From: Medakamo hakoo | Lineage: Eukaryota; Chlorophyta; Trebouxiophyceae; Coccomyxaceae | Length of the DNA stretch: 64,000 nucleotides | Reading direction: 5' to 3' | NCBI GenBank assembly: GCA_026636295.1 | Contig: CP089453.1 | Coordinates: 1,116,001 to 1,180,000 of the forward strand | Shown: positions 1 through 64,000 of the stretch, piece by piece | How positions within the stretch are numbered: the stretch's first letter is position 1 | Layout: every line of letters begins with the position of its first letter | The notes under the pieces: generated by a model | Seen by the model: the letters and a program-made list of their open reading frames with translations, nothing else | Database searches by the model: none | Told to the model about the DNA's origin: nothing | Made by a program: the position numbers and the translations under genes

Positions 1-43
1 GCGCATCAGGAGAGCGAGAGAGGACACGACAGCAAAAAAAAAC

Positions 44-625
44 ATGCGCGCCACGACCGCCGAACCTCCACCTCCCTTCCCCATCGACACGGCGCCCGGC
101 TCCCTCCTCCGCCGGGGCGCCGACCTCTTCACCGAAGGCCTGTCGACGGCGTCGGCTCTCCTGTCGTCCTGCCTAGGCTCGGCGGGCCTGCGGTCGCACG
201 CCCACACCCTGTCCGGCGCCGCCTTTGCGGCCGGGTGGTGGGTCTTTGCGGACGCGGTCCTGACGCAGCCGCGCGCGCCGGGCGCGCCCCTGCCGCCCGT
301 CCCCCCCCTCCGCTGGGTGCCCGGCGCCCTGGCGACGGCGGCCGCCGCCCTCATGGCGTCCGTCGCGGCGTCCCACGACGGCGGGTACGAGGTCGGGGCG
401 GGCGCGGCCGGCCCCGGCGCGTCCGCCGCCCTGTTTGGCGCGTTCCTGTGTTCTTTTTTTGCGATCATCGGGTCGGCCGGCGCGGCCGTCCTCCAGTCCG
501 GCGCCTGGCTGGGCGTCGCGGGCGTGCTGCAGTGCGTGCTGCTGCTCGCGGCGGGGCTGGCGGCGTTTGTCGCGTCGGACGGGGAGAGTGGCGGAGGCGG
601 GTGGGGGTCGTACGCCGCGTTTTGA
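44..625 (+). CDS. TMEM50 / Vps68-like (UPF0220) membrane protein
   Basis: An intact 193-residue reading frame begins with ATG at 44, just after an A-tract. The segment SGAAFAAGWWVFADAVL (about residues 57-73) matches the family signature in which a first membrane helix contains GWW followed by an acidic residue. Hydrophobic stretches near residues 57-75, 92-110, 125-145 and 150-177 give the four-helix layout of TMEM50/Vps68. Length fits the family (about 160-190). Members sit in endosomal or secretory-pathway membranes and yeast Vps68 acts in vacuolar sorting; that role is known only for relatives. No intron is needed. A TGTAA motif, the usual green-algal poly(A) signal, lies at 642-646, shortly after the stop. 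The gene is tail-to-tail with the NDUFS5-like gene. Confidence 0.8.
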   Translation: MRATTAEPPPPFPIDTAPGSLLRRGADLFTEGLSTASALLSSCLGSAGLRSHAHTLSGAAFAAGWWVFADAVLTQPRAPGAPLPPVPPLRWVPGALATAAAALMASVAASHDGGYEVGAGAAGPGASAALFGAFLCSFFAIIGSAGAAVLQSGAWLGVAGVLQCVLLLAAGLAAFVASDGESGGGGWGSYAAF

Positions 626-783
626 GGGGGGCGGGTGGGGGTGTAAGAGGTGGGCGCGGGGCCACCCACCCCGCTCCATCCATCCCGTGCGCCTGGACAG
701 ACATCGAAAAAAAAAACACGGACCCGGAAAACCCGAAACTCTCTATCACACTGCCTCACCGCCGCCAGCGCGCGCACACGCCC

Positions 784-1352
784 TCAGTGCCCGCCACCCT
801 TCAACCCTTCCACGCCCTCCGCCACCTGGCGCTGCTGTTCGCGGTAGATGGCGTTGAGGCGCGTAAACTCCTTGCGGTGGTGCAAGCATTCCAGGTAGTC
901 GTCCCGCTTTTCCTTGCACTTGCGCGGGTCGTCCGTGGCGCGGACGCACTGTTTTTTTTGGCAGGGTGGGAGTGGGGGGTGTCGGCGAGGATGGCGTGTG
1001 GAGAGCCTCTCCAGCGCGGGGCCGAGGTTGGAACGAGGGCGCGCCGATGAGCAGCGCGAGAACAGAAAAACTGGGGGCGCGGTCCGGGCACGCCCTCCTC
1101 TCCAGTCGTCCACACGCCGGTAGATCACGCACCTCGGTGAAGTCGTTCCACATGGGGAAGCACCTGTTTGGGCGGAGGGAAAGAGCGCGGGAGGGCGTGA
1201 GAACCAGACGAACGCCGGCGGCGGCGTAAAGCACTGACGCGAGAGGCGCCCCGTGAACAGAGTGCGCGCAGTTGCACGGCCCAGGCGCAGGACGTCGCGC
1301 ACATATCAACGCACCGGCCGGCCGAGCCGGTGAGGCCGAAGCCGGAAGACAT
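784..1352 (-). CDS. NDUFS5: NADH:ubiquinone oxidoreductase 15 kDa subunit (NDUFS5-like)
   Basis: Three exons on the minus strand, 1315-1352, 1133-1163 and 784-948, join in frame to a 77-residue protein. It starts MSSGFGLTGSAGRC and continues FPMWNDFTE, CVRATDDPRKC and DYLECLHHRKEF. This matches plant NDUFS5, an accessory subunit of mitochondrial complex I in the intermembrane space. Cysteines occur at the expected twin CX9C positions; the conserved DYLECLHH motif is exact. Both introns start GTGCGT and end CAG. The middle exon is only 31 nt. Upstream it faces the RBBP5 gene, so the stretch 1353-1645 is probably a shared promoter. Family assignment is firm; exon ends are inferred from splice motifs and family alignment. 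Confidence 0.85.
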
Positions 1353-1645
1353 GGGCGGAGAGGAAGTGAAGACGGCAAAATGAACAGGAGAGTGGTGCAG
1401 CGTACGAGTGCACTGGTGCGAAGAAAACATTGTGCGGCAAAAAACAAACGCCCGCGCAGGCGGGGGGGAAACGGAGCGATTGCGCCCGCGCCTCAACCCG
1501 CGTGCGCACGTACACGGCCTTGTCACACCGCACTAGCGCGGCTGCACGCCCGTTCAACGGGCGAAAGAGTGTCACCAGCGCCCGTCGCACTTGCATCAAC
1601 GGGGCCTGCCATTGCGCACGCACGACGCCCGGTCAGCCAAACACG
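1353..1645. promoter_or_regulatory. Divergent intergenic region, NDUFS5 / RBBP5
   Basis: About 290 bases separate the start codons of two divergently transcribed genes. No open frame here looks coding and no clear TATA box is visible. It probably serves as a bidirectional promoter; this is inferred from layout only. Confidence 0.35.
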
Positions 1646-3631
1646 ATGCCCGTCCCAGGTGCGTGACGGACATGTGCCACACGGACGATGCGCTGAACGG
1701 CTCGGAGAGCGGGGATCTGGCCGCACGGCGACAACGCTTTTCCTGCGCCGAAAAAAAAAACGCAGACCTCCCCTGTCCCTCACCCTCCACCCGTTCCCCA
1801 CTACTCACAACAACGACAACAACAGCCTCCATCCCGCGGGCCGACCTGCCTGAACGCATCTGGGAGGTGCTGGACGTGCCGGGCCGGGCCCGGTGCATGG
1901 CTTACAATCGATACGGCACGCTGCTCGCCGTCGGGTCTGCGGACGGGTCTCTGTCCGTCTGGGATTGTGACACAGCCGGCGCAGCGCGCACGGCCCGCCC
2001 ACACGCGGCCGGGAGTGGGGGCGGACGCACAGACGCGGCCGCATCAACGTCTGGCGTCACGTCCCTGGCGTGGTCGCCGTGCGGGCGGTACGTCGCGTCG
2101 GGCGGTGGGGCCGACCACACCGTCGCGCTGCTGGACGTCCAGTCCGGGTCGGTCCTCGCGTGCTCGCCCGACCTGGGCGCGCCCGTGGTCGCCCTGTCCT
2201 TTGTTGGACCCGCGGCAGACGAGAGCGCGAGCGCGGCGGCCGGCCGGCCGGCCGGGTGCCCACCGCCGCGCGCGTCCACACTCATCGCCTGCTTCCCCGC
2301 CGGCGAGCCGGCCGTCGTCGACGTGGCCGCGGCCCGCGTCGCCCGCCTGCCCGCCGTCAGCCTGGGTGACGAGGGCGGCGGCGGCGCCGGTGCACCGTCG
2401 GCGGCCAGCCTGGGCATTGCCGCCGTCGTCGACCCGGCCCGGCGCGTCATCTTTTGCGGGGCGCTCCAAAAGGCGCTCGTCGCGGTCGTGGACGCGGCGT
2501 CCGGCCGCGTCCTTGACCTGGTCCGCCTGCCCGGCGGCTCCCGCATCACGTCCCTGACCTTGACGGCTGGTGGCGGTGGGCACGACGCCGGCGCCGACGA
2601 GCCCGCCGCCGGCAGCCGGCGGCCGCCGCGCCGCGACCGGCTGCTGGCCTCGTGCCACGACCGCACGCTGCGAGTGCTCGACCTGGCGCCACTCCCGGCG
2701 TACGCGGCCGCGCGAGCGGGGCGCGGCCCTGGGTGCGTCCTCGACGGCGACGGCTCCCCGGGCGTGCCCGCCGCCGGCGTCATCCCCCGCCTCACCCCGC
2801 CGGGCGCGCCGCCACTCCCCAAAACCAAGGTCGCAAACGCACTCGGGTCGCTGCTCCGCCCGGACGCCCCGCTGCTGGCGTGCGCGGCGGAGCTGTGCCA
2901 GGCGGTTGACAGGACTGCCTGGAGAGGGGCGGGGCTGTCGGATGACGGCGGCTTTGTGGCGGCGGCGGCGCAGGTGCGGGTGGGATGGGAGGGGGGAGGG
3001 GGGCGGGAGCACGAGAGGGGAGGCCCTAACCCTTAGGCTGGGGGGCCGCACAAAGCACCACTTTTCTCACGCGCCACACGACGCTCCCATCCATCGACGC
3101 ACCCCCCACCACCAGGCCCGCGACGAGCACGCCATCTTCATCTGGCCCGCGTCCGCGTCCGCCGCCGCCGACCGCGTCTTGCAAGGCCCACCCCGCGACG
3201 CCGCCCTCACAGCGGCGTGGCGGCCCGCCGGTGCGGGCGAGCTGGCCACCATTGCCTCCACCACCGGCCGCATCTACCTGTGGGGCCGGGCCTCCCGCGA
3301 AAACTGGGCTGCGTTCGCGCCCGGCTTCCGCGAACTGGCGGAGAATGAAGAGTACGTGGAGCGGGAAGACGAGTTTGACCGGGAGCCGGCGCCGGAGTCG
3401 CCGGGGCCCGGCGGCGTGCGGCGGCCGGCGGGCGCGGCACCGGACGATGAGGGCACAGACGCCGAGGTGGAGTTGGGCAGCGAGGGCGGCGGCGCGTCGG
3501 TGTCGCCCACTGTGTCGGGGGGCGTGCCGCTGGTCAGGCTGCCGCCTGAAGTCTGGCCGGATGAGGAGGGCGGCGGCGGCGGGCCCGCACCAATGGACGC
3601 GACGGCGGCCGGGAATGGGGGTGGTGGGTGA
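1646..3631 (+). CDS. RBBP5: RBBP5 / Swd1, WD40 subunit of COMPASS (MLL/SET1) histone H3K4 methyltransferase
   Basis: Three exons are proposed: 1646-1658, 1826-2973 and 3116-3631, giving 558 residues. The coding part of exon 1 is only 13 nt (MPVP plus one base). It is chosen because it ends in GGTGCGTGA and its phase matches the acceptor at 1825. The N-terminal repeat has CMAYNRYGTLLAVGSADG, close to the RBBP5 motif with NRWGTLLAVG. The segment after the propeller, IYLWGRASRENWAAFAPGF followed by ELAENEEYVERE, matches RBBP5 well and is the part that binds Ash2L and SET1. The protein should act in the nucleus in H3K4 methylation. The C terminus is acidic and glycine-rich. A TGTAA motif lies at 3693-3697. 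The family is secure; the first exon is less so. Confidence 0.83.
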
Positions 3632-3887
3632 GGTGGGGGGCGGGCGTCGGCGGGCCGCGAGCATCGACCTCCCGCCCGCCCGCCCCGCTGGTTGTAAACG
3701 CACAGGCTCGCTCTCGTTAGACACACTCCCCGCCCCGTCGGTAACGAATCGTCACCATAGAACACACGAAAAAATCACTAACAAAGCACGGGCCTCACAC
3801 GCGCCGCACAGGTCTGACGCGCCGAGGGACGCAGGCCCCTCCATCCACCCCACCCCATCAACAAAAAAATGTTTTTTTTTTTATCTC

Positions 3888-4502
3888 TCACGGCTGTTTC
3901 GGCGGCAGGACTTTACGCAGCATGCCACCCACGCCATCACCCTCTTCTCCATCACTCTCCTCCGCGACGGGTTGAGATTCCTCATCCCACGCGCCGATGG
4001 GCGGTAAGTCGGGAATTGTGGGCCGGACGGGGCGCAGGCCGGCCTCCGGGTCAACCTTCGGCTTCAACTCATCCCACAGCTCCAAGAGTAAAGCAACCTT
4101 GTACGACAGGAAGCCCAGGAGCAGGCAGCCAGCTTCAATGAGCGGGGGCTCGGTGCGGCCGGTCGCGGCGGTGCCGAGGCCGACGGCCGCGCCGAGCGCG
4201 ACGACCACGCCGAGCCGCGGGTTGGCCAGCGCGTGGTAGTACGCCGCCGCCACCACCTTGACCCGCCGCACCCACCCCTGTGGTTCGGCCTGAGCTGCCA
4301 TGAGCGGGACGGCGGTCTCTGCCGTCAGGGCGTCGGCGTCGCGGTAGAGGAGGGCCAAGTAAGCCGCGCCGGCTGCCGTCCCGGCCAGGGCCGCGGCCGC
4401 TGCGTTGCCTGAGACGGTTAAAAAAAGGTAAGCCGCCAAGCCTGCGCCGGCTTTACGCGCGCGGCGAGAGAGGCGGGCTTTCAGCTCGGCGTATGCGGCC
4501 AT
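3888..4502 (-). CDS. Four-helix membrane protein, green-lineage type, function unknown
   Basis: The frame reads from ATG at 4502 to TGA at 3888, giving 204 residues. The frame stays open to about 4829 but has no further ATG, so an upstream exon carrying a targeting peptide is possible. Hydrophobic segments lie near residues 18-37, 42-58, 92-112 and 118-136. The last is FLLLGF-like (CLLLGFLSYKVALLLELWDE), and the tail is acidic and ends LRKVLPPKQP. A helix pair, a charged loop and a second helix pair are reminiscent of ATP-synthase-I/CGL160-type plastid assembly proteins, but I do not see enough identity to name it. It lies tail-to-tail with RBBP5 and divergent from TDP1. Confidence 0.55.
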   Translation of the reverse strand: MAAYAELKARLSRRARKAGAGLAAYLFLTVSGNAAAAALAGTAAGAAYLALLYRDADALTAETAVPLMAAQAEPQGWVRRVKVVAAAYYHALANPRLGVVVALGAAVGLGTAATGRTEPPLIEAGCLLLGFLSYKVALLLELWDELKPKVDPEAGLRPVRPTIPDLPPIGAWDEESQPVAEESDGEEGDGVGGMLRKVLPPKQP

Positions 4503-5220
4503 GGAATCGGCGTGGGTTGAGGCTTCCGAGGAGGTGGAAGTGGAGGGCGGGTCGAGAGTGGTGGTGGTGGTGGTGGTGGGGAGGGCCGTCGGCGGTGGCG
4601 GCCGGCCCGCATTTGGCCGTGCGGGCGGGGAGCGGTCGATTGGACCGGCATGAATCCTCGACTGCCGGGTGGCTAAGGCCTGCACGGGCCTGTGCGTGTG
4701 TGGGCGAGGGGCGTGGGAGGTGGCGTGAGGGCGGGCCGTGCGGGCGTGCGTTGGACCGGGGGGCGCGGCTAGCTCGACAGCGCCGCCGTTTGTTGAGCGG
4801 ATGAAAAAACGAGAGCTTTTGCAGCGCAACGCCCTCGATGTGCACGCACCTCAGGCTCAAGGCTCGCATTGTGGGCGAGACGTTCCACGTCCCAGAGAAA
4901 GAGATGGAACGGAGGGAGCGCGCACGCGTGGCCGTGGGCCTCGCGTTTTTCTTTCGCGTGGTGGTGACAGTGAAGGGGAGGAGCAATTCGCGTGCTCCCT
5001 TCACACGACGAACGCCGCGCGGGCGAGAGCATTGCTGCCGCCGCACGCGCCCGTCAACGGACGCCTGCCCCTCCTCTCGCCTCTTTCCAAGAGGCCAGGT
5101 CTCGAATCACATCGTGAAATCAACAAAACAGCGAAAATTGTGGGTGCCGTGACCCCCCTCGGCCGCGCAACCGCCGCAGCGCGCCTTTCGCGCTCGCTGC
5201 TGCTGCCGCCTGCCCGGGCC
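4503..5220. other. Intergenic region between the four-helix protein gene and TDP1
   Basis: About 720 bases between two divergent start codons. It holds a GTG trinucleotide repeat at about 4557-4580 and otherwise no recognisable gene. Frames running through here lack ATG starts and read as low-complexity shadow sequence. It may contain an undetected 5' exon of the minus-strand gene. Confidence 0.4.
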
Positions 5221-7125
5221 ATGAAGCGCGACCGTGACGACACCGCTGCCGACCGGCGGGCGCTCCTCGCCGCCGCGGCCGAACGCCGGGCTGCTGCCGT
5301 CGCAAACGGCGAGGGGGCGTCCGCTCCACTTCCACCGCCGCCTCCACCGGCGCGGCCGCCGCCTTCCCCGCCCTCCACCGTCATCCTTGTCTCCTCCCAA
5401 GACACGTCGTCGGCCGACGGCGGCGGCGACGCCGACCGGGCGCGTGCGCAAGCCGGCCGGGGCGCTGGGCCGTCCCACAACCCTCACACACCTCGCTTCG
5501 ACCCGCTGGCCCGCACGGGCTTCGCCCTCACCGCCGTCGACGGCCTGGCGCCGCGGTGGAACGCCGGCACGCTCGGCCTGCGCCTGCGCGACCTCGCGCC
5601 GTCGTCCCCGCCGCCCTCCCTGGTCTGGGCCTCCAACTTCGGCCTGTCCCCCGCCTGGATGCTGCGCAACCTGCCAGCCGTGCGGGCGGTCACGCACCGC
5701 CTGATCGTGTGCGTGGGTGACTGCGCCGGGCGGCGGGGAGGCGACGCCGGCGACGCCGACCTGCTGCGCGCGCAGCTGCGTGAGGTCCAGGCCGCGTTTG
5801 CGTCCGGGTGCCCGGCCCTGCGTCCCAACGCGGATGACGCCATTTCCGTCGGCCAACCCGCCCTGGAACACTACGGCACGCACCACACGAAAGCGCTCTT
5901 CCTGGTGTGGCCGGGCCTGGGCTGCCGGTTCATCTGCGTCACGGGCAATTTTGTGGAGGGCGAGTACTGCGACGCGGGCATGACCCAGGCCGCCTGGTGG
6001 CAGGACTTTCCGGTGCGGGATGGTGACTCCCCGCCGCGTGGTGCGGCGGGCGGCTTTGAGGAGGGCTTTTCGAGCTACGTGTCCGCCCTCGCGCGCCGCG
6101 GCGGCCTCGGCCCAGGCGCGGCGGCCGACCTGCAGGCCGCCATCGCCGCTCACGACTGGTCGTCCGCCCGCGCCCACTTTGTCGGCTCCGTCCCCGGCTC
6201 CCACAAGGGCGCCGACGCGGTCAAGTGGGGCCACGGCCGCCTGGGGCGCATCTTGTGCGCCAACGCCGGCCTCGACCCGGCCCTTGTCGGCGCCTCGTCC
6301 ATCATCGCGCAGTGCTCTTCCCTTGGCTCCATGGCCGCACCCACGCTCGACGGCTTTGACGCCGCCCTGCGCGGCGGCTGCGCGGCCGGCGGCGCGGCCT
6401 TGGGCCACCCGCCCGTCCCGCTGAGGATCGTGTGGCCGACCAACGAAAACATTCGCAACTCCCTCAACGGCTGGGCGTCCGGCGGGTCAGTACCGTCCAT
6501 GGCCAAGTACACGCGGGCGCCCGGCCTGTCCCGCCGCCTGTGCGTGTGGGGCGGGGAGCCCGTCGGCCGCAGCCGGGCGATCGCCCACATGAAAAGCTTG
6601 GCCCGCGTGTCCGACGACGGGCGGGCGGCCTGGGTGGTGCTCGGCTCCCACAACTTCTCGTGCGCGGCGTGGGGGTCCATGCCCAAGCCCACCAAGAGCG
6701 CGGCGGCGGCAGCGACGCTGGGCACCGCCGCGCCCGACCCGCCGCCACCGCCGTCGCTGTACATTCGGTCGTTTGAGGTGAGCGTGGCGCTGACGCCGCG
6801 CCTGGAGGCAGAGTACCGGGCCCACCGCCACCGCGGCTTTTGCGCCGTCCGCCCGCCGCCCGGCTCATCGCTGCTGGCGGGCGCGGACGAGTGCCCGCCG
6901 CCGGAAGCGTCCCCGCCTGTCGTGCATTTCTGGGCGGGCCACCGCGCGCCCGGGCGCAAGGCCTGCGACGGCCCGGGTGCGCCCCAGGTCGTCGCGCTGC
7001 CGCTGCCGTACGACATCCCGCCCACGCGATACAGCGACGGCGACGTGGCGTGGGCGTCGGACTCGCCGCCGCTGGGCGTGCAGGACGTGTTTGGCCGCGA
7101 GTTTGGGGTGGGCGAGGGCGCGTGA
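5221..7125 (+). CDS. TDP1: Tyrosyl-DNA phosphodiesterase 1 (TDP1)
   Basis: A single-exon frame of 634 residues starts MKRDRDDTAAD at 5221. This is the first ATG that makes sense of the N terminus, because the longer open frame upstream lacks an ATG. The protein belongs to the phospholipase D superfamily. The first HKN-type motif is HHTKALFLVW (about residues 222-231). The second catalytic half contains HMKSLAR followed by VVLGSHNFSCAAWG (about residues 457-484), the usual TDP1 arrangement of H, K and N with the SxNxSxxAWG element. TDP1 hydrolyses the 3'-phosphotyrosyl bond left by stalled topoisomerase I in the nucleus. The first 100 residues are proline-rich and probably disordered. Length is close to the human and plant proteins. 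Confidence 0.92.
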   Translation: MKRDRDDTAADRRALLAAAAERRAAAVANGEGASAPLPPPPPPARPPPSPPSTVILVSSQDTSSADGGGDADRARAQAGRGAGPSHNPHTPRFDPLARTGFALTAVDGLAPRWNAGTLGLRLRDLAPSSPPPSLVWASNFGLSPAWMLRNLPAVRAVTHRLIVCVGDCAGRRGGDAGDADLLRAQLREVQAAFASGCPALRPNADDAISVGQPALEHYGTHHTKALFLVWPGLGCRFICVTGNFVEGEYCDAGMTQAAWWQDFPVRDGDSPPRGAAGGFEEGFSSYVSALARRGGLGPGAAADLQAAIAAHDWSSARAHFVGSVPGSHKGADAVKWGHGRLGRILCANAGLDPALVGASSIIAQCSSLGSMAAPTLDGFDAALRGGCAAGGAALGHPPVPLRIVWPTNENIRNSLNGWASGGSVPSMAKYTRAPGLSRRLCVWGGEPVGRSRAIAHMKSLARVSDDGRAAWVVLGSHNFSCAAWGSMPKPTKSAAAAATLGTAAPDPPPPPSLYIRSFEVSVALTPRLEAEYRAHRHRGFCAVRPPPGSSLLAGADECPPPEASPPVVHFWAGHRAPGRKACDGPGAPQVVALPLPYDIPPTRYSDGDVAWASDSPPLGVQDVFGREFGVGEGA

Positions 7126-7181
7126 TGAGAAAAAAACGAAACTTTAGGTTCCCGTGTCTCCCTAACAAAAAGAACTCTCTC

Positions 7182-9285
7182 TCACCCACCGCCGCCGCCC
7201 GAAGAGGTCGTCGACGAAAAGTGGCGCCCGGCTGCGGCCGCAAAGGGCGACGACCCAGCCCCGACAGCGCCACTCCCGCCTGCCGACACGGGCGTCGCCG
7301 TCCGGCACCGCACCGCTTCCGCCGCGGCCGCTTCCGCCGCCGCCACCTCGTCCGCCCGCGCGGTCGACCCCGTCGGCGGCAGCCCCGCCGCCAGGCGTTC
7401 GCGCTCCGCTTCGCCAGCGCACCCGCACGCGTGCGAGCCGTCGACGAGGACCGACGCTTCCGACAGGTCGACGCGCGCGAGGAAAGAACCCTCGTCCAGC
7501 TGTTGGAGTGGGCGCATGTGGGCGCGCGGCGAGCGCAGGGACCCGCGGGCGGTGGCGCCGCCCCCGCTGCGTTTGGAGAGCAGGCGGGCGATGACGCCGC
7601 CGCTCCCGCCGCCGGCCACGCCGTTGGCGCCGTTGGCTGGCGGTGGCGGCGTCGCACCCTCATCCAGCAGAGCCCTCAACGACGCAATCCGCGCCCGCAC
7701 TTTGGTCGGGTCGACCCGGCGGTGCGACACGTGCGCGTCGACGCGGGCCTGGGCTTCGGTCAGGGCGGCGAGCGCGTCGGCGTACCGCGGGTCGTCAATG
7801 GGCGCCGCACAAAAGGGGGACGCCGCGACCTCGGCCATGGTGATGCGCCGGGCCGGGTCGACCTCAAAGATGCGGTCCAGGAGGGCGCGCGCGTCCGGCG
7901 GCAGGGCCGCCACGTTGGACGCGATGAAGGGCGACGTCTTCCAGTCGCGCGTGACTTCCTGGGTGTACAGCTCGAGCTCGTGGTCGGCCAGGGCCAGGCG
8001 GGCTTCCGCGCCGCCGGCGTGGTCAAAGGGGAACGCGCCCAGCAGCGTGACGCACAGGAACACGCCGGCGGCCCAGACGTCGGCGGCGCGAGGGTCGTAC
8101 CCCGTCTGGCGCGGCGGCCAGGCGGAGCCGGGCGCGGTCGCGCCCAGGATGGACTCGGCGGACGGCAGGTGGGTGGCGGCCGCCTCGCCCTTGCGGCCAG
8201 AAGACGACGACGCGCGGCGGCCCAGGCTGGGCGACCGCCGGTCGTGGCCGGTGGGTTTTTGGTCTGGCGGATGCAGGAGCTCCGGAGACATGTACTCGGG
8301 CGTGCCTGCAGCGCGTTCGCGTGTGGGGATGGCGGGGGTGTGGGTGCGCGGGGGCGTGAGAGGGGCGGATGGGAGACAGGCGGGGCTGGAGGTCTTTTTC
8401 GTGTTTTTGTCGTTGTGCGCGCAAACTGGCCGTCCCCTCACCTAGGTGGCTCGTCGCCCGGTCCAGGGGCGCGCACCGGCGGGCGAACCCAAAGTCCGCG
8501 ATCTTGACGACGGGCGGGGAGGAGCCGTCCAGGAGCGTGTTGTCCAGTTTCAGGTCGCGGTGCGCGACGCCGAGCGCGTGGCAGTGCAGGACGGCCGTCA
8601 CAAACTGGCGGAAGAGGAAGCGGGCTGTGTTGAGCGGCAGGACCAGGCCGCCCGGCTCGGCTTTGACCCAGGCTTCCGCGATGTAGCCGGTCAGGGCGCC
8701 GCCCGCGGCGTACTCCATGACAAGGCCGACGTGCGTGGGCGTGAGCACAGCCTCGTAGACTGAGGGGAGGCGAACGGAGGAGGGTGGTGGTGGTGGTGGT
8801 GGGCGGGAGCGTGAGGGCGGCGGCTGTTCAACCATGCGACAAGGCGTCGGGCTCCTCCGGCGCACGCACGCGGCAAGCGGACCTTCGACCAGGTGGACGC
8901 ACGTGGGGCCCAGCTCGGCCTGGAGGCCGGCCTCGCGCAGGATGATGGGCAGGGAGTCGCGCGCGACCGGGCGCTTGAACAGTTTGATGGCGACGAGGCG
9001 GGAGCGTTGGACGTCGCGAAAGAGCCAGGTGTCGGCGTACGCGCCTGTGCGGGTGTGGCGTGTGTGGCGTGTGTGTGCGTGAGCGGAGGCGGCACGCCGT
9101 GCTGGGCGGAGAGAGGAGGGGGAGGGCAGGTGGATGGGGCGGGGGGCCGTAACCAAACACGCACCCCGCCCCAGCAGCTTGATGGCCCGGTGCGTCGACC
9201 TCTGGAAGCCGGGCGGCGCGCCGAGTGGCTGGGGAGCCGTCACTTCATCGTCTGCCTTGCCGGCGGGCGCCAGGCAGTTGCCCAT
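7182..9285 (-). CDS. SnRK2-like serine/threonine protein kinase with N-myristoylation signal
   Basis: Four exons (9165-9285, 8883-9044, 8442-8759, 7182-8305) join in phase to 574 residues. The N terminus MGNCLAPAG is a strong N-myristoylation plus palmitoylation signal, suggesting membrane attachment. Kinase motifs in order are LLGRGAYADTW (glycine loop), VAIKLFKR (catalytic lysine), LVEVYEAVLTPTHVGLVMEY (SnRK2-like), HRDLKLDNTLLDG (catalytic loop, SnRK signature), ADFGFA, GTPEYMSPELL and ADVWAAGVFL. The loop after PELL carries a long insert of about 60 residues. The C-terminal 150 residues are Ala/Gly-rich and not recognised. In Chlamydomonas, SnRK2 kinases act in sulfur-starvation signalling; whether this one does is unknown. 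The second intron uses the donor GTCCGC, unlike its neighbours. Confidence 0.85.
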
Positions 9286-9363
9286 CTCCCCCGTCACGTC
9301 TCGTTTTCCTCGCGCGAAAAAAGTTTTCGGCAATGGAGAGCGTGAACGGCTGCCGCCGCACTC

Positions 9364-9369
9364 TATAAA
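9364..9369 (+). promoter_or_regulatory. TATA-box candidate for SDA1
   Basis: TATAAA lies 86 bases before the SDA1 start codon in an otherwise GC-rich 169-base divergent region shared with the kinase gene. Position and isolation suggest a real core promoter element; no transcript data were available. Confidence 0.45.
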
Positions 9370-9454
9370 ACTAGTTTCGGGCCGCCGCGCACACGCGCGC
9401 GCCCTTGTTTTCCTCACACGCGCACGTCCACGGGTGCAGCCAGAATCGTGCGCC

Positions 9455-12430
9455 ATGTCAGCCGACCTGGTAGCGCTGCAGGTGAGGTGCTACCTCAGTT
9501 AAACGCGCCCATGCGCGCTCGCCGGCGGCTGTGCGGCTTGCTGCCGCCGCTTCGGGCCGTTTTCTCTCACACACCGCCCATCCCATCACAAACAATGCAG
9601 GCCAGCATCAAGGTCGACCCGGACGGCTATGCGGACGAGTTCGCGACGCAGGTGTGTGCTTGCGTGTCGCGTTATCGCGGTGTCGCCTTTTTCGTCTCTC
9701 TCTCCCTCCTGTCGCGCTCAACCCGCCTCCCCCCCCCCTACGCACCAGCTCGCCCACTACCACGCCTGCCTGGACGTCTTTGCCCTGTCGCCCGGCCGCC
9801 CGGCCAAAGAGCTGGGTGACCTGGCCATGTTTGTGGCGCAGGTGCGGCCGGGGGTGTTTTGTTCGCACACGGCGCCGCCGCCCAGTCTCCCTACCCTGTC
9901 TCTCTCTCAACCCGCCACCCCATCCATCCCACGTGGACCCAGGTCTCCCGCTGCTACCCGGACGCGACGGCCGGTTTTGCGCCCGGGCTGGCGACCCTCC
10001 TCACCACGCACGGCCGCGTCATGGACCCGGCCACGCGCGGCGCCCTGGCCAAAGCCTTGCTCCTCCTGCGCAACCGCGGCGCGCTCGACCCGGGCGTCGC
10101 CCTCCCCGTCTGGCTGTCCCTGCTGGCCCTGCCCGACAAGCCGCTCCGCTCCCTCATCACCCAGCACATGGTCGCCGACGTCAAGCGCCGCAACGCCAAA
10201 GGGCGGGACGAGCGCCTGAACCGGGCGGCGCAGGGCGCGCTGCGCGGCGCGCTGGATGGGCGGGGTGGAGGGGGCAAGGGCGCGGCGGCGGCGGAGCCGC
10301 GCGCGGCGCGCTGTGCCCTGGGCGTCCTCACGGACCTGTGGCGGCGGCGAGTGTGGCGGGACGCGCGCACGGCCAACGCCATTGCCGCCGCGGCCCTCCA
10401 CCCGGACGAGTCGATTTCGTTGGCCGCCCTGAAATTTTTCTTGGGCGAAGACGCGGCGGAAGCTGGCGCCGGCTCGGATTCCGATGACGACGGCCCCGGC
10501 GCGCCTGACCCGGACCGCGCGGCGTCCGGCCCTGCCCTTCCCTCCGGCCGCGACATCCTGCGCATGACGCAGCTGGGCACGGCGTCGTCCAAGAAAAAGA
10601 AGAAAGCCAAGCTCGCCCGCGTGCGGCGCGCGGTCGCCAAAGCCGCCCGCCGCGGGTCGGGCGGGGCGGGCGAGGGCTTTGCCGCCATCCAACTGCTGCA
10701 CGACCCACAGGTGAGGCAGGAGTTAAAAAAGCTCCCCATGCATGCACGCGCCCCCTCCAACTGACCTTGCGGGAAAAGATGATGAATCATTTTTTTAAAT
10801 GTTGCCTTCCTACGGATTCACGGGCGCCGCCGGCCATGCATTGCCGGGGGCACAGTGGCCCCGCTCTTTGTCGAGGGCGTGGGTGTCGTCCCCGGACACT
10901 CGGCCGGCGGTGACCGCTGTCGGTTTTTCTACACGAGATTTCTGATTCGCGCAAGACAAAAAAAGAGGGGGTGGCGGTCGTTTTGCCTGGAGAGGGAGAC
11001 CACCAAAACCCTGACGCCCCCCTTGCCACACACCCACACACAATAAAAACCCTCAACAGACGTTTGCCGAGTCCTTGTTCGCCCGCCTCAAGCCCGGTGG
11101 CCGGTCGGCCGACACGCCGTCCACCGCCCGCCCCTTCACCCGGTCCGACGCCCGCACCGCCGCCCTGCGCGTCGTCTCCCGCGTCATCGGCACCCACCGC
11201 CTGTTGCTGCTCAACTTTTACCCGCACGTCCAGCGGGCGCTGGCCCCGCACGCCCGGGACGTGACCCTGCTGATCGCTGCCCTCGTCCAGGCCACGCACG
11301 AGCTCGTCCCGCCGGACGCCCTGGCGCCCGTCCTGCGCCAGCTCGTGGACGGCTTCGTGCACGACCGCGCGCGCCCGGAAGTCGCGGTGCTGGGCCTCAA
11401 CGCCGTGCGCGAGCTGTGCGCGCGCGCGCCCGCCATCATGGACGCCGACCTGCTGTCCGACCTGGCCCTGTACCGCAAAGCCCGGGACAAGGAAGTCGCG
11501 TCCGCGGCGCGCGGCATCGTCGGCCTGTTCCGGGAGGTCGCGCCTGCCCTGCTGCCGAAGAAAGACCGAGGCCGGAGCGCGGACCTGGCCGCGGCGCCGC
11601 TCGAGTACGGCGCCGCGCCCGTTGCGGACCGTGTGCCCGGCGCGGACCTGCTGGAAAAGGCCGGGGCTGGGGGCGGGTCGGACGTCGACGACGACGACGA
11701 CGACGACGGACTGGAGCTCGAGTCGCTGAGTGGCGGGAGTGAGGGCGGAGACGTGTCCGGCTCCGAGCTGTCCGCTGGCAGCGGGGAAGAGGAAGGCGGC
11801 CACGCCGGCTCCTCCACGTCCGGCTCCGACGCCGACGAGCCCGCTCCCACGCCTCCGCCTCCGTCTAAGAAGCAGCGGGCGGCCGAGCCCGGCTCCCTGT
11901 CCTCCCTCCGCCGCGCCGTCGCGGCCGCCGCCGCCACCTCGGCCCCACTCGCCCCGCCCACGCCCATCGAACAAGGCCGCATCTTGGACGACGCCGACTT
12001 TGCCCGCATCCGGGCGCTGCAGCACAAGGTCCGCGTCGAGGCGGCGATGGCCAAGCACGGCCTGGCCCGGTCGAGCGCGTCGAAGCGCGCGCGCGCGGAG
12101 ATGGCCGCGCAAGATGAGGCTGAGGAAGCGGAGGCCGCCGCGGCCGCCCGCGCCGCCGCCACGGAGCGCGCCCTCGACCCGTCCTCGCTGGAAGCCCGGC
12201 GCCGCGGGCGCCAGGACAAGGAGGCCCGCCTGGCGCGGGTGATGGAAGGGCGGGAGGGCCGCGCGTTTGGTGCGGCGGCCGCCCGGCACAAGCGCAAGAC
12301 GGGCGGCCTGTCCAACAAGCAGCTGCAGAAGCGTAAAGCCATGCCTCTGGCGGCGGCGGCACACGCGGCGAAAAGGCGGGCGGCCAGCCAGGGGAACCGG
12401 GCGCGTGGGCGGAAGGGGCCGAAACGGTGA
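9455..12430 (+). CDS. SDA1: SDA1 / SDAD1, ribosome large-subunit biogenesis and export factor
   Basis: Five exons (9455-9481, 9601-9651, 9749-9841, 9943-10710, 11060-12430) give 769 residues, against 767 in yeast and 687 in human. The N-terminal order MSADLVALQ, IKVDPDGYADEF, HYHACLDVFAL, MFVAQ, CYPD and then KALLLLRNRGALDP follows the SDA1 NUC130/3NT region closely. The middle holds LNFYPHVQRALAPH and the acidic stretch DVDDDDDDDG (about residues 509-518), followed by Asp/Glu/Ser-rich sequence. The C terminus is basic (KRKAMPLAAA, then GRKGPKR), as in nucleolar factors. SDA1 is needed for 60S pre-ribosome maturation and export. Introns are packed at the 5' end, with exons of 27 and 51 nt. 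All junctions keep frame and use GTGAGG, GTGTGT or GTGCGG donors. Confidence 0.9.
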
Positions 12431-12591
12431 GGCGGGCGGGATGTAGCGAGAGGTGGTGGGTTGAGCGCGCGAGTGGTTGAGTTTCGCTTGGTCGAGAGCG
12501 CGCGTCACGCCCGCACCCCACTCTCCCTTCATTTTTCCGCGAGAACACACGCACACACCACCTCCCGCACCGACCTGCCGCACACACACCC

Positions 12592-13454
12592 ATGGCTGGC
12601 GTCGCCCTGGTCTCCCAGCGCGCCACGGGCGCGGCCTGCTCCGGCAGCGGGCGGAGCGGTGGCGGGAGTCGCGCCGTGCTCGCTGCGCCGCCGCGTCGGG
12701 CCCGTTTGACGGTCGGTCCCGGGGCTGAGCGGACACGCAGTGCCGGTGGCAATGGCCAGGTGCGTCGGTTAAACAGTGGACGGATCTATGGTGAAGGGGG
12801 CGAGGGAGTGGGATGAGGTCGCTGCCGTGGCAGTCCGTCGGAGGGGCGGAGACAGCGCGGCGTGTTTCGGTCGATGCGTCGCCTGGCTCGCACGCACACA
12901 CACACGAACCCATCCACCCTCTCTCACAAACACAGCAGCCGTCGATGATCACCCTCCTCCGCGCCGCCGCGGCCGACCCTCCCACTCCTTCGTCGTCCTC
13001 TTCTTCCTGGCGGGTCAAGTACCTGTACGACGGCGACTGCCCAATGTGCCGCACCCTGAAAAATGTGCTGACCCGCCAGGACGGCGGGGCCGGGCGCGTC
13101 GCGTTTGTCAACATCGCCGACCCGTCGTATGACGAGGACTCCAACGCGGGCATCGCGTACGAGGACGCCATGGAGACGATCCACGTCATCAAAGCCGACG
13201 GCGACGTCGTCACAGGCCCGGAGGCGCTGAGGCTGCTGTACGACACCGTCGGCCTGGGCTGGGCCTCGCGCGCGGCCGCGCTGCCCGTCGTCTCCTGGGT
13301 CGTCGACCGCCTGTACGACCTCATCTCCAAGTACCGCCTGGGCATCGGCGGCGTGGACGCCGTCATCGCCATGAAACGCCTGTCCCAGGTGGAGGCGGGC
13401 GAAGACCAGTGCGAGAAGCATGGAGACGCGGGGTGCGACGCGCCGGAATGGTGA
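12592..13454 (+). CDS. DCC-family (DUF393) thiol-disulfide oxidoreductase-like protein, probably plastid
   Basis: Two exons, 12592-12759 and 12936-13454 (the acceptor could be 3 nt further on), give about 228 residues. The first exon is a Ser/Arg/Ala-rich leader starting MAGVALVSQRATG, typical of a chloroplast transit peptide. The second contains KYLYDGDCPMCRTLKNVL, the defining DGxCPxC motif of the DCC family. Later come FVNIADPSYD, the AMETIHVI segment and the GPEALRLLY motif of these thioredoxin-fold proteins. Plant relatives are predicted plastid redox proteins of unproven substrate. The gene follows SDA1 by about 160 bases on the same strand and is tail-to-tail with TPP2. Confidence 0.82.
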
Positions 13455-13672
13455 GGAAGGAAGGGGAGGGAATGGAAGGGAGGTCGCTGGGCGTTTGGTT
13501 TGTTTTTTTCGGAGGCAGAGAGAGAGAGAGAGAGACAGACAGAACGGGCTGGTCAGTCGGTCCGTCAGTGTGGAATTCGTGAGGTGGCTGGGCGTGTGTG
13601 ATGGTTTGTCCTTTGATCCGTTGGCCTGGTTTCTTTCCATCCCACCCACCCACCTCCACGCCGCCCACCCCA

Positions 13673-16600
13673 TCAAAATGGCGCGTACCCGGGCGGGAAC
13701 GCGTCGCGCAGGCGATCCTCCGCCGCATCCGCCGCCCACGCCCACCCACACTCCCGCAGCAATGCCACCCGCCGTTCCAACAAGTCTTTCGCGGGCGGCT
13801 TGTCCTTGGCCGCGCCGATCGCTTTGTCGAGCAGCTGGATGGCGAGGGCCGGGCGCCCGGCCGCCGCTTCGGCCTCCGCGAACAAACGCGCGGCTTTGGG
13901 GTCAGTCGCGTCCGCCCAGGCTTTTAGGGCATCGACGGCAGCCGTAAACGCGTCCGGGCGGTCCAGGTCCAGCAACGCCTGGGCCTTGGCCGTCAGCGCC
14001 TCGGTCAGGGCGGCGGACTGCTCGCCCCGGTCTTTCGCCCGTGTCGCGGCGCCTGGCGCGTCGTCCGGCGTTTTACGGGCGGCCGCGTCGGCCAGGGCCC
14101 GCGTGTCGACGGCCGCGACCACGGCGTCGGCCGCGGCCACAATCGCGTCGCGCCGTGACGCGCGGACGTCGCCTTCCAGGGAGGACAGGACGGACACGCG
14201 GGCGCGGAGCAGGGGCAAGTGGTCGGCGTGGCGGGCCAGCGCGTCGGCCAGGAGCGCCTCCGCCTCCGCCGCCGCGTCTTCGGACGAGCCGGGCTTCAGC
14301 CCCTTTAAAAACTCGACTTCAGCGTCCAGGACAGCCTTTGCGCGCTTGTCGGCCTGGCCATCCTTTTTGCCTTCTTCCTCTTCGTCGTCCTCGTCTTTCT
14401 TGTCGTCTTTTTTCTTGGAGGGGGCGGGGCCGACGACGAGGGAGATGGGCACGCCGCCCGGCGCGTCGCCACCGCCATCCACCATCGCTTTTCTGCCGAG
14501 CGTGAGAGCGCCGACGAGGACGGAGCCCGGGCTGGCGTCCTTGGGGAGTTTGGAGTCCGGCAGCGGGCCGACAAAGACGGCGGCGCGTTCGCCGGGCGTG
14601 AGCGCGCGTTCCTTCCAGGCGCCGGTCGGCGCGGCTGCGGTGGAGGCCGGGCCGCCCGCCCCATCCCCGCCGCCGGCCTCGCCTTTTTTGCCGCCGTTGT
14701 TGCCACCCGCTTTGGCGGCGGCCAAGACCGCCGCGGCGTGCGTGGTGTGGACGGGCAGGGCCAGGCCGTCGCCCAGGGACCGTTCGACAGACAGCGGGGC
14801 GTCCGCCAGGCCGGACAGAATGGCCGCGTCGTGGTGGCGGACCAGCGTGCGGATCGTGACGGCCCCCTTCGGGAATGTCAGCTTCGCCGGGTACACGTCC
14901 GACACGCCCAGGACGCGCTTGTCCGCGTAGGCGATGGACATTTGGGCCTCGGCCGGCGAGTCGTATAGGTAGCCGGAAAGGGCGGGCAGGCCGACGCGGT
15001 AGTCGCCCGCTTCCGCCGCGTCGAAGGTGTAGGAGAGCGTCAGCGCGTGCGAGACGCGGCCGCCCGAAGGCAGCGCGTCGCGCGGCGCGGACAGGGGTGC
15101 GATGGTCGATGACGACGGGCGCAGGCTCCAGCGCAGGCCCGTCAGCTTGGCGCTCGGCCTCACCGTCTCCCGGCGGAAGGGCGCCGTGATCAGCAGCTTG
15201 CCGACCTGGCCGGGCAGGAGCGACAGCGCCGACGGAGAGGCCTGGACGCCGTGGAACGAGATGGACAGGGACAGCTGGGACTCCCCCGCGGACGACCAAA
15301 ACTGGGCGGCCGTGATTTCCAGCGCCTCTCCGCCCGCCACCTGGGCCGACAGCGTGGCCTCCGACAGCGCGCCGAGGCTCACGTACGTTCTCGCCTCGCT
15401 CTCCGTGTAGCGCGTGTGCGGGAGGGCCTGCGTCAGGCGGAGCATGAACCCGCGCGGCGGGTCGGCGCCTGGGCCGGCTTTGACGCGGAGCACCGCCCAG
15501 GTGGCGCCCGGCGGCGGGGAGACAAAGCGGCGGGCTTCAGTGCCGGGCGCAAAGGCGACGGTGCCCAGGTCGACGACGCCACCGCCGGCGGCGGCGGACG
15601 TGTCGACGGTCGCCGGCTTCAGGACGGTGACGGGCACGCGGGCCAGCGCGCCGCGCCAGGGCGACCGCGCGTCGGTCAGCACCACCTCGCCCGTGTGCAG
15701 GCCTTCGGCCAGGCCGGCGGTCTCGACGACCACCTCGAACGACCGCCCGCCAGCGGGCAGCATCAGCGTGGACGGCGCCGACAGCCAGGGCTGGGTGCAG
15801 GACAGAGTGAGCCGGTCGTCGATGGCCAGGAAATCGGCCGCGACGTCGGCGGCTTCATGCAGCGTCGGCGTGACGGTGACGGACGCGGAGACGGGGGCGG
15901 TGCCGGCGTCGCGGATGACGAGCCCGCGCATCGGCCCGCCGCCGTGGCCGTCGGACCGGCGCACAGACACTTCATACGAACAGTCGGGCGGGTCGGCCGC
16001 CAGTTCTTTGGCCAGGTAGGCCGCCGCGGCGTCGACCTGGATCAGGCCGCGGCCGTAGGTGAGGGGGGCGTCGGGCGCGCCGCCGCCGAGCGGCAGCGCC
16101 GTGTTTTCAATGGCGCGGCGGACGCGCGCTGGAGACGGGCGCGCGCCGGGCGGGGCGCCCGCGGCGGCCAGCTGTTGTTTCCCGGCCGAGACCAGCAGCG
16201 CGATCGCGCCGGCCGCGTTGGGGCTGGCCATGGACGTGCCGTTCATGAGTTGGCTGGCCTGGCGCGTGTGGGTGGGGACGGGCGCGACCGCGCCGCCGGG
16301 CGCGCTGACGGTCACGCCGACGTGGCCGTCGAAGGTGGGGCCGCGGGACGACCACGTGTACTGCGCGCCGGACGCGGGCGGCGCGACGCGCGACGAGTGC
16401 GCGGCCGCGGCCATGGCGGGCGAGACGTACGCGCCGACGGAGATGACGGCGGACGACGTGCCGCCAGGCGCGCCGACGGTGCCGAGGGCGGGGCCCGCAT
16501 TGCCCGCGGACGACACGTAAATGAGGCCGCCCTTGTTCACCGCTTCGGCCGCGAGGTCCATGATGAGGCCCGCGTTGTCGGCGGCCGGCTCGCCAAAGGA

Positions 16601-17773
16601 CATGTTGGCCACGTCGGCGCCGGCGGCCAGGGCGTGGGACAGCGCGCGCGCGACGCCCACGACCGTCTCCATGCCGGACACCCGCACGTCGCCAATGCGC
16701 GCCGAGATGAGGCGCGCCGCCGGCGCCACGCCGTTGAGCTCTGGCGCGTCTGGGTGGTAGGCGGCCGCGATGCCGGCGACGTGCGTGCCGTGGGCGCCGC
16801 TGTCCGTGACAATGCTGAGCAGGTTGGGGCCGTAGATATTGAACACAAAGTTGAGGGCGTCCCGGGCCGAGAGCGTCGCGAACTGGAGGCAGTCCCTGTA
16901 GTTGGTCATGGGCGTGAAGTCGGCCAACGCGCCAGAGCGCGGCGGGTTGGTGCGCGCGCCGGAACAGGTCTGTGGGCGGGCGCGCGCGGGCGCGGCCGCG
17001 GGCGGCGGCCGCCCGGGCGGGCGAGGCTCGGCCGCGGCCGCTTCCTCATCAGGCAGCAGCGCGGACGTGTCCAGTGCGGCTACAAGTTTGTGTCCGTCGT
17101 GCCAGACGACGGCTTCGATCATGGGCCCCGGGTCAGACCCGCCAGCCAGGTCGGACGACGTCAGGAGGGCCAGCCGCGCGGCCGCTTCCTCGCGAGCTTT
17201 GCGCGCAGCCCGGCCAGACAGCCCGGCGTACGCGCCCTTGCCCGCGTCCGTGTCGGCCGCGTCAGCCCGCGCCGCCGCCGCCGCTTTGCGGACTTTGACG
17301 GCGTCTTCCTTGGCGCGCGCGTCCGTGATGCGAGATTTCAGGCCGCTCGGAAAGAGGGCGTACGCCCGAATGCACCCGACGTGCCAGTCGCCGCTCGGGT
17401 TTGTCCAGTCCGGGTTCAAAGCGAGCCGCTTGCCGCCCGACGCGGCTTCGATCGTGCCGGCCTCGTCGGCTTTGCGGATGAGGGACGTGTCGACGTCACC
17501 CGACCCCGTGCAATCGACGATGTCGATGATCTTGGGCGACCCGTCCGGGCACACGGCCAAGCCGGCCGCGCCAGGGTCCACGCCGGTGTCGAGCACGGCG
17601 AGGACGACGCCGCGCCCGTCGGCCGTCGGGTTGTCCTTCAAAAACCGGGTGGCGCCGATCTCGTCTTTGGGCATGGCGCCGGTGACCATGGAGGCTGTGT
17701 CCACGACGACGGCTTCGGACGGAGGCTCAGGCCCCCTGGCCGCGGCGGTGGCAGCCGCAATGGTGGAAGGCAT
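13673..17773 (-). CDS. TPP2: Tripeptidyl peptidase II (subtilisin-family serine peptidase)
   Basis: A single uninterrupted frame encodes 1,366 residues from ATG at 17773; the human and plant proteins are about 1,250-1,380. The S8 catalytic residues are visible: Asp in VVLAVLDTGVDPG, His in SGAHGTHVAGIAA, the oxyanion Asn in YVSSAGNAGPALG, and Ser in NGTSMASPNAAG. The long TPP2-specific insert lies between Asp and His (IDIVDCTGSGDVDTS region onward), and a long C-terminal half follows the protease domain. TPP2 forms giant cytosolic complexes that release tripeptides downstream of the proteasome. An in-frame ATG at 17917 would add 48 residues (MRTVARTGFSAPS) that look like an organelle presequence, as in the predicted plastid form of Arabidopsis TPP2. 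No intron is present in 4.1 kb. Confidence 0.93.
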   Translation of the reverse strand: MPSTIAAATAAARGPEPPSEAVVVDTASMVTGAMPKDEIGATRFLKDNPTADGRGVVLAVLDTGVDPGAAGLAVCPDGSPKIIDIVDCTGSGDVDTSLIRKADEAGTIEAASGGKRLALNPDWTNPSGDWHVGCIRAYALFPSGLKSRITDARAKEDAVKVRKAAAAARADAADTDAGKGAYAGLSGRAARKAREEAAARLALLTSSDLAGGSDPGPMIEAVVWHDGHKLVAALDTSALLPDEEAAAAEPRPPGRPPPAAAPARARPQTCSGARTNPPRSGALADFTPMTNYRDCLQFATLSARDALNFVFNIYGPNLLSIVTDSGAHGTHVAGIAAAYHPDAPELNGVAPAARLISARIGDVRVSGMETVVGVARALSHALAAGADVANMSFGEPAADNAGLIMDLAAEAVNKGGLIYVSSAGNAGPALGTVGAPGGTSSAVISVGAYVSPAMAAAAHSSRVAPPASGAQYTWSSRGPTFDGHVGVTVSAPGGAVAPVPTHTRQASQLMNGTSMASPNAAGAIALLVSAGKQQLAAAGAPPGARPSPARVRRAIENTALPLGGGAPDAPLTYGRGLIQVDAAAAYLAKELAADPPDCSYEVSVRRSDGHGGGPMRGLVIRDAGTAPVSASVTVTPTLHEAADVAADFLAIDDRLTLSCTQPWLSAPSTLMLPAGGRSFEVVVETAGLAEGLHTGEVVLTDARSPWRGALARVPVTVLKPATVDTSAAAGGGVVDLGTVAFAPGTEARRFVSPPPGATWAVLRVKAGPGADPPRGFMLRLTQALPHTRYTESEARTYVSLGALSEATLSAQVAGGEALEITAAQFWSSAGESQLSLSISFHGVQASPSALSLLPGQVGKLLITAPFRRETVRPSAKLTGLRWSLRPSSSTIAPLSAPRDALPSGGRVSHALTLSYTFDAAEAGDYRVGLPALSGYLYDSPAEAQMSIAYADKRVLGVSDVYPAKLTFPKGAVTIRTLVRHHDAAILSGLADAPLSVERSLGDGLALPVHTTHAAAVLAAAKAGGNNGGKKGEAGGGDGAGGPASTAAAPTGAWKERALTPGERAAVFVGPLPDSKLPKDASPGSVLVGALTLGRKAMVDGGGDAPGGVPISLVVGPAPSKKKDDKKDEDDEEEEGKKDGQADKRAKAVLDAEVEFLKGLKPGSSEDAAAEAEALLADALARHADHLPLLRARVSVLSSLEGDVRASRRDAIVAAADAVVAAVDTRALADAAARKTPDDAPGAATRAKDRGEQSAALTEALTAKAQALLDLDRPDAFTAAVDALKAWADATDPKAARLFAEAEAAAGRPALAIQLLDKAIGAAKDKPPAKDLLERRVALLRECGWAWAADAAEDRLRDAFPPGYAPF

Positions 17774-18139
17774 GTGGTGGGGACGGCCAGTGGCGGCGGC
17801 GTGGTGGGGAGTGGTGGGGAGGGCCGGGCGGCGCGGCGCGAGCAGGCGAGAGCAGCGGGCAGGGACGTAAACACGGGCAGACGGAGCAGAGAAACCGGTG
17901 CGCGCCACCGTGCGCATGTAGCACGCAGCACGCGTTGGCTGTCGCGGAGGCTGATCGATGCACGGCCTGTTGTGGTGGCGCCGGCGTGCGGGCGAGGCGC
18001 GTTTGTGTAATGAATAGAGCATGCCCTCGAGTCGTGTCTTTTTTTTTTGCTCGCAGCGCGCTGTGTGCACACACAAAAAACAACAGGCGGGGGCCCGGGC
18101 CGCCACACATCCCCTCGCCTGCCGCTTGAACTCACGGAG
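17774..18139. other. Divergent intergenic region, TPP2 / PRXL2-like gene
   Basis: Contains a possible N-terminal extension of TPP2 (to the ATG at 17917) and a T-tract at 18041-18049. No separate gene is seen. Confidence 0.35.
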
Positions 18140-18961
18140 ATGTCAAGCCTGCGCTTGTGCGCGCCTGCTCACGGAGTTCCACGCCCGCGTGCCTCCACAT
18201 CACGCCAAGCGGCGGCGTCACCCGCGCGCCGTGCGACGCACGGCTTGACCCACGTCCGCGACGCCCGCCGTGGCCGCACTCCGGCGACCGCTGCCACGGA
18301 CGCGCCCTCCGCCTCCTCCAAGTACTGGGCCGAGCGCACGCCCTCCACCAAGCAAGCTCAAGCCCTAGCCAACACGGCCGTCAAGCTGGCGGCGGACGGT
18401 CTGGAAGCCGCGCCCAAGCCAGCGACGGCGTTTGTCGCCCGCCCGGCCACGCGCTCCGTCCTGGTCGTCGCCCGCTCCCTCGGCTGCCCCTTTTGCCAGG
18501 CCCTCGCGCGCGGTCTGGTCAGCGAGGGCGTCCTGGCGTCCCTGGACGCACAAGGCACCCCGCTGTACCTCGTCTCCATCGGCGTGCCCGAAAAGGCCGC
18601 GTCCTTCTGCGAGCTGACCGGCTTCCCGCCCGACAGGCTGTTGGCAGACGCCGACGCGACCGTCTACGCCGCGCTCGACCTGGAGCGCGGCCCTGGCGCC
18701 GCCTTCCTCTCGCCCACGACGCCTATTGCCATTGGTCGCGAACTGACAGGCGGCGGCGGCGCCGCGCTGGCCACGGCTTTCAAGGAGTGGAAGCCGTACC
18801 TGCCGCCCAAACCATTCGAGCACGCGCTGCACCAGGGCGGCACGTTCGGGTTTGCCGGGGATGTGTGCGTGTTTGCCCGGGCGGACAGGGCGACCGCGGA
18901 TCACCTGCCGCCCAGCCGCATTTTAGAGGTGGGGTTGGGCCTGCCGCGGGAGGTGGAGTAG
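18140..18961 (+). CDS. Peroxiredoxin-like (AhpC/TSA-type, PRXL2) protein, probably plastid
   Basis: Single exon of 273 residues. The ATG at 18140 is chosen because the longer open frame begins without an ATG. Residues 1-75 are rich in Arg, Ala, Thr and Ser (MSSLRLCAPAHGVPRPRA) and look like a transit peptide. A thioredoxin-fold core follows: VLVVARSLGCPFCQALARG with a CxxC motif, LYLVSIGVPEKAASFCELT, and LLADADATVYAALDL. This is the order seen in the AhpC-TSA_2/PRXL2 family, in which a redox-active CxxC replaces the classic peroxidatic motif. The substrate is unknown. Its promoter is shared with TPP2 (divergent, 366 bases apart). Confidence 0.78.
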   Translation: MSSLRLCAPAHGVPRPRASTSRQAAASPARRATHGLTHVRDARRGRTPATAATDAPSASSKYWAERTPSTKQAQALANTAVKLAADGLEAAPKPATAFVARPATRSVLVVARSLGCPFCQALARGLVSEGVLASLDAQGTPLYLVSIGVPEKAASFCELTGFPPDRLLADADATVYAALDLERGPGAAFLSPTTPIAIGRELTGGGGAALATAFKEWKPYLPPKPFEHALHQGGTFGFAGDVCVFARADRATADHLPPSRILEVGLGLPREVE

Positions 18962-19151
18962 ACGAGAGTTTGTTTTGTTGTTGTTGTTGTTGAAAAAAAA
19001 TGGAGAGCAGGGTTCCTCAGAGCAGCGTTGGGCCGAGTGGCGGCGGCGCGAAAGAGAGAGGAAGAAGTCGCGCCCGCTTGCCGCGCCACCCCAACTTCAC
19101 CCTTCACACACGTTCGTGCACGCACGCCTACACGCCCGACTCGTCGTCACC

Positions 19152-21212
19152 ATGGGCGGCCACAAGGCGCCCATGGCGTTCCTCAACAAGAAGTGAGATA
19201 GAGCGCATTGGCGACGCGCTGGCCGAAACGCTCGCGAAACACCGGGCGCACTCACTCCCTCCCACACACGCACGCGCCCACACAAATCACAGGCCCTGGC
19301 ACCCGGGCTCCTTCCAGAACCAGGAGAAGAAATGGAAGCTGGAGCAGGAGGCGCGTTGATGAATTGTGGGCGTGGAACGATGCGTTGCTTTTCCCCTCCA
19401 CAGCAGCAGCAGCAACTTACAACCCTCCACACCCCTTCACACACAACACACACCCCTGGTTTTAGGCTGCCGCCGAAGCCAAGCGCATTGAGGAGCTGCG
19501 CAAGCAGCTGGCCCTGGAACGGGAAAAGGAAGAGTTCGAGGCCATGGCGGCGGGCGCGACGGGCAAGACGTGAGTTTGAGCCACCCCACCGGTTGCTGGG
19601 AGAGGGAGGGAGGGGGGACCGCCCGCCCATCGGCTGGGGTTGGCGGTCCTGCACCGGCGGCGACGACGCGCACACACCAGTGCTCGGTCGTGTGCGCGCA
19701 GCACCATGCTTGTCGACGCGCTGTCCGGCAGGAAAGAACCGCCATCCGATCTCATCCGCCGAAACCGCCGTCCACGCTCACGGTCCATCCACTACGCCCC
19801 TCCACCCCCCCGCACGCCCCCCCCCCCTCCACAGCAAGCGCCAGGAACGCGTCGACTGGATGTACCAGTCCGGCATGGCCTCCCACGCTGACGCGGCCGC
19901 CAAGTCCGCGGAAGACACGCTGATGGGCGCCAAGCCGATCGAGGCCGGGGGCAGCGGCGCGGCTGGTGCTTCTGCCGCTGCCGCGCCCGCGGCCGCGCCA
20001 CCTCCACCAGCCCTGCCGGTCGGACACCCTGCCGCCGCGGCCGTCGCGCCTGCACCTGCTGGCCCTGCGTCCGGATCCGAAGCCTGGGCCCGCATGAACG
20101 CGGACCCGCTCTTTGCGATTCGCGCCCGCGAAGCCGCGGCGCGTGCGGCCGCCGCGAGCAACCCACTCGTCCTGGACGCGGCGCGCAAGGCGCTCGCCGA
20201 AGCCGCGGCCGCGCGCGAAGCCAAGAAAGCCGCGCGGAAAGAGTCGAAGAAAAAGGATAGAAAGCATTCCAAACACAAGTCTAAACGGAGCAAGAAATCC
20301 AGCCGGCGGTCGCGGTCGCCGTCGTCGTCGTCGGGCGGCAGCGATGGTGGTGGCCGGCAGGCGGCGGCGGCGCCCCCACCTCCGCCTGCACCGCCACCAC
20401 CACCCCTCGCCACGTCCAACCCGCCGCCGCCCGACGCACGCACCTACCACCACCGCCGGGACTACTACGATGCCGACCACCACCTCCGTCGCCACCGCCG
20501 GTCCCGGTCGCCCGCCCGCCGGACCGACCGCCCACGGTCACGGTCGCGCGAGCGGTCTCGCCGGGACGACGACCGCTCCCACCGCCGTCGCCGGTACTCC
20601 GACGACAGCCGGTCGCCGCCCCGCCACCGCCATCGCAGGTACTCTGACGACAGCCGGTCGCCTCCCCGGCGGCGGCGGGACAGCCGCAGCCGCAGCCCGG
20701 CCCGGCGGTCGCGCCGGTCGCCCAGCCCGCCACCCCGCCGCCCGGCCGCCGTTGTTGACGCCGCCGCCGCCCAATCCGGCCCCGGCACGAAGTATGGCCT
20801 GTCGCTGCCCACGGGCTACGACGCGGATGCGGCTGCCGCCGCCGCAGCCCGGGCGGCGGAAACGGAGGCGCGTCTGAAAGCAGAAGCCGCCGCGGCCGCA
20901 GCGCGCGAGCGCGCCGCGACCGCCGCCACGTCCAAGGCCGCGCCGCCCGCCCGGTACGTGCCCGGTAAAATGACGGAGGAGGAAAGGGCGGCCGCACTGG
21001 CTGACATGGCTGCCGCGGCGGATGTGCGGGAGAGCGAGCGGGCGGCCGCGGTGGGTGAGGCGGACCGGCGCGCGGCCGAGGCAGAGGCGGAGCAGGCGGG
21101 CGGCGGTGTTGCTGCCGCACCCGGGCCGTCGGCGTCCGCCCTGCACACCACGTCCGTCGCCGACGCCATCGCCCGGCGGCGCTTCACCGCTGGCAGAGAC
21201 GACGTTTTGTAG
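19152..21212 (+). CDS. CWC25: Pre-mRNA splicing factor CWC25 (CIR_N domain, RS-rich tail)
   Basis: Four exons (19152-19192, 19293-19350, 19466-19569, 19835-21212) give 526 residues. The protein starts MGGHKAPMAFLNKKPWHPG, then SFQNQEKKWKLEQE, AAAEAKRIEELRKQLALERE and KRQERVDWMYQSGM. This is the diagnostic CWC25 order: the CIR_N domain followed by a coiled coil and the DWMYQ motif. CWC25 joins the spliceosome after Prp2 and helps the first transesterification. The C-terminal half is Ala-rich and then Arg/Ser-rich (RSRSPARRTDRPRSRSRER), as in metazoan CWC25. The second intron (19351-19465) appears to use a GC donor, since exon 2 must end at CAGGAG to keep both frame and family alignment. The other donors are GTGAGA and GTGAGT. 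Confidence 0.9.
19351..19465 (+). other. Candidate GC-AG intron in CWC25
   Basis: The exon ends GAG and the intron begins GCGCGT; the acceptor is TTTTAG. A GT donor two bases further in would break the frame. The GC choice joins LEQE to AAAEAKRIEEL, which has the same spacing as human CWC25. The donor is the local GTGCGT consensus with its T changed to C. Confidence 0.7.
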
Positions 21213-21244
21213 CATTGTGCGCAGGTTTTTGCAATGTTTCCTCT

Positions 21245-21970
21245 CTACCGTTTCCGCTTCTTCCCTCCAGCAGCCGCGCCTCCGCCCTCACCGCCGCCGC
21301 CGCCGCCACCGCCATCGCCACCGCCACCCGCTCCATCCACCTCCGGCCCGCGGCTCGCCGACCACAGCGCGCGTTCCACATCCCGCGCATTCCATCCCTC
21401 CCCCAACACACTCGCCCGCTTGCGCAGGGCGACCGTCAGCGCGGCGGCCGCCGGCGCGCTGTACTCGCGGGCCCCCAGCACGACCGCGCTCGCTTCGTCC
21501 GACAGGAAGGGGATGGACGGGTCTGCGGCGCTGAGCAGCGCCGTCGCTGTCGCGGGCCCCACGCCTTTCAGCTCTGACAGGGCGGCCACAGCTGCCGACA
21601 CAGCGTCCAGCGGTGGCGGCGACGCGCGCCCCAGCGCTGTGGCCGCTGCGCTGGCGACCGCGCCAACCTGTGCCCCCGTCGCGGCGTGCGCAAACCGCAG
21701 CAGGGGCCGGAACGTGCCGCGCTTAATTTTCCAGGCCACGGCTGTCACAAGGTCTTCTTTTCGCAGGCCTGCGACTGGATGCGCGCCCCCAGCCCGGGCC
21801 GCCAACGCCGGTTGGAGTGCGTAAAAGGCCTGGTCTTCATGCACCCCGGTCGAGCGAGCGCGGCCGGGCGCCGCGGCCAGGGCGGCCTTCCAATCCGCTG
21901 CCGAGCTCGATTTCCACAGCACAGCAGCGGCTCCTTCGCGGAAGTGGCGTGGCGCCTTCTTTGGTGGCAT
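21245..21970 (-). CDS. Conserved protein with helix-hairpin-helix-like motif, function unknown
   Basis: Single exon of 241 residues from the ATG at 21970; an in-frame ATG at 22015 would add MNALRSALHASSSAA, a possible mitochondrial leader. The core reads LRKEDLVTAVAWKIKRGTFRP, then LSELKGVGPATATALLSAADP and IPFLSDEA. The LKGVGPATA segment is a typical helix-hairpin-helix turn of the kind that binds DNA backbone. The pattern resembles a eukaryotic family of small uncharacterised HhH proteins. No glycosylase catalytic Lys/Asp pair could be assigned. The tail is a Gly run ending KKRKR, a likely nuclear localisation signal. It lies tail-to-tail with CWC25 and divergent from the sterol reductase. 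Confidence 0.7.
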   Translation of the reverse strand: MPPKKAPRHFREGAAAVLWKSSSAADWKAALAAAPGRARSTGVHEDQAFYALQPALAARAGGAHPVAGLRKEDLVTAVAWKIKRGTFRPLLRFAHAATGAQVGAVASAAATALGRASPPPLDAVSAAVAALSELKGVGPATATALLSAADPSIPFLSDEASAVVLGAREYSAPAAAALTVALRKRASVLGEGWNARDVERALWSASRGPEVDGAGGGGDGGGGGGGGEGGGAAAGGKKRKR

Positions 21971-22121
21971 GGCAGCGGACGAGGACGCGTGAAGTGCGCT
22001 GCGCAGCGCATTCATCGTTCTGGACGAACAGCTCGCCACGCCACACGCGAGTCTTGGCCGCGCGAGGACGAAGAAAAAAAAGGGTCGTGCGACCTCGCGC
22101 ACCCACAACCTGCCCGCAGCC

Positions 22122-23696
22122 ATGGCGCCCGCCCCGCGCCGGTCCACCCGGCTGGCTACCCCGCAAGCGGCACGCCCTAAAAAAGCCACCGGCGCCTCCA
22201 CCACGAAATCCTGGGCCGACACTGCCGGGACTGGCGAGCGGTCTGGTTTCTTGGGCGTCGGCGGCCTGGCGGGCTTGGTCCTCCAGTACGCGGGCGCGGC
22301 GGCCCTTCTGGTCGGATCACCCGCCTTTGCCATCTACCTGTGAGTTGTGTGGGAGGCGTGGGACGCGAGCGATGGCGTGCGGGTGGCACGAAAACAAAAG
22401 ACGCGCAACCAAGCCGATCGACCTCACGTCACCTCAACCACCTCCCTTTCCACCACTCCACCACCAAGGTGGCTCGCCATCACGCGCTTCAACGCGTCGC
22501 CGACCGCCTTCCTGGCGTGGGCGTCCAAGGCCGGGCCGTCCGGCCTCTGGGCCGCCTGGCCATCCGCCTTCGACCCGACCGCCTGGTCCATCATCGCGTC
22601 GTTTGGCGCCTTCCAGGCGGCGCTCCAGCTGCTCCTGCCCGGCAAAACCGTCAAGGGGCCCGTCACCCCGCGCGGCAACACGCCGGTGTACGTGGCCAAC
22701 GGCGTCCCCTCGTACCTGTGCACCATGGCCGCCCTCGCGACTCTGCACTTTGGCGGCTTCTACGACCTGGCGACCGTCTACGACAAGTTTGGCGAAGTGC
22801 TCGCGGCCCTCAACCTCTTTTCCCTGTGCCTGTGCGCGTGCCTCTGGGCCAAGGGCCACGTCCGCCCCTCCTCCACCGACTCCGGCTCCACCGGCTCCCT
22901 GCTCTACGACTTTTACTGGGGCATGGAGCTGTACCCGCGCATTGGGGCGTCCTTCGACATCAAGACGTGGACCAACTGCCGCATGGGCATGAACGGGTGG
23001 GCGGCCCTGCCCTGGTGCTTCGCCGCCGCGTCCGCCCGGTCGTCCGGCACCGGCGGTCCGACGGACGCCATGCTGGTGACGGCGGCGCTCATCAACGTCT
23101 ACCTGTTCAAGTTCTTCGTGTGGGAGCCGGGGTACTGGTGCTCCATGGACATCGCGCACGACCGCGCCGGGTTTTACATTTGTTGGGGGTGCCTGGTGTG
23201 GGTGCCGTCGATCTACGCGTCGCCCGCCCTGTACTTGGGCGGCCACGCCCGTGCCCTGGGCACGCCGTGCGCCGCGGCCATCTTCGCCGCCGGGCTGGCG
23301 GCCATCTGGATCAACTACGATGCCGACCGCCAGCGCCAGGCCTTCCGCGCGTCGGGCGGGCGGGAACTGGTGTGGGGGCGGCCGCCCGTCAAGATCGTGG
23401 CGTCGTACACGGACGGCCGCGGCGCCACGCGCAAGTCCCTGCTGCTGGCGTCCGGCTGGTGGGGCCTGGCCCGCCACTTCCACTACGTCCCCGAAATCGC
23501 CGCCGCCGCGCTGTGGACGCTGCCGTGCGGGTCGCCGCTCGCTGTCCCGCTCGCCTGGTTCTACGTGTTTTTCTTGACGATCCTGCTCTTCGACCGCGCG
23601 TTCCGGGATGATGCCCGGTGTGCGGCCAAGTACGGCGCGCACTGGGACCAGTACCGGCGCATGGTGCCGTACAAGGTTGTGCCCGGCCTGTTTTGA
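22122..23696 (+). CDS. DHCR7: Sterol delta-7 reductase (7-dehydrocholesterol reductase, DWF5-like)
   Basis: Two exons, 22122-22339 and 22469-23696, give 481 residues, close to 432-475 for plant and animal enzymes. The junction joins AIYL to WLAITRF in frame; the donor is GTGAGT and the acceptor AAG. The ERG4/ERG24 signatures near the C terminus are clear: LLLASGWWGLARHFHYVPEI and, at the end, YRRMVPYKVVPGLF. DFYWGMELYPRIG in the centre is also characteristic of this family. Several hydrophobic helices span the body. The enzyme reduces the C7-C8 double bond of 5,7-dienol sterols with NADPH in the ER, so this alga probably makes sterols lacking the delta-7 bond. Confidence 0.92.
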
Positions 23697-23802
23697 AAGA
23701 CACAAAGAAGAGTGGTGGGATGGGGGAGGGAGGGGGGGGGGGGGGTGGCGAGAGGGAGGGGGTTGGCGGTGTTGGGCTCACAGTCTCGTTTCCTGTTCTC
23801 GG

Positions 23803-24612
23803 TCAGCCGCCCCGCCCTCCCTGCTCGCCTCCCCAACGCAGCGCGCGGAAGTCGAGCAGCGCCTGGACGGCCAGGTCGAAGCCGGCGCGGAGCTGCGCGT
23901 CGGGTTGTGGTGGTGTGGGGGGTCGTGGGATGGACGAGTCGAAGGGTGGCCAGGCCGCCGTCTCCTCCTCCTCCTCCTCTTCCTCCTCCTGCTGCTGCCT
24001 GGTCGAGCCGCCCGCTGTGTGTGCCAGGCGCGCAAAGACCGACCGCGGGAGTGGGGCGGGTGAGGTGGGCGTGGGGAGTGAAGCGCCAGCCGCTCTTCCA
24101 ACGCCATTTCCTCCAGGCGGGGTGGGTGATGCCCCACCACCGCCCTGCACGCGAGCCAACCTCGCCCGCCACGCAGCCTCCCGGCCGGGCAATTGCCAGG
24201 GTGCGTGTGCGATGGGTGGGCGGGTCAAAGCCGGCTCCGTTGAGGCGGTGGTGGGCGTCGTGGTCGTGGTGGTGGTGGTGGGTACGCCGCTCCACCCGCC
24301 CCGCGTGGGCGTGTGTGCGTCGCCGCAGCCGTCACTGAACACCGCCTCCCACTCGGCTTCGTCGCTGTCAGCAGGGAACCTGGCCCACGCACGGTGGGCG
24401 GCGGAGGGAGGCGCGAACGCGCTGCTGCTGCAGGCGCCGTCAGGGCGCCCACTGCCACACCATGCGCCCACGTCCCCCACTTCGTCCTCCACCCACCCGC
24501 CCGCCGCCAGGGCCAGGCGCACCTCCAGGGAGAGGATGCGGCAGGATCGGGCGAGGTGACGGGCGTGCGGGGTGGGTGGGCGAGGAGCCGCCGCCTCCGC
24601 GGCCATCACCAT
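23803..24612 (-). CDS. Unrecognised open frame, possible gene with unresolved exons
   Basis: A frame of about 270 codons stays open between the sterol reductase and the O-methyltransferase on the opposite strand. Parts look protein-like: HLARSCRILSLEVRLAL, RAWARFPADSDEAEWEAVF and, at the end, GFDLAVQALLDFRALRW. The middle contains runs of Thr and of Glu encoded by simple repeats, which may be intron or low-complexity sequence. I recognise no domain. Start and splice sites are not determined. Confidence 0.35.
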   Translation of the reverse strand: MVMAAEAAAPRPPTPHARHLARSCRILSLEVRLALAAGGWVEDEVGDVGAWCGSGRPDGACSSSAFAPPSAAHRAWARFPADSDEAEWEAVFSDGCGDAHTPTRGGWSGVPTTTTTTTTPTTASTEPALTRPPIAHAPWQLPGREAAWRARLARVQGGGGASPTPPGGNGVGRAAGASLPTPTSPAPLPRSVFARLAHTAGGSTRQQQEEEEEEEEETAAWPPFDSSIPRPPTPPQPDAQLRAGFDLAVQALLDFRALRWGGEQGGRGG

Positions 24613-24714
24613 CGGTCAAAAACAGGCGAGGCGGAGGTGGAAGGTGTGGTGAGAGACGGACGGTCGCAGGCCGTCGGCGGCGTGCACTCTCGCCATTGGG
24701 TCGACGACAACAAC

Positions 24715-25581
24715 ATGGCCGCCGCTGCCGCAGGAGCCCGGCACTGGCTGGGCGGGCGCACAGCCGTGCACTGGACATGCACAACTTGTAGACTAGGTGT
24801 CGGGCGGCGGAAGGGTGTCGCTTCCCGCGCCACCGGCCCTGACGACGACGGCGCCGCATCCCTGCCTGCACCCCCGCCGCCGCACCCGCCCTCCCCACTG
24901 ACGCCGCGCGTCCCCGAACACGCGCCCGTCACGGGCCGGCTGTACCGGTACCTCCTCGAACACACGCGGGAAGCGCCGTACCTGGCCGCCCTCCGAGCCG
25001 AGACGGCCGTGTTCGCGCCGGGGCGGGAGCGCAACGCGGTGTCGCCGGACCAGGGCGCGTTCCTGGGCTGGCTCGTCCGGTCGCTGGGCGTGGAGAAAGC
25101 GCTGGAGGTCGGCGTCTTCACGGGCTACTCGTCGACGGTCGTGGCCGCGTCCCTGCCGCCGGGCGGCCGCCTGGTCGCATGCGAAAAGGACGACCGCCCG
25201 CTCGCGCTGGCCCGGTCGGCCTGGGCGGCGGCGGGCGTGGCTGACAGAGTCGACTGCCGGGTCGGGCCCGCGGGTGACACCCTCGCCTCCCTGTTGGCCG
25301 ACCCGGCCTGGGGTCCGGGGTCCTTTGATTTCGCCTTCATCGACGCGGATAAGAGAGGGTACAAAGCCTATTTTGAGAGCTGCCTGCAGCTTGTCCGCGT
25401 CGGCGGCGTCGTGGCGGTGGACAACGTGCTCTGGTACGGGCGCGTCGTCGACCCGGACGACAGTGCTGCGGCAACGCTCGCCGTGCGGGAGTTGAATGAT
25501 TTTTTGCTCAAAGACCCGCGCATCGACTTGAGCACGGTCAGTGTGGGGGATGGCATCGCGCTGTGCCGGCGGCTTGTGTGA
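24715..25581 (+). CDS. Class I SAM-dependent O-methyltransferase (caffeoyl-CoA OMT-like), probably organellar
   Basis: Single exon of 288 residues from the ATG at 24715. The first 40 residues, starting MAAAAAGARHWLGGRTAV, are basic and Ser/Thr-containing and resemble a transit peptide. The Methyltransf_3 core is clear: KALEVGVFTGYSSTVVA is SAM motif I, LVACEKDDRPLALA follows, and FDFAFIDADKRGYKAYFE contains the metal-binding Asp region. VGGVVAVDNVLWYGRVVDP completes the set. Members methylate catechols or related hydroxyls with a divalent cation. The natural substrate in algae is unknown, and lignin synthesis is not implied. Confidence 0.85.
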   Translation: MAAAAAGARHWLGGRTAVHWTCTTCRLGVGRRKGVASRATGPDDDGAASLPAPPPPHPPSPLTPRVPEHAPVTGRLYRYLLEHTREAPYLAALRAETAVFAPGRERNAVSPDQGAFLGWLVRSLGVEKALEVGVFTGYSSTVVAASLPPGGRLVACEKDDRPLALARSAWAAAGVADRVDCRVGPAGDTLASLLADPAWGPGSFDFAFIDADKRGYKAYFESCLQLVRVGGVVAVDNVLWYGRVVDPDDSAAATLAVRELNDFLLKDPRIDLSTVSVGDGIALCRRLV

Positions 25582-25638
25582 GGAGACGCAGAGAACAGAG
25601 GAAAGAAAAAAAGAAAGAAAACAAGCAACGACGACACT

Positions 25639-27859
25639 TTAGACCAGACTTTTCCGCACCCCCCGCCGCCGCTGCCAGCTCGCCCCTACCCACGCGCCGG
25701 CCAGGGCCACGCCACCGATACCTGCAACCAACACCGGCGTAGGTGCCGTGGCAAGGGTCAGGCGCCAGGGCGGCGGGCAGGGCGCGCCACACCCGTCCGC
25801 CAGCACGGCCGCGCGCGCGGCCCGCACACTCGCCGCCGCCGCGTCCAGGGCGGTCAGGGTGGCCCGGACGCCGCCGCCAGCGTCACCCGGGCCAGACGAG
25901 ACCGCTTCGGCTCGGCGGCGGTGGCGCCGCGGCCGGAGAGGGACTGTGGCGTTGTGTCGGGGGTGGGAGGAGAGTCGTGAGTGAGATGAGGCCGCTGTCC
26001 CCACCCACCCCGCCTGGAAAGGAAAAAAAAAAGGCCAAGGACGAAAAGACGAAAGACAAAAGAAAAAGACGCACGCACCATCATCCCGCGGCCCGCTTTT
26101 TGGCCGTCCACACCAACCTGGCCGTCCGGCCGGCTCGCCCCAATCGTGTCGGCCGCGGGCGCCGCGGCCGCCGCGTGCCCGCTGCCGCCCAGTGACAGCT
26201 TGACCATCGACGCCGACAGCGTCGGGCCGGTGGACGGCGCCTTGGGGCCTTTGCGCCCGCGCAACGCCGCCACCAGGGACGCCTTGGTCGGGCGGGCCAG
26301 GGCAGGCGGTGGCGGAGGTGCGGGCGGCGGCGCACCGCCCGACGCGGCGGCGGGGGTGGCTGTGCGTGCGAGCGGCGTGGCCTGCCCCTCCTCGTCGTCG
26401 TCCAGGGACGACCGCGGGACGCGCAGCGGCGGCAGGCGGCGGGAGCGCATGCTGTCCTCCGCGGACATGAGCAGGGCGATGGACGCGCCCGAACCTAAGG
26501 AAGCGAAGGCATGAAAGGAAAGGAAAAAAAAAGATGGAAAGGATGAAGGATAAAGCATGGAGGTGGGTCGCACGCACAGGCGCAGGGGACTCGGGGAATG
26601 CGGGGGGTTCCAGGGCAAGGTCGGACCAGTGACGAAGGGTGGGAGGGGGTCTCGGTCGCGGGCGCGGGGCATAGAGGGGGGGCGTGGGGTTTCTTGTGTC
26701 CTCCCCCACCATCCATCCATCCATTCCCATCCACCCCCTCCCTCCCTCCCGCCTTACCTGCCAGCGGCGCGGACGGCGTGTACTCCTCCTCCGCATCATA
26801 ATACTCCGCATCGGACACGCCAGATGCGGTGTTGGACAGCCCAGCACACGCCGCGACGGAGAAGGACGGGCAGGCGCCGGTCCCGGACGCGCGGCGGCCG
26901 TCCTCCAGGAGGGCAGCCATCAGCGCTGCGCCCTCCGCCCGCCGCGCCGTCTTCCCGCCCGACGCCGCCTCCGCCGCGACGACCCTGTCTTGCAACGCCA
27001 CCGCTGCAGCGGGCGTCGCCGGCAGGCTGATGGGGCGGGCGGCCAGCGGGCGCAGCGGCGGCGGCAGGGCGATGGCGGGCAGGCTGTCCGGCAGCGGGGC
27101 CGGCGCCGGCCGCCCGGCCGCGCGCGCGGCCGTGCGCTCCGCGGTGTATGCGACGAAGCTGCGGGCCATGCCCTCACACTGGCGGAGCAGCATGGATTCA
27201 ACGGCCGACCTCAGGCCCACCAGCCACTTCAGGGCGTCGGCCGTCGCGGTGACGGTCGCGGCCAGGGTGACCCCGCCGCCGCCGCCGCCGCCGGCGCAGG
27301 CGGCGCACTCAAACCGGACGGTCGCGATGTGGAGGTCGGGCCCGTCCCCGGGGATCCACAGCATGGGCGTGGACAGCATGACGACCCGGGCCAGGCCGAC
27401 CGGGCTGCCGTCGGGCGATGGCGGGGCGGCCTCCGCCTCCAGGCGGTGAAAGTCGCGGATCTTGACCTTGTCCGTGCCCAGGGCGCGCGTCAACAGCGCG
27501 GGCGCGTCGAGCGGGACGACGAACGCGACTCGGCGGCGGCCGCCCACCCAGGGCGAGACCCGGATGTGGTCGTTGCCATTGGCGCGGCGGTGGTAGTCGA
27601 CGTACGTGTCGCCCTCCCGGTAGAGGGCCAGGACGTCCTGTGGATTGGTGTGGTGAGAGGCGGGTTGGGTGAGAGGCGGGTTGGGCGGGCGGACGGGCGG
27701 ACGGTGAGAGAGGCGGGTTGGGCAGGCCAGGTCGGACCGCGGCGGCGCTGGAGCGCGGCGAAGCGTCATGCCGAGGGGGGTGCCCGACACACACACCGCG
27801 TGCGTGGGCCTCGCTCTTGTTGCTGTCCTCAAAAAATGACAGGAAGCCTCCATGTACAT
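25639..27859 (-). CDS. VASt-domain lipid-transfer-like protein with C-terminal membrane anchor
   Basis: Proposed exons are 26758-27859, 26114-26494 and 25639-25943 (about 595 residues). ATGs at 27859 and 27769 are both possible starts. The segment YVDYHRRANGNDHIRVSPW, then RRRVAFVVPLDAP, DKVKIRDFHRLEAEA and LHIATVRFECA follows the order of a VASt (VAD1/Lam/Aster) domain, which binds sterol in ER contact-site proteins. The last exon ends with a hydrophobic stretch, TPVLVAGIGGVALAGAWVGA, followed by a basic tail, as in tail-anchored Lam/GRAMD1 proteins. I do not see a GRAM domain. The final intron is uncertain: an alternative splice (donor GTGCGT before 26079) would end in a different frame without the anchor. 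The domain call rests on pattern memory, not on a search. Confidence 0.55.
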
Positions 27860-28496
27860 CTAGGAGACGCACGTCATGGGCGCAGGGCACCACCGCCTGT
27901 CGTGGGCGGCGTCTTTTTCTCACCACACCACCCGCCGCGATAGCACGGCGGGCATGCGCGGCCGCAAAGTCGGCGCGCCAGGCTTCAGGTTCCACTTTCT
28001 GTGCCAGCAAACCCCGCTGTTGCCGTCTGTGCACGGCTTCAATATCGTGGGCGGAGACGAAAGCAGCCAGAAAGACAAGGACAGCCGTGGCGGCCGTGCC
28101 TCCTATTTATTTTTTGCTCGCTAATCTCTTGAAACCTCGGCGACCACGAAACATGACGGCTTACCTCGACCCGCACGCCCGGGATGGTCGTCGGCGGTAG
28201 AGTGACGGTCTTAGGCATTGGTCAGCTTCTGTAACGTCCGACGGTTGGGTCAGCTAGCTGGGCGGCGGCGGCCGACTCGCACGCAGGCCGGGGGCCGGGG
28301 AGAACAAGCGTGTGCGCGGCGGGCAGGCCCCTTCGGCGCGCGCCTCTCACAGTCGGCCCCCTCCAAACTTTTGTTCACTCACGTCTTGCCTCACCCGTCT
28401 ACACAGTTTTTTCGTCACGAACCAGCCCCTCTTTCTCTCCCATGAGCAGCCCCGTCGTCCTCTTCCCCCACCCTCTCTCCCTCTCCCCGCCCTCGC
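27860..28496. other. Intergenic region upstream of the VASt gene
   Basis: About 640 bases between the 5' end of the VASt gene and the 3' end of the AUX1-like gene, both on the minus strand. A TATA-like AT-rich stretch occurs on the minus strand around 28101-28118. Base composition at 28100-28260 is visibly less GC-rich than the neighbours. No gene was recognised. Confidence 0.35.
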
Positions 28497-30544
28497 TCAC
28501 CCCTTCCCCGCGCCTGGCGCAGCGCACTGCCAGCACGGCGCAAACACGCCGTCCGCCCGGACGCCCCGCACAATCGCGCCGACCGAGTAGTAGACGGACG
28601 CGGCCATGAAGGCCGTGCCCGCCGCCACCAGGACCCAGTTGGTCACGATGGCGGCGGGCCAGGCGATGGACGGCGGCACGACCCCGCCCAGCGTGGGTTG
28701 GAGGGGGGCGCCCGCCCGCGCGGCCGCACCCGCCGCGCCCCGCCGCCCGTACACCCAGTTGAACAGGGCGCACGGCACCAGGAACGAGAGCGCGGGAAAC
28801 GCCAGGGACGTCGTCAGCGCGTTGATGGCGCCGTAAAAGGGGAAGGCCAGGGCCAGGACCCAGACGAGCAGGGAGACGGGCAGGCGGGCCGCCATGCGCA
28901 CAGCGTACCGGCGCCACCCGCTCAGGCCTGCCAGCCGGCGACGGCGGGCGGCGGGCGGCGTCGGACGCGCCCGGCCCGGTCCCGCCTCCCCGCCGGGCGC
29001 GTCGGGCCCGCACCCCGGCCCGTGCAGGCCCACCGCGCGCTCCACGTAGTAGTACAGGGGCATGAGGACAAGGCCGAAGACGACGACCTGGTGCACGTTC
29101 ATCAGCCAGGCGGACGCGGAGCGCGCGGCCGACGGCGGGAGGACGCCGTACACCGAGTCCGCGCCCGCCAGCTTGCTCCCGAACGACGCCGCCGCCACGC
29201 CGGCGGGGACGATGGTCAGGGTCAGCACCCAGGCCTGGGCCAGGAGGTAGGCGGCGAGGAAGCGGGGCGACCCGCCCAGCGCGTCGAAGACTTCCATGCA
29301 GATGACGTGGCCGGACAGGGAGCCGACCATGATGGCCGCGCCCAGGAAAAAGTTGCGGGCGGACGCGGGGGTGGCCGGCGTCGGCGACGGGCGGGGGGAC
29401 GCATCCCTCGCAGCAGCGGCGGCGGCGCGGGAGGCGGCCACGATGTACCAGGCCGTGAAGGTCGTGCCTACCAGGGCGACGCCGTTGATGAGGCGCGTGT
29501 CGCGGTAGGACGGCACGGCCGTGAAGGCGAGCATGGCGCCGCCCCACGCCAGGGCGTACGTGCGCTTGGTCGCCGGCGCCCGGCCGCCGTGGCCGCCGCC
29601 GGCGTCCAGGGCCGCGTACGTGTTGGTGGCGCACGCCAGGATTTGGGCGACGGCGATGCCGAGCAGCGCGACGGCCGTCAGGACCTGGACGCCCGCCGCC
29701 GCGGCGGGCCAGCCCAGGCCCGCCACGACGTCGTGGTATTGGACGAGCCGATCAGTAGACGGAGCGTCCTCCTCAGGCGACGCGCGCCCGGGCGCCGGCG
29801 GCCGGCCGTCCTCAGCCGACGACCGCCCGCCCGCGGCGCCCGCGCCCGGCGACGCCCCGGTCCGCTGCTTGTGCTCCAGGTACAGCGCCAGCAGGACGTA
29901 CAGCGTCCACCCGCCGATGCAGATGGACGCGCAGGAGACGGCCATGCCGACGCCCATGCCCATGAGCCACACGGCCCGGGGCATGACGAGCATGATTTGG
30001 CCGATCTGCAGGCCGGCCACCAGCAGGACCGCATCCCAAAAGCCGGCCCGGCCCGACTGCAGGGGGGCGACGACGCAGAAGCTGGCGCACCGGCCCAGCC
30101 AGGAAGACGACGACGGTGGAGGGGAGGAGGAAGAGGCTCCGGCGCCCGCCGGTTTGAGCGGCCCTGTCCGGGTTTGGTGGGAGTGGGATGGGATGGTGGT
30201 AGGTGGTGGTGAGAGGCGCGCGCGGACGCGGGCGGAAGAAGAAACGCGGGCCCGAGCCGCCGCCGCAAATCGGCGGCGACAAGCGCCGGGAGATACTTGC
30301 CGCCGACGCACGTGGTCTCTACCACAGCACACACGACCTGGTCACCCACCGCCGTGCGGAGGAGCCGCGGCCGAGGCCACGATTGGATGTTAATTGCGAG
30401 CCAGGACGTGGCGGTTTTTTTTCCTCGTCCACTTTTTTTCCGCGTTTCGCGGGACCACCAGCCCTTCCCCCGCTCCACACCTTCTACATCCAGCGGCGCC
30501 CGCCCCGCCGGCCGACCAATCGGTGGTGGAGGCCCACCACCCAT
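28497..30544 (-). CDS. AUX1/LAX-like auxin influx carrier family protein (AAAP superfamily)
   Basis: The main exon, 28497-30163, encodes a polytopic membrane protein. A candidate first exon at 30346-30544 (MGGGPPPPIGRP) fits in phase through a GTGACC donor, giving 621 residues; this exon is the weak point. Matches to plant AUX1 run along the length: LLVAGLQIGQIMLVMPRAV, WTLYVLLALYLEH, VAQILACATNTYAALD, TTFTAWYIVAAS, SGHVICMEVFDAL, HQVVVFGLVLMPLYYY, ALAFPFYGAINALT and, at the C terminus, GVFAPCWQCAAP, which mirrors the plant ending with CYQC. About ten or eleven helices are present, joined by longer Gly/Ala/Pro-rich loops than in plants. Plant members import indole-3-acetic acid with protons at the plasma membrane; the substrate in this alga is not established. 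Confidence 0.82.
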
Positions 30545-30786
30545 TGCGAATCGGCTCGTATATTAGCGGGAGAGCGGCGAGCGAGTCGCGCTTTTGTTGT
30601 TTCCTTTTTCTTTTGTTTCGTCCTGTGGTGCGAGGGCAGAGGAAGAAGCGCACGCTCTCTCACAGCTGCTGCAGACCTCCCTTTTTTCTTCCCGCGTGCC
30701 TGCCTAACACGCAGACGCCGGCCGAGGCGCACGCGCGACCCACCCCCCGTGCCACACGGCATCTTTCCATTCACTCCGGCAGCGCC
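30545..30786. promoter_or_regulatory. Divergent promoter region, AUX1-like gene / RAB5
   Basis: A 242-base gap between two divergent starts. An AT-rich element TATATTA lies at 30559-30565 and a T-rich stretch at 30600-30625. Regulatory function is inferred from position only. Confidence 0.35.
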
Positions 30787-32049
30787 ATGGCCACCGAACC
30801 CATGCGCCAGGCCAAGCTGGTCCTGCTGGGCGACATGGGCGCGGGCAAGAGCTCGCTCGTCATCCGGTTTGTCAAGGGCCAGTACTTTGACCACCTGGTG
30901 CGTGGTTTACGGGCGTGTGTGTGTGTGGCCGCTCTCTGGGCACGGGCGGGTGTGGGAGGGAGGAGGGGTGGCGTGAAGGGCTGGCGGGCGGCAGAGGGAG
31001 GCATTGGCGCGCCCGCCATTCGCGCCCGCTGTCCTCGCCTTTGACGCGGGGCGCCAGGAGGTGTGCGGGGGTCTGCGGCTCGCTTTGGCCCGGCCTGGTG
31101 GACGTGACACGTCCCGCACCTCCCTCCAGACGCGCAAAAAGCTGTGCAAGAGGCCTCCTCCCTCGTCCGTCGCGCGACGGGAAAAAAGGCCCCGCGCCGA
31201 AAAACGACGGGCCGACCTTCATCTCCTTCAACCCCTCTCTCACACGCCCTTCCGTCCGCGCGCACAGGAATCCACGATCGGCGCCGCCTTCCTGACCAAG
31301 GCCATGCCCGAACACGGCGTCAAGTTTGAGATCGTACGTTTCTTGACGCGCGAGAGTGGGGAGGGAGGCAGAGAGAAGGGGAGAGAGAGGGGGGGCGCAC
31401 CCCCACCCCCACCCCCATCCCGTCTCATTCTCCATGCATTCCATCCGACTCTCCCCGCCAACAGTGGGACACTGCCGGCCAGGAACGGTACCACTCGCTC
31501 GCACCGATGTACTACCGCGGCGCGGCCGCCGCCGTCGTCGTCTACGACATCGCGTCCGCCGAATCCTTCGCCAAAGCGCAGGCCTGGGTGCGGGAGCTGC
31601 AGCGCCAGGGCGCGCCCGGCGCTGTGATCGCCCTGGCGGGCAACAAGGCCGACCTGGCGGGCGAGGCCCGGGCGGTGAGCGCGGACGATGCGCGGGCGTA
31701 CGCCGCGGACAACGGCCTGCACTTTTGGGAGACGAGCGCGAAAGTGAGCAACCAGGGGTGTGGGGTGGGGAGTGGAGGGGATGGGGTGGTGATGGGGTCG
31801 GGTGGTGTCGGTGCCTGTTCCCCTCACGGCGCGTCGAGCCCTCACCCACGCCCCACCCACGCCCCCAAACCGCAGACCGGCGACAACGTGGCCGAGCTGT
31901 TTGCCGACGTCGCGTCCCGCCTGCCACGCCCGACCGCGCCGGCCGGCGCGGGCGGCGGCGGCGCGCCGGGCACCACGCCCGCGCCCGCGCCCGGCCTCAC
32001 CCTGGACGCCGCCGCCCCGCAGCGGCCAGCCCGGTCGGCGTGCTGCTGA
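30787..32049 (+). CDS. RAB5: Rab5-family small GTPase (plant RABF2-like)
   Basis: Four exons (30787-30897, 31268-31333, 31465-31743, 31876-32049) give 209 residues. GTPase motifs are complete: [10 protein letters not shown] (P-loop), [11 protein letters not shown] (switch I, Rab5 type), [20 protein letters not shown] (switch II), GNKADL and ETSAK. The sequence [20 protein letters not shown] is the Rab5 signature. The C terminus ends SACC, a double-cysteine geranylgeranylation site, so this is the conventional prenylated form and not the ARA6 type. It should act in early or multivesicular endosome fusion. All junctions are in phase 0, with donors GTGCGT, GTACGT and GTGAGC. Confidence 0.94.
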
Positions 32050-32221
32050 GCTAGAGAGGGGCGTCCGTGGTCGGCGGGAGTGAGACAGCATTCTTTTGTG
32101 TGTTTTGCATCCTGTGCGTGCGCGGGCAAAGAGAGTAGGGATGGAGGGAGAGCGGGCAGAGCGGGTGGGTGAGTGGTGCAATGGAAAGAGAGTGGACGAC
32201 AAGCACAAACACTTCATGTAT

Positions 32222-33373
32222 CTACAGCGCCCACCACCCGTAGCTGGCCCGGTCGCCTAGGTCGTACGGGAAGGCGAGGGAGGAGCGGCCGGCCGCGGTC
32301 CATGCGGCGGCGGCGGCAGCCGCGGCGCTGTCCAAGCGGACGCCGGGGCGCCCGACCACGCCCACTGCGTTCGCCTGGCGCCGGACGCCCACCAAATAAG
32401 CCGGACCGCCCCTCACACTGGCGGCCCAGGCTTGAGTCGCGGACACGGCCGCGGCGCCTGGCCCACTCCCGTCTGGTTTCACGCAGAAAGTCGGCGGCTG
32501 CGTGCCTGCGCTGAAGCCGCGGCGGAGCAGGTCGATGGGGCCGGGCTTGGGCCCGGCGTGCAGGTTTTGCACGACCGCGCCGTGGGCGGGGTGGAGGGCG
32601 CTCGCCGCCGCGACGACGCCGCTGCCACCTGGCGTGCAGAAGGGCGGTGGCACGGCGTCGTCACCGTCGAACGCGTCGACGACCAGCAGGTCGACCGACC
32701 CGCGCGGCACGGTCGATTCCAGCACGGCCACGCCATCGCCCGCCACGACCTGCAGGTTGGGCGGGACGGCCTCGCCCGCCAGGCCCATGGCGGGCGCGGC
32801 CGCGAGCACGGAGGTGCAGAGCTCGACGCCGACGACGGCGGCGGTGGGGAACGCGGCCGCGAGGGCGTGAGGGATGGACCCGCCACCCACGCCCACGCAC
32901 AGAATGGACGGACGCCCGCCCAAGACTTCGGGCGGCATGGCGTCCAGCACAGCTGCCGCGCACGCGACGACGGACTTGACGTACTCAAAAGCCAGGGCGT
33001 CGGGGCGGGCGACCGCAGACGTGCCGCGGACGTCGACGAGCGCGACAGACTGCCGCGTCTCGCCAAACCGCAGGACACGCCACTCAGTGCGTGAGGAGCC
33101 GGGGAGCGGAGGCACGGACGACGCGTGGGCTGTGACAGTCACACGGCCATTGCCCACTGTGGACGCTTCAGAAAACACGATTCTGCCGTCGTCCCGCCCC
33201 CAGCCGCCGCCTTGGCTGCCATACCATTCCGGGCTGCGCTCCCAGGACGCCGGGTCGTCTGGCGTGGCGGCGACGCGGCCGACGCGCAAACGTACGACAG
33301 TACATCGCACCCTACAATGCTCAGGAGCTCTTAGTCCTGGCGCGCGGCGGGCCCGGGTGGGCGGCGGCCGCAT
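32222..33373 (-). CDS. Spermidine-synthase-fold SAM-dependent methyltransferase-like protein
   Basis: Single exon; the ATG at 33373 gives 383 residues starting MRPPPTRARRAPG, a possible organelle leader. SILCVGVGGGSIPHALAAAF is a glycine-rich SAM motif, followed by the acidic VVGVEL. VDLLVVDAFDGDDAVPPPF matches the motif of the METTL13-C/spermidine-synthase-like group. A catalytic Asp arrangement for aminopropyl transfer is not evident, so a methyltransferase or a non-polyamine role is more likely. It lies tail-to-tail with RAB5. Confidence 0.68.
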   Translation of the reverse strand: MRPPPTRARRAPGLRAPEHCRVRCTVVRLRVGRVAATPDDPASWERSPEWYGSQGGGWGRDDGRIVFSEASTVGNGRVTVTAHASSVPPLPGSSRTEWRVLRFGETRQSVALVDVRGTSAVARPDALAFEYVKSVVACAAAVLDAMPPEVLGGRPSILCVGVGGGSIPHALAAAFPTAAVVGVELCTSVLAAAPAMGLAGEAVPPNLQVVAGDGVAVLESTVPRGSVDLLVVDAFDGDDAVPPPFCTPGGSGVVAAASALHPAHGAVVQNLHAGPKPGPIDLLRRGFSAGTQPPTFCVKPDGSGPGAAAVSATQAWAASVRGGPAYLVGVRRQANAVGVVGRPGVRLDSAAAAAAAAWTAAGRSSLAFPYDLGDRASYGWWAL

Positions 33374-33746
33374 GGCCGACGATGGATGAGCGTGGGCGGC
33401 CAGGTCCCTGCGGTGAATTGGCAGTCGATCGTTTTTGCACGCCTGCGCCTCCGCCACAGAGGTTTCGATCCTCTCGCAGCACCTCGTGCCGGCGTCGGTC
33501 ACGCGCGCCGGGCACGATTTCAGGGCGCTGCCTGACCAGGCCCGGCGGACGTTTTTTTTTTTTTTCAAGTGAGAGACTACGCACCCGCGAGACTACGCGC
33601 CCGCGCCATCCAAAAAAACTGCTCACAGAATCGTCTTTACAAAAACGCACACACGAGCCACGCCCACGGGAGGAGGAAACAAAGAATCACAAAAGGGTGG
33701 AAAGCACGCCCACACACTCACACACATCCACACAATAAAAAAACAT
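33374..33746. other. Intergenic region between EXECUTER and the spermidine-synthase-like gene
   Basis: About 370 bases holding the 5' side of one minus-strand gene and the 3' side of the next. The most obvious feature is a run of 13 T at about 33550-33562. No coding sequence recognised. Confidence 0.4.
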
Positions 33747-36530
33747 TCATGCCGCCCCGCCGCCACCGGACCGCAGCACCGCCGCCGGGTCGTCCAGGGG
33801 CACGCGCGTGAGGAGGACCAGGTGGCGGCGGTCGCCCGGCCCCGCCCACACAAAGCCCAGGCCAGCGCCGCGGGTGACGGGCGCCCGCCCGCTAAACTCC
33901 AGGAGCTCGCCTTCGACGGCGCGTTCGCCGACGGGGCCAAACCCACGGGACGCGCGGCGGGACGCGGCGCTGAAGGCCAGGGCGCCCAGCCGGCCGGCGC
34001 GCGAGCGGCGGGCGCGGCCGCCACGGCCAGAGGTCGCCCGGCCGAGACCGTCCTCGTCCTCGTCGTCGTCCTCAAACCCCGCGCCCCAGGCCGCGCCCGG
34101 GTCTGTGCGAGACAGGTAGCCGACCGCCTTGTACCGTCCCCGGACGCCCAGCTCGGGCGGGTAGGCTTCAGCAGAGGGCAGGCGGCCGTCCCGGCCGACG
34201 GCCGCACGAAACACGACGCCGCGCGCGCGGCCGCCCGCGTCGGAAGCCAAGCGCACACCGACGACGGTGTCGGCGCTGGCTGGCCAGGCATGTCCTGACG
34301 ACGGCGAGGCAGAGGAGGACGCGGACGACGCACGTTCCTCGGCCGTCTCGCGGCGGACGAGCACCAGCTCCGGGCCCACGCCACCAAACGCGGCCAGGTA
34401 GATGCCCGTGTACGGGTCGGCCGGCCGCGTCAGCGCCGCCGGGTCCAGGCGTTCATACGTCGTCGACCCCGTCAGGCAGGGGGAGGATGCCACAGCGTCG
34501 GCCGTGACGCGGGCGCCCGGCCCCAGGGCGCCGGCGACGGTCTCGCGGACGGCGCCCGCGACTTCGGCGGGGGACGCGCCTGGGGACGCGTCGAGCGCCG
34601 CGCGGGACGCACGCACGGCCGCCCGCGCCACGTCGGCGGCGGCGCGGACAAGCGCGTCCTCCTCCTCCTCTGACACGGCGTCGACGGCGTCGGACAGCGC
34701 CGTGAGGGAGGCAGTGCCGTCATCGTCATCGTCGTCTTCGTCGTCGTCGCTGACATCCTCGTCGCTCGACGCAAACGACAGGCGCGAGACGGCCGGCGTG
34801 CTCGGGTCGCCGTCCTCGGCCGTCGGCCTCGCCCGCGCCAGCGCCGCGGCCGACGCGACGACAGTAAACTCGTCCGACGCGGTGACCGCGCCGGCGGCCG
34901 CGCCCGCGGACGCGCCCTCCACGGCCAGCGTGAACTTGTCGGGCGAGTGCCAGGCGAGGGCCGCGCGCGCGCGCGGCACCGACACCCACCCGCCCGTCTC
35001 CGGGTCGACGCCCGAGCCGGCGAGCAGGGCGTCGGCGACGGCGGCCAGCGCCGCCTGGCGCGCGTCGTCCGCAGAGGTGGAGGCAGACGCGGCGGAGCCG
35101 CCGTCGGTGTCCGCGGGATCGCGGCCGTGCGGCTCGTCGTCGCCCTCCGAGTCTGTCTCATCATCGTCGAGCGACGCGTCGTCGCCCGCGACGGAAAACA
35201 TGACCAGCCGGTCGGCGGGGCGGCGCCGGCGCCGGTGCCGGCGGCCTGCCGTGCTTGCTTCGTCATCCTCGCCGTCCGAGTCGGGGGCGAAGCCGTCGGA
35301 GGCGTCGCCTTCCGCGTCTTCTGCGCCTGGCGCGGATGATGCCTCCGCACCGCCCGTGCGCCCGCCCGACCGGCCGCGGCCACCCCACCGGCGCCGCCGC
35401 CCGCGCGTCTCGCCGCGGCCACGGGCGCCGAGCTCCTCGTCGTCACCGTCCACCTCGTCCTCTCTGTCCTCGTCCTCGTCGTCCAGCTCGTTCTCGATGG
35501 AGATGTGGAACGCGGCGGCCGCGGGCAGGACGGCGGCCGTGGACTCGAGGTGCGCGACCAGCGCCGCGGGCTCTTCGTCGGCAGCGGCGGCGGGGGAGGC
35601 GGGCGGGCGGCGCGCCTCGCCGCCTGCCTCCTTCACCCGCCGGTCGCGGACGTACCACTCCAGGACGGGGTGGCCCGCCTCCTCGAACGCGGCGGTCATG
35701 GCGGAGGCGGGCGGCGACCCACCCAGGCGGCGCTGTGGCTGCTGCGCCGGCCGCCGGCCGTCGTCACCCCCGTCGTCGTCGGACGACGAGGCGCCGGCGT
35801 CCAGGCCAAAGTCACCCCACCCAGCGGCTTCAGCGACATCGGACGCGCGGAAGAGCAGGCCGGCGTACCGGCCGTACTCGGGCGCGATGCGCAGCAGGTG
35901 GCCGGCCGGGTCGGCCGGCGTCGGCCCGGCCGCCCACCAGCCCACCAGCCCCGCCCCGCCCGCGTCGCGCAGGGCGGCCGCGGACGCGTAGTCTTCCGTG
36001 GCGAGGGCGCGGTGCAGGGCCGAGCCCACCGCGCGCACGGCGTCGCGGGACGCCAGGCCGACGGCGGTGGCGTGGGCGGCCGCGGCGGCGGCGTAGTCTT
36101 CCACCGCCGCCGCGTCGTCGCGCGCGGCCGCCGCTTCGGCCGCCAGCTCGGCCATGGCGTCGGTGGCCGCAAAGTGCGCCTGCCAATCGTCCCAGGGCGT
36201 GGAGGTGGCAGGCAGCGGGGCGGCAGGCGTGGATGGCGCCAGCGCGGGCGGCGGCGGCGCGGCGCCCGCAGCGCGCGCGGCGGGGGTGGTGGCCAGAGAC
36301 GTGCCCGGCCGAGCCGCCGCGCCCGTGGGCGGACCAATCGGTTCCGTCTTCACGCCGACGGGCCAGCCGCCCGTCCCGCCGCCGCCCCCTACAATGGACG
36401 ACTCATCGCCCGCCGGCGGTGGTTGGGGCGCGGCACCGGGGGGCGTCGCGCGCAGCGGGCGCAGCGGCGTGCGCGGCGCGAGCGGCCGGCGCCCAGCGGC
36501 GGTCGAACACCGCAGAGACGAGGCGCGCAT
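33747..36530 (-). CDS. EX: EXECUTER-like plastid singlet-oxygen signalling protein
   Basis: Single exon of 927 residues, larger than plant EX1/EX2 (about 650-690). The leader MRASSLRCSTAAGRRPLAPR is a good chloroplast transit peptide. The EXECUTER core near residues 115-240 is clear: WDDWQAHFAATDAMAELAAE, a UVR-like [53 protein letters not shown] and IAPEYGRYAGLLFR. The C-terminal domain contains YERLDPAALTRPADPYTGIY, and the segment GAGLGFVWAGPGDRRHLV lies close to the end. Between them lies a long Asp/Glu/Ser/Ala-rich stretch, which explains the extra length. Plant EXECUTERs at thylakoid grana margins sense singlet oxygen and are cleaved by FtsH. That role is assumed here. Confidence 0.87.
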   Translation of the reverse strand: MRASSLRCSTAAGRRPLAPRTPLRPLRATPPGAAPQPPPAGDESSIVGGGGGTGGWPVGVKTEPIGPPTGAAARPGTSLATTPAARAAGAAPPPPALAPSTPAAPLPATSTPWDDWQAHFAATDAMAELAAEAAAARDDAAAVEDYAAAAAAHATAVGLASRDAVRAVGSALHRALATEDYASAAALRDAGGAGLVGWWAAGPTPADPAGHLLRIAPEYGRYAGLLFRASDVAEAAGWGDFGLDAGASSSDDDGGDDGRRPAQQPQRRLGGSPPASAMTAAFEEAGHPVLEWYVRDRRVKEAGGEARRPPASPAAAADEEPAALVAHLESTAAVLPAAAAFHISIENELDDEDEDREDEVDGDDEELGARGRGETRGRRRRWGGRGRSGGRTGGAEASSAPGAEDAEGDASDGFAPDSDGEDDEASTAGRRHRRRRRPADRLVMFSVAGDDASLDDDETDSEGDDEPHGRDPADTDGGSAASASTSADDARQAALAAVADALLAGSGVDPETGGWVSVPRARAALAWHSPDKFTLAVEGASAGAAAGAVTASDEFTVVASAAALARARPTAEDGDPSTPAVSRLSFASSDEDVSDDDEDDDDDDGTASLTALSDAVDAVSEEEEDALVRAAADVARAAVRASRAALDASPGASPAEVAGAVRETVAGALGPGARVTADAVASSPCLTGSTTYERLDPAALTRPADPYTGIYLAAFGGVGPELVLVRRETAEERASSASSSASPSSGHAWPASADTVVGVRLASDAGGRARGVVFRAAVGRDGRLPSAEAYPPELGVRGRYKAVGYLSRTDPGAAWGAGFEDDDEDEDGLGRATSGRGGRARRSRAGRLGALAFSAASRRASRGFGPVGERAVEGELLEFSGRAPVTRGAGLGFVWAGPGDRRHLVLLTRVPLDDPAAVLRSGGGGAA

Positions 36531-37757
36531 TGGGGGTCAATGAAACAAATAAACGCCGGGATCAAGGGCGCGGGGATGTGTCGAGGCCTTGACTGTGAGC
36601 GTGGGTGGGAGGGAGGTCGGGCGTGAGCCAGGCGGGATGGCGGAAAAAACGAGCGGTGCCGGCGCCACCCAATTTTTTCCTTTGCGGCGCAGTTTCTGTT
36701 TGCGCGGTCGCGCGGGCGACGGTGGCAAGGGAGTGCAGGCGAAATGGCCGCCCTAAATGCCATGTGGAGGCCACTGACTAGGCAGCAGTGGCCAATCTGG
36801 AGACAGGAGATACCGCGAACGCCCCGGCCTGGCGGCGAGAATAAACGCTCTCGGTGCTCGTCTTCCCGGCTTGCGCGCTCGCGCGACCGCCGCAATTTTG
36901 TGCGGGCGCGAGACGCGAGGGTTCCCGGGACGCGGGCAGGCCGCGGACGCTCTCTGAGAGCGACCAGCACACACGCCCTCACCTGGGATGCGACGCGCAC
37001 GGAATGCGGGGCGTGCGAGCGGGCGGCGCGGTCCGCTTTTTCCCACGCCCTCTCTCTCTGTCTCGGGCCGTTGGGAGGTGTGGTTGCGGCCGCGCCGCAA
37101 CAGCGCACGCAACCTCTCCAACACTACCACCACCTGACTCGTTTCCGCCGCTCTCCCGCAGCTTTTGCTTTTTTGTGTGTCATTCATCAGTAACAACGTC
37201 CGGAAAAAAAGGCTCGCATGCATGGTCATTCACAGTGATAGTTCCGGCGGGGGGGGCCTCTCTTCCCCCGTCTCTCTTTCTCTAGGTGTTGCTCGCGCTC
37301 GCGCTCTCTGTTTTTTGTTCTTTTTTGGTTTCTGCTGGCTGCCTCGTCCTGGGGAAGAAGAAAAAGTTTTCTATTTGTTTTTTTTTGGCATCTCGGTAGG
37401 GCGTGCGCACGCGCGCGCGGTCATCGTCGTCGCGGCTGAGACCTGCCCGCCCCCCCCGGATGAGGGGAGGAGGGGCAAGGCGTCAGGGGGCGGGTGACGG
37501 GAAAAAAGGTGGTTTTTGGTCGCGTCGGCCAGGCTTCGGCGGACGGCCAGTTTCGTCTTGGAGGCAGCGCGCACGCACACGCGGTCGCAGGTGGGGACGG
37601 CTCAGCAGCAGCGGGGTGGTGTTGTTGGGGGAGTGGCGCGCGCAGAGGAGAGGGCGGGGGTGTGGTTTTTCGACCCGGGTGTGCAAAAAAGGCAAGGCAG
37701 GGTGGCCGGGCGTTTCCGCCGCCCGAAAAAATGGGGAGAATGGCGGCGCCCACTCCA
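36531..37757. other. Non-coding stretch upstream of EXECUTER and downstream of the PAM2 gene
   Basis: About 1.2 kb with no recognisable gene. It has several A/T tracts (36648-36684 region, 37205-37212, 37376-37389) and a T-rich, less GC-rich part at 37295-37400. Short open frames on both strands have no family resemblance. It probably holds the EXECUTER promoter and the PAM2-gene 3' UTR. Confidence 0.4.
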
Positions 37758-38693
37758 TCAAGAAGCCACCGCGACCGTCGCCATACCTGCCAGGGCCGCG
37801 TCCGCCGCGTCGGCGGCCGCCATTTCCGCTTCCTGCGCTTCGTCGGCCAGCTCGGCGTCCACGAGCGCGGCCACCCATGCGTCGCAGGCCTCCATTTCTT
37901 CCAGGTCTTCGGGGGTGGGCTCGGTCTGTTTGGATGGGGGTGGGGCGGGAGGGGAGGGGCGGCGTGCGTCAGGGTGACAGGGCGCAGAGGCCACACACAG
38001 AGGGGAGGGGTGTGTGGGAGGGGTGTGGGGCGCTTCCACGGCACGTTTCGCCCGAAAGGGCGACGAGGCGTTGCGCGGGGAGAGATTGCGGGACGCTGCG
38101 CCCGGGCAGCGCCCGGGGTCCGGCAGCTCGCCAGCCCCCCACCGCCCTTGCCAAGGCCGTGTAGAGGCTGACCGCGTCGGGTCGAGCGTGTGAGGACGAG
38201 GTCGGTGGGCCGCGGCGCGGCGCACACCAAAACACGGACGCCCCCCATGGCTCCGTGGGGGACGAAAGCCCCAAAACGGGCTGCACCGTCAGGGTGCAGC
38301 CATGCAGCCACACGCGTCCGCCCTCGGACAGAGTCCGCCAGGGCGCTCTCAACGCCCGCGAGGAGTCGCACGCATGGCGGAAGCCGTCCGAGCCGCGGGG
38401 CGACGGGCGCCTTCTGCTTAGCTGCGCCTTGTGCCCTCGTCGCGACATTCCGCAGCCCGCGCACACGCGCGGTCAGAGGGTTGGGAGCCAGCCCACAGCA
38501 CCAGCGGGACACAGTCACGCGTGATACGTCCAACGAGCGAGAACCGAGAGTTTCGGGAGGCGTGCCCGGCCGACACGGCGACCAGGTCACAGCGTGCAGG
38601 GAAAAGAAATGGCAAACACGGAAACAAACGCACGTCCAACCAGTCTTCGACGACCGCAGTGGCGGGGACAAAAGGTTTGGCGTCTGGGTTCAT
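37758..38693 (-). CDS. Small PAM2-motif protein (poly(A)-binding-protein interactor, ERD15/CID-like)
   Basis: Two exons are proposed: 38634-38693 and 37758-37925, giving 75 residues. The first encodes MNPDAKPFVPATAVVEDWLD, in which NPDAKPFVPA matches the PAM2 consensus that binds the MLLE domain of poly(A)-binding protein. It ends at a GTGCGT donor in phase 0. The second begins after AAACAG and encodes TEPTPEDLEEMEACDAWVAA followed by an acidic Ala/Glu helix. Plant ERD15/CID1-like proteins also place PAM2 at the N terminus followed by a short acidic, Trp-containing region. The intron (708 nt) is longer than usual here. An alternative is a further splice after DAALAG (donor GTATGG) into an exon near 37560. 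Confidence 0.5.
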
Positions 38694-39658
38694 GCTTGGA
38701 GATGGGGACAACAGGGTGGGAAGGCGGGGCTGGGTGGTGTCGGCAACGTGGCGAAATGGAAAGCAAGTGTGTGTGGAAGGAGGGCCGAAGCGTCGAGGGC
38801 AACGGCTAGTTTTTGCCGTCTCTTGTGCGTGCTGCCCCGCCAGCGGCTGGCACGCTCTGGCTCTCGGCTGCCCGCCCTGTCTTCACGGCTGCGCTTCTGA
38901 TGTAGGTGAGCTCTTTGTACACGTGTGGGCGCGGTGACCAAACTCTCTGCGAGTGTTGCCCGCCTCCACCACCACCACCTCTGACCGCCTAGCCGCCGGC
39001 CTTCTGCACGGGCTCCGCGCCCAAGTTTGGTTTAGAGATCATTCCTCCACGCGACCTTCCCCGACCAGTGTGCACTGCGTGGCCTAGACTACGCATACAC
39101 ATGCTTGAACGGATCATCGGCCCCGCGGCGTCTTGTCATTTCTCGAAGTTTTAAAGGTCTTTCAAGGCGGGCTGTCACAAGCATGCGCTCCGGACAAAAA
39201 ACACCGCCGTCAAACCCAGAGATCCTCCAGTGTGACCTCAACAATCCATTCAGACGTGATGCAGACGACGGTTCGCACACCCTGAAGTTGGTTTGAATCA
39301 TTGGCACACGGTTCTTTCGTCCCAGACCGTGCGTCAAAGTTGACGCATGGGGGTCGGGGTCAGACTCGATACGTTCGGCCTGGAGTAACAAGGTTGGTGC
39401 GGCGCCGACGTCTCAGCCAGGAGAGGCGTGAGGGATCCGTCATCATATAGAAAGAACCGCGGCGTCCCGAAAGACGCCGCTGGAAGGATCTGTGAAACGC
39501 GTAAACAAAACACCACCCAGGCGGCCTGTTTTTTTTTGCAAGAAAACCTCACCTTCACTGCCGCGCCAGACGCGACCCACGCCCGGCCCGCCTCCGGCCC
39601 ATCCATGGTGCGTCCAACGGACAACAACGGGACTTTGACACACACCCCACCCTTCCCA
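38694..39658. other. Low-GC non-coding island between the PAM2 gene and SAS-6
   Basis: About 965 bases without a recognised gene. From about 39000 to 39540 the composition drops to roughly 50% GC, unlike the rest of the window. Compact inverted repeats lie at 39330-39347 (8-base arms, 2-base centre) and 39459-39480 (8-base arms, 6-base loop). A T-run follows at 39529-39537. It could be a structured RNA gene, a long 5' UTR or an inserted remnant. No tRNA, snRNA or SRP RNA signature was found. Confidence 0.4.
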
Positions 39659-41037
39659 TCACCGCCCAGCCAAAGCCTCCATGCTCGCCTTCTTGCCACT
39701 GGCACCACCCCACGCCCGGCCCCCCACCCACCGCAGCGCCGCGTCCGCGTCCGCCAGCGCGGCCTTCACCCCATCCCGCTCCCGCACCGCGGCCTCCGCC
39801 GCTTCGCCAGCCGATCGGGCGATGGCCAGCGCTTCGTCCCGGTCGGCCAGCGCGGTGGCCAGCGAAGTGGACGCGGCGTGCGCCCGGTCGGCCGCGGCGG
39901 ACAGCTGCGCCTCCAACTCTGCCGCCCGTGCTTCCAGGCGGGCGACCCGGCCGTCGTCCTCCCCGCCCGCCCGTTCCGCTGCGGCCAGGGCTGCGTCGCG
40001 CTCGGCTTCAAGGGCTTGGATGCGCTCGCGCGAGGCCGCCTCGGTCTCCTTCAACGCGGCTTCAGCCGCAGCGCACAGGGCAGCCGCCTCGGACGCGTCG
40101 GCCCGGGCTTGGCCCACCTCAGCCGCCGCGGCCGCCGCGGCGGCGCGCGCGTCTTCGACCTCGCCCCGCGCCGCCGCCAGGCGGGCCTCGCACTCGGCCC
40201 GCACGGACTCGGCCGTCGCATGCGCTTTCGCCACGCGCCCATCCGCGGCAGCGACCGCGTCGGCCCGGGCCGCGTCCACCGCGGCCGCCGCGGCTTCCAC
40301 TTCTTTCGCGGCCGCGGCCACGGCCTCGTCCCGGGCAGCGGCCGCGGCTTTTTGGGCGGCCGCCGCGGCGGACGCGTCGGCTGAGACGGCGGCGATGCGT
40401 GCTTCCAGCTCGCCCGCTTTGGCCTCAGCCTCAGCCAGGCGGCAGGCCAGGAACGCCGCCCGGTCCGTATCCGTGGCGGGGGTGAGGGGCAGGGCGAGCA
40501 GCGGGCGGACGGCCCACGCCCCCGCGTCGACCACCCGCAGTTCCACGCCCGAGCCCGCGCCCACCAGCAGGGCCCGCGGGTTGGAGGGGCCGCCGCACGC
40601 ACAAGCTTGCAGCAGCTCCGCCAGGCGGGCCGGGAAGTCGTCAAAGGTGGCGAGGATGCCCTGGAGGGCGGTGGCGGGAGGGGACGGCGGGAGAGTGTGA
40701 TGGTGGACGCGCCCGAAACTGCCACCCCGCCGCGCGCTGTGCCCTCCCAACAACCGCTCACCTGGCCGACGCGCAGGTCCTCATACCCGGCCGCGTCCAG
40801 GCGGCTGCCCAGCAGCGTGTCCAGCGCCTGCCCCGGCGGGCTGGCCGTCACCCACAGGGCCGGAGTGCCGTCGTCCGGCCCACCAACCGCTTCCACGCGC
40901 ACTGTCCAGGCACACGGCGGCGGCGCGCGCTTCGTCCCCGCCACGGCAGCGGCGACATCGGCCGGACTCGCCACGCATGTCAACGGGATGGTGGCTGAGA
41001 ACAGCGGTGGGGTGGGGTGGGCTGGCGGGCGGGCCAT
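39659..41037 (-). CDS. SAS6: SAS-6, centriole/basal-body cartwheel protein
   Basis: Two exons, 40762-41037 and 39659-40660, join in phase 0 to 425 residues. The N-terminal globular PISA-type domain ends DAAGYEDLRVGQ, then GILATFDDFPARLAELLQAC and the RALLVGAGSGVELRVV strand. This is the SAS-6 pattern of an LxxxQG turn followed by a LVDFxxFPxxLxELL-like helix. From about residue 170 a long Ala/Glu/Arg coiled coil follows (LAEAEAKAGELEARIAAVSA and onward), which in SAS-6 dimerises to form cartwheel spokes. Ninefold oligomers of the head set basal-body symmetry. A short tail follows the coil. The donor is GTGAGC and the acceptor CTCCAG. The coiled coil is strongly Ala-biased, as expected from base composition. 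Confidence 0.85.
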
Positions 41038-41198
41038 GTGATTGCGTGGGGCGGCGGCAGGGAATGGAAAACAAAGAAAACAAAAGCCGACCAGGTCAGT
41101 TTCGATCAGGGGTGTGGGGTGGTTTTTGCAACCCAGTCACCCCGTGTCCCGCCTTCCCCGTGTCTCCGTCCTGCCGCATGCCTACTCCCGCCCGGCGT

Positions 41199-41769
41199 CT
41201 ACAGCTCCACATCCTGCAACCTTGCGCTTGCCTCCTCTCGCAGCTTCACCTGCGCTTTGCCCACCGGCGGCACGGCTGCGGCAGCCCGCGCCGCTGCCAC
41301 CCGTGCCGTCGCGGGCCGGCCACACACGCGCACGGCTCTTGCTGAGACAGCCCGGTGCCCGATGAAGGTGATGCGTGGCAGGGCGGCCTTGAACTGGGTA
41401 GTGGGGGGGTGGGGAATGCGTGTGGGGTGGGGCGCCTCGTGCCTTCGTTCCAGGCGAAAAAATGTCTTGTGTTGGCTAGGTTTGCAGCGGCGGCCCTGCA
41501 GCGCGCTCCGCGACCGCCGTCCCTCCACCTCCCGCCCTTCTTACCTCTTGCAGCACATCCAGCCCAACGCGCACAATGCAGGTGCCGGACACTGCATCGC
41601 AATATCGCACAGCCAACGCTCCACTCGCCCGCACCAGCCCTGCCTCTCCTGCGACGCCGCCCAATGCGTCGCGCACAGCGCCCGCGACCGCCGCCTCGCT
41701 CACAGCTTCAACCTTCCCATCCCGGAAGGCGAGGCCGACTAAGACGAACCGGCCTTTGACTCGGACCAT
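41199..41769 (-). CDS. POP5: POP5, ribonuclease P/MRP protein subunit
   Basis: Two exons, 41545-41769 and 41199-41393, give 139 residues; the human protein is 163. The start MVRVKGRFVLVGLAF corresponds to the human N terminus MVRFKHRYLLCEL. ALAVRYCDAVSGTCIVRV matches the FAVRYLNAYTGIVLLR strand of the Pop5/Rpp14 fold. The second exon gives FKAALPRITFIGHRAVSARA. POP5 binds the catalytic core of RNase P and MRP RNA and is needed for tRNA 5' processing and rRNA processing. The intron uses GTAAGA and ends CCCAG. The C-terminal acidic tail of metazoan POP5 is missing. Confidence 0.88.
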
Positions 41770-41908
41770 TGTCCGCGACAATGGTGGTGTTGTGTATGGT
41801 GGGGGATGAGCGAGAGAGGGGGGGAGGGGAAGTAGAACAGGCGGAATGATGGTGAGGAAAAAAATTCACACGGGGGTGCGCTCTGCTCTCCCACCCACAC
41901 CACACACT

Positions 41909-42778
41909 TCAGGCTGACCCCGCGCTCGCCCGGCGGGCGACGCCCACCCGTGGCGCGGGCGCTGCAGCCGCCCGCGGTAGCAGAAGCGTCCCGCCCCACC
42001 GCAGCGCGCCCGACGGCGCGGACACAGCGATGCCCGCCGCGGCGGCGGGCGCCTTGCCGCGCTTGGCCCGGGCAGCTCCGCCGCCGGCCTTCCCCGCCGC
42101 CACGGCTTCGCCGCCGTACCCGGGCGGCGCGCCCACCAGGCACAGCTGGGCCAGGGAGGAGGCCGACCACCGTTTGGGCAGCGGCGGCCCGCCGTTGGGC
42201 CCCGCGCCGGACCGGAGGTCGAGCGTGGCGAGGGCGGGCAGGGCGGCGAGGAGCTGCGCCAGGCTGACGTCCCGCCGGGCGGCGGCCAGCGGGGCGGGCG
42301 CGTCCCCGCCGCCGACTTGCAGGCGCGGGTTGTCGGACAGGTCCAGGGCGGTGAGGGCCGTCAGCCGGGTCAGGGCGGGCGGGAGGCGGGCCAGGTCGCA
42401 GCCCGCGGCCGAGAGCGAGCGCAGCCCGCGCACGCTCGGCGCCAGCAGGGGCGGCAGCGACGACAGGCCACGGTTGCCCGACACGTCCAGGCTCGTCAGG
42501 CCGGCCATGCCCGTGACCTGGTGCGGGACGGCGACCAGGCCGCAGTCGGTCAGGGCCAGGTCCGCCAGGCCGGCCGCCGCAAACGCGCCGCGCTGGAAGG
42601 CGGCCGGGTGGAAGGACACGCCGTCCGCGCCGCGGATGGCCAGGGCGCGCAGGGCGGGCAGCTCGCCCAGGACGGGAGGCACAACGACGCGGCCCGGGCG
42701 GCCGGCGAACAGGCGGGCGGCCTGGGCGGCGACGGCGGCCGCGCCGGCCGCGCCCGCGGCTGCAGGGTGGGGGTGGTC

Positions 42779-42809
<31 letters not shown>

Positions 42810-44552
42810 TCAAACAGGTCTTCCCCGTCCTCTGGCACGCCCAGGCCCGCCCACCCGGGCGGCAGAGGACCGTCATCCACCTCCGGCATCTGCAGCGGCG
42901 GCGGCGGCGGCGGCGGCCAGCGTGGCCGCGGGCGGAGGCCGGCGCCGCCACCGCCGCGGGGCTGCGGGTGGGCCTGGCGCCGGCGGCGTGGCAGGGGGTC
43001 GCCGTCGACGGGGATGAGCGGCGGCGGCGGCGCCGGCAGCGGGGCGGCGCCGGCAGCGGCGGCGGCGGCGGCCGCCGCAGCCGCCCAGCCGGCGGCGGCG
43101 CCAACAGCGCCCGCGCCGACCGCGGCCGCCGCGTCTGCCTCTGCACCGCCGCCGCCGCCGCCCTGCGCGCCCTGCGCCCGCACGCCCGCCAGGAAAAGGC
43201 GCATGCCCGCCTGCATGTCCGCCGGCCAGGCGTCCAAGTCCCGGATGCCCGCGCGGCGGAGGAAGTCGGGCGGCGGCGGCGGCGGGGGTAGGCGGGGCGC
43301 GAGGCCGCCACCGCCACCGTCGATCGCCGCCAAACGCTCGGCCACCGCGCCCTGGCGGTGCAGCAGCGCGGCCAGGCCCGCCACGCGCTGGGCCTGGGCT
43401 TCGGCCGGGTCGTGCCGCACGCCCGCCGCCAGGACTTCCAGGCGCGTCAGGCGGGACAGGGCCAGCATCTGGACGGGGAAAAAGGCGGGCGCGCCGGGCC
43501 CTTCCGGCGGGTGGGCGCCCGCCACGGTGAGCGTCTCCAGACCGACCAAGTCGCCGATCCAGGGCGGCAGCGGGCATTCAAAGCGCGAGGCGCGCAGCGT
43601 CAGGCTCGTAGCACACCGGGCGGCGGCCAGGGCGGGCGGGAGGGCGCCCAGCGGGCCCAGGGGAGGCGGGTGGGCCGGGCCGCCGCCCGCGTGGTCGCGG
43701 CGGCACTCGACCACGACCTCGCGCAGCGGCGGCTCGGGCGGCGCGGCGGGGCCACGCCCGCCAAACATGGTGTCACCCGGGACGCGCAGGGGCAGCGGAG
43801 ACGCGCACGCGCCGACGGCCGTGGCGACGGCCCGGGCGGGGCCGGGCGGGAGCGCGCCCGGCGCGCAGGGCGGCACCGTCAGGACGAGCGCCTGCACACG
43901 GCCGGCCCGGCGGGCCACCCAGGCTGCTAAGCCCGCGGAGGAGGCGGCGGGCGCGCGCCGGGCGTCGATGGCCAGGCGGGCGTACAGGTCGCCTGTGCGT
44001 GCGCGGACGAGGGAGAGAGGGGGGGGGACACGGTGAGGCCGTGCCGGTGGATGGTTGGTGGGAGACGTCCCACGGCCGGGAGCGACGCCACGAAAAATGA
44101 AGGAGAAAAAAAAACACGGCACACGCACCGTTGGCCCGCAGGGCCTGGTAAAAAGACTTGCACACCAGGGGCGCCACCGTGCACCGCTCTTCTAGTGGGA
44201 GAAACCCCAGGACGACGCCCAGCTCGTCCAGGGACAGGACGTCGATGGGCGGCGGCGGCGCGGTCGTGTTTGCGTTGCAAGCCATTGACGGGCCGCCTTT
44301 CGACAGGCCGCGCGGCCCAGCCGTGCGCCCAGGCGTCCGCGTCTCCACGCGTGGAGGAGACGGGATGGGCGGCAGATCAGCAGGCGGATCTTTGCGGGCG
44401 CGGCGTGGCGGACCCGGGCCGGGGGCCGGCGCGTCGGCGGGCTTCCGGCGGCGGCCGTCTCGCTGCAGCGGGGAGCCAGCTCCGGGAGACGCGGGCGCCA
44501 GACCAGCGGCCTCGGACGGGCTGCCCGCACCGCCAGGCTTGCGGCCTGTCAT
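41909..44552 (-). CDS. F-box and leucine-rich-repeat protein
   Basis: Two exons, 44129-44552 and 41909-43992, give 835 residues. Exon 1 has a disordered Pro/Arg-rich N terminus and then IDVLSLDELGVVLGFLPLEE, ERCTVAPLVCKSFYQAL, an F-box that would bind Skp1. Exon 2 contains repeats such as GLETLTVAGAHPPEGPG, LTSLDVSGNRGLSSLPPLLA, LRSLSAAGCDLARLPPALTR and LTALDLSDNPRLQ. Between the repeat blocks lies a low-complexity insert of Gly, Ala and Pro runs (about 42780-43170). The protein is likely the substrate receptor of an SCF ubiquitin ligase. Substrate unknown. The phase-1 junction keeps the frame; the donor is GTGCGT. Confidence 0.78.
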
Positions 44553-44839
44553 GGCACAGAGTTTGCGAGGGGTGTGCAAGGGGCGGAGCTGGGTGGTGAG
44601 GCGGCAGGACGAGCAAATTTGCTCCCCCCTCTCCGCAAAAGGCTCGAGTGTGGCTCGAGAGGGTCGACCTCGGACCACCACATCAAAAAAAAACCGCCCG
44701 GACCGCGAAGGCACACTGCCTTGATTTCGCGCACACAGACACACACGCAGTGCTGACAGCCTTCACACGCCCACGCTCCCACGCTCCCGGGCCCGCCTCT
44801 CCTCCTCCATTCTACGCCTAGCAAAAAAAAAAGGGCCTC

Positions 44840-45331
44840 TCACTCCACCTCCTTGCCGCACAGGGGGCACGCCTTCCGCACGCCCAACGCTTCCGCCGCG
44901 CACGCCTGGTGGTACGCGTGCCCGCACGGCAGGCGGACCAGGCGCTCGCCGGGCGTGTACTCGCACTGGCAGATGACGCAGACCGCGTCGTCGCCCTCAC
45001 CCCCCTCCCAGGTCTCGACAGGCAGCGCCGCGACGACGCCCGCGTCCGCGCCGCGGGGCCCGCTGCCCGCGATGTCGCCCAGCGCGCTCAGCTGTTCGTA
45101 CGACAGGGACGCCGGGTCCGTCCCTTCCATGAATTGGTGGAGGGGCGGCGGAGCGCCGGCGCCGCCCTGGCCGCCACCACCACCGGCACCAGCACCAGCA
45201 CCAGTTCCGGGCCCGAGCCCGGCCAGGGCCAACAAGTTTGCCCGGTCTTCCTCCGCCTGCAGCCGGGCGGCAAAGGCGGCGTCGTCTTCGGCTTCGGCCG
45301 CGGCCGCGGCGGACGGCGAGGCCGGGCCGGC

Positions 45332-45362
<31 letters not shown>

Positions 45363-45729
45363 AGGGCCCACAGCCCGGCCGCGCCGCCGGCCAGTGCCGC
45401 GAGCGCGGCCTCTTGCTCCTGCAGCGCCTTGGCCAGGACCAGGTCTTCGTCCTCCTCCTGGTGTGTGCGGTATGGTGCGCGTGTGTGTGATGAAGCATGT
45501 TGAGCACCCGCCGGCGGAGGCGCGGAGGTCGGCGGAACCGCGCGGGAGGCGGCGCGTGCAGCCGCATTCGGCTGTCGGCAGGTCAACAGACGCGTCGCAC
45601 AGTTTGGCAGGGCCAAGACTAGCGCGGGGCGCGGGGAAAGGCCCGCGTTGGCACGCCCGTTTCTCGCCACGACACCCTCACCTGGACACCTGGGCCCACG
45701 CCGGGCGCGGGAATGGGGGTCGTGTGCAT
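44840..45729 (-). CDS. RING-H2 E3 ubiquitin ligase (BIG BROTHER-like)
   Basis: Two exons, 45682-45729 and 44840-45457, give 221 residues. ATG at 45729 starts MHTTPIPAPGVGPGVQ. The C-terminal RING is complete and of C3H2C3 type: CVICQCEYTPGERLVRLPCG, then HAYHQAC and KACPLC. Upstream are LVLAKALQEQEAALAALAGG and AFAARLQAEEDRANLLAL, helices resembling ubiquitin-interacting segments, and SLSYEQLSALGDIAG, which resembles the motif before the RING in plant BIG BROTHER-type ligases. The first intron has a GTGAGG donor. The substrate is unknown. Confidence 0.82.
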
Positions 45730-45897
45730 GTGCGCGGGAGGGGCGAGGGGGCGGCGTGTGGGGGGAGCGAGAGATTCGGCGCGGGCGAAAGGGTGTGTAT
45801 TCTGCGCAGAGACCAACAAGCTCTTTGCTTCCACTTTTGTCTTCAGTTCAACTCCAGACGTCCGTGCCCCCCACTCTCTTGCGCGCGCGCGCGCTCA

Positions 45898-48243
45898 TCA
45901 CCCAACATACCGGGGCCGCGGGTAGCCCAACCGCTCGTGCGCGTCCGCCGCGGCTTCCCGCCCCGCCGCCGCCGCCGCCAGCGCAGCGCGGTCGGACGGG
46001 TCGAAGTGGCCGGGCGGCGCCGGCGGCGCGTCGCGCGTGAACGCGCCCGCGCCCATCACCCGCCTCACCGCCTCCACGCCCGACGCGGCTTCAAAGGCGC
46101 GGTAGGCAAAGGAGCCGAGCGCGGCCTTGGCTCGCGCAGCCAGGCGGGACGCCGGGTTGCGGGGCGGGCCCTTCACGGGCGAGGGCGTCGGCGCGAAGGC
46201 CAGGGTGGAGCCGGAGCGCGGGACGCCGCCCGGCGCCGGCCCGGTGCGGGGCGGCGAGGCGAGCAGGAGGGCGTCGTCGGCCGACCCCAGGGCCGACGGC
46301 GGCGGCGGCAGCGGCGGCGCAGACGACGCGTCGTCGCCCGCACCGTCGCCGGCCAGGGCAGAGAGCGCGGCCGCCGACGCCGCGCCCGACCCGCCGCGCG
46401 GCAGGTCGGCGGCCAGGGGGCGGCCCATCCCGTCTGACAGGAAGCCGGCGTCCTCGCTCGGGCTGCGCCGCACGCCCCGGCCGGGCGCGGCGGTCGGCGT
46501 GTCTTCGCCGCTCCCGCCCATCGCACAGCCCGCCGCGACGGCCAGGAACCGTTCCGTCGCGGCCTGCCAGGTCAGGGCCCGCGCCTCCTCCGCCGTCAGG
46601 GGGGGCGGCGGACACGCGAGCGCGCGCGCCATGCACCCGAAAAATTCGGCCGGCGTCTCGTACACCAGGCACCCCGCAAACCCGGCGAAAAAGGCGTTGC
46701 AGGGGTGGCGGGGGACGACCAGCCACCGCCCCATGGCCAGGGCTTCGGCGGACGTCGTCGCCACCACGTCGGACGTCGACGGGTTCCAAAACACGCGGAA
46801 GCGGCGCAGGGTCGGCGACAGGTGGTCGATGCCCGGGTGCATGGCCAGGGGGGCGCCACTGGCGGCCGCCGCCGCGGCGATGGCGCCCGCGTCCTCCCCG
46901 CTGCCAAAGCCTTCGACGGCCGGTGGGACCGCGCCGGGCGGCAGGTCCGGGTGGGCCGGGTCCAGGAGGGAGAGCGCGTTGGCCCAGCCCTTGGCCATGA
47001 GGGCCTTGCCCAAGAAGTAGGCGCCTGCCGTCTGGGCCGGGCGCGATGCCTCGCCGCCGATGCCGGCCTGGAGGAAGGCGGGCGCGACGCCGTGGACGAA
47101 GCAGGTGACCTGGCGCGGCAGGCGCTGGACGGCGCCCGACAGCTTGACGACCCGGTGGCAGTGCGCGCCCACCAGCGCCGCGTTGGCCGCCCGCAGCACG
47201 CGCGCCGCGGCCGCGCCCTTGGCCGCCTTGACGTAGTCGCAGTAGTTGGTGTGGGCGACGCCGATGGCCAGCCCGAACGCGTCCGACCACCGGGGGCCGT
47301 GGTGGTACCACGTCAGGTGTTCCGGCTCCTCCAGGATGGCCACGTCCCGCTCCGGGCCGGGGACCAGGTCGATGAGGTTGCCGTACGGGAAGATGGAGCA
47401 GAGCGTGGGGTCGTACCGGCCCTGGTACCACACAAACTCAAAGGCGGGGACGATGGAGGGCGGCGGCGGACCGGGGGTGGTGGGGGGCGGGCCGGACGCC
47501 GGGGCGGGCGGTGGGCGGGCGGCGCCACCCGTCCCATCCCCGCCGCCCATGCGGTCGGCCAGCCAGGCCCGCACCCACTCCTGCTGGGCGGCGGGGGTCG
47601 CAAACCGCAGGGACGGCGCAAAGACTTTGGCCTGGTCCGCCGGCGCGAGCCACGGCAGGAGGAGGCGGACCTTGGAGCGGGGCAGCGCGCGCGCCAGGTA
47701 GGCCGCCCGCAGCGCCGGGTTCACCGCCGTGCCCGTCAACCAGGGCAGGGCGGCCGTCGTGACGATGGTGAAGGACCGGCCTGGCGCGGTCAGGGCGGCC
47801 GGGTCGGCGTCGGGCGGGGTGTGCAGGGAGGACGACGCGAAGAGGAAGTCGGAACACGAGGGGGGCGGTGGTGGTGGCGGGGGTGGTGGTGGGGAGGGCG
47901 CGGCGGTGCTGTGCGCCGCCGCGTCGTGCGGCCGGGCCGGGGACGCGAGCAGCGACCCGCCGTTTTCCGTGCCGCCGTGCACGCTCAAGCTGCTGGGCTC
48001 GGCCAGCATCACAGGCTCCGGCGACAGGTGGCGGTGCGCGCCGCAAACGCTGGCGGGCGGCGACGCGAATTGCGGCGCGGCCGACGACGACACCAAACCC
48101 GAGGTCGGCGACTCGGGCAGCGGCAGCCGGGGCGCCGGGCTGGCTTGGCGATCGCCGGGAGGAGGCGGCGCCGCCGCCTCCTCCTCCTGCGGCGCAGGAG
48201 GTTTCGCCTTCTTCAGGCGGCCGGTCAGGCGGTTCCTCCCCAT
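45898..48243 (-). CDS. DGD1: Digalactosyldiacylglycerol synthase (DGD1/DGD2-like, GT4 family)
   Basis: Single exon of 781 residues from the ATG at 48243 (MGRNRLTGRLKKAKPP). An A/T tract lies directly before the start. The first 150 residues are Pro/Ala/Ser-rich. The glycosyltransferase core is unmistakable: FTIVTTAALPWLTGTAVNPA, VAILEEPEHLTWYHHGPRWS, GVAHTNYCDYVKAAKG, GAYFLGKALMAKGWANAL, then DHLSPTLRRFRVFWNPSTSD, VVATTSAEALAMGRWLVVP. The enzyme adds a second galactose from UDP-Gal to MGDG in the outer plastid envelope, making the main bilayer lipid of thylakoids. The C-terminal 180 residues contain a low-complexity acidic insert before the conserved ending. Confidence 0.92.
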   Translation of the reverse strand: MGRNRLTGRLKKAKPPAPQEEEAAAPPPPGDRQASPAPRLPLPESPTSGLVSSSAAPQFASPPASVCGAHRHLSPEPVMLAEPSSLSVHGGTENGGSLLASPARPHDAAAHSTAAPSPPPPPPPPPPPSCSDFLFASSSLHTPPDADPAALTAPGRSFTIVTTAALPWLTGTAVNPALRAAYLARALPRSKVRLLLPWLAPADQAKVFAPSLRFATPAAQQEWVRAWLADRMGGGDGTGGAARPPPAPASGPPPTTPGPPPPSIVPAFEFVWYQGRYDPTLCSIFPYGNLIDLVPGPERDVAILEEPEHLTWYHHGPRWSDAFGLAIGVAHTNYCDYVKAAKGAAAARVLRAANAALVGAHCHRVVKLSGAVQRLPRQVTCFVHGVAPAFLQAGIGGEASRPAQTAGAYFLGKALMAKGWANALSLLDPAHPDLPPGAVPPAVEGFGSGEDAGAIAAAAAASGAPLAMHPGIDHLSPTLRRFRVFWNPSTSDVVATTSAEALAMGRWLVVPRHPCNAFFAGFAGCLVYETPAEFFGCMARALACPPPPLTAEEARALTWQAATERFLAVAAGCAMGGSGEDTPTAAPGRGVRRSPSEDAGFLSDGMGRPLAADLPRGGSGAASAAALSALAGDGAGDDASSAPPLPPPPSALGSADDALLLASPPRTGPAPGGVPRSGSTLAFAPTPSPVKGPPRNPASRLAARAKAALGSFAYRAFEAASGVEAVRRVMGAGAFTRDAPPAPPGHFDPSDRAALAAAAAGREAAADAHERLGYPRPRYVG

Positions 48244-48472
48244 TTTTTTTTTTCGTTTTTGGTGCTGCTGTGTATTTTGTGCGCGCGCGCGCGCAAACGG
48301 CACCGCACAGAGGCACCACTACCACCACCACCACCCATCCATTCCACCCCAGGCGGAGGCTCCGTCCCCGCCACGGCGCCGCGCATGCGCGGCAATCCCC
48401 CAAGGACCCCGCCACCTGATCACGCAGAATGAGACGCACGGAAAAAGGAGGGGGAAAAAAAGGCAGTGACAC

Positions 48473-49994
48473 TCACCCGACCACCATGCCGTCCCCGCCC
48501 GCGGACCGCACCCCGTCCCGCACCGCCGCGGCCGCCGCGACCAGCTGCACGCCCTCGTCCGCGCCGTCGGCCAGGGCTTTGTCCGCCGCGGCCAGGGCCG
48601 TGCAGGCCGCCGCCCGGGCCTTGGGCGGGAGGCCGGGCGCCGCGACGAGCGCGGCCTGCAGGCCCAACAGCAACCCCAGCGCGGGCCACCCTTCCGCGAT
48701 CGCACCGTCGACAGCGGCCGTCAGCTCGTCCCAGGCCTTGCCGGGCGCGCAGGCGGCCATGATGGCGTCGACGGGCGCGGCCGGGACGGCGCCCGACACG
48801 TCGTCCAGCGTGGCGGGCGTGACGGGCGCGCCCGCCGCCAGGCGGGACGCGCTCTGCAGCGTCGTGATGGCTTTGCGCAGGTCGCCGCCGGAGACGCGGG
48901 CGAGCGCGTCCATGGCGCCCGGGGCGAGGCTGACGTGTTCGGACGCACAGATGTGGTTGATGCGGTCGTTCTGTGGAAGGTGCGGTGGGAGGCGCGCGTG
49001 TGTGTGAGGGCGGCCGCGAACAAGAAAGGAGGGGGCGGGCCACCCCCACCAGCTGGAGACTGGGAAGGCGGCACCCACCCACCGACCCACCCCACCCACC
49101 CACCCACCCCACCCACCCACCCACCCCCCCCCCCCCAACGCCTCACCATCACGCCGCCCACCAGCGGCTGGAACCGGAACTTGGCGCACCGGCTCGTCAG
49201 CGGGTCGATGATGCGCGAGACGTAGTTGCAGATGAAGATGAAGCGGGTGACGCGGCTGTGCGTCTCCATCGTGCGGCGGAGCGCGCCCTGTGCGTCGGCG
49301 GTCATCGCGTCCGCCTCGTCCAAGATGAGCAGCTTGAAGGGCGGGCAGGGGTGGCCGGGCACGGCCGGTCCGACGGCGCCGGCGGCGAAGTCTTTGATCT
49401 TGTGGCGGACGACGCCGATGCCGCGCTCGTCGGACGCGTTGAGCTCCAGGACGCGGGTCTTGAAGAGGTCCGGGCTGGGGCATGGAGGGAGGGGAGGGGG
49501 GCGGGGGGGGCGGGGGATGAGTGTGTCGGCGCGCGCGAACGAAAGCAAAAGGGCCGCCGCTTTCCGCGGCATCCCTTCCTCACTCACCCAAACAGCTGGC
49601 GCGCGATGGCCAGGGCCGTCGACGTCTTGCCCGTGCCGGGCGGGCCGTAGAAGAGCAGGTGTGGGAGCTGTGTGGGATGGGAGGGAAGCGCGTGAAAACG
49701 AATGGGGTTCGAGCGCAGCGGCGCGCTCTCCTCCGCCCAACCGTTCAAGCTCACGTTGCTGGACTCCAGCGCCCGGCCCAGGGCTTTGATGACCTCGTCT
49801 TGGTGGGCGACTTCACCGATGTTCTTGGGGCGGCTGTGGTGTTGGGGTTTGAGTGGGAGGGCGGGAGGGCGGGTGGGGAGTGTTGATGATGAGAAACGCG
49901 CGGCGCGGAGCGGAGCGCAGACACGAAAAGCCCATGCCCATGCGTACTATTTGTCCACCCAGGGCTGGGCGGCGTGGGCGACGGCGGCCGCCAT
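48473..49994 (-). CDS. RFC4: Replication factor C subunit 4 (clamp loader small subunit)
   Basis: Five exons (49948-49994, 49755-49833, 49588-49667, 49147-49474, 48473-48970) give 343 residues. The sequence reads [20 protein letters not shown], then [19 protein letters not shown] (Walker A), [31 protein letters not shown] (Walker B), [19 protein letters not shown] with the SRC arginine finger, and [15 protein letters not shown]. The end, [18 protein letters not shown], aligns with the human RFC4 tail. RFC loads PCNA onto primed DNA. Four of the window's introns are crowded into this gene. The stop codon at 48473 overlaps a GTGAGT that could be a donor, but nothing downstream resembles RFC4. 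Confidence 0.93.
49084..49136. repeat. CCCA-type tetranucleotide repeat in RFC4 intron 4
   Basis: Imperfect CCCA/CCCAC units ending in a run of C, inside the intron between exons 4 and 5, next to the splice donor of exon 4. Plain microsatellite. Confidence 0.8.
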
Positions 49995-50571
49995 GGCTGC
50001 GCGGGTGGGCGAGGCCGGAACAGGAAACGCGCTGTGCCGCTCTCTCTCGACGACGCGCGCCGACGACGGAGAAGATGGGAGTGAGCACGCGAGGAGCGTG
50101 GGCGACCAGAACCGAGTTCTCTCGTCTCGCCCGTCCGGCTCTCAAAAGGTGCGCACTCGACTCGCGTACTCCCTGCGCAGCTGCGCACGCGTGCCCACCA
50201 GACGCCCGGCTCTCATGGACGGCTGGGCAAGGCGGCAAGCCGCTCGCCCGGTCGCGGAAAAAAAACAACGGCATGCGCCCGTCGAAAAAACGGCCGCATT
50301 CGCCCTTTTCGAGACCGCGGCGGTGGCCATCATGGCATTACCGAGGCACTCGCATGTCAGCACGGACGCTCACACGCATGTGCATCCTCTGGCATGACAG
50401 AAACGGAGGTGTGAGCCCTCCTCTGCCGCCCCCGCGTCGCAGCTGCCTCACCTCCCGCGCTCCAACAGGGACACCCACCACCCCCTCCTCTCTCTCCCTC
50501 CCTCCGCCCCAGGCACGCGACACCACACCTCGAAGCACACACGCACACACGCGCGCGCGCGAATTCACACC
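49995..50571. promoter_or_regulatory. Divergent intergenic region, RFC4 / glycine-rich protein gene
   Basis: About 580 bases between two divergent starts with no recognised gene. CA/GC alternating sequence precedes the glycine-rich protein start (50537-50560). No TATA box is visible. Confidence 0.35.
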
Positions 50572-51189
50572 ATGGGCATCTGCTTCGGCGCGCCCATGAC
50601 CGTCGACGCCTACGGCCGGCCCAACCGGTATTCGACGAGCTATGGCTACAGCCTGGGCGGCGGCCATGGCGGCATGCTCCCCTTCCCGTACGGCGGCGCG
50701 TACGGCGGCGGCTACGGCGGCGGCATGGGCGGGATGGGCTCCCTGTCCACCATGATGATGGGCGGCGGCCTGGGCTCCGGCATGGGCTACCCGCTGGGCG
50801 GCAATTACCGCCCCCGCCCGCAACGGCCGAGCGCCGGCAGCGCGGCCGCCATGGGTGGCCTCACCGGGTTTTTGTTGGGCGGCCTGGGCAGTGGCGCCGC
50901 CCCCTCCCCGTCCCGCCCGTCCCGCCCGCCCCAAGCCTCGGCCATGCCGGGCGCCATGGGCGGCGGCGGCGGCCTGCTGAGCGGCTTTGGCCTGGGCGGC
51001 TTGGAAGGCGGGTTTGGCGGCGGCGGCACGCACTCTGGCTTTGGCGGGGGCGGCGCGTTTTCGGGCGGCGGCGGCGGGGGTGGCGGCTTTGGAGGGGGTG
51101 GCTTTGGCGGCGGCGGCGCGCTGGAGTCGGGCTTTGGCGGCGGTGGAAAGGTCGGCGGCGGGCGCATGGGCGGGGGCGACGACTGGTGA
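50572..51189 (+). CDS. Glycine-rich protein with acylation signal
   Basis: Single exon of 205 residues with ATG at 50572. The N terminus MGICFGAPM has Gly2 and Cys4, a combination typical of N-myristoylation plus palmitoylation. The body is Gly-rich with Tyr/Met in the first third (GGGYGGGMGGMGSLS) and Phe in the last third (repeats of GGFGGGG and SGFGGGG). Aromatic-spaced Gly repeats suggest a disordered, possibly condensate-forming or wall/membrane-associated protein. No RNA-binding domain is present. The frame is supported by its ATG and conserved amino-acid pattern, but such sequence can also arise from simple repeats. Confidence 0.6.
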   Translation: MGICFGAPMTVDAYGRPNRYSTSYGYSLGGGHGGMLPFPYGGAYGGGYGGGMGGMGSLSTMMMGGGLGSGMGYPLGGNYRPRPQRPSAGSAAAMGGLTGFLLGGLGSGAAPSPSRPSRPPQASAMPGAMGGGGGLLSGFGLGGLEGGFGGGGTHSGFGGGGAFSGGGGGGGGFGGGGFGGGGALESGFGGGGKVGGGRMGGGDDW

Positions 51190-51276
51190 GGGGGGTTGAA
51201 AACAAAAAAACGTCATCGTCTAACAAGCGCGGCCCGACGCCCCCCCCCCCCCACCCACTCCCACCCCCGCCGCCGC

Positions 51277-54200
51277 CTACGCCACCCCTTCCAACTGGTC
51301 GTCCACGTCGCTGTACGCGCGTTGCAGCGCTTCAATCAGCGCCGGGTCCGGGTTCTCCCACAGCCCGCGGCCCGCGCCCTCCAGCAGGCGCTTCACCGTG
51401 TTGCGGAAGGCTTCCGGGTTGGACGCCCGCAGCGTCGCGGCCATGCCTTCGTCCAGGACGTACGTCTGCGCCGCCTGCTCCCACGCCCAGTCGGCTTTGA
51501 AGGAGGTCGTCGCCCCCCACCCGACCATGGCGGTCAGGCGCTGCGAAATCTCGTACGCGCCGCCGCTGCCCTGCGCCGCCATGGCGGCCGCCCACTTGGG
51601 GTTGAGGAGCCGGGACCTGTACTCGAGGCGGAGGACGTCGTCCAGCTCGCGGGGCGGGGCGTCGCCCACGGCTTCGATGATGGAGACGGGGACGATGGCG
51701 GGAGGGGGGCCGCCGTCGCCGCCGCCGCCACCGCCGCCGCCGGTCCGCCCCGCCCGGCCGCGCGCGTCGGCGGCCGCCCGCGCGAGCGCGCCCGTGTTGG
51801 CGTAGTACTCCTGGATGTCGGTCAGCCCGTACTCGACGGAGTCGACGGTTTGGACGACCCGGTCCGTCGTGGCGAGGAGCGCGGCCAGGACTTCGGGCCG
51901 GGCCGCCCCGCGCTCGCCGCCCCGGCCGTACGAGAACGCGTTGCGCGACGCCCACGTGTCGCCGAGCTCGCCGCCCGACTCCCAGTTGCCGGCGCCGACG
52001 CGCTCGCCGACCATGGACCCGTAGTCGCCGGGCGGGTTGCAGAACAGGCGGGAGCTCGGCCGGGACTCCGGCCCCGCGTCCGCCGCGATGGCCGCCGCGT
52101 GCGCCTTGACGAAGTTGCGCTCCACCGGCTCGTCGGCCGACGCCGCGCGCGCAAACAGGTCGTCCAGCAGGTCGACGACGTTGGCGTACGTGTCCCGGAA
52201 GATGCCGGACATGTTGCACAGGACGTCGATGCGCGGCCGGCCGGGCGGGGACAGCTGGTCGAGCGGGACCAGCTCGAAGCGGCCGACCCGGCCCGTGCCT
52301 TCCGAGACGGGGACGGCGCCCACCAGGCGCAGCACCGTCGCCACGGACTCGCCGCGCGTCTTGATGGCGTCCAAGCCCCACAGGTTGACGGCCACCGTTT
52401 CCGGGTACGCGCCCCCGTGCGCCGCGGCGTGGGACGCCAGGATGGCGTCGGCGGCGGCGGACCCGCGCGCCACCGCGCCCGCGGACGGCATGCGGTACGG
52501 GTCGAGCGCGTGGATGTTGCGCCCCGTCGGCAGGACGCCGGGGCCGTCGCGCAGCAGGTCGCCGCCGGGCGCGGCGGGCACGTACGCGCCGTCCAGCGCG
52601 GTGAGGACGCCGCTGATCTCTTCGGGCGTGCGGGCGAGCAAGCCCGCGATGTCGGCGGCTTCGGCCAGGAGCGCGTCGTGCGCGGCGGTCGCGCCGGCGG
52701 CTCCGACCGCCGCCCGGCCGGCGTCCACGCCACCGCCCGCCGCGATGGCTTCCACGGCTTCGACTGGCAGGCGGTCGCCAAAGTACGCGCCCAGGTAAGA
52801 CGCGGCCTGCTCCGCGTCGGGCGCCGCGCCCAGGGTGTGCAGGCCCGACGAAAACAGGCGGGCCTCGACCGTGCGCAGGGCGGAGGCCAGCTCCGCCGCC
52901 CAGGCGGCAAACGTGTCGGGCGGCAGGGCGGCGATGGCGGACGCGGTGACGGGTTCCCCGGCCGGCAGCGGCGGCGGGCACTCGGAGGTGAGGCCGGCGG
53001 ACAGGGCGAGCGCCGCGATGGGCTCGGCCAGGGCCGCCCCGTCGGCCGCCGCCTCGCGCCACTCGCCCAGCAGCCCCGCCAGCTCGGCCAGCTGCTTGTA
53101 CAGGCCCGCCCGGCCGTACGGCGGGACGTTGTACGAGACGAGCGTGCCGTACCCCCGGCGCTTGGCAACGATGGACTCGGACGGGTTGTTGGCCGCGTAC
53201 ACGTAGACGTTGGGCAGGGCGCCCATCAGCACTTCGGACCAGGACAGGCCCGTGTTGCCCAGGGGCGCGCCCGGCAGCCATTCGACGGTGCCGTGCATGC
53301 CGAAGTGCAGGACCGCGTGCGCGTCGTAGGCCTTTTGCAGCCACAGGTAGAACGCCGCGTACTGCGGGTGCGGCGTCAGGTCGCGCTCGAACAGCAGGCG
53401 CATGGGGTCGCCCTCCAGCCCCAGCAGGGGCTGGACGGCGACCAGCAGGTTGCCCAGGGCCAGCCCGCCCACGACCGACGCGCCGTCCGCGTCGGTGGCG
53501 ATGCCGCGGTAGGTGGTCAGGTCGCCCCACTGGCGTTCCAGGCGGCGGGGCAGGGTGTCGGGCGCCGGGAGGAAGGGGAGCGGCCCCCACTCCGACGGGC
53601 CCCACGCCGACGGAAAGCTCAGCCACTCGCGCAGGCGGGACGGCGGGACGGATTCGGCGAGGACGGACGCGCCGTACCGGCCCGCGGGGCCGGGCCCCGC
53701 AGCGACCAGGCCGGCCCCGCCCCGCAGTGTGGACCGGGCGTCGGCTTGCTGGGCGCGCAGGGCTTCCACGACCGCGTCGCCGACGCCCGCCCACTTGTCG
53801 GCGCCGCCGCCGCCGTCGCCGCGCCCAGGCCCGCAGTCGTAGCCGGCGCCGTCCATGGCGGAGACGAGCGCGTCCAGGGAGGCAGGCACGTTCAGCAGGG
53901 CCGCCGTCCCCGTCGCGCCGACGCCGGGCGGGAAGCCATACAGCAGCGCCGCGACGCGGCGGTGCGCCCGCGGCGTGCGCGCCAGGCGCGCCCACGCCCG
54001 CACGCGCGCCGCCAGCGCGCGCACCCGCTCCGGCACGAGGAAGACGTCGCCGGCCGCCAGGCCGCCAAGTACGACGGCGTCAATGGAGCCGTCCAGCTCG
54101 GGCAGGGCGTACGTGACGACCGACTGCAGGCCGCCCACGCCGTCGCGCGCCCACGACGCAATGTCCTGGACGAGGAGCGGCGTCGCCACAAAGTACGGGA

Positions 54201-56120
54201 TGCGCTTGGCGCTCAGGATGTCGCGGGCGACGTCCGCGTTGCGGCCGCCCGCCATGGTGCCGGCCGGGCCGCCGACCAGCGGGAAGCCGATCGTGGAAAT
54301 GACCGCGTCGACGGGCACGGCCGAGGGCGAGGGCGCGCCGCCTGCCGTGACTTCGCTCGCTGACGTCAGCGCGTCCCGGACGACGGTGTGGGCCTCCACG
54401 CCGTTGATGAAGATGGGGATGGGGACCAGCCCCTCCTTCTCCAACAGCTCGATCAGGTGCGGGATGTAGGCCAGCTGGGACGTGACGTGTTTGCGGTAGA
54501 GCAACAGGCCGACGACAGGCGTGCCGGGCGGCGTAGCCGCGTCCCGGCCGGACGACGCCCGCCACGCCATGTAGTCGGACGGCGAGGTGAAGTAGTGCCC
54601 CGGGCGGGCCGGGTGGATGCAACCGGTCAGGGGCGCTTCCTGGACGGGCGGTGGAGGCGGGGTGGGGGTGGACGGAGGCGCAGGCGCGGGCGCGCCGCCC
54701 GTCCGCAGAAAGTCGAGCCCCCTCTGCCACCAGTCCCGGCTGTCGGCCGGCGCCGCAGCCTCGCCCCCGCTCGCCTTTGCCGTCAGGTACTTGTCGGCCA
54801 GGAAGACCAGCATGTTGCGCACGTTGGACCGGCCGCTCCCGTTCCAGTACGAATACACCGTCAGCCAGCTGGCCAGGTCGCCCGCTTTCTCGCCCGGGAT
54901 GAATTTCAGCAGCGCCGGCCCGACTTTCAAAAAGGATAGGTAGCCGACCATGCGGTCCTCTTCCTTGCCGGACCCAAACAGGCTCAACACTTTCTTGACG
55001 GCGGGCGGTGGGCCGGACGCCTTGCCCGGCGTGGACGCCATGGTGAAGGAGCCCAGGCGGGTCGTCGACATCAGTTCCAGGGCGGACTCGAACACGAGCC
55101 GCACAGGCACGTTGGCCGTGCGTTCGCGCAGCCATTCCACCTGGTCGTAGTCGAAGAGCAGTGACCCGAAAAAGGCGTCGGCGGTCGACAGGGCGTCCTC
55201 CAGCTCGGCGCGGCGCGGGCCGGCAATGTCAGTGTCGGAGAACACGGAGACGGCCAGGCCCGGCCGCGCCCGCGCCGCGTCGGCTGCCGCCTGTTCATAC
55301 AGGCGGGCGTTGAAGGCTTCGAAGCCGGTGACGATGACGACGCGGGCAGAGGTCGTGCGGGCGGTGGCGGGGGTTGACGCGTCGGCTGCTGCGAACACGG
55401 CCGCGCGCCTCTCCGCCGCCCGTTTTTCGGCGGCCGCGGCTTCCAACGCCGCCCGCACGGCGGCGGCGTCAGCCTCGGCCCGCGTGCGCCGGGCTTTCAG
55501 GTCGGAGATGGTGGCCTGGAAAGCACGCCAGCCGTCCGGGTTGGACCGGGCCTTGGCGTCCAAGAGCGCGCGCATGAGTGCCGGGTGGGAGCGGCCCAGG
55601 GCGCCAAAGGATGCTTCATTGAAGCGGGCCGGGAGCTCGGGCGGGCTGTCTCCTACGTTTTCGAGGTCCGGTTCGACGCCCGTAAAAGCGTTGGCGTAGG
55701 CCTCGTCGATCTGGGTTTGGAGGTCGCGGGCCTGGGAGTGTGTGTGTGTGTGGTGTGTGTGGTATGTGACGGATGGAGGGTTGAGAGGGTGGATGGATGG
55801 AGCCACGTCGTGGTGTGGTGGAAGAGGTTTTTGCGCTCCTCCATGCATTGGCCGGGCCGCCCCCGCCCTCTTCACTTGCCTGCGCCACCAGCCCGCCCAG
55901 CTGTTCGGACAAAGTCTCGCCCGACCCTGTCGCAGCTTCCAGCTCGCCGATGAAGCGTTCGGCTTGGGATAGCGGGGTGGGAGGTGGGGGTGCGGTCGTC
56001 GCGGCGTCGCGTTCGGCCGCGGCGCGAGGGCGGAGACCGGAGGTTCGCGGGCGAGGGGGTGGAGGGCGTGGACCAGTGGCCAGGCCCGGCCGGCCGGCCA
56101 GGCGTGCGGCCGGGCGCATT
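51277..56120 (-). CDS. CHLH2: Magnesium chelatase subunit H, second-paralogue type (CHLH2-like)
   Basis: Two exons, 55881-56120 and 51277-55731, give 1,564 residues. The leader [20 protein letters not shown] is a likely transit peptide. Residues of about 50-180 form a charged helical region ([46 protein letters not shown]) absent from canonical CHLH. The chelatase part starts [19 protein letters not shown] and has [40 protein letters not shown] and FHYVPE-free body motifs such as [20 protein letters not shown] and VLHFGMHG. This wording matches algal CHLH2 better than CHLH1/GUN5. The protein binds protoporphyrin IX and, with ChlI and ChlD, inserts magnesium. The intron 55732-55880 begins GCAAGT after CAG, a consensus GC-AG intron. 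Confidence 0.88.
55732..55880 (-). other. Candidate GC-AG intron in CHLH2
   Basis: The exon ends GCGCAG and the intron starts GCAAGT, the exact textbook GC-AG donor. The acceptor is TCCCAG. Joining VAQ to ARDLQTQID keeps the frame. No GT donor nearby does so as well. Confidence 0.72.
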
Positions 56121-56194
56121 GGAGTTGCGCGTGCCTCCGCCGGAAGGATGGATAGAAAAAAAAACGGACTGGCAGAGGAAGAGCAGAAACAACC

Positions 56195-56257
56195 GCAGAA
56201 CACCGTTGCCGGGGCGCGCCGCGCCAGCGGCGGCGCGCCCCGGCAACGGTGTTCTGC
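56195..56257. repeat. Perfect 28-base inverted repeat (hairpin)
   Basis: Left arm 56195-56222 and right arm 56230-56257 are exact reverse complements, separated by a 7-base loop (GCCAGCG). It lies about 75 bases upstream of the CHLH2 start. There is no coding role on either strand and no T-run, so it is not an obvious terminator. Confidence 0.9.
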
Positions 56258-56553
56258 CGACCACCCCCTCTCCACGGCCGCGGGGCGCGCCCGCGTCTCC
56301 CCGACCGCCTGCCGCCACGGGCAAGCCCCCTCCAAAGCCGTCCCCATTCCGCGGTCCGCCCCTTCGACCGGGCGGGGGATCCAAGGACCCGGCCGCTGGA
56401 GCGGCGCGCCTGCGGTAGGTCGCGGCCGACGCGCTGGGGCGACCTGTGGAAGAAGACGAGCGGGCGGAGCGGGCGCGCCTGAAAGGCGAGCTACCACGTG
56501 CACGTGCGGGCGTGCGCACAGCCCGTGGAGACGTGGATGCAAGAATCCTTAGA

Positions 56554-56617
56554 ATCCATCCATCCATCCATCCATCCATCCATCCATCCATCCATCCATC
56601 CATCCATCCATCCATCC
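56554..56617. repeat. ATCC tetranucleotide microsatellite
   Basis: About 16 uninterrupted ATCC units in the CHLH2-AP2 intergenic region. Plain simple repeat. Confidence 0.95.
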
Positions 56618-56735
56618 ACGCACACACTCACGCTCCTCTCTCACGCCTTCACACTTCCGTCCCTTTCACATCCGCCATGACCAGCGCAAGGTACGCCTCG
56701 ATGTGGAAGACCGGCTTGGTCCCCGCGATCAGGCG

Positions 56736-56775
56736 GGCATCAAACTTGGCGGCAGCCGCCGCCAAGTTTGATGCC
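56736..56775. repeat. Perfect 18-base inverted repeat (hairpin)
   Basis: Arms 56736-56753 and 56758-56775 are exact reverse complements with a 4-base loop (AGCC). Because of the symmetry, both strands can read the same SNLAAAAAKFDA string. Confidence 0.9.
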
Positions 56776-57513
56776 AAGAGCTTTTTTTTACACAGACCAT
56801 TTTTTTTGACTGCGCGCCCACACACAAAACAAGACACGGGCGCCGCGCGGCACGGTCGCCACCCCTTTCTCCCTTCTCGCCCACACGGTCCGTGCGAACA
56901 AGCTCCAACCTGACCGTAGCGCGGGCTTCCAAGGTGCGTTGTTGGGTGGACGGGGGCCGGTCGCCCCCAGCTTCTTCGTGCGAGCCATGCCTTTCGCTAT
57001 TCAAACACACGGGGCGCCCGCACGGCCCCGTCGCCATCATGAACGGCGCTGACCGCCCTCCACAAGCGACATGTGGGATGTTGCGCATCGCCCGAGGGCG
57101 GACGTGGGCCGGCCAGAGGCGCGCGAAGGGTCGAGCGCAACGGCGTTTTTCGCGTGGGGAGCGCGAGCGCGCGCCCGCCGCAACCCTTGCCCACGCCCAT
57201 GTTCCGCTCGCCTGAACCGCTCCGCGCGGCGTCGCAACCCCTGTCAGAGTGATGGAGCTGTCGATGAGGACCGCTGGTGTGGGATGGGTGGGCCGAAAAA
57301 GCGCGCGACGGCGGTGGCGCGAGCACGAAGCACTTTTGCCGCCTCGCCCCATCGGGCTGGGTAGCGCAAACGCTTCCCTTCCTTTTCTTTTCGCTCACAC
57401 TGCGGCCCACCGCACGCACCTCCAGACTCCGAAACCATCCTGGCCAGCCGCCAGGCACTCCCTGTGTAGGGTTGTCTGGTTCGCGCGGCCCGCCGCCTTC
57501 AACCGCGCCCGCC

Positions 57514-60500
57514 ATGACGGACGAGGCGCGCATTGAAGGCGCTAAGCGCGCGCTTTCCCCGCCGCGCGCCCCGCAGGCCCGCCCGGCCTCCGCGCCCGCC
57601 GCCTCGCCCTTTGCGGCGCTAGCCACCGTCCCTCTGGTGGCTGGTGGCGGTGGCGCGGCGACCGGCGACGAAAACGCGGGCCCGGCCAACACCGGCACCG
57701 GCGCGCGCGACCCTCCCCGCGGCGCCGCCCCCCCGCCTCTGGCTGGGCCGTGACCATCGACCCGTCCACCGGCGCCTGGACGGCCGCGGCCCCGCCGCCG
57801 CCGCCCATCAAGATGACGCCCGTCGCCGCACCGGACGCCGAACCCACGGGCACGACGCCCGCCTCCGGCGGCTCGTCCGGTGGTGGAGGCGTGCGCAAGT
57901 CGGGCCGCCCGCGTGCGCCGCGCCCCACCCGCAGCCCGGCTGGGGGTGTCACCAAGTCACGCGCGCGCGCCGCGTCTCGCGGCCGGTCCAGTGATGGCGG
58001 CACGGGCGCGGCTGCGGCCGCCGCGGCCCTGGCCGCCGTCGCCGCCGCCGCCCTGGGCGACGGCGCTCCTGCCGAGCCCTCGACCACGACCGGCGGCCGC
58101 GGCGGCGGTGGATCGGCCGGCGGCGCTGCCCGCACCCGCACCGCCGCCCCGCCCCGCTTCCGCAACGTGGTCTGGCACAAGGCGTCTTCCCGCTGGGAGG
58201 CGCGCGTCATGGAGAACGGGACGCCCCGCTGCCTGGGCTTCTTCGTGCGCGAAGCCGACGCGAGCGCGGCGTGCGAGGCGGAAGCCGCGCGCATGGTCGC
58301 CGAAGGCCGCGGCCCGCCGCAGGTGTACGCGTCCGCCGCGGCCGCCGCGGCCGCGGCTGCTGTCGCCGCTGCCAAAGCGGGTGGCGGCCGTGGCTCCGGC
58401 CGCGCCGCGTCTGGTGGCGGGCCGGCCGTGTCCGGCGCCGCCTCGGACGCGGGCACAACGCCGCGCGCGCGCCCGCGCTCGTCGGCGCCGCCGCCGCCCG
58501 CCGACGCCAGCGGCGACGGCACGGCGACCGCCCTGCCGGGCGACGTCCTGGTCGGGTCGGGCGACGTGGCCGTGCCGGCGGCCCCGCCTGCGGCTGGCGC
58601 GCCCGCGCCCGCGCCCGCGGCCCCAGCTGCCCGCCCCGCGTCGGGCGGCTCCAAAGGCTCGTCCGCCTACCGGGGCGTGTCCTGGAACTCCAACTGCGGG
58701 AAGTGGCGGGCCCAGGTCTGGAAAGGGTCGGACGTCCACCACCTGGGCTACTTTGAAGACGAGGCCGCCGCGGCGCGCGCGTACGACGCGGCCGTGCTCT
58801 CGCTGCGCGGCCCGACCGCGCCGACCAACTTTTGCCCGTCCGAGTATGGCTACCCTCCGCGCCCGGCCGCCCCGCCGGGAGGGGCCGGGCGCCGGACCCG
58901 CCGCCCGTCCTCGTCCGGCAAAGCCACCGGCAGCGGCGGTGGTGGGGTGTCGGGTGGCGCGCCTGCCGCGCCCGCCGCGCCTGCCGCGCCCGCCGCAAAA
59001 AAAGCCGGCACGCCCGGCCCTGGCGGGAAAGTCGCCCGCCCCATCAAGCGCCCGTCCGCGGCGGCTGCCGCTGCTGCCGCTGCCGCTACCGCTGAGTCCG
59101 CGCACAAGGCCGCCCTGGCGGCGGCGGCGGAAGCGGCGGCCCGCGTGCCCGCGCCTCCGGGCGTTGGTGGCGGCGCGGCCGCCGCGTCCGCGCCCGCCGC
59201 CCCACCGGCGGCCGACGGCTCCCAGCCCGCCGGCGAAGACGATTCGGCCTACCTGGGCGTCTCCCGCGCGCCCGACGGCCACGGCTGGGTCGCCGAACTG
59301 TGGGACGGCAACGCGTTTGTGCTGGTCGGCACGTACGCGACGGAAGTCGGCGCGGCGCGCGCGTACGACCGCGCGTGCGCCGCGCTGCACGGCGCCGCCG
59401 CCGCCGTCGTCAACTTCCCGGGCGAGGTGGCGCCCGCCGAACCGGCCGTCTCGGACGTCGACTCGAAGAATGAGCTGGAACTGTCGGCTGTTGAAGGTAC
59501 GCATGAGGAGAGGAGAGAGAGAGTGGCCGGGGGGGGGGGCCAAGCAGGCGGCACGCGCCGTTCATCACTCACGCCGCGCCCACCCATTCCCACACCCAAC
59601 AGCCCTGGCCTCCTTTTCCATGGACCACGACGCGGCCGCCGTCGACACAGACGGTCCAGCCGCGCCGGAGGCGGCGGCGGTGGAGGCGGCGGAAGAGGGC
59701 GGTGGTGGTGCGGCCGCGGCAGCCGCTCCAGCGCCCGCAGCAGCCGCGGCAGCCGCGGCTCCCGGCCCTGCGCCACCCCGCCCCGTCGTCGCCGTCCCCC
59801 CGACCGTGCTGGAGACCGAACCTGACGGCGCGTCCCCGCGCGAGTCGTGCGTGCCGGGCGCGCTGTTCGGCCCGTCCGGCGCGGGCCCGTCTGGCCGCGC
59901 GGCGGCCGCGGCCGTCGAACCGGCGGGCACGGCCGGCGGCGGCGTGGGCGAGCCAGGCCCCACGGGCGCCGTCGCGCCCGGCGCGGCGGGCGACGCGGGC
60001 GTCGCGACGTCTCCCCTGCGCCCGCTGCGCCCGGCCAACCACGCGGCGGCGCCGGCGGCGGCGGCGGCCGCTGCACCTGCCGCGGCTGCTGGACCGCCCC
60101 CACCCCCGCCGCCCGCGGCCGACGACGACGCCAACGCCGCCGCGGCCGCCCTGTTTGGCATGCTGGCCGCGCCCGCCCCGTCGTCCCGCGGCCGGTCCGC
60201 CGGGTCGGCCGGCGCTGGCCGCGGACGGTCGTCCCTGCCGTCCACCGGCCGCGCGTGCGGCTCCACGCCGACCCCGCCGCCCGGCGGTGGCGGCGGCGGC
60301 GCGTCGGGCGGCGGCCCCCCGCCCGGCGTCGGCCCACCCGCCCCGCCAGGCAAGTCCTGCGCCTACAAGGGCGTCTCCTGGCACAAGCACTCTCAAAAGT
60401 GGTATGCCTACATCCAGGCGGGCGGCCGCATGCGCGGGCTGGGCTATTACGCCGACCCGGCCGCCGCGGCCGCCGCGTACGACACCGAGGCCCGCCGCGT

Positions 60501-63330
60501 CCACGGGCGCCACGCCGTCCTCAACTTCCCGGAGGGGCCGCCGCCTGAAGCTGTGGCGGCCCTGGCGGCGGCGTCGGGTGCGCGCCGCCCGGGCGGCGCG
60601 CCGTCCGCGGCTGCCGCGGCCGCTGCCGCGTTTGCGGCTGACCAGGCCCGCCGCGGCACGACCGCTGGCGAGTCGGCCGAGTCGGAGGGCGCCGACGAAG
60701 CGCCCGGGCCGTTGGCCGGTGCCGGTGATGGCGCTGGGTCCCGCCCGCGCCCGCGCCCGGCGCCGGCTGCCGCCCGCCCCGCGTCGGCCGTCTCCTGGTC
60801 CACGGACGGTGGCGAAGCCGTCGTCCCGCCGCCGGCCGGCCTCGCGCCGGTGGCGGGCGGCCACGGCGGTGTGGGCGGGGCTGGCACGGCCGACGACCCG
60901 ACCCCACGCTCCGAGCTGCGCCGGCCCGGCGCTGGCGCCGTCGCCAAACCCGGCGGCGGCGGCGGCGGCGGCGGCCGCGTCGTCGCGGGCCTGCTGCGCT
61001 CGCTGGGCGCGGCCGCCGCCGCGGGCGGCGCGGCGTCCGACTCTGACGCGGGCGGCGCCACGCCCACCGCCGCGGATGCGGCCGCCCGGCGCCGGGCGCG
61101 CAAGCCGTCTCGCGTCTATTCGGCTGCCGGTGAAGGCCCGGCCCAGTACGGCGCCACGGCCGCGGGCGCCCAAGCCGCGGCGGCGGCGGCGGCCGCCGTC
61201 AAGGCGGCCCCGGCTCCCATCCCGGCCCGCGCGTCCCGCCCGCCGCGCGCGGCCGCGGCCGGCGCGGCCGCCGCCGTCCAGGCCGCCCTGGGCGCCGGCA
61301 TCCCGCCGCCCTCCCCGCCCCGCCCCGCGCCCGCGGCGCCGCCGCTGCCCGCGCACACGTCTGCCGTCGGCGACGGCGCGGCCAAGCTCGTCGCGGCCCT
61401 GGCCGCGGCGTCGGCGCCGCCGCCGCCGCCGCCGGGCTCTGGCCCGCCGCCCTCCCGCTTCCGGGGCACGACCTGGCTGGAGCGCGAGCGCAAGTGGCTG
61501 GCCCGCGTCTGGGACGGCACCCGCCAGATCGTCATCGGCCGCTTCGAACGGGAGGAAGACGCGGCGGTGGCGCACGACCGGGAGGCCCTGCGCCTGCGCG
61601 GCCCGGGCGCGGCCGTCAACTTCCCCGAACTGCGCGCGGTCTACTGCCCGGGCGCGGGTGGCGCGGGGCCCGCGGGAGCGGGTGCGTGCGGTGCGGCCGC
61701 GTCCGCCCCGGCCGCGGCCGCCACGCTGGCGGCTTTGACCGCCGCGGCGGGCGTGCCGGCGCCGCCCGCGCCCGCGCACGCCGCGTGCACGCCCCAGGCC
61801 GCGGTCGAGGCCGCGGCCAAAGCCCTGGCCGACGCCCTGGCCGCCGTCCAGAAGCAGCAGGTGCCGGGCACGGCCGCGCCCGGCCCGCCGCCACACCCGC
61901 CTCCGCCGGCGTCGGACGACCCGGACGCGGACGAGTCGGACGCCCTGGCCGCCGCCGACGCGGATGCGCTCGCGTCGCTGGCCGACGCCGCGGGCGCGGC
62001 GGCCTCGCCCACGCGCGCCAAGACGTCCCGCTTCCGCGGCGTCTGCCTCAACTCGGCGACGGGCCGCTGGATCGCCTTCCTGGACAAGTCCGTCAAGCGC
62101 GGCCGGTACGTCGGCTCCTTCTTCACGGAAGAGGACGCGGCGCGGGCGTACGACGACGCGGCGTACCGCGTGTACGGACCCGGGGCCGCGCTGAACTGGC
62201 CGCTGGTGGCCGGGCCGGACGGCGGCCTCCTGCCCCCGCCGCCGCCGCCGCCGGGCGCCACCCAGCCGGGCGGCCACAAGGGCTCCTCCCAATACCGCGG
62301 CGTCTCCCGCCACGAGCGGACGGGCAAGTGGGAGGTCCGCGTCTGGGCCGCGGGCAAACAAAACTTTGTGGGGTCGTTTGACGACGAGGCGGCCGCGGGC
62401 CGGGCGTACGACGCGGCCGTGCTGCGCCGGTCGGGCCGGGCGGACGCCCGCCTGTTGGCGCGGCTCAACTTCCCCGAAGAAGTCGTCGCCCGCCGGGCGG
62501 CCGCGGCCGCGCGCGCGAGTGGCGTGGCGGGCGCGGAGGAAGAAGGCGGCGCGCCCGCCGACCCGACCACCGCTGCCCCTCCCGCCGCCGCGTCCGCCCA
62601 GCCCCGGTCCGGCACGTCCTCCCGCTACCGGGGCGTCTCCCTGAACAAGTCGGCGGGCCGGTGGGAGGCCCGCCTCCACGACCGGGGGCGCAACCATTAC
62701 ATCGGCTCGTTCGACGACGAGGGCTCGGCCGCCCGCGCCTTTGACGCCGCCGCCCTGGCGCTGCGCGGTTCCGCCGCGCCCACCAACTTTCCGGCGGACG
62801 AGTACAGCCCGGCCGATTTGGCCGCCGCCCGCGCTCGCCTGGGCTTGGCCGCCGCCGCCGCCGTCGCGACGGCCGCGACGGCTGCGGCCGCGCGCGCGTT
62901 TGGCGGCGGGCCGGGCGGCGTGGGCGTGCCCCCGCCGCAGCCGCCGCCGCCCGCGTCCCGGCCGGTGACGGCTGGGCCGGCGCCGCCGCCCGCCACGCCC
63001 GCCGCGGACGGTGGACATGCTGCGGACGCTGGTGCAGCGGCGCCGGCGCCCGCTGCATGGGGCGGGAAGCGCCCGCGCTCTGCCGCGACGACGGCGGCGG
63101 CGGCGGCCGCCCCGCCGCCCACGGCCGCCGCCACCATCACGGTGGTTGGCGGCGGCGGTGAGGCGGACGCCAAACGTGCGCGCTTGGACTCGGCGGGCGG
63201 CGTGCCGCGGGCTGCCCTGCCCCTGCCGGGCGGGACGGTGCTGACGGTCGGTGGTGGCGCGGCCGCCCCGCCGCCGCCGACGGTGACGCCCGCGCCAGCG
63301 CCGGCGGGGCCGGGCGTCAAGGCCGAATGA
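57514..63330 (+). CDS. Eight-AP2-domain putative transcription factor
   Basis: Two main exons end at 59496 (donor GTACGC) and resume at 59603, running to a stop at 63330. The protein is about 1,800-1,900 residues. Eight AP2 domains start near 58153 (degenerate), 58661, 59243 (degenerate), 60358, 61453, 62026, 62287 and 62620. Examples are SAYRGVSWNSNCGKW then LGYFEDEAAAARAYD; SQYRGVSRHERTGKW then VGSFDDEAAAGRAYD; and SRYRGVSLNKSAGRW then IGSFDDEGSAARAFD. The YRG and RAYD elements of AP2/ERF domains are kept in most. Linkers are long Ala/Pro/Gly runs. The 5' end is unresolved: ATG at 57514 opens a frame (MTDEARIEGAKRALSPP) ending at 57753, whereas the AP2 frame has its first ATG at 57813. A one-base difference in the C run at 57728-57734, or an intron ending at 57812, could connect them. 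Confidence 0.85.
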
Positions 63331-64000
63331 GGGGCGGAAACAAACAAGCACCAATGACTGAACAAACAAAGGGCGTATAGAGTGCGTGCGTGTATGGGTG
63401 TGTTCTGTGTGTGTGTGTGTCTTTCTTACAAAAGCGAGTGCGTGTGCTTTTTACGGGATGGAGAGAGAATGAGAGAGAGAGAGAGAGAGTGCGCGCGTCA
63501 AAAAGAGTGTTTTGCCCTCCTTTTATGTACGGTGTGAGAGGGTCTGGAGAGAGAGCGTGTGTGTGTGTGTGTGCGTGTGTGTCTGGAACACCGCCCTGCA
63601 TTCTGGCGTGGTCGTGAAAAGAGAGTGGAGTGTGTGATGAAGGAAAAAAAAAACAACGCTCATCCATCCATCTCCACCGACGGAAATACCGGGGCATCGT
63701 GCACGCACACAGAAAAGGGGGCCCTGACGACACGCTCTCTTCTGCCTCCTCAGCCCCGCCTCCTCCGCCCGCTTCCCTCCCCAAAACGCAGCACCCGCTC
63801 GGTGTGAGCGAGGTAAGTCCCAGGCGGCGGGCGAGTGTCTTGGGCATGTGTACCGTCACCGCGCGCAGTCCGCCCGCCCTCATCCCCCCCGCCCCCCGCC
63901 TCCTGTCCATTGCCGCCGTGCACAAACAGCCACGAACCGACCGTCTCCTTCCACGTGCCGCGCAGGGCGCGCCCACCGGGGAGGCGGAGCATGGGTGCGC
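63331..64000. other. 3' flank of the AP2 gene and right window edge
   Basis: Contains GT-rich (63404-63420, 63556-63582) and GA-rich (63459-63490) simple repeats. A minus-strand frame at 63750-63992 (LRLPGGRALRGTWKETVGSW near its start) could be the end of a gene lying beyond the window, but no family was recognised. Confidence 0.35.

Follow-up and report, generated by a model that had tools for sequence, protein, structure and literature searches.

A Medakamo hakoo protein with eight AP2 units is apparently a slightly reduced representative of an old multi-AP2 type of algae

Background

AP2 factors of land plants contain one or two AP2 domains as a rule. According to the accessible parts of the respective publications, the linker of ANT measures 25 aa (PMC6361745), both AP2 domains of WRI1 recognise DNA jointly, and four Arg contact bases in ERF/DREB, with four Arg and one Glu being named as DNA contacts for rice DREB1A (PMC12249877). 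The number of AP2 domains in ApiAP2 proteins is given as one to four, some members having an ACDC domain in addition, and the three AP2 domains of one malaria ApiAP2 factor were associated with different motifs (PMC6631176). For the algal class to which Medakamo hakoo belongs, seven AP2 domains were given for CsuAP2-007 of Coccomyxa subellipsoidea C-169, next to genes labelled Vvi, Vca, and Cre with three AP2 domains each (PMC4982375), and two three-domain AP2 proteins were reported from Auxenochlorella in a text citing 3 and 7 domains for green algae (PMC7811268; all as far as the accessible sections go). Since 3- and 7-domain proteins of green algae are thus already in print, the M. hakoo protein with eight AP2 units presented here adds to a known type. 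No description of an eight-domain AP2 protein was found in the open-access literature searched, and a search of the main text of the M. hakoo genome paper for AP2 gave no occurrence (PMC9871001).

Methods

The analysed stretch of 64,000 nucleotides (contig CP089453.1, positions 1,116,001 to 1,180,000; hereafter the window) stems from the M. hakoo genome of 15,638,232 bases in 16 contigs, with the AP2 gene being located on contig C2. Each of the eight units (D1 to D8) was searched separately with Pfam PF00847 (curated cut-off 33.3 bits). A second profile was built from 89 units, excluding the M. hakoo rows and including the D1 orthologues of other algae; of 201 control sequences (the protein in reverse plus 200 shuffled versions), none was matched by this profile at E<1e-3. 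Relatives were collected by three protein searches with about 8000 candidates scored per search, yielding 38 proteins, 36 of which were scanned for units. Units in relatives were counted with our first AP2 model at E<1e-3. The domain tree (109 units, 62 columns) was unrooted, its bootstraps had not settled, and it contained ten long branches. Reciprocal best matches were computed against 18 proteins.

Nine columns were taken as DNA-facing, presumably corresponding to the contact positions of AtERF1, and were transferred by alignment; the placing of the four base-contacting Arg of ERF/DREB on the AtERF1 columns is likewise our own mapping. The gene labels Vvi, Vca, and Cre were read by us as grape, Volvox, and Chlamydomonas. 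Faces were compared among 54 units in eight position classes. AlphaFold2 models of D6-D8 (mean pLDDT 79.6) and D1-D2 (67.2, with low values for the linker) covered five of the eight units and were compared with known structures using Foldseek.

Results

As originally predicted from the sequence, a single gene carries eight AP2-like units: the 89-unit profile detected 8/8, in order between 58155 and 62802, with E-values of 7e-10 to 1e-28, and a six-frame scan of 57514-63330 with the same profile returned exactly these eight and nothing else (Table 1). The check suggested along with this prediction, i.e., searching the eight segments with PF00847, gave E<0.001 for 7/8 units, which is above the limit of four set for its refutation; two of eight scored above the curated cut-off, and D6 fell short of it by 0.1 bit. 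D1 was found by the 89-unit profile and not by Pfam because the former includes its algal orthologues. A number of AP2 units beyond what land plants usually carry was hence borne out, and the division into six good and two decayed units held in part: D1 is clearly decayed (FRN, with RAYD and the NF end absent), strict YRG and RAYD occur together in D2 and D7 only, and D6 keeps FRG and RAYD while the DNA-facing residues of its class are absent. The units are separated by seven Ala/Pro/Gly-rich linkers of 26 to 305 residues. Neither a B3 domain (both exons) nor an ACDC domain was among the Pfam matches listed, and no NCBIfam match was listed for the AP2 gene.

Table 1 Features of the AP2 gene and its surroundings, with profile scores and the support of positional clades in the domain tree
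Feature	Position	Strand	Score or remark	Clade support
AP2 gene, Medakamo hakoo	57514-63330	+	one gene, eight AP2-like units
5' part up to intron donor	57514..59496	+	ATG 57514 and D1-D3 in different frames
D1, decayed AP2 domain	58155..58301	+	Pfam 9.9 bits, E 1.2; relatives' model E 7e-10	97/96 (Micractinium_1, eukprotTreb_1, Myrmecia_1, Coccomyxa_1)
D2, AP2 domain	58659..58847	+	Pfam 38.9 bits	97/89
D3, AP2 domain	59241..59426	+	Pfam 28.0 bits	93/95
Linker motif SAVEALASFS, intron-interrupted	59484..59619	+	uninterrupted in P0002 and P0004
Intron, 106 bp, GT-AG, frame-restoring	59497..59602	+	spliced peptide conserved across junction
Last exon, ending in TGA	59603..63330	+
D4, AP2 domain	60355..60537	+	Pfam 21.7 bits	100/96
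Linker D4-D5	60538..61452	+	without AP2 match; four relatives have one extra unit here
D5, AP2 domain	61453..61632	+	Pfam 19.9 bits, E 0.00096	100/96 (Coccomyxa_6, ENAalga_5, JGImeta_5)
D6, AP2 domain, class-typical DNA-facing residues lost	62023..62205	+	Pfam 33.2 bits	91/88 (Chlorophyceae included)
D7, AP2 domain, 26 residues beyond D6	62284..62481	+	Pfam 25.7 bits	99/87 (Chlorophyceae included)
D8, AP2 domain	62617..62802	+	Pfam 36.7 bits	99/58 with Apatococcus_2, 97/82 without
KRPR basic motif in WGGKRPR	63067..63078	+	possible nuclear localisation signal
KRAR, second basic motif	63172-63183	+
ChlH, magnesium chelatase subunit H	51277-55800	-	divergent neighbour of AP2 gene
Perfect hairpin	56195-56257		28-nt arms, 7-nt loop; between chlH and AP2 gene
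CCAT tandem repeat	56556-56620		upstream of AP2 gene
Perfect hairpin	56736-56775		18-nt arms, 4-nt loop; between chlH and AP2 gene

D1-D3 share one reading frame and D4-D8 another, and both are reconciled by the intron listed in Table 1. In M. hakoo, the peptide SAVEALASFS exists only after splicing; in P0002 (ENA alga) and P0004 (JGI metagenome), the two proteins closest in sequence, SAVEALAS(F/I)S stands unbroken at the same place in the linker between the third and fourth unit, and counterparts were found in Coccomyxa P0022 (SALEALASIS) and Botryococcus P0023 (EALASMS). As this linker motif is unbroken in relatives at the place of the intron, the AP2 gene is, judging from sequence, most likely continuous. 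Further motifs are common to these linkers, namely DGASPRES and VATSPLRP between D3 and D4 (M. hakoo, P0002, and P0004) and RKPS.VY between D4 and D5 (M. hakoo and P0004, with a similar stretch in P0002). A false joining of two or more genes would agree with the frame change in the 5' part and with the frequency of chance long open frames at such a GC content (81% in this stretch, whose opposite strand has an open frame of 1293 aa); it is highly improbable given that the order of units and the linker motifs recur within individual predicted proteins from other algae and that the intron falls inside a conserved linker motif.

With respect to the predicted extent of the gene, the stop codon (63328-63330) was confirmed, whereas the frame of the assumed start ATG 57514 already terminates at 57753; the first ATG of the D1-D3 frame is located at 57814. 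Since twelve GT-AG pairs (e.g., 57628-57812) would fuse both frames, the start at ATG 57514 may be right, given one extra intron. The acceptors of all twelve lie beyond 57738. Alternatively, the frame change may stem from an error of one base in the length of the seven-C run at 57728-57734. N-terminal stretches around this change weakly resemble those of Coccomyxa when read by eye (SPFAA; GWAVTIDPSTGAWTAAA vs GWGVRWNEKAKRWEARA), and the likeness of the latter two, if real, would be retained by none of the twelve candidate introns.

The largest unit numbers among the relatives were those of Coccomyxa sp. Obi 'CRL5-like' (P0022; 13), Myrmecia bisecta WJX72_001315 (P0001; 12), and Botryococcus braunii Bobra.0367s0009 (P0023; 10), followed by P0002 and P0004 (8 each), Micractinium and Apatococcus (4 each), and several Chlorophyceae (Haematococcus, Chlamydomonas sp. 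UWO 241, Gonium, Sanguina, and two Volvox; 3 to 6), with some of the counted units scoring poorly (below 20 bits for one unit of Myrmecia and for one of Coccomyxa) and several of the gene models being partial or beginning within a unit. No protein of C. reinhardtii was among the approximately 8000 candidates scored per search, which says nothing on its absence. P0002 and P0004 contain D2-D8 in order with shared linkers and end after D8; their models begin within D2, and they have one more unit than M. hakoo between D4 and D5.

In the domain tree, all eight M. hakoo units clustered with units of the same position in other species. Matched positions amounted to 7/8 in Myrmecia (without D5) and 7/8 in Coccomyxa (without D7), and in Botryococcus D2 and D4 only were clearly matched. 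Reciprocal best matches were collinear in both Myrmecia (D2, D3, D4, D7, and D8 corresponding to units 2, 3, 4, 7, and 9) and Coccomyxa (D2-D5 and D8 corresponding to units 2, 3, 4, 6, and 8); D1 had a reciprocal best match in 0/18 proteins and D6 had none with Myrmecia or Coccomyxa. As the clades of D6 and D7 include Chlorophyceae, these two units appear to be older than the split between Trebouxiophyceae and Chlorophyceae.

A tree of single domains had been proposed as a check, and tandem expansion had been suggested as a possible source of multivalent binding to arrays of sites. Several AP2 units do sit on one chain, and more homogeneous arrays exist in other multi-AP2 proteins, with mean sibling identities of 0.78 (P0003), 0.72 (P0025), and 0.65 (P0027); over five other 6- to 8-unit proteins, the values ranged from 0.57 to 0.78 in P0003, P0005, P0025, and P0027 and reached 0.50 in P0010. 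In the M. hakoo protein, mean sibling identity is 0.40, the faces of the units differ, and the units cluster by position across genera and not among themselves, with relatives having as many as 12 and 13. Recent tandem expansion was accordingly rejected based on the domain tree and the sibling identities, and as an account of this protein, including multivalent binding to arrays of one site, it is very unlikely.

The extra unit between D4 and D5 occurs in P0002, P0004, P0022, and P0023 (clade support 100/98) and is lacking in M. hakoo. Coccomyxa, Myrmecia, and Botryococcus moreover have C-terminal units for which M. hakoo has no counterpart; no AP2 match was obtained in the adjoining downstream stretch (L027), and the remaining AP2 loci of the genome (a lower bound) are situated elsewhere. 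The M. hakoo protein therefore looks reduced by the D4-D5 unit and the C-terminal set, and we infer losses in M. hakoo instead of gains elsewhere. By parsimony on the unrooted tree, the C-terminal loss probably predates that of the D4-D5 unit because P0002 and P0004 likewise end after D8. Altogether, the protein looks like a member of an old algal type that has somewhat shrunken and has not newly expanded.

At the predicted facing columns, units of the same position had an identity of 0.696 across species (150 pairs; as the position classes were taken from the tree, this value is not independent of it), compared with 0.234 for units at different positions within a protein (106 pairs). In these two comparisons, the helix gave 0.621 and 0.492, and the other sheet columns gave 0.685 and 0.420. 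The faces are thus about as conserved across species as the other sheet columns, and they differ far more between positions than the other parts do. When labels were shuffled within proteins, the observed value was reached in 0/2000 cases (highest 0.428). Sibling faces also differ in unrelated multi-AP2 proteins (P0027 0.31, P0010 0.27); hence, diverse faces are in themselves nothing special, and what counts is their conservation across species. Since the predicted faces are kept per position across species and have little in common between positions, a factor reading several different sub-sites is favoured over one binding arrays of a single site. Of the two options that the original prediction had offered, multivalent binding to one kind of site is consequently disfavoured by faces that differ sharply within the protein and are kept across species, and units differing in specificity are in line with the predicted faces. 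The four base-contacting Arg of ERF/DREB are absent at the mapped columns in 8/8 units, so that sub-site specificity is not readable from the sequence.

The positions are not equally constrained. All nine predicted facing residues of D4 are identical in 6/6 species and 8/9 facing columns of D5 are identical across 4 species, the face of D3 varies between species, and D1 and D6 of M. hakoo are without the facing residues typical of their position. Such a pattern could also arise if DNA were bound by a core only (about D2, D7, and D8), the other units being protein-interaction or spacer modules. The eroded faces of D1 and D6, the variable face of D3, and the Pfam scores of D4 and D5, which are the lowest after D1, would fit this explanation; the conservation in D4 and D5 suggests a kept surface, not necessarily one for DNA, and speaks against it. 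Overall, binding by the core only is considered rather unlikely.

Three strands and a helix were modelled for D1, D2, D6, D7, and D8, whereby the models were built with alignments of the relatives and that of D1 is no independent proof of its folding. For both models, the first PDB match was the Arabidopsis WRI1-DNA complex 7wq5, with an E-value of 8e-8 to a DNA complex among the plant AP2 matches. Weak matches (E 0.06 and above) to chains of Toxoplasma mitoribosomes were obtained as well; AP2-like chains in these structures are reportedly the subject of a published study. A role outside transcription, e.g., in RNA binding or in an organellar ribosome, might be read from these matches, and is extremely improbable in view of the far stronger plant AP2 matches and of a basic motif of nuclear type. 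The latter motif, WGxKRPR, is also present close to the C-terminus of the Myrmecia and Apatococcus proteins, and is absent from Botryococcus and from the closest relatives P0002 and P0004. Owing to this patchy occurrence, nuclear targeting from what is a common kind of basic motif is only a guess.

The AP2 gene lies divergently to a gene for ChlH (Pfam CobN-Mg_chel E 1.5e-269; NCBIfam BchH 1215.6 bits). The two hairpins between these genes are the window's only perfect ones (arms >=15 nt, loop <=20 nt), as compared to 0 in five base shuffles, and the 21-base core of the first one matched the genome at its own two arms only (<=1 mismatch).

Elsewhere in the genome, locus L024 (963-5066, contig C4) contains an open frame of 1367 aa that begins like a ubiquitin carboxyl-terminal hydrolase (Pfam UCH E 1e-8) and also comprises AP2 units (3 by Pfam, 4 by our own model) and a Pro/Gly/Ala stretch with internal repeats. 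The subsequent open frame looked endonuclease/exonuclease-like by eye and had no Pfam match at E 0.01; the odd union of domains in L024 is possibly part of a mobile element. A second multi-AP2 gene with three units, L029 (1764-2693, contig C11), appears to correspond to P0016 (Elliptochloris) and P0031. That other multi-AP2 loci make up the missing C-terminal set was not supported, the units of C4 and C11:364 not grouping with Myrmecia_11 or Coccomyxa_10-11. In the domain tree, Myrmecia_5 is the partner of MhC4c (88/88), and MhC6 showed a weak grouping (81/49) with the C-terminal units Myrmecia_12, Coccomyxa_12, and Botryococcus_9.

Discussion

With moderate confidence, the M. hakoo protein is regarded as a transcription factor acting in the nucleus and belonging to an old chlorophyte type with numerous AP2 domains in one chain; these domains, each with a position-specific face, would read several short sites. 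DNA binding, different specificities, and nuclear action are what we infer for it from the sequence data. The protein would dock on composite regulatory regions, where several different short sites could be read simultaneously, each unit contributing its own position-specific DNA-reading face. Its core would be the close pair D6-D7 together with D8, with a spacing like that of land-plant AP2 factors with two domains. The Ala/Pro/Gly linkers might serve both as flexible tethers and as segments for activation or repression. Part of this machine would have been dismantled in M. hakoo through loss of an internal unit and of the C-terminal set, with D1 and D6 being in the process of erosion. A more tentative extension, which we hold to be possible and not yet probable, is that core chlorophytes inherited one single giant AP2 factor of about a dozen units, each with a fixed face, by which long composite regulatory sites are read as a whole, and of which M. 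hakoo would possess a natural deletion version. If this is true, the wiring of the regulon could be read from the sub-sites that are still needed in M. hakoo.

Among known systems, the single-domain ERF/DREB factors with their four base-contacting Arg differ from the M. hakoo protein in both respects, and RAV proteins have a B3 domain beside AP2, which was not among the matches listed for the M. hakoo exons. The land-plant AP2 subfamily (ANT, WRI1; 7wq5) has the AP2 fold in common with the M. hakoo units, and the D6-D7 spacing of 26 residues is close to the ANT linker; its members have two domains joined by a short linker, whereas M. hakoo has eight units with long linkers among them, and the facing residues differ. 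For the AP2 family PF00847 as a whole, the profile matches all units except D1, and sheet and helix are present in the five modelled units. ApiAP2 proteins similarly carry AP2 domains within large proteins of little similarity beyond these domains; ACDC, present in some of them, was not among the matches listed for M. hakoo. The malaria ApiAP2 factor described above is a precedent for different readers in one chain.

The closest likeness is to the multi-AP2 proteins of other Trebouxiophyceae. Units of Myrmecia P0001 and Coccomyxa P0022 match those of M. hakoo by position and are collinear, two positions are clearly matched in Botryococcus P0023, and the intron-split linker motif is common to M. 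hakoo and P0022 and partly to P0023. Within this orthologue group, M. hakoo shares unit position and order as well as the linker motif and does not have the full set of 12-13 units: P0022 and P0023 carry the D4-D5 unit and all three carry the C-terminal set, both of which are absent from M. hakoo. CsuAP2-007, from the same algal class and also with many AP2 domains in one gene, probably belongs to the same family, judging by its published description. Neither the matching of units by position nor the pattern of the faces was found in print in the accessible parts of the open-access literature searched. Taken together, units matched by position and faces kept per position make the multi-AP2 proteins a testable case of many fixed, different readers in one protein, for which M. 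hakoo with its 15.6 Mb genome offers a convenient reduced version.
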